Assembly (NCBI GenBank): GCA_015064735.1
Contig: SVRP01000015.1
Coordinates: 1-48,278, forward strand
DNA: 48,278 nucleotides
Source: Oscillospiraceae bacterium
GTDB taxonomy: Bacteria; Bacillota; Clostridia; Oscillospirales; CAG-272
Reading direction: 5' to 3'
The position numbers and the translations under genes were made by a program. Under the pieces are notes generated by a model. The model was not told the origin of the DNA. It saw only the letters and a list, made by a program, of their open reading frames with translations, and ran no database searches. This document shows, piece by piece, positions 1-48,278 of the stretch (positions within the stretch are counted from its first letter, which is position 1; each line of letters begins with the position of its first letter).

Positions 1-573
1 ATAATGAGAAAACCACTGCGCACCAAACAAAACAAAATGTTTTATTCCTGTTTCTTCTTTTGTAACTTGGATTATTGCAACGAGTTTATCTCCGTCGTAT
101 GCAAGATAGTCGCGCCAATTTACCGCTATTGAATTACCGTCATCACCGGTACGAATATGGGAATATCCTTTTTCTTTTATTTCTAACCTTGAAACATTAA
201 TGCCGCTTACTTTCAAGTCGTTTGCTATTGCCTCTTTTGCGTTGCTTAGATATTCTACTGCTTCGTTATCTGTGAACTTGTATTCATCTCCAATTATAGT
301 AAGCTCTTCAAGAACATTTACCTTGCCGTTAACACCACCTGCCTCATCTTTTGGAGCGGTTGTGCTAATTGGAGGTATATTAGGATCATCAATCATCATA
401 GGCAATACATTTCCTGCGACTACAATCATTATTGTGAGACATGCTGCAATTGTACCCCATTTGAGCCATAAGCTCTTTGTCTTTTTCTTTTTTACTTTTG
501 TGCTCTTATATACATCTTCGACCATATCGAAATCAATGTTATTAAGTGCATTAGATATGTTTTCCTTTTTCAT
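1..573 (-). CDS. Membrane-anchored anti-sigma-like protein (C-terminus cut by window edge)
   Basis: This reading frame stays open from the ATG at 573 to the window edge, giving about 191 residues. A charged, Lys-rich cytoplasmic segment of about 38 residues (MKKENISNALNNIDFDMVED...) is followed by one hydrophobic helix (about residues 40-60, WGTIAACLTIMIVVAGNVL). A Pro/Thr linker and a soluble extracytoplasmic region follow. The ATG overlaps the TGA of the upstream ECF sigma gene (ATGA), and an AAGGAGG ribosome site lies ahead of it, so the two are translationally coupled. Single-pass proteins in this position are usually the regulators of the sigma factor. That role is inferred from position and topology; no named anti-sigma domain is visible. 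The C-terminal domain is incomplete. Confidence 0.65.
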   Translation of the reverse strand, partial: MKKENISNALNNIDFDMVEDVYKSTKVKKKKTKSLWLKWGTIAACLTIMIVVAGNVLPMMIDDPNIPPISTTAPKDEAGGVNGKVNVLEELTIIGDEYKFTDNEAVEYLSNAKEAIANDLKVSGINVSRLEIKEKGYSHIRTGDDGNSIAVNWRDYLAYDGDKLVAIIQVTKEETGIKHFVLFGAQWFSHY

Positions 574-1130
574 AGATCAAAGCCCTCCTTTGTAAGATGA
601 TCTTTCAGTTTGTTTCTAACACGAAAGAGAATCGACGTTACCTTGCTTTCACTCATCCCAAAAGAAGTTGCGGTATCGGTAATAGAACTCATATACCAAT
701 ATCTCTTGATAAATACTCGCCTCTGTTCGATAGGCAAGCTTCGCAAGAACCGATTGATTGCATCTGTTAAATCAATGTTGGATGCGAGATCTTCACTCCC
801 GCTGCCATCGGGGATGCACTCCGCAAGCTCATCAAGTGCAAGAAGATACTGTCCGCCACCGCGCTTTTGTGCTTTATTCTGCTCAAGTCGATTGAGAGAA
901 AGCTGTCTTGTTATTCGTCCAAGAAATGCTTTTAAGGGGTTAGGTCTCTCGGGCGGGATTGAATTCCACGCTTTCAAATATGTGTCATTGACAATTTCTT
1001 TTGCATCTTCTTCGTCTTGAAGAATCTCCTTTGCGATATAGTGAAAATATCGACCGTATTGTTTATCGGTTTCTTTAATTGCTTCTTCGGAACGTTCCCA
1101 ATACAATTCCACAATTTTTTCGTCTGTCAT
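570..1130 (-). CDS. ECF-type RNA polymerase sigma factor
   Basis: A 186-aa protein with the sigma-70 family two-domain build. Region 2 lies about residues 20-85 (YFHYIAKEILQDEEDAKEIVNDTYLKAWNSIPP), with the acidic EDAKEIVNDTYLKAW helix typical of ECF factors. Region 4 lies about residues 125-180 (LPIEQRRVFIKRYWYMSSITDTATSFGMSESKVTSILFRVRNKLK) and carries the helix-turn-helix. It would direct RNA polymerase to alternative promoters in response to an envelope signal relayed by the coupled membrane protein downstream. GGGAGG precedes the ATG at a normal distance. Its target promoters cannot be read from this window. The pair lies just beyond the 3' end of guaA, a known integration hotspot, so it may belong to an acquired segment. 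Confidence 0.9.
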   Translation of the reverse strand: MTDEKIVELYWERSEEAIKETDKQYGRYFHYIAKEILQDEEDAKEIVNDTYLKAWNSIPPERPNPLKAFLGRITRQLSLNRLEQNKAQKRGGGQYLLALDELAECIPDGSGSEDLASNIDLTDAINRFLRSLPIEQRRVFIKRYWYMSSITDTATSFGMSESKVTSILFRVRNKLKDHLTKEGFDL

Positions 1131-1279
1131 AATGATCCTCCCTTCGTATTTATTTGAAAGCCTTTCACCCTACTATACAGGAAGACATAGCTACACATTG
1201 CATCGTTATAAAAAATTATAACATATTTTTTCGAAAATGTGTGAATATAGAGGAAAAGGGTGCCACCGAAGCGACACCA

Positions 1280-1415
1280 GCATATAAAAACAACGACAAG
1301 AAATTATTACATTCCTGCCGTTGTTTATTATTCTGTTTGGTATCAAAACGGTATCAAAAATCCGTTTCAAGTGCCGTAAATCCTTGATATATAAGGCTTT
1401 TTCGACTTGCGTTTA
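1280..1415. other. Intergenic segment after guaA: imperfect hairpin, two GGTATCAAAA repeats, short terminator-like stem
   Basis: The 285-bp gap between the sigma factor and guaA holds no convincing gene. An imperfect inverted repeat lies at 1289-1327 (AACAACG...CGTTGTT arms with two mismatches). Two direct copies of GGTATCAAAA lie at 1339-1348 and 1350-1359. A short CCTT/AAGG stem followed by CTTTTT lies near 1381-1401. Hairpins plus short direct repeats just outside a guaA 3' end are what an integrase attachment region would look like, but no integrase gene is present in the window. Confidence 0.4.
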
Positions 1416-2417
1416 TTATTCCCACTCGATAGTTCCCGTAGGCTTGGGAGTCAGGTCGTAAAGAACTCTGTTAATTCCCTCTACCTCGTCGGTTATTCTT
1501 GCGGTTATCTTATGGAGCACCGCATAGGGTATCTCCTCTATGGTTGCGCTCATTGCGTCCTTGGTATTTACAGCGCGGATTATTGCGGGCCAGCCCTCGT
1601 AACGGCTTTCGTCCTTAACACCTACGCTCTTCATATCCGGCACTACTACGAAATACTGCCATACCTTCTCTGCAAGTCCGTTCTTATCGAACTCATCGCG
1701 AAGTATTGCGTCAGCCTCACGGAGCGCATGTAGTCTGTCGCGAGTAATAGCTCCCAAGCAACGAACACCGAGTCCGGGACCGGGGAACGGCTGACGGTAA
1801 ACCATTGCGTGAGGAAGTCCGAGCGCCTCACCCACTACTCTTACCTCATCCTTAAAGAGAAGCTTAATAGGCTCTACAAGCTCAAACTTAAGATCCTCGG
1901 GAAGTCCGCCTACGTTATGGTGAGACTTAACAGCCTTCTTTCCCTCTGCCTGCTTAATGCTTTCAAGTATATCGGGATAAATAGTTCCCTGCGCAAGGAA
2001 ATCTACGCCCTCAAGCTTTCTCGCCTCGTCAGCAAATACGTTTATAAACTCTCCGCCGATTATCTTTCTCTTGCTTTCGGGATCGCTTACGCCGTCAAGA
2101 AGATTCAAAAATCTATCGGTAGCGTCAACGTAAATAAGGTTTGCGTCAAGCTGGTTTCTGAATATTTCAATTACGTTCTCGGACTCATTCTTTCTCATGA
2201 GACCGTGATTTACGTGTACGCATACGAGCTGCTTACCTATTGCCTTAATGAGAAGAGCCGCAACTACCGACGAGTCTACTCCGCCCGAAAGAGCGAGCAG
2301 CACCTTTTTATCTCCAACCTGAGCGCGTACCGCCGCTACCTGCTCCGCTATAAATGCATCGGCAAGCTCTTTTGTCGTTATACGCTCCATTGTTTCGGGA
2401 CGTCTGTTGTTATCCAT
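1416..2417 (-). CDS. guaA: GMP synthase, ATP-pyrophosphatase subunit without glutamine amidotransferase domain
   Basis: GMP synthase adenylates XMP and aminates it to GMP. The 333-aa product starts almost directly at the ATP-pyrophosphatase domain. The PP-loop SGGVDSS lies at about residues 44-50, HVNHG follows, and the C-terminal dimerisation domain ends in the invariant PTGTIEWE. Bacterial GuaA is usually about 510-525 aa with an N-terminal class I glutaminase domain, and that entire domain is missing. The start is an ATG with GGAGG six bases upstream and its own promoter, so this looks designed rather than broken. Either a separate glutaminase subunit supplies ammonia, as in the two-subunit archaeal enzyme, or free ammonia is used. 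No amidotransferase gene is present in the window. The product is certain as a GuaA core; its ammonia source is inference. Confidence 0.93.
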   Translation of the reverse strand: MDNNRRPETMERITTKELADAFIAEQVAAVRAQVGDKKVLLALSGGVDSSVVAALLIKAIGKQLVCVHVNHGLMRKNESENVIEIFRNQLDANLIYVDATDRFLNLLDGVSDPESKRKIIGGEFINVFADEARKLEGVDFLAQGTIYPDILESIKQAEGKKAVKSHHNVGGLPEDLKFELVEPIKLLFKDEVRVVGEALGLPHAMVYRQPFPGPGLGVRCLGAITRDRLHALREADAILRDEFDKNGLAEKVWQYFVVVPDMKSVGVKDESRYEGWPAIIRAVNTKDAMSATIEEIPYAVLHKITARITDEVEGINRVLYDLTPKPTGTIEWE

Positions 2418-2457
2418 ATTTATCCTCCGTATCTTTGAAAAAAGATTTTATGAAAAT

Positions 2458-2486
2458 ATTTTATCACAATATTTAAAAATCAGCAA
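2458..2486 (-). promoter_or_regulatory. Probable sigma-A promoter for guaA
   Basis: On the minus strand, TTGCTG and TAAAAT are separated by exactly 17 bp, about 40 bp upstream of the guaA start. The -35 box is a moderate match. No purine-riboswitch-like structure is visible between promoter and gene. Confidence 0.5.
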
Positions 2487-2574
2487 TAGTTTTTTTTTAG
2501 TTTTTTTCGTATTTTTTGAGTTTTTCCGTATTCTACAAAATGGCAGTCTGTATTATGCTCGAAAATGTTTATTT

Positions 2575-3054
2575 TTACTTATGGTATTTTGTTCCCTTTA
2601 ATATATTAAAGCCTCGGTAAACCGCTTCAAGAAGGAGCACTCTCATAAGCTGATGAGGGAAAGTCAGCTTCGACACCGAAATCCTTGCGTCGCAGGCTTT
2701 CTTCACCTTATCGGACAGTCCGTGCGAGCTTCCGATTATGAAGCAAACCTCGCCGTATCTTTCGGATATCTCCCCAAGCTTTTGGGCAAGCTCCTCGGAT
2801 GAAAGCTGCTTTCCTTCTACGCACATAGCAATTTTATATGCTCTCGGCGGGATTTCAGCCATGACCTTTTCGGCTTCTCTTTCAAGAGCCTTTTCTATTT
2901 CCCCATCGGTGGGAGAATCGGGTAGCTTTTCTTCCTTAAGCTGAATAATCTGTATTTTGCAGAATGCCGAAAGTCTTTTTTCGTACTCTGCCGCCGCTTC
3001 TCGCAGATACTGCTCTTTAAGCGTTCCAAGGGTTATAAATTTGACTCCTACCAT
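2575..3054 (-). CDS. rlmH: 23S rRNA (pseudouridine-1915-N3) methyltransferase RlmH
   Basis: RlmH is a SPOUT-class methyltransferase that methylates pseudouridine 1915 of 23S rRNA on the assembled 70S ribosome. The 159-aa length matches the family. Visible features are the N-terminal strand VKFITLGTLKEQYLREA, the SAM-binding trefoil-knot region CFIIGSSHGLSDKV (about residues 105-118), the LTFPHQLMRVLLLEAVYRGFNI helix, and the family-typical tail ending in YHK. The start overlaps the end of walJ by 38 bp, with GAGGAG seven bases ahead of the ATG. Adjacency of walJ and rlmH is a common Firmicutes arrangement. Confidence 0.95.
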   Translation of the reverse strand: MVGVKFITLGTLKEQYLREAAAEYEKRLSAFCKIQIIQLKEEKLPDSPTDGEIEKALEREAEKVMAEIPPRAYKIAMCVEGKQLSSEELAQKLGEISERYGEVCFIIGSSHGLSDKVKKACDARISVSKLTFPHQLMRVLLLEAVYRGFNILKGTKYHK

Positions 3055-3862
3055 TTTTCATCTCCTCGTCGGTGGGTATTTTCAGCTCGGTCGGACACTG
3101 TGGGTCGGCAACGGCAACGACGGTACATTCGTCGCATATCGCCATCTCGGTCTCCTCAAGCGCCAAGGATGGCTCGTTATTTTCCTCGCTCAGGTGCGCA
3201 AGCAAAAAGGCTTTCGTTCCGTTTGCCGCAAGATATGCGCAAAGCTCCGCGCTATCCTTATTTGAAAGATGTCCTCTATTTGAAAGAATACGCTTTTTCA
3301 GCTCCTGTGGATAAGGTCCGTTTTTCAGCATTTTTATATCGTGGTTAGACTCGATAACAACTGCCTCGCAGCCACAAAGTCCCTCTTTGATATCCTCGGT
3401 TACGTATCCTATATCGGTAGCCACTCCAAAGGCTCTTTTTCTTTCTCCGTCGAAAAATTCTATTCTGTATCCCACGCTCATAAGGCTGTCGTGGGGAGTC
3501 ATAAACGAGCTTACGGTAACATCTCCCAACTCCACAGAATAGATAGGCGTATGCCTTATGAGATTCTTGCGTACTTCGCATACCGAGAATCTGTCAAATA
3601 TCTTAGCCGATTCCTCTGTTATATGAATCGGAATATTATTCTTTTTTGAGAGCACCTCAAGTGCCGATGTGTGATCTGTGTGATCATGAGTTACAAAAAT
3701 TGCTCGGATCATTCCTATGTCCGAGCCTATCTCCTTAAGCGCTGCGCAAAGTCTTCTAGCGCTTTTTCCGGCATCTATCAGGATGGCAGTATCTGCCACC
3801 CTGATATACACCGAATTTCCGCCTGATCCAGAATACAGCGCAACTATTCTGCATTCAGTCAT
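3017..3862 (-). CDS. walJ: WalJ/YycJ-family metallo-beta-lactamase-fold hydrolase
   Basis: A 281-aa protein of the MBL-fold YycJ/WalJ group. The metal-binding signature THDHTDH lies at about residues 60-66. Earlier SGSGGNSVYI and LIDAGKSARRL segments are typical of this subgroup, and downstream metal ligands fall in TPHDS and the D of ATDIGY. YycJ has 5'-to-3' exonuclease activity and is linked to cell division/DNA repair coordination in Bacillus; that is family knowledge, not shown here. The gene follows the small membrane protein by 11 bp and overlaps rlmH. Its ribosome-binding site is weak, which fits translation coupled to the upstream gene. Confidence 0.88.
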   Translation of the reverse strand: MTECRIVALYSGSGGNSVYIRVADTAILIDAGKSARRLCAALKEIGSDIGMIRAIFVTHDHTDHTSALEVLSKKNNIPIHITEESAKIFDRFSVCEVRKNLIRHTPIYSVELGDVTVSSFMTPHDSLMSVGYRIEFFDGERKRAFGVATDIGYVTEDIKEGLCGCEAVVIESNHDIKMLKNGPYPQELKKRILSNRGHLSNKDSAELCAYLAANGTKAFLLAHLSEENNEPSLALEETEMAICDECTVVAVADPQCPTELKIPTDEEMKNGRSQIYNPWNA

Positions 3863-3873
3863 ATTTTTACCAT

Positions 3874-4299
3874 TTACATACCCTTAAAAAGGGGAACAGC
3901 AAAAAGCTCTATAAGATCAAAGGAAAACGTAAACAGAAGCCCTATGATTCCCATGAGCATCCACGATGATTTTCTCAGTCTTTGCTTTCCGTCCTCAATA
4001 AATTTTGTTTTTTCCTCGTCGCTCCATTCATCGGGAAGCATATCCTCGGTAACGCCCTTGGCGGACATACCCTTATTGTAGATAAAATATGCAATTATAA
4101 GTATGGGCAACGCTGCAAGATAAACCCAGAAAACCACCTTGAAGAAACTGAAATTCAGCATGGCGCGGTAAAATCCGAATATAATGGCTACCACCAATAC
4201 GAGCATCAGCATTTTGCCCAGCGCTTTTCTCTTTTCGGCTATCTCCTCACGATTTTGGGGTTCTTCCCTACGTCTTATATTTTTTCTCTTTTTTGACAT
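3874..4299 (-). CDS. Small three-helix membrane protein, function unknown
   Basis: This 141-aa protein has a strongly basic N-terminus (MSKKRKNIRRREEPQNREE). Two closely spaced hydrophobic helices lie at about residues 30-48 and 55-72, then a charged cytoplasmic stretch (DEWSDEEKTKFIEDGKQRLRK), then a third helix near the C-terminus. It lies between galK and walJ on the same strand, with short gaps on both sides, so it is probably co-transcribed. I do not recognise a named family. The basic head and the charged loop suggest both lie on the cytoplasmic side. Confidence 0.75.
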   Translation of the reverse strand: MSKKRKNIRRREEPQNREEIAEKRKALGKMLMLVLVVAIIFGFYRAMLNFSFFKVVFWVYLAALPILIIAYFIYNKGMSAKGVTEDMLPDEWSDEEKTKFIEDGKQRLRKSSWMLMGIIGLLFTFSFDLIELFAVPLFKGM

Positions 4300-4314
4300 T
4301 GATTTTCTCTGCTA

Positions 4315-5598
4315 TCAGAATATCTTAACAGCGCCCTCGGGTCTTATACGGAGAACTATACACTTACCCTCTCCGAATACGGAATCCATAAGGGCTCTGA
4401 AGCCTTCAACCTCCGCAAAGGGAACGTAAGCCTGAATGGTTCCCGCAAATCCGCCGCCGTGTACTCTCCATGCAGCCTTCTTACCCGTAAGATAATCCTC
4501 TGCAAGACAAAGAGCCAAGGAAAGTCCCTGCTCGGAGAGATTCTTGCTTGTATATACGTTCTGGAGATAACAGAAAGAGGACTTACCGGATGCAAGAACT
4601 TCAGCAAAATAGCTATCAAGATCTCCTGCGTTCAAGGCTGCCTTCTGCTTTGCAACGCGTCTGTTCTCGTTGAAAAAGTGGAGCGCGCGGAGAATTGCTC
4701 TGTCGCCTACCTTCTCACGGAGAGCGGGTATCTCAGATATAAACTTGCTCTCGTCAACCTCACGAAGCACCTTGCAGCCGAAATGAGCGGCAACAGCCTT
4801 CATCTCTGCGGGAACAGACGCGTAATCGTCGGTAAGGTCTGCATGGTTTCCGCCGGTATTTACGATACAAAGATTATATCCCTTTTCGGTAATGTCAAAA
4901 TCAACCTTGTCAATAACGGGCGCCTTGGGATCCTTAAAATCAATAGCAACGATACCGCCGACAGCGCAAGCTACCTGGTCCATAAGTCCGCAGGGCTTAC
5001 CAAAGAACTCGTTCTCGGAATACTGAGCGAGCTTCGCTATTTCTACGTTATCTACCTTTCCGTCATTATACATATGGCTGAGAATATTTCCTACCATATC
5101 CTCAAATGCAGCCGAAGAGGAAAGTCCCGAGCCCTTGAGCACATTGGACGTGGTGTATGCGTCAAATCCGCCTATTTTGTAGCCGTCCTTCTTAAAGCCC
5201 GCGCACATGCCCGCGATGATAGACTCGGAAGAGCCGAACTTTTCAGCTACGGGAGCAGTGTATGAAGAAAAGTCTACCGCATCCTCGGGGAAGCCCTCGC
5301 TCTTAATTCGGATAACACTGTCCTCTCTTGCGGACGCAACCGCAATTATATCAAGGTCAATGGAAGCCGCAACAACGCAACCGTAGTTGTGGTCGGTGTG
5401 GTTGCCCGAAAGCTCGCTTCTTCCCGCAACAGAGAAAAGAGAAACCTGCCTATTGGCGCCGTAGATTGAAGCAAACTCGTCAACCGCCTTTATGTATCTC
5501 GCCTTCTGAGCCTCAAGAGCTGCCTCGCCGTAGATGTAAGTAAGTCTTTCGTTAAGACCGCCGTTTTTAATGTGTACCTTAATTTCCGAAGTATTCAT
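4315..5598 (-). CDS. galK: Galactokinase-family GHMP kinase with variant sugar-binding motif
   Basis: A GHMP-superfamily sugar kinase of 427 aa. Galactokinases phosphorylate alpha-D-galactose at C1, the first step of the Leloir pathway. The ATP-binding motif is clear (VLKGSGLSSSAAFE, about residues 145-158) and so is the late Gly-rich motif (RVHGGGFAGTIQAYVP). The signature near residues 59-73 reads GRSELSGNHTDHN rather than the usual GRVNLIGEHTDYN, so the Glu that contacts sugar is Asn and Tyr is His. This variant is common in Clostridia proteins called galactokinase, but its exact sugar is uncertain. I chose the ATG at 5598, with AAGGAG seven bases upstream, over the in-frame TTG two codons earlier, which would sit too close to that site. 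No galT or galE is in the window. Confidence 0.82.
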   Translation of the reverse strand: MNTSEIKVHIKNGGLNERLTYIYGEAALEAQKARYIKAVDEFASIYGANRQVSLFSVAGRSELSGNHTDHNYGCVVAASIDLDIIAVASAREDSVIRIKSEGFPEDAVDFSSYTAPVAEKFGSSESIIAGMCAGFKKDGYKIGGFDAYTTSNVLKGSGLSSSAAFEDMVGNILSHMYNDGKVDNVEIAKLAQYSENEFFGKPCGLMDQVACAVGGIVAIDFKDPKAPVIDKVDFDITEKGYNLCIVNTGGNHADLTDDYASVPAEMKAVAAHFGCKVLREVDESKFISEIPALREKVGDRAILRALHFFNENRRVAKQKAALNAGDLDSYFAEVLASGKSSFCYLQNVYTSKNLSEQGLSLALCLAEDYLTGKKAAWRVHGGGFAGTIQAYVPFAEVEGFRALMDSVFGEGKCIVLRIRPEGAVKIF

Positions 5599-5656
5599 TG
5601 ACAATCTCCTTAAAATTCGATTTTTGAGGACTACACTTCCCCATGTTAACGTATAT

Positions 5657-5685
5657 ATTATAACATTTTACAGAGCTTTCTGCAA
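5657..5685 (-). promoter_or_regulatory. Sigma-A promoter for the galK operon
   Basis: TTGCAG, a 17-bp spacer and TATAAT lie on the minus strand about 60 bp upstream of galK. It probably drives galK, the small membrane protein, walJ and rlmH, since no terminator is seen between them. Confidence 0.7.
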
Positions 5686-5745
5686 GACCTTTTTTTCTTT
5701 TTTTTTACTTTTTACCTCGTAATGAGGGTATATTGCAAATTTATC

Positions 5746-5774
5746 TTGCAAAGAACGCAAAAAAGGTGTATAAT
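5746..5774 (+). promoter_or_regulatory. Sigma-A promoter for the membrane protein at 5809
   Basis: TTGCAA (5746-5751), a 17-bp spacer and TATAAT (5769-5774) end 34 bp before the start codon. It is divergent from the galK promoter. Confidence 0.75.
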
Positions 5775-5808
5775 ACTCAGTGTAATATTATGAGAGAAAG
5801 GAGAGGCT

Positions 5809-6624
5809 ATGAGCAATTTCAAGCGTTTTACAGATATCTGCGCCGGTTTTGCCGCATTTTCAGCGGCTATGTACGTTTTTTGCAGATATATGGGCTACGA
5901 TTTCAAGGAAATTGAATCCATGAAAGAAAAGATCAAGTTCTTTTTAGAGCCCGAGCTCGGATATTCGTTCTTTATTCCCCTGATTCTCCTCTTCCTTTTT
6001 TCATGTATCTTTTCGCTCATATTTACGAGGCTACCCTATCTTACGGTGGCAGTATCGGTACTTCCCCTCGCTTATACCCTTATAATGTTTGCCGATAACA
6101 GGATCAAGGAATACCCCATGCTTTATATCGTTCTCGGACTCATTCACGTTTTCGGCTGTCTCATTGAGTGCATCCGCATGGATAAAGCGGACAGAGGCTG
6201 TCGGGCGGCGATAGGAATCGACCTCGTAGCCCTTATGACGGTGGTTTTCGTTCTTTATATCTACCGCACTGTTGGAAAGCTTGACGGCATCGAGCCCGAA
6301 AAAATGAATCTTATTCAAGGAAAGCTATTTGAGATAAAGGACGGTCTTGACCTTTCGACCTTCAAGAGCACGGCTATCATGATAGCTATTCCCCCCATTC
6401 TCCGCATAATCTGGAGAGACCTTTATTACCTTGACGCGGCAATATCGCTGATTCCTTTGATAGTTACCCTGCGCAGATTCGGAGCGCAACGCTTCCCCGT
6501 ATTCGGCGAGGCTCTTATGGCGTTCATCTTCGTATATACGGTGGGCAGAATTATGATAATGATCTTCTGCAAGCCGAAGCAAAGAAAAGAACAGATTCAA
6601 GCCGAAGCTACGGAAAATAATTAA
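5809..6624 (+). CDS. Polytopic membrane protein, function unknown
   Basis: A 271-aa integral membrane protein with about six or seven hydrophobic segments: near residues 8-27, 48-68, 70-92, 98-113, 130-147, 185-200 and 225-247. Short loops separate them, and the C-terminus is polar (KPKQRKEQIQAEATENN). AAAGGAGAGG precedes the ATG, and a perfect-spacing promoter lies just upstream. The gene is monocistronic: a hairpin follows and the next gene is on the other strand. No transporter or enzyme signature is recognisable. Confidence 0.8.
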   Translation: MSNFKRFTDICAGFAAFSAAMYVFCRYMGYDFKEIESMKEKIKFFLEPELGYSFFIPLILLFLFSCIFSLIFTRLPYLTVAVSVLPLAYTLIMFADNRIKEYPMLYIVLGLIHVFGCLIECIRMDKADRGCRAAIGIDLVALMTVVFVLYIYRTVGKLDGIEPEKMNLIQGKLFEIKDGLDLSTFKSTAIMIAIPPILRIIWRDLYYLDAAISLIPLIVTLRRFGAQRFPVFGEALMAFIFVYTVGRIMIMIFCKPKQRKEQIQAEATENN

Positions 6625-6636
6625 ATAAAATGTTTA

Positions 6637-6668
6637 CGGGCGGTCTCGAAATTCTTCAAGACCGCCCG
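6637..6668. terminator. Hairpin between convergent genes
   Basis: A 10-bp perfect stem (CGGGCGGTCT/AGACCGCCCG) with a 12-nt loop. It lies between the plus-strand membrane gene and the end of the minus-strand lipoprotein gene. On the minus strand an A/T-rich tail follows, so it could serve both directions; the plus-strand U-tract is poor. Confidence 0.55.
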
Positions 6669-6707
6669 CCCTGCTGTATTTGTAGTTAAAATTTTATATA
6701 TTACATA

Positions 6708-7730
6708 TTACGGCATAAAAATAACATTTGGAGCCGAGATTTTATCGCGACAATCCTTTATCGCGATTATAGCATCTAACGGCACCTTAATTCCAAACGG
6801 TTCAAAAAGAAGCTCCCCGCAAAAATCAATGCATATCATTCCATTAGAATACATTAAACTTAGCTCATTTTTTAATTCATATCCCTCATATGTAGCTGGT
6901 CCGTCTTCTTCCAACCCCAATTCGTCTTTATATTCAATGATTTCCCTGGTCAAAAAATCAGCCACAGGTTTTGCCGCTTCTTCAAGTATGATATCAAGAT
7001 GTTGTTTATCTTCATCGCTGAAATTACCGTACACATATTTTTGAGAAAAAACAATATACTGCAAATTACCGTCAAAACCAACATTTAACCTTATAAAATC
7101 ATTAGTTTGTAGCCCCGATACGAATTTGGTATAGACAACCGAGTAATAGGTTTCGTTTTGTATTACTTGAGGCGTGTACGCTTCCAAATTCAGATTTTCG
7201 GTATGAGCCGTCAAGTATTCATAGCAAGCACGCTGTACGGCGGCTTTATCGTTTAGGTTGTCGGTTAATATTTTGGGTTGCAAATTTCCGAAGGAAATCG
7301 AGAAAATATTGTCGTTTATATCGGAATAGTACACAGTAACACCGTATTCTTCGTTTTTATACATATTACTCGGAAAAAGATTTTCTGTACAGAAATAGCT
7401 TTCGACATAGTCGAGGGATATAATTGTATTGTTTAACAAAAGAGTTTTTTGGGTGTCAGCTGTTTGAGAAATATATTTTTTTGCTTCATATTTGTCCTCA
7501 TACATTCCTTCACAATCAATGTAGCCTGAATATAAATCGTCATAAAGAGTCAACTGATAAATACCGTTAAGCTTCATTTCCTTATACTTCAAAGGAAGGC
7601 TTTCGTAATATTCGTCTAAATTTACATTTTTTATTTCTGCTTCTGGTATAGACTTGGGAGAACATGAGGCAATTGATATAATCAAAATGCTAAAAACAAT
7701 TAGATATGGAATGAATTTTATCTTTTTCAT
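6708..7730 (-). CDS. Predicted lipoprotein, function unknown (340 aa)
   Basis: The N-terminus is a lipoprotein signal: MKKIK, a hydrophobic core (FIPYLIVFSILIISI), then lipobox IASC, with Cys23 as the lipidation site. The mature part is acidic and has no recognised domain; it contains alternating short strands and aromatic residues (EYGVTVYYSDINDNIFSISFGN, YYSVVYTKF). AGGAGAG lies ahead of the ATG. Upstream are a possible 31-aa reading frame and then leader module A, the likely source of its transcript. The protein should be anchored to the outer face of the membrane. Its A/T-rich codon use differs from neighbouring housekeeping genes and suggests accessory origin. Confidence 0.8.
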   Translation of the reverse strand: MKKIKFIPYLIVFSILIISIASCSPKSIPEAEIKNVNLDEYYESLPLKYKEMKLNGIYQLTLYDDLYSGYIDCEGMYEDKYEAKKYISQTADTQKTLLLNNTIISLDYVESYFCTENLFPSNMYKNEEYGVTVYYSDINDNIFSISFGNLQPKILTDNLNDKAAVQRACYEYLTAHTENLNLEAYTPQVIQNETYYSVVYTKFVSGLQTNDFIRLNVGFDGNLQYIVFSQKYVYGNFSDEDKQHLDIILEEAAKPVADFLTREIIEYKDELGLEEDGPATYEGYELKNELSLMYSNGMICIDFCGELLFEPFGIKVPLDAIIAIKDCRDKISAPNVIFMP

Positions 7731-7757
7731 AACGATTCTCTCCTATGAGTTCAAATT

Positions 7758-7853
7758 TCAAGTCGCACCATATACAACGCATACGGAGTCTATATTTAGT
7801 TCTTCAACGGCATTTTCAACCGCATAGTCTTTTGTTTCATAACTTTTTCTCAT
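7758..7853 (-). CDS. Possible 31-aa leader peptide or short ORF
   Basis: An ATG-to-TGA frame (MRKSYETKDYAVENAVEEL, ending in VCVVYGAT) lies between leader module A and the lipoprotein start. The ribosome-binding site is poor (AAAGAGA directly abutting the ATG). The frame starts exactly where similarity between modules A and B ends. It could be a translated leader, the remnant of a longer gene, or chance. Confidence 0.3.
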   Translation of the reverse strand: MRKSYETKDYAVENAVEELNIDSVCVVYGAT

Positions 7854-7878
7854 TTCTCTTTGAAAAATGTCTTGATAT

Positions 7879-8017
7879 AAAAAAGCACATAGATCCCCAT
7901 GCTCGAATCTATGCGCTTTGCGTACTGTTTGAAGATTTTATATATCCCCGCTCGGCGCATTTCCGTCGGGCGTTCTTTTTACAATCCTATTATACCATAT
8001 TTTTCCTATACTGTCAA
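7879..8017 (-). promoter_or_regulatory. Promoter plus structured leader, module copy A
   Basis: On the minus strand there is a consensus promoter: TTGACA (8012-8017), 17 bp, TATAAT (7989-7994). The roughly 104-nt leader then forms a G/C hairpin (CCCG-A-CGG ... CCG-AG-CGGG), an A/U-rich linker, and an 11-bp stem (AGCGCAUAGAU with AUCUAUGUGCU) followed by six U (7879-7918). This second stem is an intrinsic terminator ahead of the lipoprotein gene. The layout is that of a transcription attenuator, or else of a short independent RNA. The 219-bp segment 7853-8071 is about 97% identical to 8797-9015, and a diverged copy is at 31445-31638. A loop UGCGC could pair with GCGCA in the terminator's 5' arm. 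Confidence 0.7.
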
Positions 8018-8043
8018 GAGGTGATTTTGCGACAATATACGAC

Positions 8044-8071
8044 ACGAGCGGTCTCGTTTGAGACCGCTCGT
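8044..8071 (-). terminator. Perfect hairpin terminator of the 231-aa lipoprotein gene
   Basis: A perfect 12-bp stem (ACGAGCGGTCTC/GAGACCGCTCGT) with a GTTT loop lies 18 bp after the stop codon of the gene at 8089 and immediately before the promoter of module A. Confidence 0.65.
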
Positions 8072-8088
8072 CAGTCTGTCGAAACATT

Positions 8089-8784
8089 CTATTTCGTGAT
8101 TTCACCAAAAACAGTCTCCAACGCTTGCAAAGCTGTGTCGGTATTGAGCAGTTTTCCGACAAACGTTGATTCTGTCAGCGGATAGCCCGAAAGAAGCATC
8201 GATCCACACAGAGTATAATTGATATTTTGTGCTTTCCACGAAATCGAAAGAAGTTTTCCGGAAACATAGCGATACTCTATATTATCGGACACATAGGCGC
8301 CACTACTTTCGTCTGACAGCAAGCGCATATCCATTTCGTTCACACCTAAAATAGAACTTGATGTTGATAAAGTCTCATCACAATGATCAACGTATAATGT
8401 AATTTCTACCCCATTGGAATCAATAAGCGAATACATATACGACGAATAATCGTTTCTATAGGCATCACTTAAAAAAACCAATCCGTAAAAAGTCCCTATA
8501 GCTTCAATCTTATCATATGATACGAAATCAGCTGGCATCTCGTTTGAATTCAAAAAATCTGTGTACTCGGCTTCCGATTCGATTGTCAAAAGTTCAACCT
8601 CTATCTCAATAATAGTATCAGATTCTTCAGTGATATCCTGTCCTTCTGTTTTCTCTGTATTATTTTTCGCATACGTTTCTGTCGAATTGTTCTGATTAAC
8701 TTCATCAAGTGCATTCATATCGCAGGCACATATTGCCAAGCACAAGGAACATAACAAGAGAATAGCTGTAAACTTCTTTTTCAT
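8089..8784 (-). CDS. Predicted lipoprotein, function unknown (231 aa)
   Basis: The signal peptide MKKKFTAILLLCSLCLAICAC has a lipobox ending at Cys21. A low-complexity Asn/Thr/Glu spacer of about 40 residues follows, then a folded region starting ELLTIESEAEYTDFLNSNEM. I place the start at 8784, where AAAGGAG precedes the ATG. A longer in-frame extension would run back through the leader terminator and is not credible. A SEAEYTDFLNSNEMP stretch resembles SEESEYREFIQTHDM in the lipoprotein at 31663, so the two may be distant relatives; that is a visual comparison only. It is transcribed from leader module B. Confidence 0.78.
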   Translation of the reverse strand: MKKKFTAILLLCSLCLAICACDMNALDEVNQNNSTETYAKNNTEKTEGQDITEESDTIIEIEVELLTIESEAEYTDFLNSNEMPADFVSYDKIEAIGTFYGLVFLSDAYRNDYSSYMYSLIDSNGVEITLYVDHCDETLSTSSSILGVNEMDMRLLSDESSGAYVSDNIEYRYVSGKLLSISWKAQNINYTLCGSMLLSGYPLTESTFVGKLLNTDTALQALETVFGEITK

Positions 8785-8822
8785 TTCGTTTTCTCCTTTC
8801 TCTTTGAAAAATGTCTTGATAT

Positions 8823-8961
8823 AAAAAAGCACATAGATCCCCATGCTCGAATCTATGCGCTTTGCGTACTGTTTGAAGATTTTATATATCCCCGCTCGGC
8901 GCATTTCCGTCGGACGTTTCTTTTACAGTCTCATTATACCATATTTTTCCTATACTGTCAA
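8823..8961 (-). promoter_or_regulatory. Promoter plus structured leader, module copy B
   Basis: The same organisation as copy A, offset by exactly 944 bp and with no net insertion or deletion: TTGACA (8956-8961), 17 bp, TATAAT (8933-8938), G/C hairpin, then terminator stem with U-tract (8823-8862). About seven substitutions separate A and B across 219 bp; they fall in the start of the transcript and promoter flanks, not in the two stems. It is followed at 38 bp by the lipoprotein start at 8784. Confidence 0.7.
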
Positions 8962-8987
8962 GAGGTGATTTTGCGACAACATACGAC

Positions 8988-9015
8988 ACGAGCGGTCTCG
9001 TTTGAGACCGCTCGT
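8988..9015 (-). terminator. Perfect hairpin terminator after fucO
   Basis: Identical in sequence to the hairpin at 8044-8071 (12-bp stem, GTTT loop). It lies 25 bp after the fucO stop codon and just before the promoter of module B. Confidence 0.65.
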
Positions 9016-9040
9016 GAGTTTATTTTATTAGATTTACGAA

Positions 9041-10189
9041 TTACATAAGAGAGAGGTAAAGAGCCTTAATGTCCTCTACCGAGGTCTCTTTGGGATTTCC
9101 GGGACGGCAAGCGTCTGCGTATGCGGACTCGGAAAGGAACTGAACGTCCTCTTTCTTTGCGATAGCCTTAAGGTCTGCGGGAATTCCCACGTCAGCCGAG
9201 AGCTTCTTAACAGCATCAACAGCTGCCTTGCGGTACTCCTCTACACTCATGCCTTCAACACCCTCAACGCCCATAGCGATAGCGATGTCGCGGTACTTTG
9301 TGCCGGTTGCCTCTGCGTTATATTCCATAACGGTGGGAAGAAGGATAGCGTTTGCAACTCCGTGGGGAGTATCGTAAAGCGCGCCGAGAGAGTGAGCCAT
9401 AGAGTGAACTATTCCAAGTCCTACGTTTGAGAAGCCCATTCCTGCGATATACTGACCGAGAGCCATTCCGTCTCTGCCCTCTTTTTCGCCCTTAACTGCT
9501 CCGCGGAGAGACTTAGCGATAAGCTCGATAGCCTTAATGTGGAACATATCGGTCATTTCCCATGCAGCTCCTGTGATATATCCCTCGATTGCGTGGGTAA
9601 GCGCGTCCATTCCTGTTGCGGCAGTGAGACCTGCGGGCATAGAGCTCATCATGTCGGGGTCAACAACTGCAACTACGGGAATATCGTGAACGTCTACGCA
9701 AACGAACTTTCTCTGCTTCTCAACGTCGGTGATAACGTAGTTGATAGTAACCTCTGCTGCGGTTCCTGCAGTGGTGGGAACTGCGATTATCGGTACGCAG
9801 GGATTCTTTGTGGGAGCTACTCCCTCAAGGCTGCGAACGTCCTCAAATTCAGGGTTAGCGATGATGATACCGATAGCCTTTGCGGTGTCCATAGAGGAGC
9901 CTCCGCCAATAGCTACGATATAGTCTGCTCCGCTCTTCTTAAATGCCTCAACACCTGTCTGCACGTTCTCAATTGTGGGATTGGGCTTGATGTTTGAGTA
10001 GATGTCGTAAGCAAGACCTGCCCCGTCAAGAACGTCGGTTACCTTCTTGGATACTCCGAACTTAAGAAGGTCGGGGTCGGTGCATACGAATGCCTTCTTA
10101 AAGCCTCTTGCCTTTGCTTCGGTCGCTATCTCCTTAATAGCGCCCGCGCCGTGGTAGGATGTTTCGTTTAATACGATACGGTTTGCCAT
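9041..10189 (-). CDS. fucO: Lactaldehyde reductase / 1,2-propanediol oxidoreductase, iron-dependent
   Basis: A group III iron-dependent alcohol dehydrogenase of 382 aa, almost the same length as E. coli FucO and close to it in recalled sequence (MANRIVLNETSYHGAGAI, ITDVEKQRKFVCVDVHDIPVV). Visible motifs are the nucleotide loop GGGSSMDTAKAIG (about residues 94-106), PTTAGTAAEVT, and the metal ligands Asp and His in GMDALTHAIEGY plus two His in IVHSMAHSLGALYDTPHG. FucO reduces L-lactaldehyde, from L-fucose or L-rhamnose breakdown, to 1,2-propanediol with NADH under anaerobic conditions. The nearby alpha-L-rhamnosidase supports a rhamnose connection, but rhaA, rhaB and rhaD are not in the window. 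AAAGGAG precedes the ATG. Confidence 0.9.
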   Translation of the reverse strand: MANRIVLNETSYHGAGAIKEIATEAKARGFKKAFVCTDPDLLKFGVSKKVTDVLDGAGLAYDIYSNIKPNPTIENVQTGVEAFKKSGADYIVAIGGGSSMDTAKAIGIIIANPEFEDVRSLEGVAPTKNPCVPIIAVPTTAGTAAEVTINYVITDVEKQRKFVCVDVHDIPVVAVVDPDMMSSMPAGLTAATGMDALTHAIEGYITGAAWEMTDMFHIKAIELIAKSLRGAVKGEKEGRDGMALGQYIAGMGFSNVGLGIVHSMAHSLGALYDTPHGVANAILLPTVMEYNAEATGTKYRDIAIAMGVEGVEGMSVEEYRKAAVDAVKKLSADVGIPADLKAIAKKEDVQFLSESAYADACRPGNPKETSVEDIKALYLSLM

Positions 10190-10217
10190 GATTGTTTTCT
10201 CCTTTGTATTTTTATTT

Positions 10218-11027
10218 TTAGTTTTTTAATTTTTCATATTCTTCGCTATCCCGCTCTACAGCCTCGCAAAATCCGCTGCCCGTATATACGGTAAAACCAA
10301 AATCCGAAAAACCGTTTCCCGTTGCCACAACTCCGCCGTCCTTGCTCTTGGCATACATTTCTCGGCAAACGGGATTTACGAGAATTACTCTCTTTCCCAT
10401 CTTACCTTCATCATTTTCCGGAAGAGCTTCAAATCCGCTTTTCACGGTAATTATTTTCGGTTTACTGCCTACGATGACGGTAAATGGGTTATTTATGGGA
10501 TATTTTATGAGCTTTATTTCGCTCTTTCCTTGAAATACCATTGATGAGTTATAGTGTCCCACAGTCAGATAATGGACGTAATACTCGCAAGCCTCGGTTT
10601 TAAGTATAAAGCTGGGTCTTTTGCAGCTCCACCGAAAAGCATTCATTCCCCTTACTGCTTTTTCAAGGGTATATCCCTTTTTCTTGCAAAGATTTTTTAT
10701 TTTGCGCTCAAGCTTTCTTCTTTTGCGCAGAGTCTTTGTCAAAGCAAGAAACAGAATACTTCCCGCTATCAGAACAAATACCGTGGAAACAAGTATATCT
10801 ATAAACATAAGTACAGCTGTTATTATAGCAAGAAGCGCCAATGCAAGAATCAAAAGCACGTAAAAGAGCGCAGAGCCCGCAAAAACCGTTACCGCAAACT
10901 CCGTTACGGGTCTTTTTTTTCGCTTTTGCCCATAAGTTCTGTGTAAGGGTACTCCATCGTATGTCGGCTCTCCGTCGGGAAGTCCGTTATCCCTTTCCTT
11001 GGGAGTCCTGAACATCATCCATCTCAT
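10218..11027 (-). CDS. Membrane protein with two central helices and soluble C-terminal domain
   Basis: 269 aa. An N-terminal polar segment (MRWMMFRTPKERDNGLPDGEP...) is followed by two adjacent hydrophobic helices at about residues 48-70 and 72-96, a basic stretch (KTLRKRRKLERKIKNLCKKKGY), and a soluble domain of about 150 residues. The start codon lies three bases after the rhamnosidase stop, with AAGGTG just upstream inside that gene, so translation is probably coupled. No family is recognised. Its place in an operon with a sugar hydrolase does not by itself say what it does. Confidence 0.72.
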   Translation of the reverse strand: MRWMMFRTPKERDNGLPDGEPTYDGVPLHRTYGQKRKKRPVTEFAVTVFAGSALFYVLLILALALLAIITAVLMFIDILVSTVFVLIAGSILFLALTKTLRKRRKLERKIKNLCKKKGYTLEKAVRGMNAFRWSCKRPSFILKTEACEYYVHYLTVGHYNSSMVFQGKSEIKLIKYPINNPFTVIVGSKPKIITVKSGFEALPENDEGKMGKRVILVNPVCREMYAKSKDGGVVATGNGFSDFGFTVYTGSGFCEAVERDSEEYEKLKN

Positions 11028-11030
11028 ATT

Positions 11031-13277
11031 TTACACCTTGTGTGAATAGGTATAAGTTCCGCCTCCTACCGTTTCCGTGTATCCGTTGGGTAAGGCGATA
11101 ACAGCCTCGGCACCTGCGGGAACGGTGAACTCATAGTTTATTCTGTCTCCTGTATAGTACCAATGGCTCTCTATTCTTCCCGATACTGTCTCAAGGGCGC
11201 ACTTGGCAAAGCCAAGCTTCCTGTTGGGTACGGGCGCAAGCTTTATTTTCTTATATCCCGCCTCAAGGAGCTTTACGCCGCATACGGTTCCGTAGATCCA
11301 CTCGGCAACGCAACCGTAAGCGTAGTGATTGAAGGAGTTCATATCGGTGCTCCAGAAGCTTCCGTCGTCCTTTATTCCGTTCCAGTGCTCCCAGATGGTG
11401 GTTGCGCCGTGGTCAACCGAATAGAGCCACGAGGGATTCTTATTCTGGAAGAAGAGCTTATATGCGGTCTCGGTTCTTCCGCACGCTGAAAGTGCATGGA
11501 GTATGTAGGGAGTTCCAAGGAAGCCTGTTGTCATTCTGTCATCAAAATCACGGATAAGCTCCTCAAGCCTGTCAGCAATAGCCTCTCTCTCCTCGGGCAA
11601 GCAAAGGTCAAAGTAAAGGATAAGCACGAGGGCTGTCTGGGTCATTCCGCGTCTTACCGTATCGACGACACCCTTTTTATTTTCGGGGCATACCTCGGTA
11701 AAGGGCAATTCATCCTTGGGCATTCCGTTATCCATGAAATACTCACGGAAGCGTCTCTTGATGTTTACAAGAAGCTCACGGTAGAAGGATACGTCCTCTC
11801 CGAGAACCTCGCCCGCCTTTATGACAAGCTCTGTGGAATACGCGTAAAACGCGGTAGCTACGAGGTCGTTGGATGTAGCTCCCACATAGGAATCCTCTCC
11901 CGCATCCATAGCGAGCCAGTCTCCGTAGTGATAGCCCGAAAGCCAGAGATATTCATCATCTCCCACGCCTCTTATGTACTCTACCCATTTCTTCATCATC
12001 TCGAAGTTATCGGCAAGGAAGCTCTTGTCGTTGTATATTTCGTACATTACCCAAGGAGCGACCGTAGCAACGTCTCCCCAGCCTGCCGATATTCTGGTCA
12101 TATATCCGCTTCCGAACTTCTGAGGACAAACGCCGTACACCGCGCCGTCCTCTCTCTGCTCGGCGCGAAGGTCGCCAAGCCACTTTACGAAGAACTTACG
12201 AACATCAAAGTTCATAGCCGCGGTACGGCAGAATACCTGCGCGTCTCCCGTCCAGCCGAGACGCTCGTCTCTCTGAGGGCAGTCGGTGGGAATATCAAGG
12301 TAGTTGCCCTTCTGTCCCCATATTATATTATGGTAAAGCTGGTTGATTCTTGCGTCTCCGCAGGCAAATCTTCCCGTTCTGTCCATCTTGGAATGTACTG
12401 CGATCGCTCTGAAGCCGTTTACGTCGATTTCTCTGTCGGGGTACTCGTCAATACGCACGTAGCGGAAGCCTTGGAAGGAAAATTCGGGCTTGAAGAAATC
12501 TTCCTCTCCGTCAAGCACGAAGGTAAGAATATTCTTAGCGGAGCGGTAATTCGCATTGTAGAAATTGCCATCCTTATCAAGGATCTCTCCGTGGGAAAGA
12601 ACTACTCTTTCACCCTTTTCTCCCTTTATTTTGAGAGAAACGTATCCCGTCATGTTCTGACCGAAATCAAGAACTCTCTCTCCCTTGGGGGTGATTATTA
12701 ATTCTATGGGCGCCAAAACCTCGTTTTCACATATGTCCGCACCCATCTGGGGAACAAGGTTGAACTCTCGACCATCCTTTACAGCCTCGCCGATATATCT
12801 TTCCTCGGCAGTCTTATCTATTGTCTCTCCCTCGTAAAGATCGGCAAAGGTAACCTTGGTGGTGTATACCTCCCATGTGGTGTCTGTAACGATATAATGA
12901 ACCGTTCCGTCAGCCATTTCTATTGAAAGCTCCGCAACGGCGCACACGTCCTTTCCAAAGGCTCCCGTGGAAAGTCCGAGACCGTAGCGACCTATAGCCC
13001 AGCCGCCTCCTACCGAAATATCTATAAGGTTATCGTCCCTGATATTTTCGGTAACGTCATAGGTGTTGTAGATTATTCTTGCGTCGTAAGAGGTACAGCC
13101 GGGGGTCAGCACCTGATCTCCCACCTTCTTGCCGTTTATAGACGCTTTGTATATTCCAAGAGACGACACGCAAAGGGTCGCCTTTTTGACATCCCCTTCC
13201 ACGTTGAATCTTTTTCTGAAGGAAAGAACGGCGCCTTCAACTGTTTCTGGGCTTTTTATCCAAGTTTTATACTTCAT
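11031..13277 (-). CDS. Alpha-L-rhamnosidase, glycoside hydrolase family 78
   Basis: A 748-aa GH78 enzyme that would release terminal L-rhamnose from plant glycosides or rhamnose-containing polysaccharides by inversion. The N-terminal beta-sandwich domains start with WIKSPETVEGAVLSFRKRF and LCVSSLGIYKASINGKKVG. The (alpha/alpha)6 catalytic domain carries the family hallmark DCPQRDERLGWTGDAQ (about residues 333-348), which holds acidic active-site residues. The conserved EHWNGIKDDGSFWSTDMNSFNHYAYG segment lies near residues 645-670. There is no signal peptide, so the enzyme is probably cytoplasmic and acts on imported oligosaccharides or glycosides. AGGAGG precedes the ATG. It shares a strand and short gaps with the next gene and lies near fucO. 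Confidence 0.92.
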   Translation of the reverse strand: MKYKTWIKSPETVEGAVLSFRKRFNVEGDVKKATLCVSSLGIYKASINGKKVGDQVLTPGCTSYDARIIYNTYDVTENIRDDNLIDISVGGGWAIGRYGLGLSTGAFGKDVCAVAELSIEMADGTVHYIVTDTTWEVYTTKVTFADLYEGETIDKTAEERYIGEAVKDGREFNLVPQMGADICENEVLAPIELIITPKGERVLDFGQNMTGYVSLKIKGEKGERVVLSHGEILDKDGNFYNANYRSAKNILTFVLDGEEDFFKPEFSFQGFRYVRIDEYPDREIDVNGFRAIAVHSKMDRTGRFACGDARINQLYHNIIWGQKGNYLDIPTDCPQRDERLGWTGDAQVFCRTAAMNFDVRKFFVKWLGDLRAEQREDGAVYGVCPQKFGSGYMTRISAGWGDVATVAPWVMYEIYNDKSFLADNFEMMKKWVEYIRGVGDDEYLWLSGYHYGDWLAMDAGEDSYVGATSNDLVATAFYAYSTELVIKAGEVLGEDVSFYRELLVNIKRRFREYFMDNGMPKDELPFTEVCPENKKGVVDTVRRGMTQTALVLILYFDLCLPEEREAIADRLEELIRDFDDRMTTGFLGTPYILHALSACGRTETAYKLFFQNKNPSWLYSVDHGATTIWEHWNGIKDDGSFWSTDMNSFNHYAYGCVAEWIYGTVCGVKLLEAGYKKIKLAPVPNRKLGFAKCALETVSGRIESHWYYTGDRINYEFTVPAGAEAVIALPNGYTETVGGGTYTYSHKV

Positions 13278-13404
13278 AGCTTCCTCCTGTTGCCTTTATT
13301 TTAGATTGTTTTGGAATTTATTATCCCAAGTGTATTTTATCATACATTCACCGTCATAAAAAGGTCTTTTTTTGACTTAAAATCAGCTTTTTTTGTTATG
13401 AATT

Positions 13405-15030
13405 TTAGGTTTTTTCACTCTTGCGTTTTTTGACCGTATAAGCTATATGCCATGCCTCTGCTCCCGCCGCAAATGCAATACAGATATACACGAAAAGGTT
13501 GCCGATATAGCTGTACAGCGTTCTGTCGCTTCGGAGATAAACGTCCTCGCAAAGCATTCCCTCCTCAAGCAGGGGAAGCTCGGAAACTATTTCGCCCCTG
13601 TTCGTTATTACCGCGGTAAGACCCGTATTCGCGGTTCTCGAAATATATCTGCCGCACTCTATCGCCCTGATCTGTGCCTGGGCTCCGTGCATATAGATAG
13701 CCGCGGAATCGGTAAACCACGAGTCATTGGTAGGAAGGACGAACACCTCGGCTCCGTCCCTTGTCCCCTGTAACATTACGTCCTCATAAATCGAGTCAAA
13801 GCAGATGAGATTTCCCACCTTTCCTTGCTCAAGGTCGAATACTATCATTCCCCTGCCAACGGAAAGGTCGCTTCCCGTAGTCAGAAGATTGCCAAGATCC
13901 GGCATTACGCTATCCACAAGCCAGCTCATGGGAACATACTCCCCGAAAGGCACTATGTGTCTTTTGTTGTAAATAAACTCGGTCATTTTTCCGTCGGGAC
14001 CAAAGCAGACCGTGGAATTATACTTATAATCGTCGTCCTCGGTAAATACTCCCGCCAATATTGTAACGTTAGCCATTTTTGCGGTACCCGAGATATAATC
14101 GTACAGTGAATTTTCATCGCGTAGGGTGTAAGGAAATGCCGTTTCGGGCCATACGACAATGTCGGCTCCCTGCTCAGAGGCAAGGAGAGTATATTTTTTA
14201 AATGCGCGCTCGGTCTTTACGTCGGTTTCGATCGTCCATACGTCTCCCGAGGGGATATTTCCCTGAACCGAGGCTATTCTTATTTTATTTGCATTTTCGG
14301 TATCGGTCTTATTTGCAAACCAAAGAACAGCTCCCATTCCGTAATTAAACGCGAGCATTGCAGCAATAACTATCGAGGAGCGCTTTACCGCATTCTTTCC
14401 CTTTTGCCTGTCAGCAATAAAAGCAACGAGAGCGTAAGCAATATAAAAGTTAACCGCAACGATTATAAAGGTTATAAAATACGAGCCGAACAAAGATGCC
14501 GTCTGCAAGCCCACAAGCATTTTCGACTGTCCTATGGGCAAGCGTCCCCACGGAACGCACCACCACACAAGAGTAAATGACCACTCGAATATTACCCAGA
14601 CAGATGCGGCGGCTATGGGGCGGAGAAACGCAAATCTTTCCATGGGTCTCGCTCTGAGCACCACCGCCATAAGGAGCATGGAAAGTCCGCCAATTGCCGC
14701 CTGCAAGGCAGAAAGACCAAACCATACGAACAAAAGAAGAGCGGCGGCTCCAAATTTAGTTATTCCCTCTATAAACGCAAGAGGATAAAGCTTCATGAAC
14801 CAATGGTAGTTCACCACGTAAAACAGGAACAGCATAAAGAAGCCGTAAAGATATATATGCCTAAGCTTGACCGTTTTGTCTGTTCCGTAGCAGAGGAAAA
14901 AAACCGCGCAGGGTACGAGAGATATCCATTCAAGAATACCTAAAATCGGAAACGCAAGAACAAGTCCCGTAAGCACACCCGAAACAGCCAACAGGGAAAA
15001 TCTTTTGTATTTTTTATCGGTTAATATCAT
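13405..15030 (-). CDS. lnt: Apolipoprotein N-acyltransferase
   Basis: Lnt transfers a third acyl chain to the N-terminal Cys of diacylated lipoproteins at the membrane. This 541-aa protein has about six to eight N-terminal membrane helices (residues 12-240), a nitrilase-like domain and a final anchoring helix. The catalytic triad is visible: Glu296 in VVWPETAFP, Lys356 in YNKRHIVPFGEYVP and Cys410 in LICFDSIYED. The sequence RIASVQGN opens the nitrilase domain. Lnt is classically a Gram-negative enzyme but also occurs in some Clostridia. Several predicted lipoproteins are encoded in this window. The gene starts two bases after the pseudouridine synthase stop, so it is translated from the same transcript. 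Confidence 0.92.
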   Translation of the reverse strand: MILTDKKYKRFSLLAVSGVLTGLVLAFPILGILEWISLVPCAVFFLCYGTDKTVKLRHIYLYGFFMLFLFYVVNYHWFMKLYPLAFIEGITKFGAAALLLFVWFGLSALQAAIGGLSMLLMAVVLRARPMERFAFLRPIAAASVWVIFEWSFTLVWWCVPWGRLPIGQSKMLVGLQTASLFGSYFITFIIVAVNFYIAYALVAFIADRQKGKNAVKRSSIVIAAMLAFNYGMGAVLWFANKTDTENANKIRIASVQGNIPSGDVWTIETDVKTERAFKKYTLLASEQGADIVVWPETAFPYTLRDENSLYDYISGTAKMANVTILAGVFTEDDDYKYNSTVCFGPDGKMTEFIYNKRHIVPFGEYVPMSWLVDSVMPDLGNLLTTGSDLSVGRGMIVFDLEQGKVGNLICFDSIYEDVMLQGTRDGAEVFVLPTNDSWFTDSAAIYMHGAQAQIRAIECGRYISRTANTGLTAVITNRGEIVSELPLLEEGMLCEDVYLRSDRTLYSYIGNLFVYICIAFAAGAEAWHIAYTVKKRKSEKT

Positions 15031-15032
15031 TA

Positions 15033-15992
15033 TTATTGTTTCTCCTTAACAAACCAAATATCTTCTCTGTCAAGGGAAAAGGTCTTGCCCTCAAGATAGG
15101 AAAGCAGATTTTCCGCTCCCGTAGGCTTGAAATGCAGTTTGTAGGAATAAAGTGCCTGATATTTGTATCCGCTCTTTTTTTCCTCGCGGTTAACACCGTA
15201 CTTACCGTCTCCGACAAGAGGATGTCCGATAGCAGCCATTTGCGCGCGTATCTGATGCGTTCTTCCAGTAAAGAGCTCAACCTCAAGAAGTGAACAGTCG
15301 CCTCTTTCTTCAATAACTCTGTATCCCGTGATTATCTCCTTAGCTCCCGCAAATGGCGCATTTCTTACCTCCACCGTATTATCCTTTGCGTTTTTTCGCA
15401 GAAAGGCATAAAGCTTATCCTGCTTTTTCTTCGGTATACCGTGAACGAGACAAAGATAAAACTTGCTTATCTGCCCTTCCCTTATTTTTTCGTTCATAAC
15501 GCGGAGCGCCTCAGCGTTCTTAGCTGCAATAACTATTCCGCCTGTGTTTCGGTCAATTCGATTACATAACGCGGGCGCGAACGACTGCTCCTCGTTCGGA
15601 TGGTATTCGCCCTTTTGAAGCAAATAGGCTTTCAGGTGCATGGCAAGAGTATTTTCAGCTCCCTCGGTATCCTCGTGAACAAGCACACCGGGGCGCTTGT
15701 TAAGCAGCATTATATTTTCGTCCTCATAGAGTATATTGAGCTTTGGAATAATTCTTGACAGCGCGCCGTTATCCTTTTCGGGTGAGTCGAAAAATTCTTC
15801 TCTTATGAAAAGCTGTACCGTATCTCCCTCGCAGAGTATATATTTCTGCTCTGCCCTTTTACGGTTTACCTTTATCTTCTTTGTTCGTATAAGCTTATAC
15901 ATCATAGACGTGGGTAGCCCCTTGACAGCCTTTGTAAGAAACTTATCAAGACGTTGCCCCGCGTCGTTTTTCTTTACCGTTATTTCTCTCAT
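15033..15992 (-). CDS. RluA-family 23S rRNA pseudouridine synthase
   Basis: A 319-aa protein with an N-terminal S4 RNA-binding domain (about residues 12-75, QRLDKFLTKAVKGLPTSMMYKLIRTKKIKVN) and a RluA-type catalytic domain. The catalytic Asp lies in CNRIDRNTGGIVI, a slight variant of the usual HRLDxxTSG. GRTHQIRAQMAAIGHPLVGDGKYG is the second family signature. The enzyme isomerises uridines in large-subunit rRNA. Which sites (RluC- or RluD-like) cannot be told from sequence by eye. It is first in an operon with lnt, driven by the promoter at 16022-16050. Confidence 0.9.
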   Translation of the reverse strand: MREITVKKNDAGQRLDKFLTKAVKGLPTSMMYKLIRTKKIKVNRKRAEQKYILCEGDTVQLFIREEFFDSPEKDNGALSRIIPKLNILYEDENIMLLNKRPGVLVHEDTEGAENTLAMHLKAYLLQKGEYHPNEEQSFAPALCNRIDRNTGGIVIAAKNAEALRVMNEKIREGQISKFYLCLVHGIPKKKQDKLYAFLRKNAKDNTVEVRNAPFAGAKEIITGYRVIEERGDCSLLEVELFTGRTHQIRAQMAAIGHPLVGDGKYGVNREEKKSGYKYQALYSYKLHFKPTGAENLLSYLEGKTFSLDREDIWFVKEKQ

Positions 15993-16021
15993 TGTGTAAT
16001 CCTCTGTTATATATTAACTAC

Positions 16022-16050
16022 ATTATAATCTATTTTTATTTATATTTCAA
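16022..16050 (-). promoter_or_regulatory. Sigma-A promoter for the rlu-lnt operon
   Basis: TTGAAA, a 17-bp spacer and TATAAT lie on the minus strand about 30 bp before the start codon of the pseudouridine synthase. Confidence 0.75.
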
Positions 16051-16090
16051 TAATATTGAGTAAATTTAAAATCATAAAATCGTTTTTCTC

Positions 16091-16119
16091 TTTACAAAAG
16101 ATGAAAAAGATGGTAAAAT
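16091..16119 (+). promoter_or_regulatory. Sigma-A promoter for mtaB
   Basis: TTTACA (16091-16096), a 17-bp spacer and TAAAAT (16114-16119) lie 31 bp before the chosen ATG. It is divergent from the rlu-lnt promoter. Confidence 0.7.
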
Positions 16120-16149
16120 ATTGTGTACCGAAAACGAAAGGGGAATGCT

Positions 16150-17466
16150 ATGAACATCAGAAACAGTACCGCGGGAATATATACTCTCGGATGCAAGGTA
16201 AACCAGTACGAATCCGAGGCTATCGCCGAAGCTCTTGAAGAAAAAGGCTTTACGGTTTCTTCTCCTGACGGCAAGTGCGACGTATATATAATAAACACCT
16301 GCACGGTTACCGCCGAATCTGACAGAAAAGCCCGACAATTCATCCGCAGAGCCATGTCAAAAAATCCCCTTGCTTATATAATCGTAACCGGCTGTCTTGC
16401 TCAAACCTCTCCCAACAGGCTATCAAAAATTTCGGGAATCGACGCAATCATCGGAAACGGCGAAAAGCTCCTTTGCGCGTCGGTTGCCGAGGAGTTGTTT
16501 TCGTCGGGCAAAAAGCTCACTTCTCCAAGGATATACGTATCCGATATAAATTCCTCGGAGTTTGAGGAAATGAATATTACTCATTTTGACCGTACAAGAG
16601 CCTACGTGAAGATAGAGGACGGCTGTGAGAGTCATTGCACCTACTGCATAATTCCATCGGCAAGAGGAAGGATACGTTCAAAAAGACCCGAAGCCGTAAT
16701 ATCCGAGGTTGTCGCTCTTACGAGGGGCGGTTGCCGCGAGGTGGTTCTTACGGGAATCGAGACCGCTTCCTACGGCAAGGATCTTCCCTGCGCCTCCTTT
16801 GCAGATCTGCTTGAAGGCGTTGATGCCATAGAGAATATAGGCAGAGTACGTCTCGGCTCACTTGATCCTGCATCAATAAACGAAAAGCTCGTAAGCAGGA
16901 TGTCAAACCTCTCTTCTCTTGCTCCTCATTTTCATCTTTCCTTACAGAGCGGAAGCAACAGAATTCTCGCTCTTATGAAGCGCAAATATAACAAGGAGCA
17001 GGCGATGAAAGCTATTGAGCTTCTGCGCGGAGCAATTCCGAGAGTTCAGTTTACGACAGACGTTATAGTCGGATTTCCGGGAGAGACCGAGGAAGACTTC
17101 CTTGACACCTACGATTTTGTGAAAAAAGCAGGATTTCTCAACGTACACATCTTCCCGTATTCAAAACGCGAAGGCACTCCCGCCGCTCTTATGAAGGAGC
17201 AAATACCCGAGGATATAAAAAAAGAGCGTCTGCACAGACTTGAAGCGCTCGTACACTGTATAAGAAAAGATATTCTCGAAAACGAAATAAAGAACTCACC
17301 GATTAAGGACGTTCTTATAGAAACGGTCAAGGACGGATTCGGCTATGGGCATACGGCGGAATTTATAGAGGTTGCCATTCCCGCATCGGATGAGCTTTGC
17401 CACGAAACGGTAACGGTAAGGCTGAGCGGAACCGATGGACATAAATGCTTCGGAGAGCTCTTATAA
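16150..17466 (+). CDS. mtaB: tRNA (t6A37) methylthiotransferase MtaB
   Basis: A radical SAM methylthiotransferase of 438 aa that turns t6A at position 37 of ANN-decoding tRNAs into ms2t6A. The N-terminal UPF0004 domain contains TLGCKVNQYESEA, INTCTVT and VTGCLAQ, whose three Cys bind one Fe-S cluster. The radical SAM motif is CESHCTYCIIPSARGRIRSK (about residues 162-181), and VQFTTDVIVGFPGETEEDF and a C-terminal TRAM-like region follow. The KVNQYE form and TVTAESDRKARQFIRRA separate MtaB from MiaB. I chose the ATG at 16150, with AAAGGGG upstream, over an in-frame GTG at 16123 that lies within the ribosome-binding region. The t6A enzymes TsaE and TsaB are encoded 10 kb away. Confidence 0.93.
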   Translation: MNIRNSTAGIYTLGCKVNQYESEAIAEALEEKGFTVSSPDGKCDVYIINTCTVTAESDRKARQFIRRAMSKNPLAYIIVTGCLAQTSPNRLSKISGIDAIIGNGEKLLCASVAEELFSSGKKLTSPRIYVSDINSSEFEEMNITHFDRTRAYVKIEDGCESHCTYCIIPSARGRIRSKRPEAVISEVVALTRGGCREVVLTGIETASYGKDLPCASFADLLEGVDAIENIGRVRLGSLDPASINEKLVSRMSNLSSLAPHFHLSLQSGSNRILALMKRKYNKEQAMKAIELLRGAIPRVQFTTDVIVGFPGETEEDFLDTYDFVKKAGFLNVHIFPYSKREGTPAALMKEQIPEDIKKERLHRLEALVHCIRKDILENEIKNSPIKDVLIETVKDGFGYGHTAEFIEVAIPASDELCHETVTVRLSGTDGHKCFGELL

Positions 17467-17505
17467 ACCGCTTTTCGGGTGATTTTCAACATTTTGCCCA
17501 AATAG

Positions 17506-17521
17506 TTCCCCTAGGGGGGAA
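17506..17521 (+). terminator. Weak hairpin after mtaB
   Basis: TTCCCC-TAGG-GGGGAA forms a compact 6-bp stem 39 bp after the mtaB stop, followed by ATTAATTTTTAAA. The tail is only partly U-rich, so terminator function is tentative. Confidence 0.35.
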
Positions 17522-17562
17522 TTAATTTTTAAAAAATTTTTAAGAAAACTTTAAAAAAACTC

Positions 17563-17591
17563 TTGCATTTCGATTTCGGTTATGTTATAAT
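17563..17591 (+). promoter_or_regulatory. Sigma-A promoter for rpmB
   Basis: TTGCAT (17563-17568), a 17-bp spacer and TATAAT (17586-17591). The start codon is about 100 bp downstream, leaving a long leader in which I see no recognisable regulatory fold. Confidence 0.75.
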
Positions 17592-17691
17592 AGAGAGCGT
17601 GAATGTCGTCAAAACACGATTTTTATGAGTTTTGTATTAAATTTTTACTTTAAGATAGATGCGCGAACAGTGCATACAAGGAGGTGTCGTT

Positions 17692-17877
17692 ATGGCAAAG
17701 TGCAGTATCTGTGGTAAGGGTGTTGTTTTCGGACACGCTGTTTCCCACTCCAATCGTAAGACAAACAGAACTTGGAAGCCCAACATCCGCAAGGTTAAGG
17801 CTATCGTTGACGGTACGCCCAAGACTGTGGCTGTTTGCTCCCGTTGCCTTCGTTCCGGCAAGGTTACCAGAGCTTAA
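17692..17877 (+). CDS. rpmB: 50S ribosomal protein L28
   Basis: A 61-aa L28 of the large ribosomal subunit. It has the zinc-ribbon (C+) form, with CSIC near the N-terminus and CSRC near the C-terminus. MAKCSICGKGVVFG, VSHSNRKTNRTWKPNI and RCLRSGKVTR are family hallmarks. The start is the ATG at 17692, with AAGGAGG seven bases upstream; an upstream in-frame ATG would add eleven residues not found in the family. The gene is monocistronic, with its own promoter and a terminator 40 bp downstream. Confidence 0.97.
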   Translation: MAKCSICGKGVVFGHAVSHSNRKTNRTWKPNIRKVKAIVDGTPKTVAVCSRCLRSGKVTRA

Positions 17878-17916
17878 GCTCTCGTGTCCCACCGAAACAA
17901 ATAATAAGTGCAAAAT

Positions 17917-17946
17917 AAAAAAGCAGTGGTATAGCTGCTTTTTTGT
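17917..17946 (+). terminator. Intrinsic terminator of rpmB
   Basis: A 10-bp A/T-capped stem (AAAAAAGCAG/CTGCTTTTTT) with an 8-nt loop, ending in a run of T. The next gene starts 18 bp later, so some read-through could supply it. Confidence 0.8.
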
Positions 17947-17963
17947 TTTATATAGGAGTTGTT

Positions 17964-18662
17964 ATGTTAGCAATAGCAGGTAGCGGACTTTCGCAAAAAT
18001 GCAGAGACGCAATAAAGGCGCTTGGCGCTGAACTTATAATTTTAGAAAATAATCCAAATCTCGAAGCCCGCGTAGCTCATCATGCAGATCTTTCGGTGCT
18101 TCCTTTAGGGAACATATTGTTCACTCACGAAAATACCCTCTCATCGCATCTTCGGGCAGCAGCAGAAAAACGCGAATATGAAATAAAGATTATACCCGAA
18201 AAGTTAGGTAAAAGCTACCCCGACGACATTCTGCTCAACTGTCTCGTTGTGGGAAAATACATTTTCGCAAGGGCAGACAAAATTTCAAGGACAGTTATAG
18301 GATACGCAGAAGAAAAGGGGTATACGGTAGTAAACGTAAATCAGGGATACGCAAGATGCACCGCCTGCCCCGTGTCTGACAGTGCCGTAATAACCTCGGA
18401 CAAAGCAATAAAAAAAGCCGCTCTCTCACAAGGACTTGCCGTTCTTGAGATAAGTGGGGGACACATAAATCTTGATGGATTCCCTTACGGCTTTATTGGC
18501 GGAGCTTGCGGAGTTCTCGAAGACAAGCTCATTTTTGCCGGAGACTTAAAAATGCACCCCGACGGAGAAAAAATTACGGAATTTTGTAAAAAGCACGGCA
18601 TAACCGCCGTTTCCCTTTCGGACGAACATCTTTGCGACGTGGGAAGCATATTTTTTATCTGA
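17964..18662 (+). CDS. GME-fold protein, likely DUF6873 family
   Basis: 232 aa from the ATG at 17964, with TAGGAG five bases upstream. The protein resembles a family of unknown function assigned to the guanidino-group-modifying-enzyme (amidinotransferase-like) fold. Conserved-looking blocks are HADLSVLPLGN, NVNQGYARCTACPVSDSAVITSDKAI, EISGGHINLDGFPYGFIGGACGVL and LIFAGDLKMHPDG. A Cys pair (CTAC), a GGHINLDG block and acidic residues could form a Cys-His-Asp site like that of arginine deiminase-type enzymes, but I cannot identify the substrate. It is compact and without membrane segments, so cytoplasmic. The family name is from memory; the catalytic reading is inference. Confidence 0.6.
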   Translation: MLAIAGSGLSQKCRDAIKALGAELIILENNPNLEARVAHHADLSVLPLGNILFTHENTLSSHLRAAAEKREYEIKIIPEKLGKSYPDDILLNCLVVGKYIFARADKISRTVIGYAEEKGYTVVNVNQGYARCTACPVSDSAVITSDKAIKKAALSQGLAVLEISGGHINLDGFPYGFIGGACGVLEDKLIFAGDLKMHPDGEKITEFCKKHGITAVSLSDEHLCDVGSIFFI

Positions 18663-18725
18663 TCTGTAACAAGCAAAAATGTTGACATAATTTCTTTTAT
18701 CAGCATCTATGAATACAGCACAGCA

Positions 18726-18754
18726 CCCCGCTTGGATTCAAGCGGGGGTTTTAT
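18726..18754 (+). terminator. Terminator between convergent genes
   Basis: A perfect 9-bp stem CCCCGCTTG-GATT-CAAGCGGGG is followed by GGTTTTAT. It lies 64 bp after the GME-fold gene and six bases before the fic stop codon on the opposite strand. Confidence 0.8.
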
Positions 18755-18759
18755 ACACG

Positions 18760-19368
18760 TTATTTCAAATTTTCGACTTTATAGGTTGCATACCCTTCAT
18801 AGTGGTAGCTGTTATCAATGCCTTTCATAAACACGGTTCGGTCGTTTATTTTATCTGTAAGTGCATTTTTTAGGAGATGCTTGATCTCAATATCCTTGAT
18901 AGGGCTTCTCTCCATAGCAAGAAGATAGTCCTCTTTATCTACAAGGCTCCAATCAACGACCATGCCTATTTCGCATTTCAATATATGGTCAAGCCATATT
19001 CTGGTTGCTCTGCCGTTTCCCTCTCTGAAAGGGTGCGCTATATTCATTTCTACGTATTTTTCAATGATTTCGTCAAAATTGCCCTGAGGCATTTTTTCTA
19101 TATTCTCAATGGCGGAATCAAGATACATCAAGGGGGCAAATCTGAAATTCCCCTTTGCCATATTGACCGTTCGTATCTTTCCTGCAAAACCGTATATATC
19201 GGAGAAAAGAAATGTGTGAATTTTGGATAACGCATCAAAACTGCCTGCTTTTAGTGCAGAAAGGTAATTGCTTTCAAAAAGCTCTATTGCGCGCGTTTTG
19301 CTTATGCGCTCTTCCTCGCGGGCAAGCTCTGCAGAATCGGTTAGTCCCAATTTGTTTTCAAGTGCCAT
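18760..19368 (-). CDS. fic: Class III Fic-family adenylyltransferase with C-terminal inhibitory motif
   Basis: A 202-aa Fic protein. The catalytic motif HPFREGNGRATR begins at His112, the general base that transfers AMP from ATP onto target hydroxyls. Class III proteins such as Neisseria NmFic carry an inhibitory helix [S/T]xxxE[G/N] at the C-terminus. Here S187-YHY-E191-G192 fits precisely, and the sequences look collinear (GFAGKIRTVNMAKGNFRFAP, EKYVEMNIAHPF, NDRTVFMKGI). Known class III enzymes AMPylate DNA gyrase and topoisomerase IV and are self-limited through oligomerisation and autoAMPylation; the target here is inferred from the family. GGAG precedes the ATG, and the gene has its own promoter. 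No separate antitoxin gene is present, as expected for this class. Confidence 0.93.
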   Translation of the reverse strand: MALENKLGLTDSAELAREEERISKTRAIELFESNYLSALKAGSFDALSKIHTFLFSDIYGFAGKIRTVNMAKGNFRFAPLMYLDSAIENIEKMPQGNFDEIIEKYVEMNIAHPFREGNGRATRIWLDHILKCEIGMVVDWSLVDKEDYLLAMERSPIKDIEIKHLLKNALTDKINDRTVFMKGIDNSYHYEGYATYKVENLK

Positions 19369-19403
19369 TTTTTCTCCTTTCCAGAGTATGATTTATCATG
19401 TAT

Positions 19404-19432
19404 ATTATATCATAAAATCATGAGAAAATCAA
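19404..19432 (-). promoter_or_regulatory. Sigma-A promoter for fic
   Basis: TTGATT, a 17-bp spacer and TATAAT on the minus strand, about 35 bp before the start codon. Confidence 0.7.
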
Positions 19433-19484
19433 GCAAAATAGAGAAAATATCGAAAGCATATGTTGAAATTTTTACGCATCGCAA

Positions 19485-19993
19485 CGGGAATCTCGCCTGC
19501 GCGAGAATACCCTCGCCCTGCGCCTGACAAGCGAGCTTGTCGATCTTCGGGCGGGGTATGCGAACCCATTTCTGCGCTTTGCGCAGAAGATGAGGGGTGC
19601 CTCTTTCCTTTAATATCTCGGGAATCTCGCCTACGCGAGAATACCCTCGCCCTGCGCCTGACAAGCGAGCTTGTCGATCTTCGGGCGGGGTATGCGAACC
19701 CATTTCTGCGCTTTGCGCAGAAGATGAGGGGTGCCTCTTTCCTTTGATATTTCGGGAATCTCGCCTACGCGAGAATACCCTCGCCCTGCGCCTGACAAGC
19801 GAGCTTGTCGATCTTCGGGCGGGGTATGCGAACCCATTTCTGCGCTTTGCGCAGAAGATGAGGGGTGCCTCTTTCCTTTGATATTTCGGGAATCTCGCCT
19901 ACGCGAGAATACCCTCGCCCTGCGCCTGACAAGCGAGCTTGTCGATCTTCGGGCGGGGTATGCGAACCCATTTCTGCGCTTTGCGCAGAAGAT
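19485..19993. repeat. Tandem array of a 134-bp hairpin-rich unit, four copies (last one partial)
   Basis: Copies begin at 19485, 19619, 19753 and 19887; three are full 134-bp units and the fourth stops at about 19993. The units are nearly identical. Each contains three compact palindromes: TCTCGC-CTAC-GCGAGA, GACAAGC-GA-GCTTGTC and TTCTGCGC-TTT-GCGCAGAA. The second sits inside a larger stem (ATACCC-T-CGCCC with GGGCGGGGTAT). The array lies between the fic promoter and the tRNA-Arg terminator. A 13-bp match to the tRNA T-arm (CGCAACGGGAATC) occurs at 19480-19492 and again inside the tRNA at 20055-20067. Reading frames across the array are artefacts of the repeat period and are not called. Confidence 0.9.
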
Positions 19994-20013
19994 GGGTTCG
20001 CGGGCGGGTACCC

Positions 20014-20047
20014 AAAATAGGGGCTGCCATTTGGCAGCCCCTATTTT
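20014..20047 (-). terminator. Terminator of tRNA-Arg
   Basis: A perfect 16-bp stem (AAAATAGGGGCTGCCA with its complement) and a 2-nt loop abuts the CCA end of tRNA-Arg and ends in TTTT on the minus strand. Confidence 0.8.
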
Positions 20048-20122
20048 TGGCACCCGCAACGGGAATCGAACCCATAACTAACCCTTAGGAGGGGTTTATT
20101 ATATCCATTTAACTATGCAGGC
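20048..20122 (-). tRNA. tRNA-Arg (anticodon CCT)
   Basis: The 75-nt minus-strand sequence folds as a cloverleaf. The acceptor is GCCTGCA/TGCGGGT, with a G-U pair at 1-72, discriminator G and encoded CCA. The D-stem is GTTA/TAAT and the anticodon stem is AACCC/GGGTT. The loop CTCCTAA gives anticodon CCT, which reads AGG arginine codons. The T-arm is ATGGG-TTCGATT-CCCGT. A perfect terminator follows directly. Confidence 0.92.
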
Positions 20123-20142
20123 ATAAAATATTTTGTTTTTTC

Positions 20143-20171
20143 TTGAAAATCTTTAAGCTTTATGGTATAAT
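20143..20171 (+). promoter_or_regulatory. Sigma-A promoter for the VanZ-like gene
   Basis: TTGAAA (20143-20148), a 17-bp spacer and TATAAT (20166-20171), about 105 bp before the start codon. Confidence 0.7.
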
Positions 20172-20276
20172 ACAAAGTGTGGTGCGTTTCATATACTATA
20201 AAACCATGCCGTATTATTTTACCACACACTTAAAAAAATTGCAAGTGTTTTTTTAAAATTATAACCGGAGTTTATT

Positions 20277-20813
20277 ATGAGCATACAAAATTCCCGTTTC
20301 CTTACGGCTCTTCGGTATATTATTCCACTTCTGCTTACCGTACTTTGGCTCACCTTTATCTTTGGAAATTCCCTCAAAACAGGAGAGCAATCAAGTGAGC
20401 AGAGCGGAAAGGTACACGAGGTCGTAAACGACGTAGCACAAAGTATCGGAATCGAAAAGCCCATTTCGGAGCACACGGTCAGAAAGAGCGCGCACTTTCT
20501 TGAATTTGCCGTTCTCGGCGGACTTGTCTGTATTGACCTTTGGGCATTCCGCATTGTATCCTTGAAGAAAAAATTACATATTTCCTCTCTTTTCTCGCTT
20601 CTGTCTCTGCCTATATGCGCAGTCTTTGCAAGCATAGACGAGCTTTTGCAAAAAACAAGTAAAGATCGCGGTCCGTCGGTCATCGACGTTCTCATAGATA
20701 CATCGGGCGCGGCAACGGCAACGTTTTTATTCATATTAGTCTTTGCCGTACTAACCCTCGTTTGGAAAAGGACAAAAGCAAAAAAAGAAGAAAAATCATC
20801 TTCCATTTCATAA
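20277..20813 (+). CDS. VanZ-like family membrane protein
   Basis: 178 aa. The family signature includes FGNSLKTGEQSSEQSG just after the first helix, RKSAHFLEFAVLGGL, and ASIDELLQKTSKDRGPSVIDVLIDTSGA, with the conserved Asp/Glu residues that place it in the VanZ-like group. There are about four transmembrane helices (residues 11-30, 72-90, 102-122, 140-162) and a basic tail. VanZ confers low-level teicoplanin resistance in enterococci, but most relatives have no established role and resistance should not be assumed. CCGGAG lies ahead of the ATG. The gene is monocistronic and ends at a perfect hairpin. Confidence 0.88.
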   Translation: MSIQNSRFLTALRYIIPLLLTVLWLTFIFGNSLKTGEQSSEQSGKVHEVVNDVAQSIGIEKPISEHTVRKSAHFLEFAVLGGLVCIDLWAFRIVSLKKKLHISSLFSLLSLPICAVFASIDELLQKTSKDRGPSVIDVLIDTSGAATATFLFILVFAVLTLVWKRTKAKKEEKSSSIS

Positions 20814-20822
20814 ATGTAGATA

Positions 20823-20860
20823 AAAAATATCGGTTGCGCATATGCGCAACCGATATTTTT
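20823..20860. terminator. Bidirectional perfect hairpin terminator
   Basis: A long palindrome (ATATCGGTTGCGCA and its complement) flanked by A and T runs. It separates the convergent VanZ-like gene and the esterase gene and has a U-tract on both strands. Confidence 0.85.
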
Positions 20861-22049
20861 ATTTTGTGTCGGTCCAGCCTGCTCCGTTTGGATCGGTCTG
20901 TGTTATCGTATTCCAAAGTTCGTCATCCTGATCATTCCAGCTTGAGAGACAATTGCGTAAAATCGCATTTCCTATGTCCTTTCCTATGCTTATCATATCA
21001 TTCTGATTCCAATGATATGTGTCCGCACCTACTACAACGCACTTATCATTTTCGAACTCCCACACATTTATAGCATATTTTGAATTGTCTATAACGTAGC
21101 AATTTTCTATAATGCCCGTAAGCCTTTTCTGCATATCTATAAACGGTTGGTTGATAGCGTCTCCCGTCTTATCCCCTGCGCTTAACGCAAAGGTCTTTGA
21201 AATGGTCCCAACAAATACGGGCATACTTGATGCGCCGCTATCATCGTTACTTTCGTTTATAAATCGCATCATATCCGAAAGGTCTCCTCTTATATCTTTG
21301 ACCCAAGTCGGAAATACCCTTTCGTAGTTATTTGGCTCTCCTCTGTCATTTTCTCCCTGCATCCAATAAAGTCCCTTTATTTTTATATCGGTATAGCCTT
21401 TTTTCTTTAAAGCAAGAATATTGGATGAAACCTCCAAAAGAAGATCGCGATAGAGCTGTCCCGTAACATCACCGTCCTCGTAGCCAAGTCCAAGCTCTTC
21501 AGCATACGAGGGAGATACCCAGTTGCCGAACTGATTGCTTCCTGTAGACTTATCAAAAAGACTTGTGCCACCGTGTGCGAATTTAATAATTCCGGCTTCC
21601 TTCCCCGTATTCTTGTTGTAATATGACGAAAGAACCTCCGCCATACCAAGCTCAGGGCCTATATATCCTCCCTGTCTGCCAAGTCCCACCGTAACATTTT
21701 GCCAATCAACGTCGTTATCTATAATGTATCGGACGCTACTTACTACGGTATCCGTCCGCGCGTTGCCCGCATAGTATATATTCGAGTATCCCTTCACCAC
21801 ACCGGGCACTCCCGACGCAATAGTCTCCATATCGTTTATCTTACTATGCCCCACAGCATTGGACTGACCGGCTATAATATAAATGTCTATGGATTTTTCA
21901 TTCGTATCCGTATTTCCTCCATCCCCATTGTCGATGCTTTCGGTATCACCGCTTGGTGTACTATCCGTATTTACTGTCCGCGAAGAATCACCGCACGAGG
22001 TAAGAGCAACAGAAACCAATATTAACATGACTGCTATTATCCTTTTCAT
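20859..22049 (-). CDS. Sialate O-acetylesterase-like SGNH hydrolase, lipoprotein
   Basis: 396 aa. Signal peptide MKRIIAVMLILVSVALTSC with lipobox LTSC (Cys19), then a low-complexity Ser/Thr/Asp/Gly spacer of about 35 residues. The catalytic domain opens with IYIIAGQSNAVGHSK, whose Ser is the nucleophile of the SASA (sialate O-acetylesterase) branch of SGNH hydrolases. It continues with LYWMQGENDRG and ends with DTYHWNQNDMISIGKDIGNAI, which supplies the Asp-x-x-His pair. Such enzymes remove acetyl esters from sialic acids or plant polysaccharides. The substrate cannot be chosen here, but surface anchoring suggests glycans outside the cell. It is the last gene of an operon with the 45-aa peptide and the 903-aa secreted protein. 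Confidence 0.87.
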   Translation of the reverse strand: MKRIIAVMLILVSVALTSCGDSSRTVNTDSTPSGDTESIDNGDGGNTDTNEKSIDIYIIAGQSNAVGHSKINDMETIASGVPGVVKGYSNIYYAGNARTDTVVSSVRYIIDNDVDWQNVTVGLGRQGGYIGPELGMAEVLSSYYNKNTGKEAGIIKFAHGGTSLFDKSTGSNQFGNWVSPSYAEELGLGYEDGDVTGQLYRDLLLEVSSNILALKKKGYTDIKIKGLYWMQGENDRGEPNNYERVFPTWVKDIRGDLSDMMRFINESNDDSGASSMPVFVGTISKTFALSAGDKTGDAINQPFIDMQKRLTGIIENCYVIDNSKYAINVWEFENDKCVVVGADTYHWNQNDMISIGKDIGNAILRNCLSSWNDQDDELWNTITQTDPNGAGWTDTK

Positions 22050-22080
22050 AAATTATTCCTTTCGGCTTATATAGCAGTCT

Positions 22081-22218
22081 TTAATTGAACCAACCGCTGA
22101 TATCGTGAACATGTTCCTCTTCCTTTTCATCATAGAAATAGGGGGTTGACGACGTTATAATATCATTGGATCGAAAGATCACAAGTTCTAAGGTTGGTGT
22201 ATCGTATATTTTCTTCAT
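22081..22218 (-). CDS. 45-aa peptide with YxxPxL-type N-terminus, function unknown
   Basis: The frame starts MKKIYDTPTLELVIFRSND, continues IITSSTPYFYDEKEEEHV and ends HDISGWFN. A near-perfect ribosome site, TAGGAGGTGG, sits five bases before the ATG, which makes translation credible despite the length. It begins 15 bp after the 903-aa protein gene and ends 32 bp before the esterase, all on one strand. It has no signal peptide and no hydrophobic helix. The Y-x-x-P-x-L motif resembles the leader recognised in lasso and related modified peptides, but no maturation enzyme is nearby. Small proteins starting M-K-K-x-Y-x-x-P-x-L often follow surface-protein genes in gut Clostridia, by my recollection. 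Confidence 0.72.
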   Translation of the reverse strand: MKKIYDTPTLELVIFRSNDIITSSTPYFYDEKEEEHVHDISGWFN

Positions 22219-22232
22219 GCATCCACCTCCTA

Positions 22233-24944
22233 TTACTCTCCGAGAGAATTTTCAACGGTATCAATAATGCCTTGGAGTATTTCGTTATTCCTATATTCTT
22301 CTGTTTCCAACAGATTTCTTGCCACCTCATAAACACTTCTCGTATTGAGATCCTCGCTAAAATCGGAATAGCAATAGGTTTCGCCTATCCTTACGTATGC
22401 GCGAGCTGCAAACCTTGCCTGATATGTGTTAGCATTTTCGGGAATGCCCGTAAGTGCTACTCTCAATACGGTCGCTCCGTTATCCTCTCCAAATTTGCCT
22501 GCTGCGCCCTCCTGGTCAATATAGTTAAGCGACATGGTCGCAAGTCCTTCATGTGTAAAGTTCTCGCCTGTAAGGGGAACGTTGGGATTGTAGGTTGCGA
22601 CAAGTAATCCCACGGTTATTCCGTCTCTGTTCAGCAGCTCCTCGGCAAACTCCGCGGTAAAGCGAATACCCGTAGGAGAGGTCAGTCTTACGGATGCTCC
22701 GTCCTGCATACCAAACTCACCAAGCCGTGTTAGGATCACATCCTCCGTTGCCGAGCTATCTGAATAAGTGCTTCCGTAAAACGCGGTTGTGGAATTCTTT
22801 ATCCAGCTTTGGTTGCCTGTATTGAGATAAATATCCGCACCTGCCGAAAGAGCCTCTTTTCCAAGTGTAAATACTGCTCCGTTATCGTTGACGGTTGTAC
22901 GGGATACATCATCGGCTGCTGTTATATACTGGTTAACATCATAGGGGGTATTGAACGATATCTTAACTCCCTTTTCAAGATTCATTACCATGCTACCTGT
23001 GTTATGGAAATCCGCCATAAGACCGCTTTCACGGGAAACACCGAGGCTTTCGTTAAGCAAAGCTGTATTATTATCGCTGTTTGACACGTTTATCGTTACG
23101 TTGCTTCCGTCCTGGGACGCAAACATATAGCCGAATCGAACATCACCTGTCGCACCGCCAAGGCTATTAAGCTCTGTTCCCACAATATTGAGAGTCAAAG
23201 TAGGCTTTCCGAGAATATAGAACTGAGATACCGTATTGGTCGCCGTAAGCCGGCAATCCTTAAAGGTAACGTTATAGATACTGTTGCTGTCTGCCTTTCC
23301 GTGTATTTTTACAGTTCCCGCTCCCGCTCCGCTGGCAGGAATAAGTGTGCAGTTTTCAAACCATGCCGTAAAGTGCTCAAAGTTCTCGGGGACTCCACCT
23401 CTGGCAGTACTGTAGGTCCAATCAAGGGAATCTCCGTTTGAGGACACCATGTTAAGGTCGTAAACGTAAAGGTTATAAAGACCCAGCTGGCAGAATATTC
23501 CCGCCTTTTGAGTTGCGGTTAAGGTATGCCCGTTACCGTCTATCCTCACTGTTTTAATGTTGCTTTGATCGTACGTCTTTGAAGGAGCGAGGGCAGACGA
23601 TATATTAACATTTTTAAGAAGCTTAACAGTATAGTCCTCGGAATTATCCTGAGAATATACCCATGAGAATGCTCGGTTAAGCGTCAGTGATTTTGCAGAA
23701 GTATCGCTTCCCAAGGATATCACACGGTCGCCGTTTTTGTCAAATATGTAGCAGTCGGGATCATCGGCTAACGTGGAAATGCTCGTAAAGGTAACGTCGT
23801 CCGTTGTGGAGCTATCAGAGAAAGAGCTGCCAAAAAAGGCTGTTCCGTCCTTAAGCCACGCCTTAGCATCCCCCGCACCGTCAACTACAGAGGGGAGCGT
23901 CAGAGAAGCGCCGGCCACAAGTGCATTCTTTGATATAATGAAGCTTGCGCCCTCATCTACTACGGTAATATGATCATAGCTTGATGAAGAAACTATGTAC
24001 TGTGCCTGTGCCTGTGTATTATTAAAATATATCTCCGCACCTGCACCGAAGCGCAGCACGTGAGTCCCTGCCTTGTAGCTGTAATCGTAAAGAACGCCGC
24101 CCGGCTTTGCTACGTTTGTAGAAATATTTATACGTGCGGTGTTGCTTTCGCTGTTCTTAACGTTAAGTGCCACACTTGCGCCGTTTTCCGTAGACAGGAA
24201 GGTGGTAAATCTTCCGTCTCCTGCGCTAGCCACTGTCTTATTCATGACGGAGCCGATTATATCAAGCTGAAGGTTAGGTCCTCTGAGCACATAAAACTGT
24301 GAGACTGCATTATTACAGTTAAAAACACTATCCTTTATTGTTACGTGAAACTTTGCGTTTATGGGTGCCGTCAACGCAGCTCCCGCCTGGACCTTAAGTG
24401 TTCCTGCGCTCTTACCGGTTGCCGCGTTAAGGGTGCAATTTTCAAACCATGTCTTAAAGACGGCATTACTGCCAAGACCGGAAATATCTACGTTTCCCGC
24501 AGTTGTCTTAGGCATCCACTCAAGGCTGTCGCCGTTTGAGGATACCATATTCAGATCATACACGTAAAGGTTATAAATACCCAGACCTCCAAAAATGCCT
24601 CCCGCGACCGTGGATGTAAGTGTGTGATCTTCGCCGTCTATTCTGACGGTCTTGATATTATTTGCGTCAAATGACGTAGGCAGGATCTGCGTCGATACCG
24701 TAACGTCCTTAAGCAGGCGAATGGTATACCTTTCCGAATCATTCTGTTCGTATACCCACCTAAACGCATCGGTAAGGGTCAGTGTCTCCGCAGAAAGCCC
24801 AGAGCCTTCCCCGAAATCGGTAACAGTAGCACCGTTTGAGTCGAGCAAAATCTCACACTCGGCTTCTGTCTCGGCATACACGGTAAGCTGAATCGTTAGA
24901 AACGAAAGCACCAGTGCCAAGATAATACATAAAATCTTTTTCAT
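22233..24944 (-). CDS. Secreted protein with two large tandem repeats, probable beta-helix architecture
   Basis: 903 aa. A signal peptide ends at VYA-E (about residue 24). Two homologous halves follow. Repeat 1 (about 35-395) contains LTDAFRWVYEQNDSERYTIR, NNIKTVRIDGEDHTLTST and YNLYVYDLNMVSSNGDSLEW. Repeat 2 (about 400-755) contains LNRAFSWVYSQDNSEDYTVK, SNIKTVRIDGNGHTLTAT and the same YNLYVYDLNMVSSNGDSL string. Regular short strands with Asn/Gly turns suggest a right-handed beta-helix. A C-terminal region (about 765-903, GASVRLTSPTGIRFTAEF ... YVRIGETYCYSDF) resembles tail modules of other Clostridia surface proteins. No sortase motif or cell-wall-binding repeat is visible. AAAAGGAG precedes the ATG. 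The gene is divergent from an AraC regulator, its likely controller. Confidence 0.85.
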   Translation of the reverse strand: MKKILCIILALVLSFLTIQLTVYAETEAECEILLDSNGATVTDFGEGSGLSAETLTLTDAFRWVYEQNDSERYTIRLLKDVTVSTQILPTSFDANNIKTVRIDGEDHTLTSTVAGGIFGGLGIYNLYVYDLNMVSSNGDSLEWMPKTTAGNVDISGLGSNAVFKTWFENCTLNAATGKSAGTLKVQAGAALTAPINAKFHVTIKDSVFNCNNAVSQFYVLRGPNLQLDIIGSVMNKTVASAGDGRFTTFLSTENGASVALNVKNSESNTARINISTNVAKPGGVLYDYSYKAGTHVLRFGAGAEIYFNNTQAQAQYIVSSSSYDHITVVDEGASFIISKNALVAGASLTLPSVVDGAGDAKAWLKDGTAFFGSSFSDSSTTDDVTFTSISTLADDPDCYIFDKNGDRVISLGSDTSAKSLTLNRAFSWVYSQDNSEDYTVKLLKNVNISSALAPSKTYDQSNIKTVRIDGNGHTLTATQKAGIFCQLGLYNLYVYDLNMVSSNGDSLDWTYSTARGGVPENFEHFTAWFENCTLIPASGAGAGTVKIHGKADSNSIYNVTFKDCRLTATNTVSQFYILGKPTLTLNIVGTELNSLGGATGDVRFGYMFASQDGSNVTINVSNSDNNTALLNESLGVSRESGLMADFHNTGSMVMNLEKGVKISFNTPYDVNQYITAADDVSRTTVNDNGAVFTLGKEALSAGADIYLNTGNQSWIKNSTTAFYGSTYSDSSATEDVILTRLGEFGMQDGASVRLTSPTGIRFTAEFAEELLNRDGITVGLLVATYNPNVPLTGENFTHEGLATMSLNYIDQEGAAGKFGEDNGATVLRVALTGIPENANTYQARFAARAYVRIGETYCYSDFSEDLNTRSVYEVARNLLETEEYRNNEILQGIIDTVENSLGE

Positions 24945-24996
24945 TTTTCTTCTCCTTTTTTAGCTGAAATTTGTTGTTTAAAAACTTCTTTTTTTA

Positions 24997-25042
24997 ATTT
25001 TATTATTTTTTTGTTGACATTTCAAGCGAAAAATTGTATAAT
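24997..25042. promoter_or_regulatory. Back-to-back divergent promoters for the surface-protein operon and araC-type gene
   Basis: On the plus strand TTGACA (25014-25019) and TATAAT (25037-25042) have a 17-bp spacer and drive the AraC-type gene. On the minus strand TTGAAA (25020-25025) and TAAAAT (24997-25002), also 17 bp apart, drive the 903-aa protein gene. The two -35 boxes touch without overlap, so one bound regulator or polymerase could affect both directions. Confidence 0.75.
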
Positions 25043-25080
25043 TGTAGCAATTATTTGGCATATAAAGGAATAAAAAAGAT

Positions 25081-25914
25081 ATGTACGAAAAGCCATACCA
25101 CCAATCATACAATACCACCTCCGGTCTGCTGCTGAAAACAAGGACATTTTCCCTTGCGCGTTCCTACATGCATTACCATAGGACATTTGAGCTCGCCTGC
25201 GCCCTAAAAGGAGACATAACATACGTAATAAGAAACCAAAAACATATTCTTAAGGAAGGACACTTTGTTCTCATTCTCCCCTATCAGATACACGACTATA
25301 TCGGAGAACCGAACACGAAATGTCTTATCGTAAACTTCTCTCCAAATCTCGTAAAGCACTTCAATAAAAACTTTTCGGGAAAGCATTCCGTATCTCCGGT
25401 GTTCCGTCCTTCACCTGAGGCATGGATGCTGCTTAAGCGTTGCATCAATGAGGAATTTCCATCTCCATCCGACGTAAGCATTATGACAGTAGAGCAGGAA
25501 TGCGCAGTAAAGAGCACCCTGTATCTGATTTGCTCCGAATATATAAACAGTGCAGAAGCCGTTGAGTGCGTGGAAGAAACCGATACTCTGGCATTTAAGA
25601 TACTCGAATACATATCTCAAAGATTCACGGACGATATATCACTTCAAAGCGTGGCTACCGCCTGTGGATATAATTACCATTATTTATCCAAGGTCTTCAA
25701 CAAAGCATTCGGCTACAGCTTTAAAACTATGCTAAACCATTACCGTCTTGCATATGCCGAGCAGCTTTTGAAGGAAAGCAATCTCCCCATAACACGGATA
25801 TGCTTTGAATGCGGATTTCAAAGTCAAAGGACTTTTAATCAGGTATTTGAAGAAACCTATCACATGTCGCCCAGCAAAATGAGAAAAAAATATTCCGAAA
25901 AGGGTGAGAGATAA
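25081..25914 (+). CDS. AraC-family transcriptional regulator
   Basis: 277 aa. The N-terminal half is a cupin-like sensor domain (FELACALKGDITYVIRNQKHILKEGHFVLILPYQIHDY, about residues 38-77). The C-terminal 100 residues are the AraC DNA-binding domain with two helix-turn-helix units: ISLQSVATACGYNYHYLSKVFNKAFGYSFKTMLN and LPITRICFECGFQSQRTFNQVFEETYHMSPSKMRK. Proteins of this build usually sense a sugar or related effector and activate an adjacent, often divergent, operon. The surface protein/esterase operon is the obvious candidate target. The ATG at 25081 has AAGGAA about ten bases upstream, a modest ribosome site. Confidence 0.93.
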   Translation: MYEKPYHQSYNTTSGLLLKTRTFSLARSYMHYHRTFELACALKGDITYVIRNQKHILKEGHFVLILPYQIHDYIGEPNTKCLIVNFSPNLVKHFNKNFSGKHSVSPVFRPSPEAWMLLKRCINEEFPSPSDVSIMTVEQECAVKSTLYLICSEYINSAEAVECVEETDTLAFKILEYISQRFTDDISLQSVATACGYNYHYLSKVFNKAFGYSFKTMLNHYRLAYAEQLLKESNLPITRICFECGFQSQRTFNQVFEETYHMSPSKMRKKYSEKGER

Positions 25915-25934
25915 AATTATTATTAAAATTTCCC

Positions 25935-25963
25935 TTTACACCATTTCAAAAATGTGATATAAT
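25935..25963 (+). promoter_or_regulatory. Sigma-A promoter for the fhs operon
   Basis: TTTACA (25935-25940), a 17-bp spacer and TATAAT (25958-25963), 57 bp before the fhs start. It probably drives fhs-tsaE-tsaB-rpiB-ispD-ispF, as no terminator is evident between them. Confidence 0.75.
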
Positions 25964-26020
25964 TAATCTGTGTAATATCATTCAGTCTAACCCTAATTTT
26001 TTATTTTAAGGAGAAATCAT

Positions 26021-27694
26021 ATGAAGACCGATATTCAGATTGCAAAAGAAGCGAAAATGTTACCTATTACCCAAATTGCGGACAAGCTTGGAATTATGGA
26101 CGATGAGCTTGAGCTCTACGGCAAATACAAGGCTAAAATAAACGATGAATTTTTAAAGAGAACTGCTGACCGCAAAAACGGAAAGCTCATTCTCGTTACC
26201 GCTATCAACCCCACTCCCGCTGGTGAAGGTAAGACCACTACATCTGTCGGTCTTGGAATGGCAATGAACAAGATCGGAAAGAACGCAATCATCGCTTTGC
26301 GTGAGCCCTCTCTCGGACCTGTATTCGGAGTTAAGGGCGGAGCTGCGGGTGGCGGATACGCTCAGGTAGTTCCCATGGACGACATCAATCTCCATTTCAC
26401 GGGAGACTTCCACGCGATTACCGCAGCGAACAATCTTCTCTCTGCTGTTATCGACAATCATCTCCAGCAGGGCAACGAGCTCGGAATCGACCAGAGAAGA
26501 ATTCTCTTCTCCCGTGTTACCGACACCAACGACCGCGCACTCCGTAACATTACGGTAGGTCTCGGTTCAAAGGTAGACGGTATTCCCCGTCAGGATCACT
26601 TTATGATAACCGTTGCCAGCGAGATCATGGCTATTCTTTGCCTTGCAGAGTCTATTTCCGACCTTAAGGAAAGACTTGGAAACATTCTCGTGGCATACAC
26701 ATACGACGGAAAGCCCGTATACTGCCGCGATCTTCAGGTTGCGGGAGCTATGGCTACCCTTCTTAAGGACGCTATAAAGCCCAACCTCGTTCAGACTCTC
26801 GAAAATACCCCAGCCCTCATTCACGGCGGTCCCTTCGCGAATATTGCTCACGGCTGTAACTCCGTAAGAGCTACAAAGCTTGCTCTTAAGCTTGCCGACT
26901 ACACTATTACCGAGGCAGGCTTCGGTGCAGATTTGGGCGCTGAAAAGTTCCTTGACATCAAATGCCGCAAGGCGGGTCTTGTTCCCGATGCTGTCGTTCT
27001 CGTGGCTACCGTCCGCGCTCTCAAGTACAACGGCGGAGTCGCAAAGGCTGACCTCGCAAACGAGAATCTTGATGCTCTCAAGGCAGGCGCTGTTAACCTT
27101 GAAGCTCACATTGACAATCTCCGCAAGTTCGGTCTGCCCGTAGTTGTTGCCATCAATCGCTTTGGCACCGACACCGACGCGGAGCTTGATTACATCCGCA
27201 CTATATGCGAGTCCAAGGGCGCTGACTTTGCTCTTTCCGAGGTGTTCGCTAAGGGTGGTGAAGGCGGAATTGAGCTTGCAGAAAAGGTAGTTGCCGCTTG
27301 CGAAGCTCCCAAGAACTTCAACTTCATGTATAACGATGACATGTCCATCAAGGAAAAGATAGAGGCTGTTGCCACCAAGATATACGGCGCTGACAGCGTT
27401 AAGTTTGATGCGGCTGCCGCAAAGGCTCTTGCTGAGATCGAGGCTCTTGACCCCGCGTACTCCAAGCTTCCTATCTGCGTTGCAAAGACTCAGTACTCCC
27501 TTTCCGACGACGCGTCAAAGCTCGGACGTCCCACAGGCTTTACGCTTACCGTTCGCGAGGTGAAGCTTTCCGCGGGCGCAGGATTCGTTGTAGTTCTTAC
27601 GGGAGCTATCATGACTATGCCCGGCCTTCCCAAGAAGCCTGCGGCCTACTCTATTGACATCGACGATGAAGGAAACATCACGGGTCTTTTCTGA
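26021..27694 (+). CDS. fhs: Formate-tetrahydrofolate ligase
   Basis: A 557-aa enzyme that makes 10-formyl-THF from formate, THF and ATP, feeding purine synthesis or the Wood-Ljungdahl methyl branch. The length matches the family. The ATP-binding loop [10 protein letters not shown] lies at about residues 65-74, and [31 protein letters not shown] and [14 protein letters not shown] are diagnostic. Codon use is strongly biased toward C-ending codons, which suggests high expression. AAGGAG precedes the ATG. Other C1 enzymes are not in the window, so acetogenesis cannot be judged. Confidence 0.97.
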
Positions 27695-27695
27695 T

Positions 27696-28145
27696 ATGGA
27701 AGTAATAACCGTCTTTAATTCGCAGTCGGTTACCGATACGGAGAGCTTCGGCGCAAAGCTTGCAAGCGCAATGCTCACCGACAGCTCTTTGCCCAAATTC
27801 ATCGCCCTTTACGGAGACCTCGGTGTAGGCAAGACGGCTTTCGTCCGTGGCTTCACCTCACAAATAAGTCCGTCCTCAAGGGTAAAATCTCCCACCTTTG
27901 CCCTTGTTAACGAGTACAAAGGCTCCTTGATATCGGTATTTCATTTCGATATGTACCGTATCGAAAACGAGGACGAGCTTTACTCCATAGGCTTTTACGA
28001 TTATCTTCAAAGAAAGGGAATCTGCCTTGTTGAATGGAGTGAGAATATAGAGGAGTCTCTTCCCGACGAATATCTTAAGGTAGAGATCGTAAAGGATTCA
28101 ACGGAAAATACCGACAGCAGAAAAATAACCGTATCTAAGTATTAA
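27696..28145 (+). CDS. tsaE: tRNA threonylcarbamoyladenosine biosynthesis ATPase TsaE
   Basis: A 149-aa P-loop ATPase required with TsaB and TsaD to attach threonylcarbamoyl to A37 of tRNA. Walker A is GDLGVGKTAF (about residues 39-48), the conserved SPTFALVNEY follows, then FHFDMYRIENEDELYSIGF and LVEWSENIEE, all TsaE hallmarks. The ATG is one base after the fhs stop and has no nearby ribosome site, so translation is likely coupled to fhs. An in-frame ATG 42 bp earlier lies inside fhs and would add a non-family extension. Confidence 0.95.
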   Translation: MEVITVFNSQSVTDTESFGAKLASAMLTDSSLPKFIALYGDLGVGKTAFVRGFTSQISPSSRVKSPTFALVNEYKGSLISVFHFDMYRIENEDELYSIGFYDYLQRKGICLVEWSENIEESLPDEYLKVEIVKDSTENTDSRKITVSKY

Positions 28146-28157
28146 AGGATTGCTTAA

Positions 28158-28862
28158 ATGAAGATACTTGCACTTGACAGCTCCGCTACCGTTGCTACTG
28201 TCGCTCTTTTTGAGGACGGCAGACTTCTTGCGGAATACACGCTGAACAATGGAAACACACACAGTGAAACACTGCTTCCCATGGTCGAATCGGTTCTTCG
28301 CGCCTACGGAATCACAACAGATGATATTGACCTTTTCGCATCTACCTCGGGGCCCGGCTCTTTTACGGGGGTACGTATCGGAACCGCTACGGTTAAGGGT
28401 CTTGCTTTCGGCACGGATAAGCCCTGCGCAGAGGTTTCCACACTTGAAGCCATAGCTGAAAATCTTGTTTTTGTCAAGGGACTTATATGCCCCGTAATGA
28501 ACGCCCGCAGAGGTCAGGTTTACACTGCCCTTTTCCGCTCGGACGGAGTGTCTCTTACCCGCCTTATGCCCGACTCGGCAATTTCCATTGAGGAGCTTGA
28601 CGGAATCCTCGCTGAGTACGGAGAGACCGTCAGCTTTGCGGGAGACGGATATGATATAACCGTCAGGGCTCTTACAAGAACGAAGGCTGATATCACACCC
28701 GAAAGACTCAGACATCAATCGGCGGCTTCGGTTGCGTCGGTAGCATACAGAATGGCTCAAAACGGAGAGACTGTTTCGGATACCGCTCTCAAGGTAACCT
28801 ATCTTCGTCCCTCGCAAGCAGAGAGAGAACGACTTGAGGCGGAGCAGAATAAAAAGATTTAA
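28158..28862 (+). CDS. tsaB: tRNA threonylcarbamoyladenosine biosynthesis protein TsaB
   Basis: A 234-aa inactive ASKHA-fold paralogue of TsaD that scaffolds the TsaBDE complex making t6A37. It opens with MKILALDSSATVATVAL; the core HSETLLPMVESVL, STSGPGSFTGVRIGTATVKGLAF and CPVMNARRGQVYTALF are typical. It follows tsaE by 12 bp. The partner tsaD and often-linked rimI are absent here; the next gene is rpiB. Confidence 0.95.
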   Translation: MKILALDSSATVATVALFEDGRLLAEYTLNNGNTHSETLLPMVESVLRAYGITTDDIDLFASTSGPGSFTGVRIGTATVKGLAFGTDKPCAEVSTLEAIAENLVFVKGLICPVMNARRGQVYTALFRSDGVSLTRLMPDSAISIEELDGILAEYGETVSFAGDGYDITVRALTRTKADITPERLRHQSAASVASVAYRMAQNGETVSDTALKVTYLRPSQAERERLEAEQNKKI

Positions 28863-28914
28863 AGAATATCAAATCAACAAAAAACAAATAATAAACAGAA
28901 AAGGATTTAGAAAA

Positions 28915-29364
28915 ATGAAAATTGTAATTGGCTGCGATCACGCGGGATTTAACATTAAAAGCGCTGTAAAGGAGCACGTGGTGTCCAAGGGATATGAGGT
29001 TATCGACGTAGGAACCGACTCAAACGCAAGCTGCCACTACCCTGTTTTTGCTGATGCCGCTTGTAAAAAGATACTCAGTGGCGAGTGCGAACTCGGAATT
29101 CTCATCTGCGGCACGGGCATCGGTATGTCTATTGCGGCAAACAAGCACAAGGGTATAAGAGCCGCTTGCTGCTCCGACGTTTTCTCCGCACGTCTGACAA
29201 GAGAGCATAACGACGCTAATATTCTTTGCTTTGGTGAGAGAGTTATAGGTGTCGGCACCGCTCTTGACCTTGTTGACGCATTCCTTGATGCTAAATATAT
29301 GAACAGTGGAAACCACGTAACAAGAGTTGCAATGCTCAGCAAAATAGAGGAAGAAAACCTTTAA
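28915..29364 (+). CDS. rpiB: Ribose-5-phosphate isomerase B
   Basis: A 149-aa enzyme that interconverts ribose-5-phosphate and ribulose-5-phosphate. It begins MKIVIGCDHAGFNIK with the conserved DHAG, and ILICGTGIGMSIAANKHKGIRAA carries the catalytic Cys and the anion hole. The start is the ATG at 28915, after AAAAGGAT; the longer upstream frame overlaps the end of tsaB and has no family support. It works in the same pathway as rpe at 30791. Confidence 0.95.
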   Translation: MKIVIGCDHAGFNIKSAVKEHVVSKGYEVIDVGTDSNASCHYPVFADAACKKILSGECELGILICGTGIGMSIAANKHKGIRAACCSDVFSARLTREHNDANILCFGERVIGVGTALDLVDAFLDAKYMNSGNHVTRVAMLSKIEEENL

Positions 29365-29404
29365 TTTACATACACCAATCCAAAGGATCTGAGGAGGTTT
29401 TAGC

Positions 29405-30172
29405 TTGATACTCAATAAGATCGCCGGGGTTTTCAGAGCAATTTCGGGCTCTCCCCACCCCAAAAACTTCACTTCGGCTATAATTGCTGCGGCAGGCATG
29501 TCAACGAGATTCGGCGGCGACACCACCAAGCAGATGACCGAGCTTTGCGGCAGACCCGTGCTCTTTCACACCTTGCTTGCTTATCAGAAAACCGAATGTA
29601 TTCATGAGATAATTATAGTTGCAAAGAAGGATGAGATTCCCGAATGGGAAAAGCTCTGCAAGCGCTACGGATTGTCAAAAGTCAAAAAGATTATCCCGGG
29701 CGGAAAAACGAGACAGCTTTCTGTTATGAACGGACTCGATGCTGTCAGCAAGGAGTCTAAATTTGTTGCAATCGCAGACGGAGCAAGGTGTCTCACAACT
29801 TCCGAGCAGATAGAAGCCGTATGCCGAGCGGCATACAAATACAAGGCGGCAACTGCGGCTCACCGCTCTACGGATACGGTAAAGATTGCCGACAAGAAGG
29901 GATTTATATCCGAAACCGCCGACAGAGATTTCATCTGGCTCATGCAGACACCACAGGTATTTAAGACCAACCTCTACCGTGCCGCTGCTTATACAGCGTT
30001 CAAGGACAGCTTCGAGGCGACAGACGATAATTCTCTCGTTGAATACGTAGGTCATCAGATACGCCTTGTAGAATGTGGCGCAAACAATATAAAGATCACC
30101 ACCAAGGCAGACCTGGTTGTTGCCGAGGCAATATTGAAGGAAAGAAGAAAGGTTGACGGTACTGCTATATGA
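29405..30172 (+). CDS. ispD: 2-C-methyl-D-erythritol 4-phosphate cytidylyltransferase IspD (TTG start)
   Basis: A 255-aa enzyme that couples MEP to CTP in the non-mevalonate isoprenoid route. The nucleotide-binding segment [19 protein letters not shown] lies at about residues 25-43, [13 protein letters not shown] and [12 protein letters not shown] follow, and the late [11 protein letters not shown] motif is present. The start codon is TTG at 29405: GAGGAGG lies seven bases upstream and no ATG exists before the conserved core. This gives a non-conserved leader of about 23 residues ([20 protein letters not shown]) compared with most IspD proteins. It overlaps ispF by four bases. Confidence 0.93.
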
Positions 30173-30654
30173 TACGTATTGGACACGGCTACGACGTTCA
30201 TAGGTTGGTTGAGGGACGCAAGCTTATCCTCGGCGGAGTCGAGATCGAGCATGAAACGGGACTTCTCGGTCATTCGGACGCCGACGTTCTTCTCCATGCA
30301 ATCTCCGATTCCCTTCTGGGCGCGGCAGCACTTGGAGATATAGGAAAGCTCTTCCCCGACAACGATCAAAAATACAAGGATGCTGACAGTCTTGTGCTTC
30401 TGCGCAAGGTAGGAGCGACTCTTGCCGCTGCGGGATATAGGATAGCTAATATCGATGCAACGGTTATCGCCCAAGCGCCAAAGCTTTCCCCCCATATAAG
30501 GCTTATGCGTACGAATATTGCAAGAGTTCTCGGAATTGACGTATCGCAGGTAAGCGTGAAGGCAACAACCGAGGAAGGTCTCGGATTTTCGGGAGAAAAG
30601 CTTGGCATTGCCGCCCATTCAGTCTGTCTTATTGAGACCGTTAACAGCAAATAA
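30169..30654 (+). CDS. ispF: 2-C-methyl-D-erythritol 2,4-cyclodiphosphate synthase IspF
   Basis: A 161-aa trimeric, metal-dependent enzyme that closes the cyclodiphosphate ring in the MEP pathway. Metal ligands are visible in GYDVHRL (Asp, His) and [16 protein letters not shown] (His). IGKLFPDND and the C-terminal [27 protein letters not shown] are family marks. The ATG overlaps the ispD stop (ATGA), so translation is coupled. Confidence 0.97.
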
Positions 30655-30790
30655 AAAGCGAACGGATTCAGCGCGCAAAATCTCTTACGTCTGTATTTTT
30701 TACTGTCCCTGCGCAGTTCCGTATCGCGGATATTCTAATTTATATATTATGCGTGAATCCATGAAATGACAAAGATTAAAGGAGCTTATT

Positions 30791-31438
30791 ATGACTATCA
30801 TTTCCCCTTCTGTGCTCGCTGCTGATTTTTCAAGGCTCGGCGAGGAAGCAAAAAAGGTAGAGCTTGCGGGAGCGGAGTATCTGCACCTTGACGTTATGGA
30901 CGGAATCTTCGTTCCGAACATCTCTTTCGGCGCACCCGTAATCTCGGCTATAAGAAAATCCACGAACGCTCTCTTTGACGTTCACCTTATGATAGTCGAT
31001 CCTCAAAGATATATTGACGATTTCATCAAAGCGGGAGCTGATATAATCACTGTTCATTACGAAAGCTGCGACAACCCTCTTTCGGTTGTAAGATACATAA
31101 AATCCAAGGGGATCCGCGCGGCAATTTCGGTAAAACCCGCAACTCCCGTGGATGTGCTTTTCCCCATGCTTGACGAGCTTGACATGGTGCTTATTATGAC
31201 GGTCGAGCCCGGATTTGGCGGTCAGAAGCTTATCCCCGAAACGGTTGAAAAGGTTCGCGCGCTTCGCAAGTATCTTGACAGTAAGGGAATGAAGCTCGAT
31301 ATTGAGGTGGACGGAGGAATTACCCCCGAAAATCTCTCAACTCTCACCGAGGCGGGGGCTAACGTGATCGTTGCGGGCTCGGCAATATTCAAAGCCGCAG
31401 ACCCCGAAAAGGTTGTTAAAGAAATGAAAAATATATAA
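30791..31438 (+). CDS. rpe: Ribulose-phosphate 3-epimerase
   Basis: A 215-aa TIM-barrel enzyme that interconverts ribulose-5-phosphate and xylulose-5-phosphate. It opens with ISPSVLAADFSRLGEE. Metal and catalytic residues appear in YLHLDVMDGIFVPNIS and DVHLMI, and VEPGFGGQKL and LDIEVDGGI supply the phosphate loop and second catalytic Asp. AAAGGAG precedes the ATG. The 136-bp gap after ispF shows no clear promoter or terminator. It is followed directly by the terminator of leader module C. Confidence 0.97.
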   Translation: MTIISPSVLAADFSRLGEEAKKVELAGAEYLHLDVMDGIFVPNISFGAPVISAIRKSTNALFDVHLMIVDPQRYIDDFIKAGADIITVHYESCDNPLSVVRYIKSKGIRAAISVKPATPVDVLFPMLDELDMVLIMTVEPGFGGQKLIPETVEKVRALRKYLDSKGMKLDIEVDGGITPENLSTLTEAGANVIVAGSAIFKAADPEKVVKEMKNI

Positions 31439-31444
31439 AAAATA

Positions 31445-31480
31445 ACGGTCTGTCTCAAAATTTCGTTTGAGGCAGACCGT
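31445..31480 (+). terminator. Hairpin after rpe, upstream edge of module C
   Basis: ACGGTCTG pairs with CAGACCGT, and an inner CTCAAA/TTTGAG stem extends it after one mismatch. It lies seven bases after the rpe stop and 27 bp before the promoter of module C, the same position as the hairpins beside modules A and B. The U-tract is weak. Confidence 0.6.
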
Positions 31481-31507
31481 TGTCATATATTGTCGCAAAA
31501 TCACACC

Positions 31508-31638
31508 TTGACAGTCTCGGAAAAATATGGTATAATAGGACTGTAAAAAGAACGCCCGACGGAAATGCGCCGAGCGGGGGAAATAAAACGGTACGCAAAG
31601 CGCATAGACTCGTTCATAGGGGGTCTATGTGCTTTTTT
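31508..31638 (+). promoter_or_regulatory. Promoter plus structured leader, module copy C
   Basis: TTGACA (31508-31513), 17 bp, TATAAT (31531-31536), then a leader homologous to copies A and B on the opposite strand. The first hairpin (31555-31578, CCCG-A-CGG...CCG-AG-CGGG) is unchanged. The linker is about 9 nt shorter. The terminator stem (31599-31633) closes with C-G (AGCGCAUAGAC with GUCUAUGUGCU) where A and B have U-A, a compensatory change, and six U follow. A GGAGG ribosome site and the lipoprotein ATG come 25 bp later. Confidence 0.72.
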
Positions 31639-31662
31639 ATGTTTCAGAAAAGGAGGAAATAA

Positions 31663-32343
31663 ATGAAAAAAATATTTGTTATTATATTGTCTTTATTGCT
31701 TTGTGTTACGGTAATATCCTGCCAGAAAGCAGAAAACAAGCAGACCGATTTCTCCGAAAACGCAACTCAGAGCACGGAGTCATCGGATTCTTCCCAAAGC
31801 ACTGACATGATATTTATTGGTCCTATTATTCCCATTGCAAAGATAGATAATATAAATGAATTAAAAAGAATACTTGAACTGTCAGAAGAAAGTGAAGAAA
31901 GCGAATACAGGGAGTTTATCCAAACACATGATATGCTTACTCCTCGGTTTAATCAAACGATAGCTCAAAAATTCTATTCATATATCCAACAGGACGGCAT
32001 GCCACTTGTTAACGGTAAAGCGGAAGAATATGAATTAAGCGTAGAGATTTGTGAAGAATACCCTAACACTTTGATTATGGTTTATAATACAAGTGGAGTC
32101 AAATATAGTTTTAGTTGCAAATACGGTGAAGCATCTGACTTCAATGAACCGGAAGGTCCCCCTGTTGTCGAAAACATTATATTTGACGGACATACCTTTA
32201 ATTTATATAAAATAGGAGAACGACGCTACCATGGACGTTTTGTTGTCGGATCTATGATATTGAACTTTAGTGTTTTTGCTGATAATATAAGCGATATATC
32301 TTTTGATTATTTCTATATAGGTTCTTTAACTGATATAAAATAG
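31663..32343 (+). CDS. Predicted lipoprotein, function unknown (226 aa)
   Basis: Signal peptide MKKIFVIILSLLLCVTVISC with lipobox VISC (Cys20), followed by a Ser/Thr/Gln/Asp-rich spacer of about 30 residues, then an acidic folded region (NINELKRILELSEESEESEY). AAAGGAGG precedes the ATG. It is the third lipoprotein directly downstream of the same leader module. The SEESEYREFIQTHDM stretch and the late GSMIL string recall SEAEYTDFLNSNEMP and GSMLL in the lipoprotein at 8089, hinting at distant homology. No named domain is recognised. Confidence 0.8.
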   Translation: MKKIFVIILSLLLCVTVISCQKAENKQTDFSENATQSTESSDSSQSTDMIFIGPIIPIAKIDNINELKRILELSEESEESEYREFIQTHDMLTPRFNQTIAQKFYSYIQQDGMPLVNGKAEEYELSVEICEEYPNTLIMVYNTSGVKYSFSCKYGEASDFNEPEGPPVVENIIFDGHTFNLYKIGERRYHGRFVVGSMILNFSVFADNISDISFDYFYIGSLTDIK

Positions 32344-32350
32344 CAAAAAA

Positions 32351-32386
32351 CGTGGGCGGGCTCAAACGAGACCGCCCGTGCTTTTT
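32351..32386. terminator. Terminator between convergent lipoprotein and radical SAM genes
   Basis: GGGCGG/CCGCCC stem with an inner CTC-AAAC-GAG stem and CTTTTTA on the plus strand. It sits between the stop codons of the two convergent genes. Confidence 0.7.
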
Positions 32387-33350
32387 ACTGTATTCTCTTT
32401 CCCTGCCAAGAATTTCTCTCGAAAAGGAGCTTATCTATATCGTTTATAACAGACACCTTTTTTCTGCTCCATTCGGGAGCTAAAAGGTCGGCTGCCATGC
32501 CGTCGCCCGTCAGTCTTGCTATTACAATATCCTCGGGCAGAAGCTCTATTGCGTCGGCAACAAGACGTACGTATCTTTCTTTTGTAAGGGGCTCGTATTC
32601 TCCCCTTTCGTACATCTGCGCCATAACCGTCCCCTTTATTACGTGGAGCAGGTGGATTTTCACCTGATCGGGGTGCAATTTTGCTACGTCCTTTACGGTA
32701 TTCATCATATCCTCGTCGGTCTCGTTTGGAAGTCCGAAAATTATATGAACGCATATATTTATTTTGGGAGAAGCCTCTCTCAATCTGCGAAAGCCCTCGC
32801 AAAAGCAAGCGAAATCGTGTCCTCTGTTAATTGTTTTTGCGGTCCCGTCATTTGAGCTTTGAAGCCCAAGCTCTACGGTAAGCGTCGTTCTCTCGGCAAT
32901 TTCTGCAAGATATTCGGGAATTTCTCCGTCAAGGCAGTCGGCTCTTGTTGCTATATTCATGCCGACCACACCGTCAAGAGCTAACGCTTCCTCGTATACC
33001 GCCTTCAATTTTTCAAGGGGAGCGTAAGTATTTGTATGTGCCTGAAAATACGGAATAGCTCTCTCGGTACTCCATTTTGAGGAGAGCTTTTCCTTCACCC
33101 TCATATATTGCTCCGAAATACTCAATGTTGCCTGCTCCGCAAAATCTCCGCTTCCTCTGTCCGAGCAATAAATGCATCCGCCTCTTGCGCACCTGCCGTC
33201 AATATTCGGACAGGTAAAGCCCGCGTCAAGAGGTATCTTTGCGCACTTGCCGCCAAAGGTCTTGCGAAGATAATAATCGTAGGTATAATACCGTTTGTTG
33301 CTATCGGTATATTTGTATGGGTTATTGCTTCTTTGGGTTGTTTTTTTCAT
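32385..33350 (-). CDS. Radical SAM protein, YhcC/TIGR01212 family
   Basis: 321 aa. The Fe-S motif region reads CPNIDGRCARGGCIYCSDRGSGDF: the radical SAM Cys residues in the spacing and context of the YhcC (TIGR01212) family. YFQAHTNTYAPLEKLKAVYEEAL, VELGLQSSNDGTAKTINRGHDF and CVHIIFGLPNETDEDMMNT are further family blocks. The reaction of YhcC-type enzymes is not established. It is cytoplasmic, with no membrane segment. The gene lies 50 bp beyond the aminotransferase stop on the same strand, but a strong terminator separates them and I see no promoter of its own. Confidence 0.88.
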   Translation of the reverse strand: MKKTTQRSNNPYKYTDSNKRYYTYDYYLRKTFGGKCAKIPLDAGFTCPNIDGRCARGGCIYCSDRGSGDFAEQATLSISEQYMRVKEKLSSKWSTERAIPYFQAHTNTYAPLEKLKAVYEEALALDGVVGMNIATRADCLDGEIPEYLAEIAERTTLTVELGLQSSNDGTAKTINRGHDFACFCEGFRRLREASPKINICVHIIFGLPNETDEDMMNTVKDVAKLHPDQVKIHLLHVIKGTVMAQMYERGEYEPLTKERYVRLVADAIELLPEDIVIARLTGDGMAADLLAPEWSRKKVSVINDIDKLLFERNSWQGKRIQ

Positions 33351-33365
33351 ATCCGTCTCTTTTCA

Positions 33366-33398
33366 AAAAAGGGAAAACCGCATTGGTTTTCCCTTTTT
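33366..33398 (-). terminator. Intrinsic terminator of the aminotransferase gene
   Basis: A 14-bp stem (AAAAAGGGAAAACC with its complement) and a 5-nt loop, with U-runs in both orientations, located just after the stop codon. Confidence 0.8.
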
Positions 33399-33401
33399 AA
33401 T

Positions 33402-34682
33402 TTAAGCCAAAAGCTTTTCTATTGCCGAAAGTCTTACGCAAAGGGTAAGAACCTTCATTGCGCTTCTCAGATCCTCCTCCGAGGGGAAGGAGGGCGCAAT
33501 TCTTATATTGCTGTCATCGGGGTCTATTCCATAGGGATAGGTTGCTCCAACAGTTGTGAGAACAACACCTGCCTCACTGCAAAGAGCGTAGGTTCTCTTT
33601 GCACAGCCGTTCATAGTATAAAGGCTCACAAAATATCCGCCCTTAGGATTGGTCCATCTTGCGGCACCCGTATCGCCAAGATCCTCGTTGAGGACCTCCT
33701 GAACTATATCAAACTTGGGACGGAGAAGCTTTGCAAGCTTCATCATATGCTTATTTACGTTCTCAGCGGTCTTGAAGTATTTAACATGGCGGAGCTGATT
33801 AAGCTTGTCATGTCCTATGGTCTGAATAGCCATTATCTTCTTAATCTGCGCTACGTTTTCGGGAGATGCCGCAATAATCGCAACACCCGCGCCGGGATAG
33901 GTTATCTTTGAGGTAGAAGCAAAGTAGAATACTCTGTTATAGTTACCCGCCTCACGGCAAGCCTCGAAGATGTCAAGAAGCCTATCTCCTCCCTCCTCAT
34001 AAAGCTCGTGAATAACGTACGCGTTATCCCAGAAGATTCTGAAGTCGGGGGCTGCGGTCTTCATAGCAGCAAGGCGGCGGACAGTCTCATCGGAATAGGT
34101 ATATCCGTCGGGGTTGGAATACTTGGGGTTACACCAGATACCCTTGATCGATGCGTCGGACGCAACAAGAGCCTCGACCTCGTCCATATCGGGACCTGTG
34201 GGGGTCATTTTTACAGGGATAAGGTTAAATCCGAGAGATTCGGTAACTGCGAAATGGCGGTCATATCCGGGGCAAGGACAAAGGAAGGAAAGCTTTTCTT
34301 CCTTGCACCAAGGACGCTCACTGCCTACGACACCGTATATAAGCGCGCGTGCCACTGCATCATACATAAGATTAAGAGATGCGTTTCCGCCTATTATTAT
34401 ATTTTCCACGGGAATACCGAGAAGATCACTAAAGAGCTTTTTTGCCTCGGGAAGTCCGTCAACAATACCGTAGTTACGGCAGTCAAATCCGGCTTCGCTG
34501 AAGCAATCCTCGTCCCTTGAAAGGACGGTCAGCATATCGGTCATAATATCAAGCTGTGTTCGTCCGGGCTTTCCTCTCGAAAGGTCAAGCTGTAATCCCT
34601 TTGCCTTTATCTCCTCATATTCCTTTGCAAGGCGGCTCTGTTCTGCCAGAAGCTCTTCCCTGCTCATCTGCTGGTAATTCAT
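33402..34682 (-). CDS. Aspartate aminotransferase, class Ic (PF12897-type)
   Basis: A fold-type I PLP enzyme of 426 aa. The opening [35 protein letters not shown], the [22 protein letters not shown] block and [11 protein letters not shown] are characteristic of the Ic subgroup found in Clostridia and actinobacteria. These interconvert aspartate/2-oxoglutarate and oxaloacetate/glutamate. The PLP lysine is in [13 protein letters not shown], the Asn/Asp pair in [15 protein letters not shown] and IFWDNAY, and the late Arg in [10 protein letters not shown]. The start is the ATG at 34682, with GGAGGAG upstream; a longer upstream frame is discarded. It has its own promoter. Confidence 0.9.
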
Positions 34683-34723
34683 ATTCTCCTCCGAAGATCG
34701 CAATTCATTTTTACATCCTGTAT

Positions 34724-34752
34724 ATTTTATCACAACGGCAGAAAAAATGCAA
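34724..34752 (-). promoter_or_regulatory. Sigma-A promoter for the aminotransferase gene
   Basis: TTGCAT, a 17-bp spacer and TAAAAT on the minus strand, about 42 bp before the start codon. Confidence 0.72.
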
Positions 34753-34786
34753 GAACTATTTTTCTATTTTGCAAAATATTAACCGT

Positions 34787-37216
34787 TTATTCACAATTAT
34801 CGGTGTTTTCCCAAAATCTACGCATAATCTCAGCAAGAGAACGTGCATTTCCGGTATATTTAACGTTTTCCCAATGAGCAGGAAACAGCGCTCTGTACTT
34901 ACCGTCGGCATATCTGTCGTCAACAAGAACGGCAACACCTCGGTCTCCCTCTCGGCGGATGACACGCCCCACCGCCTGAAGTACTCGGTTCATTCCGGGA
35001 TAGGTATAGGCATAGTCGTAGCCCTGACCCATGGTGTTATCAAAATATTCCATAATTATATTTCTTTCGTTTGAAAGAGCGGGAATCCCCACACCGAAAA
35101 TTATAGAGCCTATAAGGCGGCTTCCGGGGAGGTCAACTCCCTCTGAAAAGGCTCCGCCAAGAACGCAAAAGCCTACACGCAAATGATCGGTATCGTCCTT
35201 AAATTCGGAAAGGAATCTTTCTTTTTCGGAGACACCCATTCCCTTACTCTGCACTACGGTTTCGACCTTGGGGTATTTCCTTTTGAAAATGTCAAGAACA
35301 CCGTCAAGGCACTCGTAGGACGGAAAATACGCAATATAGTTTCCATGCCTTGAGCTCACGGTTGCGGCTATCACAGTTGCGTATTTTGCGTAATTCTTCT
35401 TTCTGTCCTCAGATCTTACACTGAGGTAATCGACCACCGACACACAGAGGTTTTCGGTAGGAAATGGCGAGGGCAACGAAATACTCTCCGTATTTTTCCT
35501 GCCTCCAAGAACGTCGCAAAAATATTCGGGCGGCGTAAGGGTCGCCGAAAACAGCACGCTTGCGGTTGCTCTGTTCAAAAGTCCGTTCATTGTAGGCGAG
35601 GGGTCAAGGCAATAGGTCTTTACTGTCAAATCTCCGCCGAACAGTTCAACATAGCACAAAAATCCCGTACCGAAATACTCGTTTACAGAAAGATATTTTC
35701 GAATATCCGAGGAAATAGCATATATTTCACCGCTCATTGGATGTTCCATATTTTTCTTTAACCAGCCGTCGCATTTTTTCCGTAATATATCAAGCTCATT
35801 ATTAAAATGCTCAAGGGGGGATTTACTTATATAAAATCCCTGCTCGTTTCCGTCGGCATCCTTTGTCATGCTATCCTTACAGAGCTTGCGAAGTCGGTTC
35901 ATAGACATAAACAACGCATCTGCCGAAGCCTTAAGCTCGCTGTCAACTGCGCCGACGGTTTGACAAAGCTCGCCTATTTTTGAGCGTTTAAGCTCTGCCG
36001 AATACATATCTCTCGCTCTGTCGGCAAGATTATGAGCCTCATCGATAAGAAACGTATATTTATCTTTTTTGCCCTCATCTGAAAAGTATCTTCTGAAATA
36101 TACCGATGGATCAAAAGCATAGTTATAGTCGCAAATAATTACGTCGCAATACTCCGAGAGGTCCAAGGAAAGCTCGTAAGCGCAGACCGAGTATTTTCTT
36201 GCGGTTTCGGTAATAAGAGTTCTCGGATATCCGTTATGGGTGGAAAGAAGCTCGTCGAGCGCCTCACCCGATTTTTCATAATATCCCCTTGCATAAGGAC
36301 AGTCTACGGGATTACACGGACTCTTTACTCCCGAAATTTCCCTTAAATGCGGACAAGCGCATATCTGTTCCTTGGCGGTTATAACGACGGTGCGAAGAGG
36401 AACTCCGGAATTAAAGAGTCTTGCAGCTGCGGCGTATGCTTCGCGCCTTGTACTTGCCTTTGCAGTAAGATAGAATATTTTATCGGTATATCCCTCGCCA
36501 AGCGCTCTTACCGCGGGATAAAGAGACGACATGGTTTTACCCGTGCCCGTGGGAGCTTCAATAAATATCCTCTTACCCCTCTTTATTGCCGAGAAGCTTT
36601 CGCGTATCATCATTTCCTGACCCTCGCGAAGCTCGGGATATGGAAATTTCGCGTTCAGCGCCAAAGGCTTTAATCTTTCTTCCTTTTGCACGAGCACAGA
36701 CGCTCTTACCTTTATTTTCGAAAGCAATCCAAAATAAAAATCCTTAAGCTCATCAACGCCAAGTCTGTATCTGAAGTATCTTGTTTTTTTATTTTCGGTA
36801 TTATAGTATGTTATTCTGCATCTTACCGACGTAAGCCCGTCTCTTACGCAAAGAAAGTAGGCAAAGCATTTCATTCTTCCTACAAGAGCTCCTGAGGGCT
36901 GCATTGAAAACTCGTAATTTCCCACACAGGCAACAGTATCAGCCTCTACGCTTCCGTCTGCGCTTCGTATGATTCCGTCCGCCTTTTCACTGACTGTAAA
37001 ATAAATGTCCCCCAGCTTTACCGTGTTAGTGAACTCCACCTCTGTATTATAAAATCCCTCCGCCTCGGATTGCAGTACCTTGAGGACCCTTGCTCTGTCA
37101 TCCGACTTACCAAAGGGTCTCTGTCTGTAACCACCGATATCTCCCGACGCGCAGGATATATTACACAGCTCTTCCACGTTAAGCTCCACCGAGCAGGTTT
37201 CTTTATTATATCTCAT
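34787..37216 (-). CDS. DinG/XPD-type Fe-S superfamily 2 DNA helicase
   Basis: An 809-aa ATP-dependent 5'-to-3' helicase. After an N-terminal region of about 190 residues come Walker A APTGTGKT (221-228), then a four-Cys Fe-S insert (Cys286, 288, 301 and 306, in CACPH...CNPVDCPYARGYY). The DEAH box is in FLIDEAHNLADRA, and the late helicase motif is QAVGRVIRREGDRG. Such enzymes unwind damaged or structured DNA and R-loops. The N-terminal 190 residues (about 1-185, SMQPSGALVGRMKCFAYFLC...) resemble the PD-(D/E)XK-like extension seen in some clostridial DinG-like proteins, but I could not find catalytic residues by eye. AAGGAGG precedes the ATG. Confidence 0.9.
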   Translation of the reverse strand: MRYNKETCSVELNVEELCNISCASGDIGGYRQRPFGKSDDRARVLKVLQSEAEGFYNTEVEFTNTVKLGDIYFTVSEKADGIIRSADGSVEADTVACVGNYEFSMQPSGALVGRMKCFAYFLCVRDGLTSVRCRITYYNTENKKTRYFRYRLGVDELKDFYFGLLSKIKVRASVLVQKEERLKPLALNAKFPYPELREGQEMMIRESFSAIKRGKRIFIEAPTGTGKTMSSLYPAVRALGEGYTDKIFYLTAKASTRREAYAAAARLFNSGVPLRTVVITAKEQICACPHLREISGVKSPCNPVDCPYARGYYEKSGEALDELLSTHNGYPRTLITETARKYSVCAYELSLDLSEYCDVIICDYNYAFDPSVYFRRYFSDEGKKDKYTFLIDEAHNLADRARDMYSAELKRSKIGELCQTVGAVDSELKASADALFMSMNRLRKLCKDSMTKDADGNEQGFYISKSPLEHFNNELDILRKKCDGWLKKNMEHPMSGEIYAISSDIRKYLSVNEYFGTGFLCYVELFGGDLTVKTYCLDPSPTMNGLLNRATASVLFSATLTPPEYFCDVLGGRKNTESISLPSPFPTENLCVSVVDYLSVRSEDRKKNYAKYATVIAATVSSRHGNYIAYFPSYECLDGVLDIFKRKYPKVETVVQSKGMGVSEKERFLSEFKDDTDHLRVGFCVLGGAFSEGVDLPGSRLIGSIIFGVGIPALSNERNIIMEYFDNTMGQGYDYAYTYPGMNRVLQAVGRVIRREGDRGVAVLVDDRYADGKYRALFPAHWENVKYTGNARSLAEIMRRFWENTDNCE

Positions 37217-37256
37217 TAGCGTCCTCCTTTCGTCGGGATAATCTCATATACACTAT

Positions 37257-37286
37257 ATTATATCATCTTTCGGTATGCTTCGTCAA
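37257..37286 (-). promoter_or_regulatory. Sigma-A promoter for the helicase gene
   Basis: TTGACG, an 18-bp spacer and TATAAT on the minus strand, about 40 bp before the helicase start. Confidence 0.7.
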
Positions 37287-37324
37287 CAGCTTTTTGGGCA
37301 AAGAAATTTCCATAATTTTAGGGG

Positions 37325-37353
37325 TTACATTTTTTGCTCCGAAAGATTATAAT
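37325..37353 (+). promoter_or_regulatory. Probable promoter for mecA
   Basis: TTACAT (37325-37330), a 17-bp spacer and TATAAT (37348-37353). Its position implies a transcript start near 37360, which excludes any start codon before that and supports the GTG at 37393. Confidence 0.6.
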
Positions 37354-37392
37354 GTAAATAGAAATCCCAAAGACGAATTACGGAGGCTAACC

Positions 37393-38004
37393 GTGGAATT
37401 TATCCGCATAAACGATTTCAAGCTCAAGGTCATGCTGAACAAGAGCGATCTGGATGAATTTGATATAAAAACCGATGAGCTTGACTATTCAAACACAGAA
37501 ACAAAACGAATGTTCTGGGATATTATCGGCCGCGCCAAAAAAGCAGTAGGCTTTTGCTGCGACGGAATGAAGGTACTAGTTCAGCTCTATTCATCAAGAG
37601 ACGGAGGCTGTGAGATGTTTGTTTCAAAGCTTGAAAAGGCCGTTAGATCTTCTGATGATGACGACGAGCAAAGCCTTTGCTACAAGCCCCTTTACAAGAA
37701 AACAGTAAGTGAATCCCGCACCGGCGCATTCTCATTTGAATCTCTTGAATGGCTCATTTCGGTATGCCGTCGGCTTTTTGGAATAGGCTATTCCGAAAAG
37801 AGCTCAGCCTTTGCGGGAGATGACGGAAAATTCTATCTTTTCCTTGACGGACTTGACGCAACCGGATATTTCCCTCTCGACGAATATTCCTTTATAAACG
37901 AATACGGCATTCCTGAAAACGCGGAGGCTATTCAAAGCTTTCTTTACGAGCACGGAAGGATCATTCGCAAGGACGATGCCGTAAAAATTCTTTCCATGCT
38001 ATAA
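37393..38004 (+). CDS. mecA: ClpC adaptor protein MecA (GTG start)
   Basis: 203 aa. MecA-family adaptors bind ClpC, drive its oligomerisation and deliver substrates for ClpCP proteolysis. The N-terminus VEFIRINDFKLKVMLNKSDLDEFDI parallels Bacillus MecA, and LFWD-like MFWDIIGRAKKAVGF is present. A Glu/Asp/Ser-rich linker (about 87-105) joins to the C-terminal ClpC-binding domain (about 120-203). The start is GTG at 37393, with CGGAGG six bases ahead; a longer TTG-initiated frame begins upstream of the promoter and is rejected. clpC lies 2.5 kb downstream on the same strand, consistent with the partnership. Confidence 0.85.
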   Translation: MEFIRINDFKLKVMLNKSDLDEFDIKTDELDYSNTETKRMFWDIIGRAKKAVGFCCDGMKVLVQLYSSRDGGCEMFVSKLEKAVRSSDDDDEQSLCYKPLYKKTVSESRTGAFSFESLEWLISVCRRLFGIGYSEKSSAFAGDDGKFYLFLDGLDATGYFPLDEYSFINEYGIPENAEAIQSFLYEHGRIIRKDDAVKILSML

Positions 38005-38075
38005 CACACCTCCGCGCCCCCTTTTGCATATACTGTCATACCAAATAAATATAATACATAGAAAGGATCAGGTAT

Positions 38076-38477
38076 ATGAACAACGAATCATCCTCCGTAG
38101 GTTATATTACGGTTATGGTATCCACAGCGAGGGGCGCAATTCCATTAGAGGGCGCCATAGTTAATATCCGAAATGACGATATTGAAAACAGTGAAATTAT
38201 ATTTTCTCTTCTGTCGGACCGAGACGGAAAAACACCTAAGGTAGCTCTTACAACACCGCCAAGGGAAAACTCGGACACCCCCGGCGGAGATCCTGCATTT
38301 TCAACCTACAACATAGACGTATTCAAGGAGGGGTATATTCCCCTTTTCTTCCACAACGTGCCTATTTTCCCCGAAGTGATATCTATTCAGCCTGCGGTCA
38401 TGGTGCCTGCGGATACCGTTCCCTACGAGGGAGATGGCACAAATATTCAGGGCTATCCGCAATCGACTCTTGAGTGA
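38076..38477 (+). CDS. Small protein with carboxypeptidase-regulatory-like fold, first of three envelope/spore genes
   Basis: 133 aa, no signal peptide or membrane helix. VGYITVMVSTARGAIPLEGAIVNIR and FSTYNIDVFKEGYIPLFFHNVPIFP look like the beta-sandwich repeats of carboxypeptidase-regulatory-like domains, where a 'GA-V' strand is followed by a Y-x-V-x-x-x-G-Y turn. GAAAGGAT precedes the ATG. It ends nine bases before the SpoIID-like gene, so it is almost certainly co-transcribed with it. It may be an accessory or assembly protein for the peptidoglycan-binding partners; that is inference from position. Confidence 0.65.
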   Translation: MNNESSSVGYITVMVSTARGAIPLEGAIVNIRNDDIENSEIIFSLLSDRDGKTPKVALTTPPRENSDTPGGDPAFSTYNIDVFKEGYIPLFFHNVPIFPEVISIQPAVMVPADTVPYEGDGTNIQGYPQSTLE

Positions 38478-38486
38478 GGTATACCT

Positions 38487-39884
38487 ATGAACGCAAATAT
38501 CCCGTTTATTCCCGAAACTATTACGGTTCATCTCGGTGCGCCAAATGCGGACGCGGAAAACGTAACATTGCCATTTGTAGAATATATTTCAAACGTAGCT
38601 TCAAGCGAGATATTCCCAACCTGGCCCGAAAGTGCTATCAGAGCCAATATATACGCACAGATATCCTTTGCCCTTAACAGAGTTTACACCGAGTATTACC
38701 GTACGCGTGGCTACGATTTTGACATTACAAATTCAACGGCATTCGACCAATACTTCGTAAAGGACAGAGATTTTTTTGAGAATATCGTGGAGATAGTCAA
38801 CGAGATATTCGACAATTATCTTGTAAGACGCGGAAACATTGAGCCTCTTTTCGCCCAATACTGCGACGGAAGCCGGGTACAGTGCGAGGGACTTTCACAG
38901 TGGGGCACTGTTCAGCTCGCAAATCAAGGCTACACTCCTTATGAAATACTTCAGTATTACTACGGCGACGATATAGATATCGTGCAAAACGCGCCTATTA
39001 TGGGTATTAGCTCAAGCTATCCCGGCAGACTTTTATCGGTCGGCACGGCGGGCGACGACGTAAGACAGATACAGATACGTCTTAACCGCATTTCCGACAA
39101 TTATCCATCTATACCAAAAATTGCGCTCCCGGACGGAGTTTTCTCGTTTGATACCGAGGACGCAGTGCGAAGATTTCAGGAAATATTTTCTTTGACTCCC
39201 GACGGAGTTATCGGAAAATCCACGTGGTATGCCATTCAGTTTATTTACAACGCCGTCAAACGTCTCAACGAGCTTGACTCCGAGGGAATTAAGCTTTCTG
39301 ACGTAACAAAACAGTTTACAGAATCTATCGGTCTTGGAGACAGCGGCACTGAGGTGCTTAACGTACAGTATTTTCTTTCCTATCTTTCGGCTTTTTTCAG
39401 CACTGTTCCCAACGTGGCAATCGACGGCATCTTCGGGGAGGAAACCGCTAATGCCGTAAGAGCCTTTCAGCGAACCTTTGACCTACCAATTACGGGTAAC
39501 GTAGACGTTTCCACATGGGACGTTCTTTATAAGACGTATCTTGGATTTGTCGAAACCATTCCGTTTAAATATATTGAAGGCAATGTTCTTCCCTATCCCG
39601 GTGTTCCCTTGCGTATAGGCTCAAACGACGACAGCGTGCGGGTTCTTCAGGAATATCTTAATTACATTTCCACATTTATTCCCGAAATTCCATCAGTAAA
39701 TGTAACAGGATATTTCGGTACACAGACACAAAATTCTGTTATCGCTTTTCAGGATTACGCAGGCATCTCTCCAACCGGAACCGTAGCAAGTATAACGTGG
39801 GCGGCTATTGCCGACCTTTACGGCGATCTTTATAACGGAACCCGACTTAATGAGGGACAATATCCCGGATACGCCATCGAATAA
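38487..39884 (+). CDS. SpoIID-like protein with multiple peptidoglycan-binding repeats
   Basis: 465 aa. Residues about 20-180 match the SpoIID/LytB layout: VEYISNVASSEIFPTWPESAIRANIYAQISFALNRVY holds the conserved Glu, and CEGLSQWGTVQLANQGYTPYEILQYYYG resembles the SpoIID 'GMSQWGA...Y' block. Three PG_binding_1 repeats follow (about 185-255, 275-355 and 375-455), each ending like DGVFSFDTEDAVRRFQEIFSLTPDGVIGKSTW. SpoIID is a glycan-strand lytic enzyme in engulfment. This protein has no signal peptide or membrane helix, so it may act from the mother cell or on the spore. It is the middle gene of three. Confidence 0.8.
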   Translation: MNANIPFIPETITVHLGAPNADAENVTLPFVEYISNVASSEIFPTWPESAIRANIYAQISFALNRVYTEYYRTRGYDFDITNSTAFDQYFVKDRDFFENIVEIVNEIFDNYLVRRGNIEPLFAQYCDGSRVQCEGLSQWGTVQLANQGYTPYEILQYYYGDDIDIVQNAPIMGISSSYPGRLLSVGTAGDDVRQIQIRLNRISDNYPSIPKIALPDGVFSFDTEDAVRRFQEIFSLTPDGVIGKSTWYAIQFIYNAVKRLNELDSEGIKLSDVTKQFTESIGLGDSGTEVLNVQYFLSYLSAFFSTVPNVAIDGIFGEETANAVRAFQRTFDLPITGNVDVSTWDVLYKTYLGFVETIPFKYIEGNVLPYPGVPLRIGSNDDSVRVLQEYLNYISTFIPEIPSVNVTGYFGTQTQNSVIAFQDYAGISPTGTVASITWAAIADLYGDLYNGTRLNEGQYPGYAIE

Positions 39885-39893
39885 GGAGATACT

Positions 39894-40427
39894 ATGACCG
39901 ACCACCCAACATACAGCGATGCGGTTATGAATCTGCAACGCTACCTAAGAAGATTAGTTATATTTGAAACCGACCGGAATATCCGTACGGTACCCATAGA
40001 CGGAATATTCGGAGAACGCACAAAGGAAGCGCTCATAGAATACCAAAGAACGAGAGGTCTGCCCATAACGGGAAGAACGGAAAAGCTTACGTGGGATACC
40101 CTTTTTGCCGAATACGAAAGAGATATACGTACAAACGACCGCAGAATGTTTCCCGACTTCTTCCCCACGTCGCCAAAGAACTATCAGACAGAATTCGGTG
40201 AGGAGAGCGCGTTTATAAAAATCCTGCAGTTTATTCTCCACGAGCTGAGGATTTCCTTCGACTCCCTACCGCCCTTTGAGCAAAACGGAATATTTGACGG
40301 CGATACTTCTCTTGCCGTTAAAGAGTTCCAACGCATACACATGCTCCCCATTACCGGGAGAGTAAACAGAGACACCTGGAATGCCATCTCCGATGCGTAT
40401 AACGCATACGCCCGAAATACCTATTAA
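39894..40427 (+). CDS. Peptidoglycan-binding protein with two PG_binding_1 repeats
   Basis: 177 aa made almost entirely of two PG_binding_1 modules. The first is about residues 10-80 (VPIDGIFGERTKEALIEYQRTRGLPITGRTEKLTWDTL), the second about 100-170 (QNGIFDGDTSLAVKEFQRIHMLPITGRVNRDTWNAI). There is no catalytic domain and no export signal. AAGGAG lies five bases before the ATG, nine bases after the preceding gene. It is probably a partner or anchor of the SpoIID-like protein. Confidence 0.85.
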   Translation: MTDHPTYSDAVMNLQRYLRRLVIFETDRNIRTVPIDGIFGERTKEALIEYQRTRGLPITGRTEKLTWDTLFAEYERDIRTNDRRMFPDFFPTSPKNYQTEFGEESAFIKILQFILHELRISFDSLPPFEQNGIFDGDTSLAVKEFQRIHMLPITGRVNRDTWNAISDAYNAYARNTY

Positions 40428-40529
40428 CGTTTTATCAGTCTTGCGTCATTTTATGAGATTTCGGTTTATTTTTTCGACTTCGAGGCAATAATCATAAAAA
40501 CAGCCAAGAGTAATAAGAGGTCATTTTAT

Positions 40530-42986
40530 ATGTCGAACAAATTCACACAAAAGGCGCAGAACACCTTAAACCACGCTCTTAATGCCGCACGGGATATGGG
40601 GCATACCTATATCGGCTCGGAACACATACTGCTGGGACTGCTCGAAGAAAAGGACAGTATAGCCACAAGATTTCTTACGTCCAAGGGGGCTTCCTCAAAA
40701 GAGCTTCGGGATGCCATTATAGACATTTCGGGAATAGGCTCTAAGAGCAGGGTAACTCCGTCTGATATGACACCCCGAGCAAAGAAAATAATAGAAGCCT
40801 CGGCGGTTGAATCGGCGCGCTTCGGAACAAATTATATCGGTACGGAGCATATTCTCTATGCCCTTCTTTCCGAAAGGGATTGCGTTGCGGTACGTCTGCT
40901 TGAATCCGAGGGAATCCCGGCAACAGAGATTATTTCCGACCTTAATGCGTATATTAATTCGTCTGTAAAACAGGATAGGCAGAGCCACCGTTCGGAAATA
41001 AGAAGTCTGCCCGACGAAAAGGCCAGAATCAAAGGCTCCCCTATTTTAAGCACATACGGCAGAGACCTTACCGAGCTTGCAAGAGAAGGCCGTCTTGATC
41101 CGACTATCGGCAGAGAAAAGGAAACCGAGAGAGTCATACAAATTCTTTCAAGGCGAACAAAAAACAACCCCTGTCTTATCGGTGAGCCCGGTGTAGGCAA
41201 GACAGCGGTCGTCGAGGGACTTGCGGAACGGATAGCTTCAAGACGTGTTCCCGATACCCTGATAAACAAAAAGATAATAACGCTTAATATTCCTTCAATG
41301 ATAGCGGGCGCTAAATACAGAGGTGAATTCGAGGACAGAATGAAAAGTGTCATGGATGAGGTCGAGAAAAATCCGGACATTATTCTTTTCATTGATGAAA
41401 TTCATATTATAATCGGCGCGGGCGCAGCAGAAGGTGCGGTAGATGCCGCAAATATCATAAAGCCTGCCCTTGCCCGCGGTCAGATGCAGGTCATCGGTGC
41501 TACGACAATTTCCGAATACCGTTCAAGAATCGAAAAGGACTCGGCACTTGAACGTCGCTTTCAGTCGGTTACGGTTAACGAACCCAACGAGGAAGAAGCT
41601 CTTTGTATTCTCCGCGGATTAAGAAGAAAATACGAAGAGCACCATTTACTCAATATAACCGATGAGGCGCTTGAAGCGGCTATAAAATTCTCTGTTCGAT
41701 ATATTCCCGACAGGTTTCTGCCCGACAAGGCAATAGACCTCATTGACGAAGCCGCATCAAAAGTAAGAATATCCAAGGACTCCCCGAGCAGTAAGCTTTC
41801 AGAGCTCAAGCATGAGTTGGCACTCCTTTCCGAAAAAAAAGAGACAGCCGTTCTTTTGCAGGACTTTGAGCTTGCAGCAAACGTCAGGGACATGGAACGG
41901 GATATAAAGAAGCGTATCGACGCAGAAGAAGGAATAAAAGACGATACCTCTCCGGATTCCCGTTTGTCTGTCTGCTCATCGCATATAGCCGACGTTGTTA
42001 CGGAATGGACGGGTATTCCCGTCAGCCGTATACTTGAGGATGAGGGACACCGGTTGCTTACTCTTGAAGCCGATCTTAAGAAAAGGATAGTAGGTCAGGA
42101 CAGCGCCGTTACCGCCATATCACGGGCTATACGCAGAGGGCGAATAGGTCTTAAGGATCCCCAAAGACCTATCGGATCGTTCATATTTATAGGCCCGTCG
42201 GGGGTTGGAAAAACCGAGCTTTCCGCGGCACTTGCTTCCGAATTGTTCGGCAGCGAAAAAGCGCTTATAAGGCTTGACATGTCGGAGTATATGGAGAAGC
42301 ATTCGGTATCAAGGCTTATCGGCTCTCCCCCGGGCTACGTAGGATATGAGGACGGCGGTCAGCTTACCGAAAAAATAAGGCGCCGACCATACTCTGTGGT
42401 TTTATTCGACGAAATAGAAAAGGCGCACCCCGACGTATTCAATATTCTACTCCAGGTACTCGACGACGGGGTTCTTACCGATTCCCAAGGCAGACGGGTG
42501 CTTTTCTCAAATACAGTCATAATAATGACCTCAAACGCAGGCACGGATTTAAGCGGTACAAAGCATATCCTCGGATTTTCCGAAATCGGCTCCGCATCCG
42601 ACATCCAACGCGCCGAGCAAAGCAACATGACCGAAGCCCTTAAAAAGGCCTTCCGTCCCGAGTTTCTCAATCGTGTAGACGACATTATTTTCTTCAAAAA
42701 CCTTTCGCAAAGCGACATCGAGATAATTGCAAAGAAAATGCTTTCCGAGATTAAATTGCGTGCATCCGCAATAGACGTTTATATAGATTTTTCACCCGAC
42801 GTTGCAGAGCTTCTTGCAATTAAAGGCGCAGAGGGCTCTATGGGTGCAAGAGGAATCCGCAAGGCGGTAACCTCTCTGGTTGAAAATCCCCTTTCCGAGG
42901 AGATACTTTCGGGAAGACTTTGCGCGGGAGAGAGGATTTTCGCCTCAGTGGGAAATGGAGCGGTAATATTCAATACCGCAAAATAA
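40530..42986 (+). CDS. clpC: ATP-dependent Clp protease ATP-binding subunit ClpC
   Basis: An 818-aa Hsp100 unfoldase with a double Clp_N repeat (about 1-145). AAA+ domain 1 has Walker A GEPGVGKT at 218-225 and Walker B LFIDEIH. A UVR-like coiled coil sits around 425-455 (ELALLSEKKETAVLLQDFELAANVRDMERDIKK). AAA+ domain 2 has Walker A GPSGVGKT near 554-561 and LFDEIEKAHPDV. The middle domain and UVR segment are the ClpC-specific MecA/McsB docking region. It unfolds substrates for ClpP. The usual ctsR-mcsA-mcsB genes are not upstream; mecA and three spore-type genes are. The ribosome site is modest (AGAGGT). Confidence 0.96.
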   Translation: MSNKFTQKAQNTLNHALNAARDMGHTYIGSEHILLGLLEEKDSIATRFLTSKGASSKELRDAIIDISGIGSKSRVTPSDMTPRAKKIIEASAVESARFGTNYIGTEHILYALLSERDCVAVRLLESEGIPATEIISDLNAYINSSVKQDRQSHRSEIRSLPDEKARIKGSPILSTYGRDLTELAREGRLDPTIGREKETERVIQILSRRTKNNPCLIGEPGVGKTAVVEGLAERIASRRVPDTLINKKIITLNIPSMIAGAKYRGEFEDRMKSVMDEVEKNPDIILFIDEIHIIIGAGAAEGAVDAANIIKPALARGQMQVIGATTISEYRSRIEKDSALERRFQSVTVNEPNEEEALCILRGLRRKYEEHHLLNITDEALEAAIKFSVRYIPDRFLPDKAIDLIDEAASKVRISKDSPSSKLSELKHELALLSEKKETAVLLQDFELAANVRDMERDIKKRIDAEEGIKDDTSPDSRLSVCSSHIADVVTEWTGIPVSRILEDEGHRLLTLEADLKKRIVGQDSAVTAISRAIRRGRIGLKDPQRPIGSFIFIGPSGVGKTELSAALASELFGSEKALIRLDMSEYMEKHSVSRLIGSPPGYVGYEDGGQLTEKIRRRPYSVVLFDEIEKAHPDVFNILLQVLDDGVLTDSQGRRVLFSNTVIIMTSNAGTDLSGTKHILGFSEIGSASDIQRAEQSNMTEALKKAFRPEFLNRVDDIIFFKNLSQSDIEIIAKKMLSEIKLRASAIDVYIDFSPDVAELLAIKGAEGSMGARGIRKAVTSLVENPLSEEILSGRLCAGERIFASVGNGAVIFNTAK

Positions 42987-42994
42987 AAAATGTA

Positions 42995-43035
42995 GGGGCT
43001 GTCTCAAATTTTCATTCGAGGCAGCCCCTTGTTTT
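42995..43035. terminator. Bidirectional terminator between clpC and the YhcH-family gene
   Basis: GGGGCTG-T-CTC pairs with GAG-G-CAGCCCC around a 12-nt loop, followed by TTGTTTTAT. It separates convergent genes. Its upper stem resembles the hairpin after rpe. Confidence 0.8.
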
Positions 43036-43468
43036 ATATCGCTATTTTGAATACGTATTTTTTTACCTTTACGCTCTTGCCGTTTTCCGCTACACAACAG
43101 TTGTGAAGATCCTCGGGAGTAAGGTAGACAAAATTGCTTCCGTCAAGATAGCAATTCATATAATGCTCTGCCGTATAGAACGCTGCGTCCTTCTGTGCGT
43201 CATACTCTACGGCTATAGTGCAATCGGCTATATTTTGCACGCGGATGCATTCCTCCCCGCTTATGAGCATCTGAAGGTCAATATATTTTTTATGTCCTTC
43301 GTAAAGACCTTTATCCTCTTTGGTTTCATACTCCATAACGTTCAAAAAGCATCTGTCGTCAATAATATATTTTCCGTTCTCCAACGGGTCGGGGTGAGCA
43401 TCAAGAAATTGTTTTACAGCGTTAAGATGCGCATAATTACCTAAATTTTTGATCTTATCGGTTATCAT
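43034..43468 (-). CDS. YhcH/YjgK/YiaL-family protein (sugar anomerase-like cupin)
   Basis: 144 aa, the usual length for this beta-sandwich family (DUF386). The hallmark GHKKYIDLQMLISGEE lies at about residues 58-73 and VYLTPEDLHNCCVAENGKSVKVKKYVFKI near the C-terminus, with the His/Glu residues used as metal ligands. Some members are N-acetylneuraminate anomerases (NanQ); others belong to other sugar pathways. No sialic acid catabolic genes are in this window, so the substrate is open. AAGGAG precedes the ATG, with a strong promoter. Confidence 0.9.
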   Translation of the reverse strand: MITDKIKNLGNYAHLNAVKQFLDAHPDPLENGKYIIDDRCFLNVMEYETKEDKGLYEGHKKYIDLQMLISGEECIRVQNIADCTIAVEYDAQKDAAFYTAEHYMNCYLDGSNFVYLTPEDLHNCCVAENGKSVKVKKYVFKIAI

Positions 43469-43498
43469 ATCGGTTCTCCTTGCAGATTTATTAAGAAC

Positions 43499-43527
43499 AT
43501 TATATCACTTAAGCTTATAAATTTCAA
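43499..43527 (-). promoter_or_regulatory. Sigma-A promoter for the YhcH-family gene
   Basis: TTGAAA, a 17-bp spacer and TATAAT on the minus strand, about 30 bp before the start codon. Confidence 0.75.
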
Positions 43528-43575
43528 TGTAAATAAATATAAAATAAAATTTTTAAATTATTTTTCAAAAACCTC

Positions 43576-43604
43576 TTGAAAAGGCAAATAAAGTGTGATA
43601 TAAT
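43576..43604 (+). promoter_or_regulatory. Sigma-A promoter for tRNA-Trp
   Basis: TTGAAA (43576-43581), a 17-bp spacer and TATAAT (43599-43604), 15 bp before the mature tRNA 5' end. Confidence 0.78.
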
Positions 43605-43619
43605 ATTTTGGTCAAATAC

Positions 43620-43695
43620 AGGGGTATAGCTCAGCTGGTAGAGTACCGGTCTCCAAAACCGTGGGTCGCGGGTTCGAATCCTCCTGCCCCTGCCA
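43620..43695 (+). tRNA. tRNA-Trp (anticodon CCA)
   Basis: 76 nt with encoded CCA. The acceptor is AGGGGTA/TGCCCCT and the discriminator is G. The D-arm is AGCTC-AGCTGGTAGA-G, and the anticodon loop CTCCAAA gives CCA. The T-arm TTCGAAT loop is normal, but the T-stem GCGGG/CCTCC contains a C-C mismatch at 50-64. The repeat element and a long hairpin start immediately after the CCA. Confidence 0.93.
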
Positions 43696-43843
43696 ACAAA
43701 AGCAGAACATTTGTCTACCGACAAATGTTCTGCTTTTGTTTATCCAAGCCGCAGGCTTGGCATATCATCACCGCGCGAAGCGTGGTGCATATCATCAGCC
43801 CCTTTGGGGCTGTATCTCATCACGCGCCAGCGTGCATCTGCCT
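43694..43843 (+). repeat. 150-bp direct repeat, copy 1
   Basis: Identical by eye, base for base, to 45940-46089. It begins inside the CCA of tRNA-Trp and covers the long hairpin at 43696-43741 plus the first four small hairpins of the array that follows. The two copies are 2246 bp apart in direct orientation. Confidence 0.9.
43696..43741 (+). terminator. Long perfect hairpin after tRNA-Trp
   Basis: A 20-bp perfect stem (ACAAAAGCAGAACATTTGTC with its complement) and a TACC loop, ending TTTGTTTAT. It can terminate the tRNA transcript. The same hairpin recurs at 45942-45987 away from any tRNA, so it travels with the repeat. Confidence 0.7.
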
Positions 43844-43921
43844 GCGGCTTGATGATATACAAAACTTCGTTTTGATGATATACCGCAACAAGTTGCGGAT
43901 GATATGCAAGGCTACGCCTTG
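43742..43921. repeat. Hairpin array 1 with strand-switching ATATCATC linkers
   Basis: At least seven different short hairpins (examples CCAAGCC-GCA-GGCTTGG, AGCCCC-TTT-GGGGCT, AAAAC-TTC-GTTTT, CAAGGC-TAC-GCCTTG) are joined by a conserved 8-10-nt linker. In the left half the linker reads ATATCATC; in the right half it reads GATGATAT. The linkers can therefore pair across the array and leave the small hairpins as side branches. No reading frame in it is credible. Confidence 0.85.
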
Positions 43922-43947
43922 ATTTTTGTCTGAAAGTGTGATACAAT
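43919..43947 (+). promoter_or_regulatory. Promoter overlapping the end of hairpin array 1
   Basis: TTGATT (43919-43924), a 17-bp spacer and TACAAT (43942-43947), 21 bp before the next start codon. The -35 box includes the last bases of the final array hairpin. Confidence 0.6.
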
Positions 43948-43967
43948 GATAAAAAAGGAGGGATAAT

Positions 43968-44426
43968 ATGAAATTCAAAGGAAAAAACGGTGGGACGGCT
44001 GTGGCTATACGAAATCATATTATGTTGTTTAGGGCATTTCTAATTACCTTACTTATAGCACTTGTCCCAACTATAATTTTCATATGCATAAAAAATCCAT
44101 ATTTTTGGGTCTTTTTAATTCTTCCTCTCATGCTTTTGGCAATTTCTTATATTGTTTTTTTCTTTTCAAAACACGATGATCGTGTATTTTTGAGTAATCA
44201 AAAGAAGGATCATATATTTGAAATCAAGAACAACTCTCTTTTTAAGGACGGTAAGGAAATTAAACTGATTCAATCCTTAAAAATATATCGCTACAAGAAA
44301 TTTTTGTATATGGAAACATCGCACTCTATGTTCGTCATCAAAAATACAGATTTTATATCGGGCGACAGAGAAAGTTTTTTAAGTTGGGCAAAATCTTTCG
44401 ATATACGGATATTATGTGGATACTAA
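43968..44426 (+). CDS. Two-helix membrane protein, function unknown
   Basis: 152 aa. Two hydrophobic helices lie at about residues 18-40 and 44-66 (LFRAFLITLLIALVPTIIFICIKNPYFWVFLILPLMLLAISYIVFFF). A soluble C-terminal domain of about 85 residues ends FVIKNTDFISGDRESFLSWAKSF, loosely like YcxB-type C-termini. AAAGGAGGG precedes the ATG. Codon use is much more A/T-rich than in neighbouring housekeeping genes. It lies between hairpin arrays 1 and 2, inside the segment bounded by the 150-bp repeats, so it is probably an accessory acquisition. Confidence 0.75.
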   Translation: MKFKGKNGGTAVAIRNHIMLFRAFLITLLIALVPTIIFICIKNPYFWVFLILPLMLLAISYIVFFFSKHDDRVFLSNQKKDHIFEIKNNSLFKDGKEIKLIQSLKIYRYKKFLYMETSHSMFVIKNTDFISGDRESFLSWAKSFDIRILCGY

Positions 44427-44500
44427 TAGGATATAAGGACACCTTTTGTTCGTTTTTACCCCCATTTAGACACCTTTTCACTCGTTTAAGGCAAAAATCA

Positions 44501-44527
44501 ACAAGTTTCGACTTGTCGAATTTTTTA
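44501..44527 (+). terminator. Terminator-like hairpin before array 2
   Basis: ACAAGT-TTCG-ACTTGT followed by CGAATTTTTT. It lies about 75 bp after the membrane-protein stop and directly before hairpin array 2. Two similar GACACCTTTT strings precede it. Confidence 0.55.
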
Positions 44528-44528
44528 T

Positions 44529-44676
44529 CCATTGCGAAAGCAATGGTATATCATCACGCTTTAGCGTGTATCTCATCACCGAAGGTGTATATCATCAGCC
44601 GCAGGCTGTATCCTCTTTCGCAATGATGATATACAAGGCTTTCGCCTTGGTGATATACAAAACTTCGTTTTGATGA
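44529..44676. repeat. Hairpin array 2 with strand-switching ATATCATC linkers
   Basis: Same design as array 1 with mostly different hairpins: CCATTGC-GAAA-GCAATGG, ACGC-TTTA-GCGT, ACC-GAA-GGT, AGCC-GCA-GGCT, AAGGC-TTTC-GCCTT and AAAAC-TTC-GTTTT. Linkers read TATATCATC on the left and GATGATATA on the right. The outermost stem bases CATTGC recur, reversed, as GCAATG near 44628-44633. Confidence 0.85.
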
Positions 44677-44682
44677 TTTCCC

Positions 44683-44711
44683 TTGTAATTTCCGTGATAA
44701 TATGTTACAAT
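44683..44711 (+). promoter_or_regulatory. Promoter at the end of hairpin array 2
   Basis: TTGTAA (44683-44688), a 17-bp spacer and TACAAT (44706-44711), 39 bp before the next start codon and six bases after array 2 ends. Confidence 0.6.
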
Positions 44712-44750
44712 TAACTTGCAGCTTACTGTTTTTGCAGAAAGGACACCGTT

Positions 44751-45818
44751 ATGGAGCGAATATTTCATGTTAAAGATTTTTTTGCTGATGCAAAAAACGA
44801 TAGCGAAGCAATCGAATCTTGTTTTGCTGTCGCCAGGGATATAGCGGAAAGTAAAACTGTTGTATTTGACGGAAAGGATTATTTTATCGATAGGGCGATC
44901 TTGATCCCCTCAAATACGCAAGTAATTATTGATAACTGCACTATCAAACAAAACGATTATGTTTTTGATAATGTTTTTCGTGGCGACAATCTTATTATTA
45001 ACGGAATCGATCCCTATGGAGCACCTATTGATGTAACACCTATACGAAATATAAAAATCATAGGCAAAGGTGAAGCCAAAATCGTCGGCACGGATAAACC
45101 TCAAATCGGGTATCATCCATTCTTCAAGGAATATCAAACGATGACGGGAGATTTTTGGGGTTGGAGAACACATATGTTTTCCTTTTCCTTCTGCGAGAAC
45201 TTTGAGCTATCGGGACTAAAGCTTCGCCAAACAATGTGTTGGGCGGTATGCTTTGATAATTGTCAGCAATGCTATGTGCATGACATAGATATCCGATCTG
45301 ATGTTAAGAACGGCGACGGCATAGATTTTCGCTCCGGTTGTAACCATTGCATTGTTGAGAATATAACGGGATTTACCTCCGACGATACCGTTGCTTGCAC
45401 GGCACTTTCAAGAGGAAAACGTGAACGACCGCTTTCAAAATATCTTTCGGTTTCAGAACCATATAATTCATCGCACGAGAATATTGATGGCAGTATTCAC
45501 CACATCAGAATCAATAATATTCTGACCGGCGGATTTCATCACGGTGTCATTTGCCTTTCTGCACATGGAAATCAGGTTTATGATATTGAAATTTCTAATG
45601 TTGAAGAAACAGGTGAAGGAGGGCGCGAAGCGACTGTTAAGATCTATACCGGTTATGGAGACGGATATAACGCAGGTGATATTCATGACATAAAAATCAG
45701 TAACGTCATTTCGGAAAAGGCAAAGTACGCCCTGATGACAAAATGCGAAGCCGAAAATGTTACATATGAAAATATAGTACAAAATAATCCCGAAGGCGAG
45801 TTGTTTTTTAAAAAATGA
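44751..45818 (+). CDS. GH28-like (polygalacturonase-type) right-handed beta-helix protein
   Basis: 355 aa. The order of motifs follows family 28: VKNGDGIDFR (about 181-190), FTSDDTVACTALS with the double Asp (about 209-221), GGFHHGVICLS for the usual G-H-G, and REATVKIYTGYG for the R-I-K block. The N-terminus resembles pectate-lyase-superfamily starts (VKDFFADAKNDSEAIESCFAVARD). GH28 enzymes hydrolyse galacturonan or rhamnogalacturonan. There is no signal peptide, so a cytoplasmic oligosaccharide hydrolase is likely. AAAGGA precedes the ATG. It lies between arrays 2 and 3, within the repeat-bounded segment. Confidence 0.82.
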   Translation: MERIFHVKDFFADAKNDSEAIESCFAVARDIAESKTVVFDGKDYFIDRAILIPSNTQVIIDNCTIKQNDYVFDNVFRGDNLIINGIDPYGAPIDVTPIRNIKIIGKGEAKIVGTDKPQIGYHPFFKEYQTMTGDFWGWRTHMFSFSFCENFELSGLKLRQTMCWAVCFDNCQQCYVHDIDIRSDVKNGDGIDFRSGCNHCIVENITGFTSDDTVACTALSRGKRERPLSKYLSVSEPYNSSHENIDGSIHHIRINNILTGGFHHGVICLSAHGNQVYDIEISNVEETGEGGREATVKIYTGYGDGYNAGDIHDIKISNVISEKAKYALMTKCEAENVTYENIVQNNPEGELFFKK

Positions 45819-45939
45819 CTTGGTATCATAACAAATCACAAACAGGTTGCGGATTCTATGCACGCCTTGGGCGTGATTTGATACGTAAGTTCAAGTCCAT
45901 ATAAAAACAATGGAAAATATCTTTTTTATCGCCAATTCA

Positions 45940-46089
45940 CAACAAAAGCAGAACATTTGTCTACCGACAAATGTTCTGCTTTTGTTTATCCAAGCCGCAG
46001 GCTTGGCATATCATCACCGCGCGAAGCGTGGTGCATATCATCAGCCCCTTTGGGGCTGTATCTCATCACGCGCCAGCGTGCATCTGCCT
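45940..46089 (+). repeat. 150-bp direct repeat, copy 2, with truncated hairpin array 3
   Basis: Identical by eye to 43694-43843. It contains the 20-bp-stem hairpin and four array hairpins with left-half ATATCATC linkers, then stops; the right half with GATGATAT linkers is missing. The rest of the 440-bp gap between the GH28-like gene and the gene at 46259 shows one small hairpin (CACGCC-TTG-GGCGTG near 45859) and no credible gene. Confidence 0.9.
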
Positions 46090-46210
46090 TCGGAAAATGA
46101 TGTTGGATTCGCCACGTTTTATGGCAGGCATCATATATTGCGACCTAAGAATTTTTTTACAATTAACAAAACGCAAACATTTCACAAAAAAATCAAAAAC
46201 AAACGGCTGA

Positions 46211-46216
46211 TATAAT
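46211..46216 (+). promoter_or_regulatory. -10 element for the gene at 46259
   Basis: A perfect TATAAT, 42 bp before the start. No good -35 box is seen at 17 bp, so the promoter is weak or needs an activator. Confidence 0.4.
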
Positions 46217-46258
46217 AGGCACACAAAATCAAGAAAAAGTATAGAGAGGTAAGTTATT

Positions 46259-46624
46259 ATGAATAAGAATGACCAGCAATTTATGGCGCAGAAGATTCGC
46301 GCACAGTATATGGAAAAAGAGTCTACCGAGCTTGACGCGCTCCGTGAGCTTGATGCCAAGGTAAAGCGCCCCGCAAACGTATTTGCTTACGTATTCGGAA
46401 GTATTTCCGCCATTGTTATGGGCGCAGGCATGAGCCTTGTGATGACAGATATCGGAGCGACCATCGGCATCACCAGCGCACTTGTCCCCGGAATTGCAAT
46501 CGGTGTTGTAGGGCTCTGTATGGCGCTTCTTACCTATCCGATATATAAAAAGATTCTTAATTCGCGCAAGAAGAAGTATGGCGCTGAGATTCTCAGCCTC
46601 AGCGACAAAATTATGAACAAGTAA
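46259..46624 (+). CDS. Small conserved two-helix membrane protein
   Basis: 121 aa. An acidic/basic amphipathic N-terminal helix (MAQKIRAQYMEKESTELDALRELDAKVKRPAN, about 9-40) is followed by two membrane helices (about 42-64 and 74-95). A short basic segment and a charged tail (LNSRKKKYGAEILSLSDKIMNK) end it. AGAGAGG lies upstream of the ATG. It precedes the ABC transporter genes by 78 bp and may be transcribed with them. Proteins like this are common in Clostridia, but I know of no established function. Confidence 0.78.
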   Translation: MNKNDQQFMAQKIRAQYMEKESTELDALRELDAKVKRPANVFAYVFGSISAIVMGAGMSLVMTDIGATIGITSALVPGIAIGVVGLCMALLTYPIYKKILNSRKKKYGAEILSLSDKIMNK

Positions 46625-46702
46625 TAAAACAAATAACGTAAGCGAGGCGTCGAGGGGCGGCTCGCTCGTGTTGCTTTTACATATAAAGCAAAGGAGTAGA
46701 AA

Positions 46703-47605
46703 ATGAACGCTATTGAAATCAGAAATCTTTCAAAAAGCTTTCGCGGAATGTATGCGGTAGATCATCTGAATATGACCGTTCCGCAGGGGGCTATTTACGG
46801 CTTCATTGGTGAAAACGGTTCGGGCAAATCCACCACCGAGAAGCTTATCTGCGGACATCTCGTTCCCGACGGCGGTAGTATCAAGCTGTTCGGCAAGGAT
46901 TACCGTGATGCAGGTGTTCGAGTCAGAGTCGGCGCACTTATTGAGAATGCAGGCTGTTTCCCCGGTTCGTCCGTGTATCAGAACCTTATGATGCAGTGTA
47001 TCAATCTCGGCATCGAAAATCCGGACGAAGAGATTCACCGTGTCCTCCGTATCGTACGTATGAGTGAACACGCAGAGTTAAAATTCAAAAAATGCTCGCT
47101 CGGTATGAAGCAACGCATCGGCATCGCTATGGCTCTGCTTGGCGATCCCGCGCTTCTCATACTTGACGAACCTATCAACGGACTTGATACCGACGGTATG
47201 AGAATTATGAGAGAAATCCTCGTGGACATTACGAAAAATTACGGTTGTACCGTTCTCATTTCCTCGCATTTGCTCGGTGAGCTTGAAAAGATCGCTACTC
47301 ATTACGGTATCATCCGTCAAGGCAAGATGATTATGGAGATGTCCGCCGAGGAAATGGATTCGAGAGCGCAGGTATTTACCTCACTGAAATGCGCGGATAT
47401 GCAGGGCGCAAAAGCGGTTCTTAAAAAACAGTATGCCGACGTGAGAGAGGAAGAAGGATATATCCGCATTTATGACGTGGATGATACCGCTTCTATCGTA
47501 GATTACTTGATGAAAAACGGTCATGTTGTCAGCGAAATTTCAAGAAACAAGATCGGTCTTGAAGAATATTACATCGAGCTTATGTCGAAAAAGGAGGCAG
47601 AATAA
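46703..47605 (+). CDS. ABC transporter ATP-binding protein (ABC-2 type exporter)
   Basis: 300 aa. Walker A GENGSGKST is at about residues 36-44, the ABC signature LGMKQRIGIA and Walker B LLILDEPINGLD follow, and the switch His is in ISSHLLGELEK. A C-terminal extension of about 80 residues beyond the nucleotide domain is typical of bacitracin/lantibiotic-type exporters (CcmA-like), but the substrate cannot be named. AAGGAG precedes the ATG. The stop codon overlaps the next ATG by one base, so the permease is co-translated. Confidence 0.92.
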   Translation: MNAIEIRNLSKSFRGMYAVDHLNMTVPQGAIYGFIGENGSGKSTTEKLICGHLVPDGGSIKLFGKDYRDAGVRVRVGALIENAGCFPGSSVYQNLMMQCINLGIENPDEEIHRVLRIVRMSEHAELKFKKCSLGMKQRIGIAMALLGDPALLILDEPINGLDTDGMRIMREILVDITKNYGCTVLISSHLLGELEKIATHYGIIRQGKMIMEMSAEEMDSRAQVFTSLKCADMQGAKAVLKKQYADVREEEGYIRIYDVDDTASIVDYLMKNGHVVSEISRNKIGLEEYYIELMSKKEAE

Positions 47606-48278
47606 TGAATACAACACGTGAAATCAAATTTGAATCGCCTACCTTCGCAAGACGACTTAAGGGTATGCTCGGCGTGGACTTCTACCGTTTGTTCCACACA
47701 CCTCTCTTTTACATTTTCCTCGCCATTGCCGCAATCATTCCCGCAATGGTATCCGCTATGACCATGATGCCCGATCAGAACGGAAATACGATGGAGCCGC
47801 TGTATTCCAACGTGTGGCAGATCATTGCCGCAAGTAAGTCGCTTTACGTCATCGAAACCATTGCCGATTATGCCAATATGAATATGGTATTTATTTTCGG
47901 TGGTATTATGGTTTCTATCTTCATCGGCCACGATTATAAGAGTGGTTACGTTAAACAGCTCTTTACTACCCACGCAAAGAAGCAGGACTATATGATCTCC
48001 AAGAGCCTTGTTTGCGCCTTTGCAATGGCGTGTATGTGTATCACTTACCTCATTGGCGGTACGGTGGGCGGCTTGTTCGTCGGATACGAGACCGACGTGA
48101 ACGTAGGTTCTCTCATTATCGCTATCCTCGGAAAGATCATTATGTCCCTCGGTTGGGCAAGCCTTTACACCTTCCTTAACGTGATATTCAGAAGATATTT
48201 CGGCATCTCGGTTGCCTCGTCCTTCTTCTTCGGAACGGGCATTCTCATTATAGGCGCGGCGGCAATCGTCGAAAGCCT
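47605..48278 (+). CDS. ABC-2 type permease (C-terminus cut by window edge)
   Basis: Open to the window end, 224 codons visible. It starts MNTTREIKFESPTFARRLKG, with a polar cytoplasmic head followed by a first helix (about residues 34-50, HTPLFYIFLAIAAIIPAM). Further helices lie near 95-111, 135-160, 168-190 and 200-222. The helix-loop pattern with FRLF-like FYRLFHTP ahead of helix 1 and GHDYKSGYVKQLFTTHAKKQDYMISK between helices 2 and 3 is typical of ABC-2/bacitracin-type permeases. It pairs with the ATP-binding protein just upstream, whose AAGGAGG-containing end supplies the ribosome site. Confidence 0.85.
   Translation, partial: MNTTREIKFESPTFARRLKGMLGVDFYRLFHTPLFYIFLAIAAIIPAMVSAMTMMPDQNGNTMEPLYSNVWQIIAASKSLYVIETIADYANMNMVFIFGGIMVSIFIGHDYKSGYVKQLFTTHAKKQDYMISKSLVCAFAMACMCITYLIGGTVGGLFVGYETDVNVGSLIIAILGKIIMSLGWASLYTFLNVIFRRYFGISVASSFFFGTGILIIGAAAIVES

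What the first reader, a model, noticed from the sequence alone, without database searches (positions are those of the whole stretch)
7853..9015. Three-copy promoter/leader/terminator module placed ahead of lipoprotein genes: candidate undescribed cis-regulatory RNA
Seen: 7853-8071 and 8797-9015 (minus) are about 97% identical, and a diverged copy lies at 31445-31638 (plus). Each has an upstream hairpin, TTGACA-17-TATAAT, a G/C hairpin (CCCG-A-CGG ... CCG-AG-CGGG), an A/U linker, then an 11-bp terminator stem with six U. Each is followed by a ribosome site and a predicted lipoprotein gene. Support for an RNA role: (1) in copy C the terminator's loop-closing pair changes U-A to C-G; (2) one pair is G-U only on the transcribed strand; (3) the linker length varies by about 9 nt while stems stay fixed; (4) the hairpin loop UGCGC can pair with GCGCA in the terminator 5' arm, a possible antiterminator. 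Inference: an attenuator or riboswitch-like switch controlling surface lipoproteins. I do not recognise a known riboswitch. A short independent RNA is the alternative.
Basis: partly seen in the sequence, partly recalled or inferred. Interest (0 to 1): 0.78.

Follow-up and report, generated by a model that had tools for sequence, protein, structure and literature searches.

The report
Repeated RNA leader before export genes
A short stretch of DNA that carries a start signal for RNA and, soon after, a predicted stop signal sits nearly unchanged in front of a set of mostly unrelated genes for exported proteins in two related gut bacteria; it looks like a gene-control element that the RNA library searched does not list, but what it responds to, and whether it responds at all, is unknown.

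Summary
The module is real. A and B are 97% identical; C is a diverged copy. The genome holds six copies, not three; a second species of the genus (G023) holds eleven diverged ones. Among A-E, promoter, hairpin 1 and terminator keep 95-97% identity, start region, linker and outer flanks 58-73%. In B, C, E and F the start codon lies 25-40 nt after the U tract with no second promoter found, so the terminator is in the 5' UTR. Of 15 copies with readable downstream sequence, 14 precede an intact lipoprotein, secreted or membrane-anchored gene and one a lipoprotein fragment. Rfam gives no match. Best reading: a lineage-specific promoter plus transcription attenuator. Against a classic riboswitch: only two species were found to carry it. 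The proposed AUGCGC/GCGCAU antiterminator is near chance and not shared with G023. Termination, switching and signal are untested.

The parts
7989..8017 (-). copy A promoter, TTGACA-17-TATAAT
   Evidence: 12 of 12 consensus
7950..7971 (-). copy A hairpin 1 (GC-C-CG-A-CG ... CG-C-CG-A-GC)
   Evidence: sequence; fold; cross-species pair counts (A itself is cut off there)
7879..7916 (-). copy A terminator, 10-bp stem with loop UCGAGCAUGGGG, then six U
8044..8071 (-). hairpin upstream of promoter A, probably terminator of the preceding gene
6708..7730 (-). lipoprotein gene (ISIASC lipobox), 149 nt after copy A
   Evidence: lipobox read by eye
8933..8961 (-). copy B promoter
   Evidence: 12 of 12 consensus
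8894..8915 (-). copy B hairpin 1 (one C-G to U-G change in the outer stem)
8823..8860 (-). copy B terminator
8988..9015 (-). hairpin upstream of promoter B
8089..8784 (-). lipoprotein gene (LAICAC lipobox), start codon 39 nt after copy B
   Evidence: lipobox read by eye
31508..31536 (+). copy C promoter
   Evidence: 12 of 12 consensus
31554..31575 (+). copy C hairpin 1
31600..31638 (+). copy C terminator, loop-closing pair C-G, six U
   Evidence: not listed by the scan because its loop is too long for it
31442..31483 (+). hairpin after the preceding gene, upstream of promoter C
31663..32343 (+). lipoprotein gene (VTVISC lipobox), start codon 25 nt after the U tract
   Evidence: lipobox read by eye

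Best explanation
It is a lineage-specific promoter-plus-attenuator cassette. A promoter with both full-consensus hexamers starts an RNA of about 90-110 nt. The RNA folds a small 5' hairpin and then an intrinsic terminator that lies in the 5' UTR of an exported-protein gene, so many transcripts should stop there, and the gene is expressed when RNA polymerase reads through. How much reads through is most likely set by the 5' hairpin and the conserved terminator loop, which could touch each other or bind something. Shown: anatomy, conservation pattern, pairing support for hairpin 1, terminator-like hairpin in the 5' UTR, gene association. Inferred: transcription, termination and read-through, and the role of hairpin and loop. 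Unknown: the signal.
For: Start codon 25-40 nt after the U tract in B, C, E and F, with no promoter-like site of 9 or more of 12 between. Among A-E promoter, P1 and terminator are 95-97% identical, start region and linker 72-73%, outer flanks 58-59% (the 19 bases before the -35 box are also kept, 91%). Hairpin 1: 2 of 7 pairs with changes on both sides; whole structure 95.5% of 265 cells paired, 23 both-sided cells against 7.7 in shuffles, 20-63% paired when slid by 1-3 columns. Terminator loop: UCG in 17 of 17 copies and GGG in 16 of 17; abnormal loop conservation was one of the clues that led to the HMP-PP riboswitch (PMC6478431, passages). 14 of 15 readable copies precede an intact exported or anchored protein gene and the 15th a lipoprotein fragment. 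In G023, CGACAA of hairpin 1 can instead pair with UUGUCG at the terminator apex; strict pairs reached by 3.45% (g1), 2.9% (g4) and 1.0% (g11) of shuffles.
Against: Two species only. The alternative pairing differs between the two species and is near chance here; with G-U pairs allowed it is at chance in g1 (26%) and g4 (17%) as well, though not in g11 (0.05%). The number of pairs with both-sided changes (5) does not exceed shuffles (4.8), and the alignment was fitted to a structure drawn from G023. One hairpin-1 position is not a standard pair in 9 of 15 rows, and F pairs badly in this alignment. Copies D and g6 keep the RNA although the gene start is lost. In g1, g4, g9 and g10 the gene starts 302-550 nt downstream, and weak 9-of-12 promoter-like sites lie between in these, in g2 and in D. 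Three of eleven G023 copies (g2, g3, g8) have only four U. On the opposite strand hairpin 1 plus the A run scores as a terminator, another possible reason for its conservation. No expression data.
Confidence: 0.55

Rival explanations
1. A fixed attenuator: promoter and leader were copied along with export-gene starts, and the terminator only sets a constant low read-through. No signal is sensed.
For: A and E share even the start of a signal-peptide gene behind the module, and D keeps a piece of it without the ATG. Distribution is narrow. The AUGCGC/GCGCAU pairing is near chance.
Against: Loop and hairpin-1 sequence conservation between two diverged species is more than a fixed terminator needs.
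Confidence: 0.2
2. A stand-alone multi-copy small RNA (own promoter, own terminator) acting in trans, lying near export genes through co-duplication.
For: Complete transcription unit; RNA kept where the gene start is lost (D, g6); genes 302-550 nt away in g1, g4, g9 and g10.
Against: In B, C, E and F no other promoter-like site lies before the start codon, so the gene seems to depend on read-through. No anti-Shine-Dalgarno stretch (CCUCC, UCUCC or UCCUU) in any of the 17 RNAs.
Confidence: 0.12
3. An antitoxin-like RNA of a type I toxin-antitoxin pair, or a relic of one: the same layout of promoter, hairpin and terminator occurs in a group of RNAs that meet a small hydrophobic ORF head-on.
For: The L052, L160 and L168 RNAs have that layout, CCGA...CGAG in the first hairpin, and a convergent hydrophobic ORF ending near the terminator. 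In g7 a 21-codon hydrophobic ORF with a ribosome-site-like stretch faces the RNA.
Against: The shared CCGA...CGAG was imposed by the search pattern. R1 and R2 do not recognise that group beyond one weak R2 match (L055, 13.8 bits, E 0.95). Facing ORFs of 18-70 codons with 11 or more of 18 hydrophobic residues occur in 6 of 17 copies (A, E, F, g3, g7, g11), only E and g7 with a ribosome-site-like stretch, and they are unlike each other; the g10 counterpart of the g7 frame has no stop.
Confidence: 0.05
4. A non-functional interspersed repeat.
For: Multi-copy, lineage-bound; A and B share a sharply bounded unit with unrelated genes behind.
Against: Mosaic conservation with drifting linker and flanks, paired changes, and constant orientation toward export genes.
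Confidence: 0.06

Closest known systems
Guanidine-IV riboswitch and its orphan variant Gd4v
   Same: Two hairpins, the second a terminator; highly conserved loop bases; a proposed contact between the hairpins; short transcriptional leader (PMC7736828 passages, PMC9788692 parts 1-2 of 6 and passages, PMC11611296 passages).
   Different: No relevant Rfam match at E up to 10 for the copies given (whether Rfam 15 holds these classes was not checked). Genes are exported proteins, not sugE, MATE, GNAT or transaminase. Found in two species of one genus, not several phyla.
HMP-PP (thiS) riboswitch
   Same: A terminator whose loop is conserved and which overlaps the regulatory part (PMC6478431 passages).
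   Different: No Rfam match; different genes; much narrower distribution; there a single terminator hairpin refolds.
Type I antitoxin-like RNAs (L052, L160, L168 group)
   Same: Promoter, first hairpin, terminator, similar size.
   Different: No conserved facing hydrophobic ORF; models do not recognise each other.
Mycoplasma variable surface lipoprotein gene families (recalled, no call)
   Same: Shared promoter region and signal sequence before variable surface protein bodies.
   Different: There variation is by recombination; no cassette switching was looked for or seen here, and a terminator lies in the leader.

Membership tests
Guanidine-IV / Gd4v riboswitch | match to a covariance model in Rfam | tested here: inconclusive
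   No match at gathering and no relevant one at E up to 10 (copy B, 10 copies), but presence of these classes in Rfam 15 was not verified. The tRNAs of the window were found.
Guanidine-IV / Gd4v riboswitch | two hairpins linked by a pseudoknot, second hairpin a terminator | tested here: inconclusive
   Two hairpins met. A contact is possible in G023 (strict pairs, 1.0-3.45% of shuffles) but near chance in this genome, and in g1 and g4 with G-U pairs allowed.
Guanidine-IV / Gd4v riboswitch | gene context sugE, MATE, GNAT, transaminase | tested here: not met
   14 of 15 readable copies precede exported or anchored proteins, one a lipoprotein fragment; no such family among the 16 proteins scanned.
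Guanidine-IV / Gd4v riboswitch | guanidine or other ligand binding | not testable with these tools
   needs in-line probing
Transcription attenuator leader | intrinsic terminator in the 5' UTR between the promoter and its gene | tested here: met
   By sequence only: B, C, E, F have the start codon 25-40 nt after the U tract and no promoter-like site between.
Transcription attenuator leader | conserved competing antiterminator | tested here: inconclusive
   not the same pairing in the two species
Transcription attenuator leader | regulated read-through | not testable with these tools
   needs transcript mapping
Leader-peptide attenuator | conserved translated leader ORF with ribosome site | tested here: not met
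   The AUG in the hairpin loop opens a frame in B, F and, by eye, A, C and E, but no ribosome site precedes it, F's peptide differs, and hairpin 1 of the CAACACG-type G023 copies has no AUG.
Type I antitoxin RNA | facing small hydrophobic ORF, conserved between copies | tested here: not met
   Facing ORFs of 18-70 codons starting with ATG, 11 or more of 18 hydrophobic, within 350 nt: 6 of 17 copies, unlike each other; only E and g7 with a ribosome-site-like stretch.

The most novel reading that the evidence does not exclude
A new, recently evolved RNA switch, restricted to one genus, in which a 5' hairpin kisses the loop of a 5'-UTR terminator to control a whole set of mostly non-homologous exported proteins from one copied cassette, sensing an unknown envelope or gut signal.
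Probability: 0.2. Interest if true: 0.68.

Novelty: new variant of a known kind. Interest (0 to 1): 0.42.

Why it matters
Riboswitch-type attenuators are mostly tied to one pathway and spread across many species (general knowledge). Here one attenuator-like leader has been copied in front of many mostly unrelated exported-protein genes in two species. If it works as read, it would show how a bacterium can put a set of surface proteins under one RNA-level control by duplicating a cassette. The 17 copies are natural variants for testing what the terminator loop does.

Tried and rejected
Leader peptide starting in the hairpin loop: rejected (no ribosome site, not conserved). Riboswitch of a class in Rfam: no match (the E-up-to-10 lists held only matches far below gathering score, such as trpB 17.8 bits against 59).

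Broad distribution: besides the copies, 45 weak matches of R1 and R2 were read; 3 of 45 have a promoter-like site of 10 or more of 12 nearby and none looked like the module by eye. R2 over a class sample gave 0 of 391 genomes at E 1e-4, but the own copies did not pass either, so this empty answer is weak. The family pattern search had matches in 42 of 395 genomes; only this genome (6), G023 (10) and G176 (1) show the module, the rest judged by eye from the listed letters. Viral contigs: 37 stretches by the same pattern, none the module. Plasmids and phages: no blastn match.

A general search for promoter-terminator leaders before ATGAARAA: 9 matches in 7 of 30 genus genomes; F, L255 and L259 are terminator leaders before lipoproteins, L262 and L263 look like preQ1-type leaders, 4 were judged not to be leaders. 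In the family 54 of 395 genomes matched; 33 loci in all were read, 6 flagged lipoprotein by a crude rule, 2 of them without a terminator found; L287 adds a secreted protein. This is a small sample without a baseline.

Homology to the antitoxin-like group: not supported. G176 holds one copy on a contig of near-equal length and at the same coordinates as G023:C20, probably the same contig in another sheep-rectum bin, and is not counted.

Papers: PMC9788692 parts 1-2 of 6 and passages; PMC7736828, PMC11611296, PMC6478431 and PMC11477304 passages; all others only as listings. That no such leader is described rests only on the searches in an open-licence library, and on Rfam.

Full report
The observation. 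Copies A (7853-8071) and B (8797-9015) on the minus strand and C (31445-31638) on the plus strand are as described: 97% identity for A and B, 86% over 160 bases for C. Each has a promoter with 12 of 12 consensus bases, a G/C hairpin, a linker and a terminator-like hairpin with six U. The genome has three more copies: D (contig C9), E (C27) and F (C4, diverged); model R1 finds the same six and two further matches at E 0.5-0.7 that are not copies. A genus search with R1 over 30 genomes gave convincing matches only here and in one other species, G023. Model R2, made from six G023 copies, found eleven copies there, named g1 to g11 here (L026, L039, L041, L042, L043, L044, L045, L046, L047, L048, L049). 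Contig lengths tie G023 to the record set RGIG6407, a sheep rectum MAG.

What is conserved. Among A-E, mean identity is 97% for the promoter, 97% for hairpin 1 and 95% for the terminator, against 72% for the start region, 73% for the linker, 58% further upstream and 59% downstream; the 19 bases before the -35 box are also kept, 91%. Across the two species the kept parts, by eye, are the promoter hexamers with 17 spacing, CCGA...YCG of hairpin 1, an A-rich linker, the terminator stem and its loop, UCG in 17 of 17 and GGG in 16 of 17 copies (g10 has GAG). U runs are six in this genome's copies and in g11, five in seven G023 copies and four in g2, g3 and g8.

Structure. Alignment A7 (17 copies, 16 distinct rows; A and B are cut off before hairpin 1, so they do not count there) gives 95.5% of 265 cells paired and 23 cells with changes on both sides against 7.7 in shuffles; sliding the partners by 1-3 columns drops the pairing to 20-63%. 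Hairpin 1 has two pairs with changes on both sides (U-A/G-C/G-U and A-U/G-C), one position that is not a standard pair in 9 of 15 rows, and F badly paired at two positions. Limits: the number of pairs with both-sided changes (5) and of further pair types (10) do not exceed shuffles (4.8, 9.5), the alignment was fitted to a structure drawn from G023, and the copies represent few independent lineages. The terminator must pair in any case, so its changes say little. On the opposite strand, hairpin 1 followed by the T run scores as a terminator, so its conservation could have that reason too.

The antiterminator. AUGCGC in the loop can pair with GCGCAU in the terminator arm in A-E and less well in F. 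Shuffles reach this in 14.7% (A), 4.2% (E), 16.5% (C) and 49.8% (F) of cases. In G023 a different pairing is possible, CGACAA of hairpin 1 with UUGUCG at the terminator apex: 3.45% (g1), 2.9% (g4), 1.0% (g11). With G-U pairs allowed the figures are 42% (A), 16% (E), 21% (C), 84% (F), 26% (g1), 17% (g4) and 0.05% (g11, 13 bp). Eight leaders were tested, uncorrected (all). So a contact between hairpin 1 and terminator is plausible in G023, best in g11, and unproven here.

Gene context. Of 17 copies, two (g5, g8) end at contig ends. The remaining 15 point toward an exported or anchored protein: eleven intact lipoproteins (A, B, C, D, F, g2, g3, g4, g9, g10, g11), two secreted proteins (E, g7), one with an N-terminal membrane segment (g1), and in g6 a lipoprotein fragment without its start, the next intact gene there being a regulator-like one (lipoboxes read by eye, no signal-peptide program). 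For g1, g4 and g9 I passed over ORFs in repeat-like stretches, and for g7 and g10 over a 23-codon ORF; D's lipoprotein lies behind a signal-peptide remnant. By my reading, one other gene in this window (20859-22049) looks like a lipoprotein; no genome-wide baseline was made. The copies are not independent, because A-E are recent duplicates; F, the main G023 group and g11 are more distant and keep the association. The protein bodies are mostly unrelated: Pfam above its cut-off gives only a ricin-type lectin domain (g7) and a phosphoesterase (g9) among the 16 proteins scanned, and blastp links some bodies, mainly g2, g3, g10 and the second gene behind D.

Cis position. In B, C, E and F the start codon lies 39, 25, 40 and 31 nt after the U tract, and no promoter-like site of 9 or more of 12 lies between; the same holds for A (149 nt), g3 (57), g7 (179) and g11 (65). 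Sites of 9 of 12 do occur in D, g1, g2, g4, g9 and g10. The anatomy puts the terminator inside the 5' UTR, which favours attenuation over a stand-alone RNA, although the RNA may do both.

Distribution. Besides G023, no copy was found in the 30 genus genomes, the family samples (295 with R2, 395 with the promoter-hairpin pattern; one further copy in G176 is probably a G023 contig) or the order sample with R1 (394, four chance matches). The class sample with R2 (391) is a weak test. Large samples use stricter filters that lose weak matches. Plasmids and phages gave none by blastn; viral contigs gave none by pattern.

An antitoxin-like rival. The same pattern found RNAs of similar layout (L052, L160, L168) that face a small hydrophobic ORF; R1 and R2 do not recognise them and Rfam has no match. 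Among our copies only g7 has a convincing facing ORF (21 codons), whose g10 counterpart has no stop. I keep this at 0.05.

Verdict. A real, multi-copy, lineage-specific leader, most likely a transcription attenuator copied before genes of exported proteins (0.55). A fixed attenuator without sensing (0.2) and a small RNA (0.12) remain. In anatomy it works most like the terminator-based leaders of the guanidine-IV or HMP-PP kind, but membership in either is not shown, and the guanidine-IV gene context is not met.

Noticed in passing
L052, L160, L168 (also L055, L097): Antitoxin-like RNAs: promoter, hairpin, terminator whose 5' arm matches the hairpin loop (GACGGUU type), with a facing small hydrophobic ORF in L052, L160 and L168; none listed in L055, a less hydrophobic one in L097. 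No Rfam match.
   Followed up: partly
L045 (g7), opposite strand, just after the RNA's terminator: A 21-codon hydrophobic ORF (MVCLWLLL...) with a ribosome-site-like stretch faces the RNA; the same frame in L048 (g10) has no stop.
   Followed up: partly
L255 (G006) and L259 (G020): Unrelated promoter-terminator leaders before lipoprotein genes in the same genus; in L255 a 5' segment AGGUAAU matches the terminator loop AUUACCU, reached by 7% of shuffles.
   Followed up: partly
L262, L263 and G210:C47:11432-11583: Leaders that look like preQ1-I riboswitches, two of them before a QueT-like gene (names recalled); L262 and L263 are not reported by Rfam at gathering score.
   Followed up: partly
window 7949-7972, 8896-8913 (+) and 31553-31576 (-): Hairpin 1 read on the opposite strand, with its A run as a T run, scores as a terminator.
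   Followed up: no
G108, G046, G193 (genus g18): Repeated promoter followed by ATCGAGTCGCGCCGAGG, seven places in three genomes; not this module.
   Followed up: no
window 19485-19994: Tandem array of a 134-base unit, 3.8 copies, 99% matches, beside the tRNA at 20051-20122.
   Followed up: partly
L045 and L048, about 35 nt after the RNA: A 23-codon ORF (MITRHNRSHKHT... / MIIRHNSSHKYT...) kept between two G023 copies.
   Followed up: no
L027 (G176:C142) and L043 (G023:C20): Same local coordinates and the same module sequence in two sheep-rectum MAGs, probably one contig binned twice.
   Followed up: no
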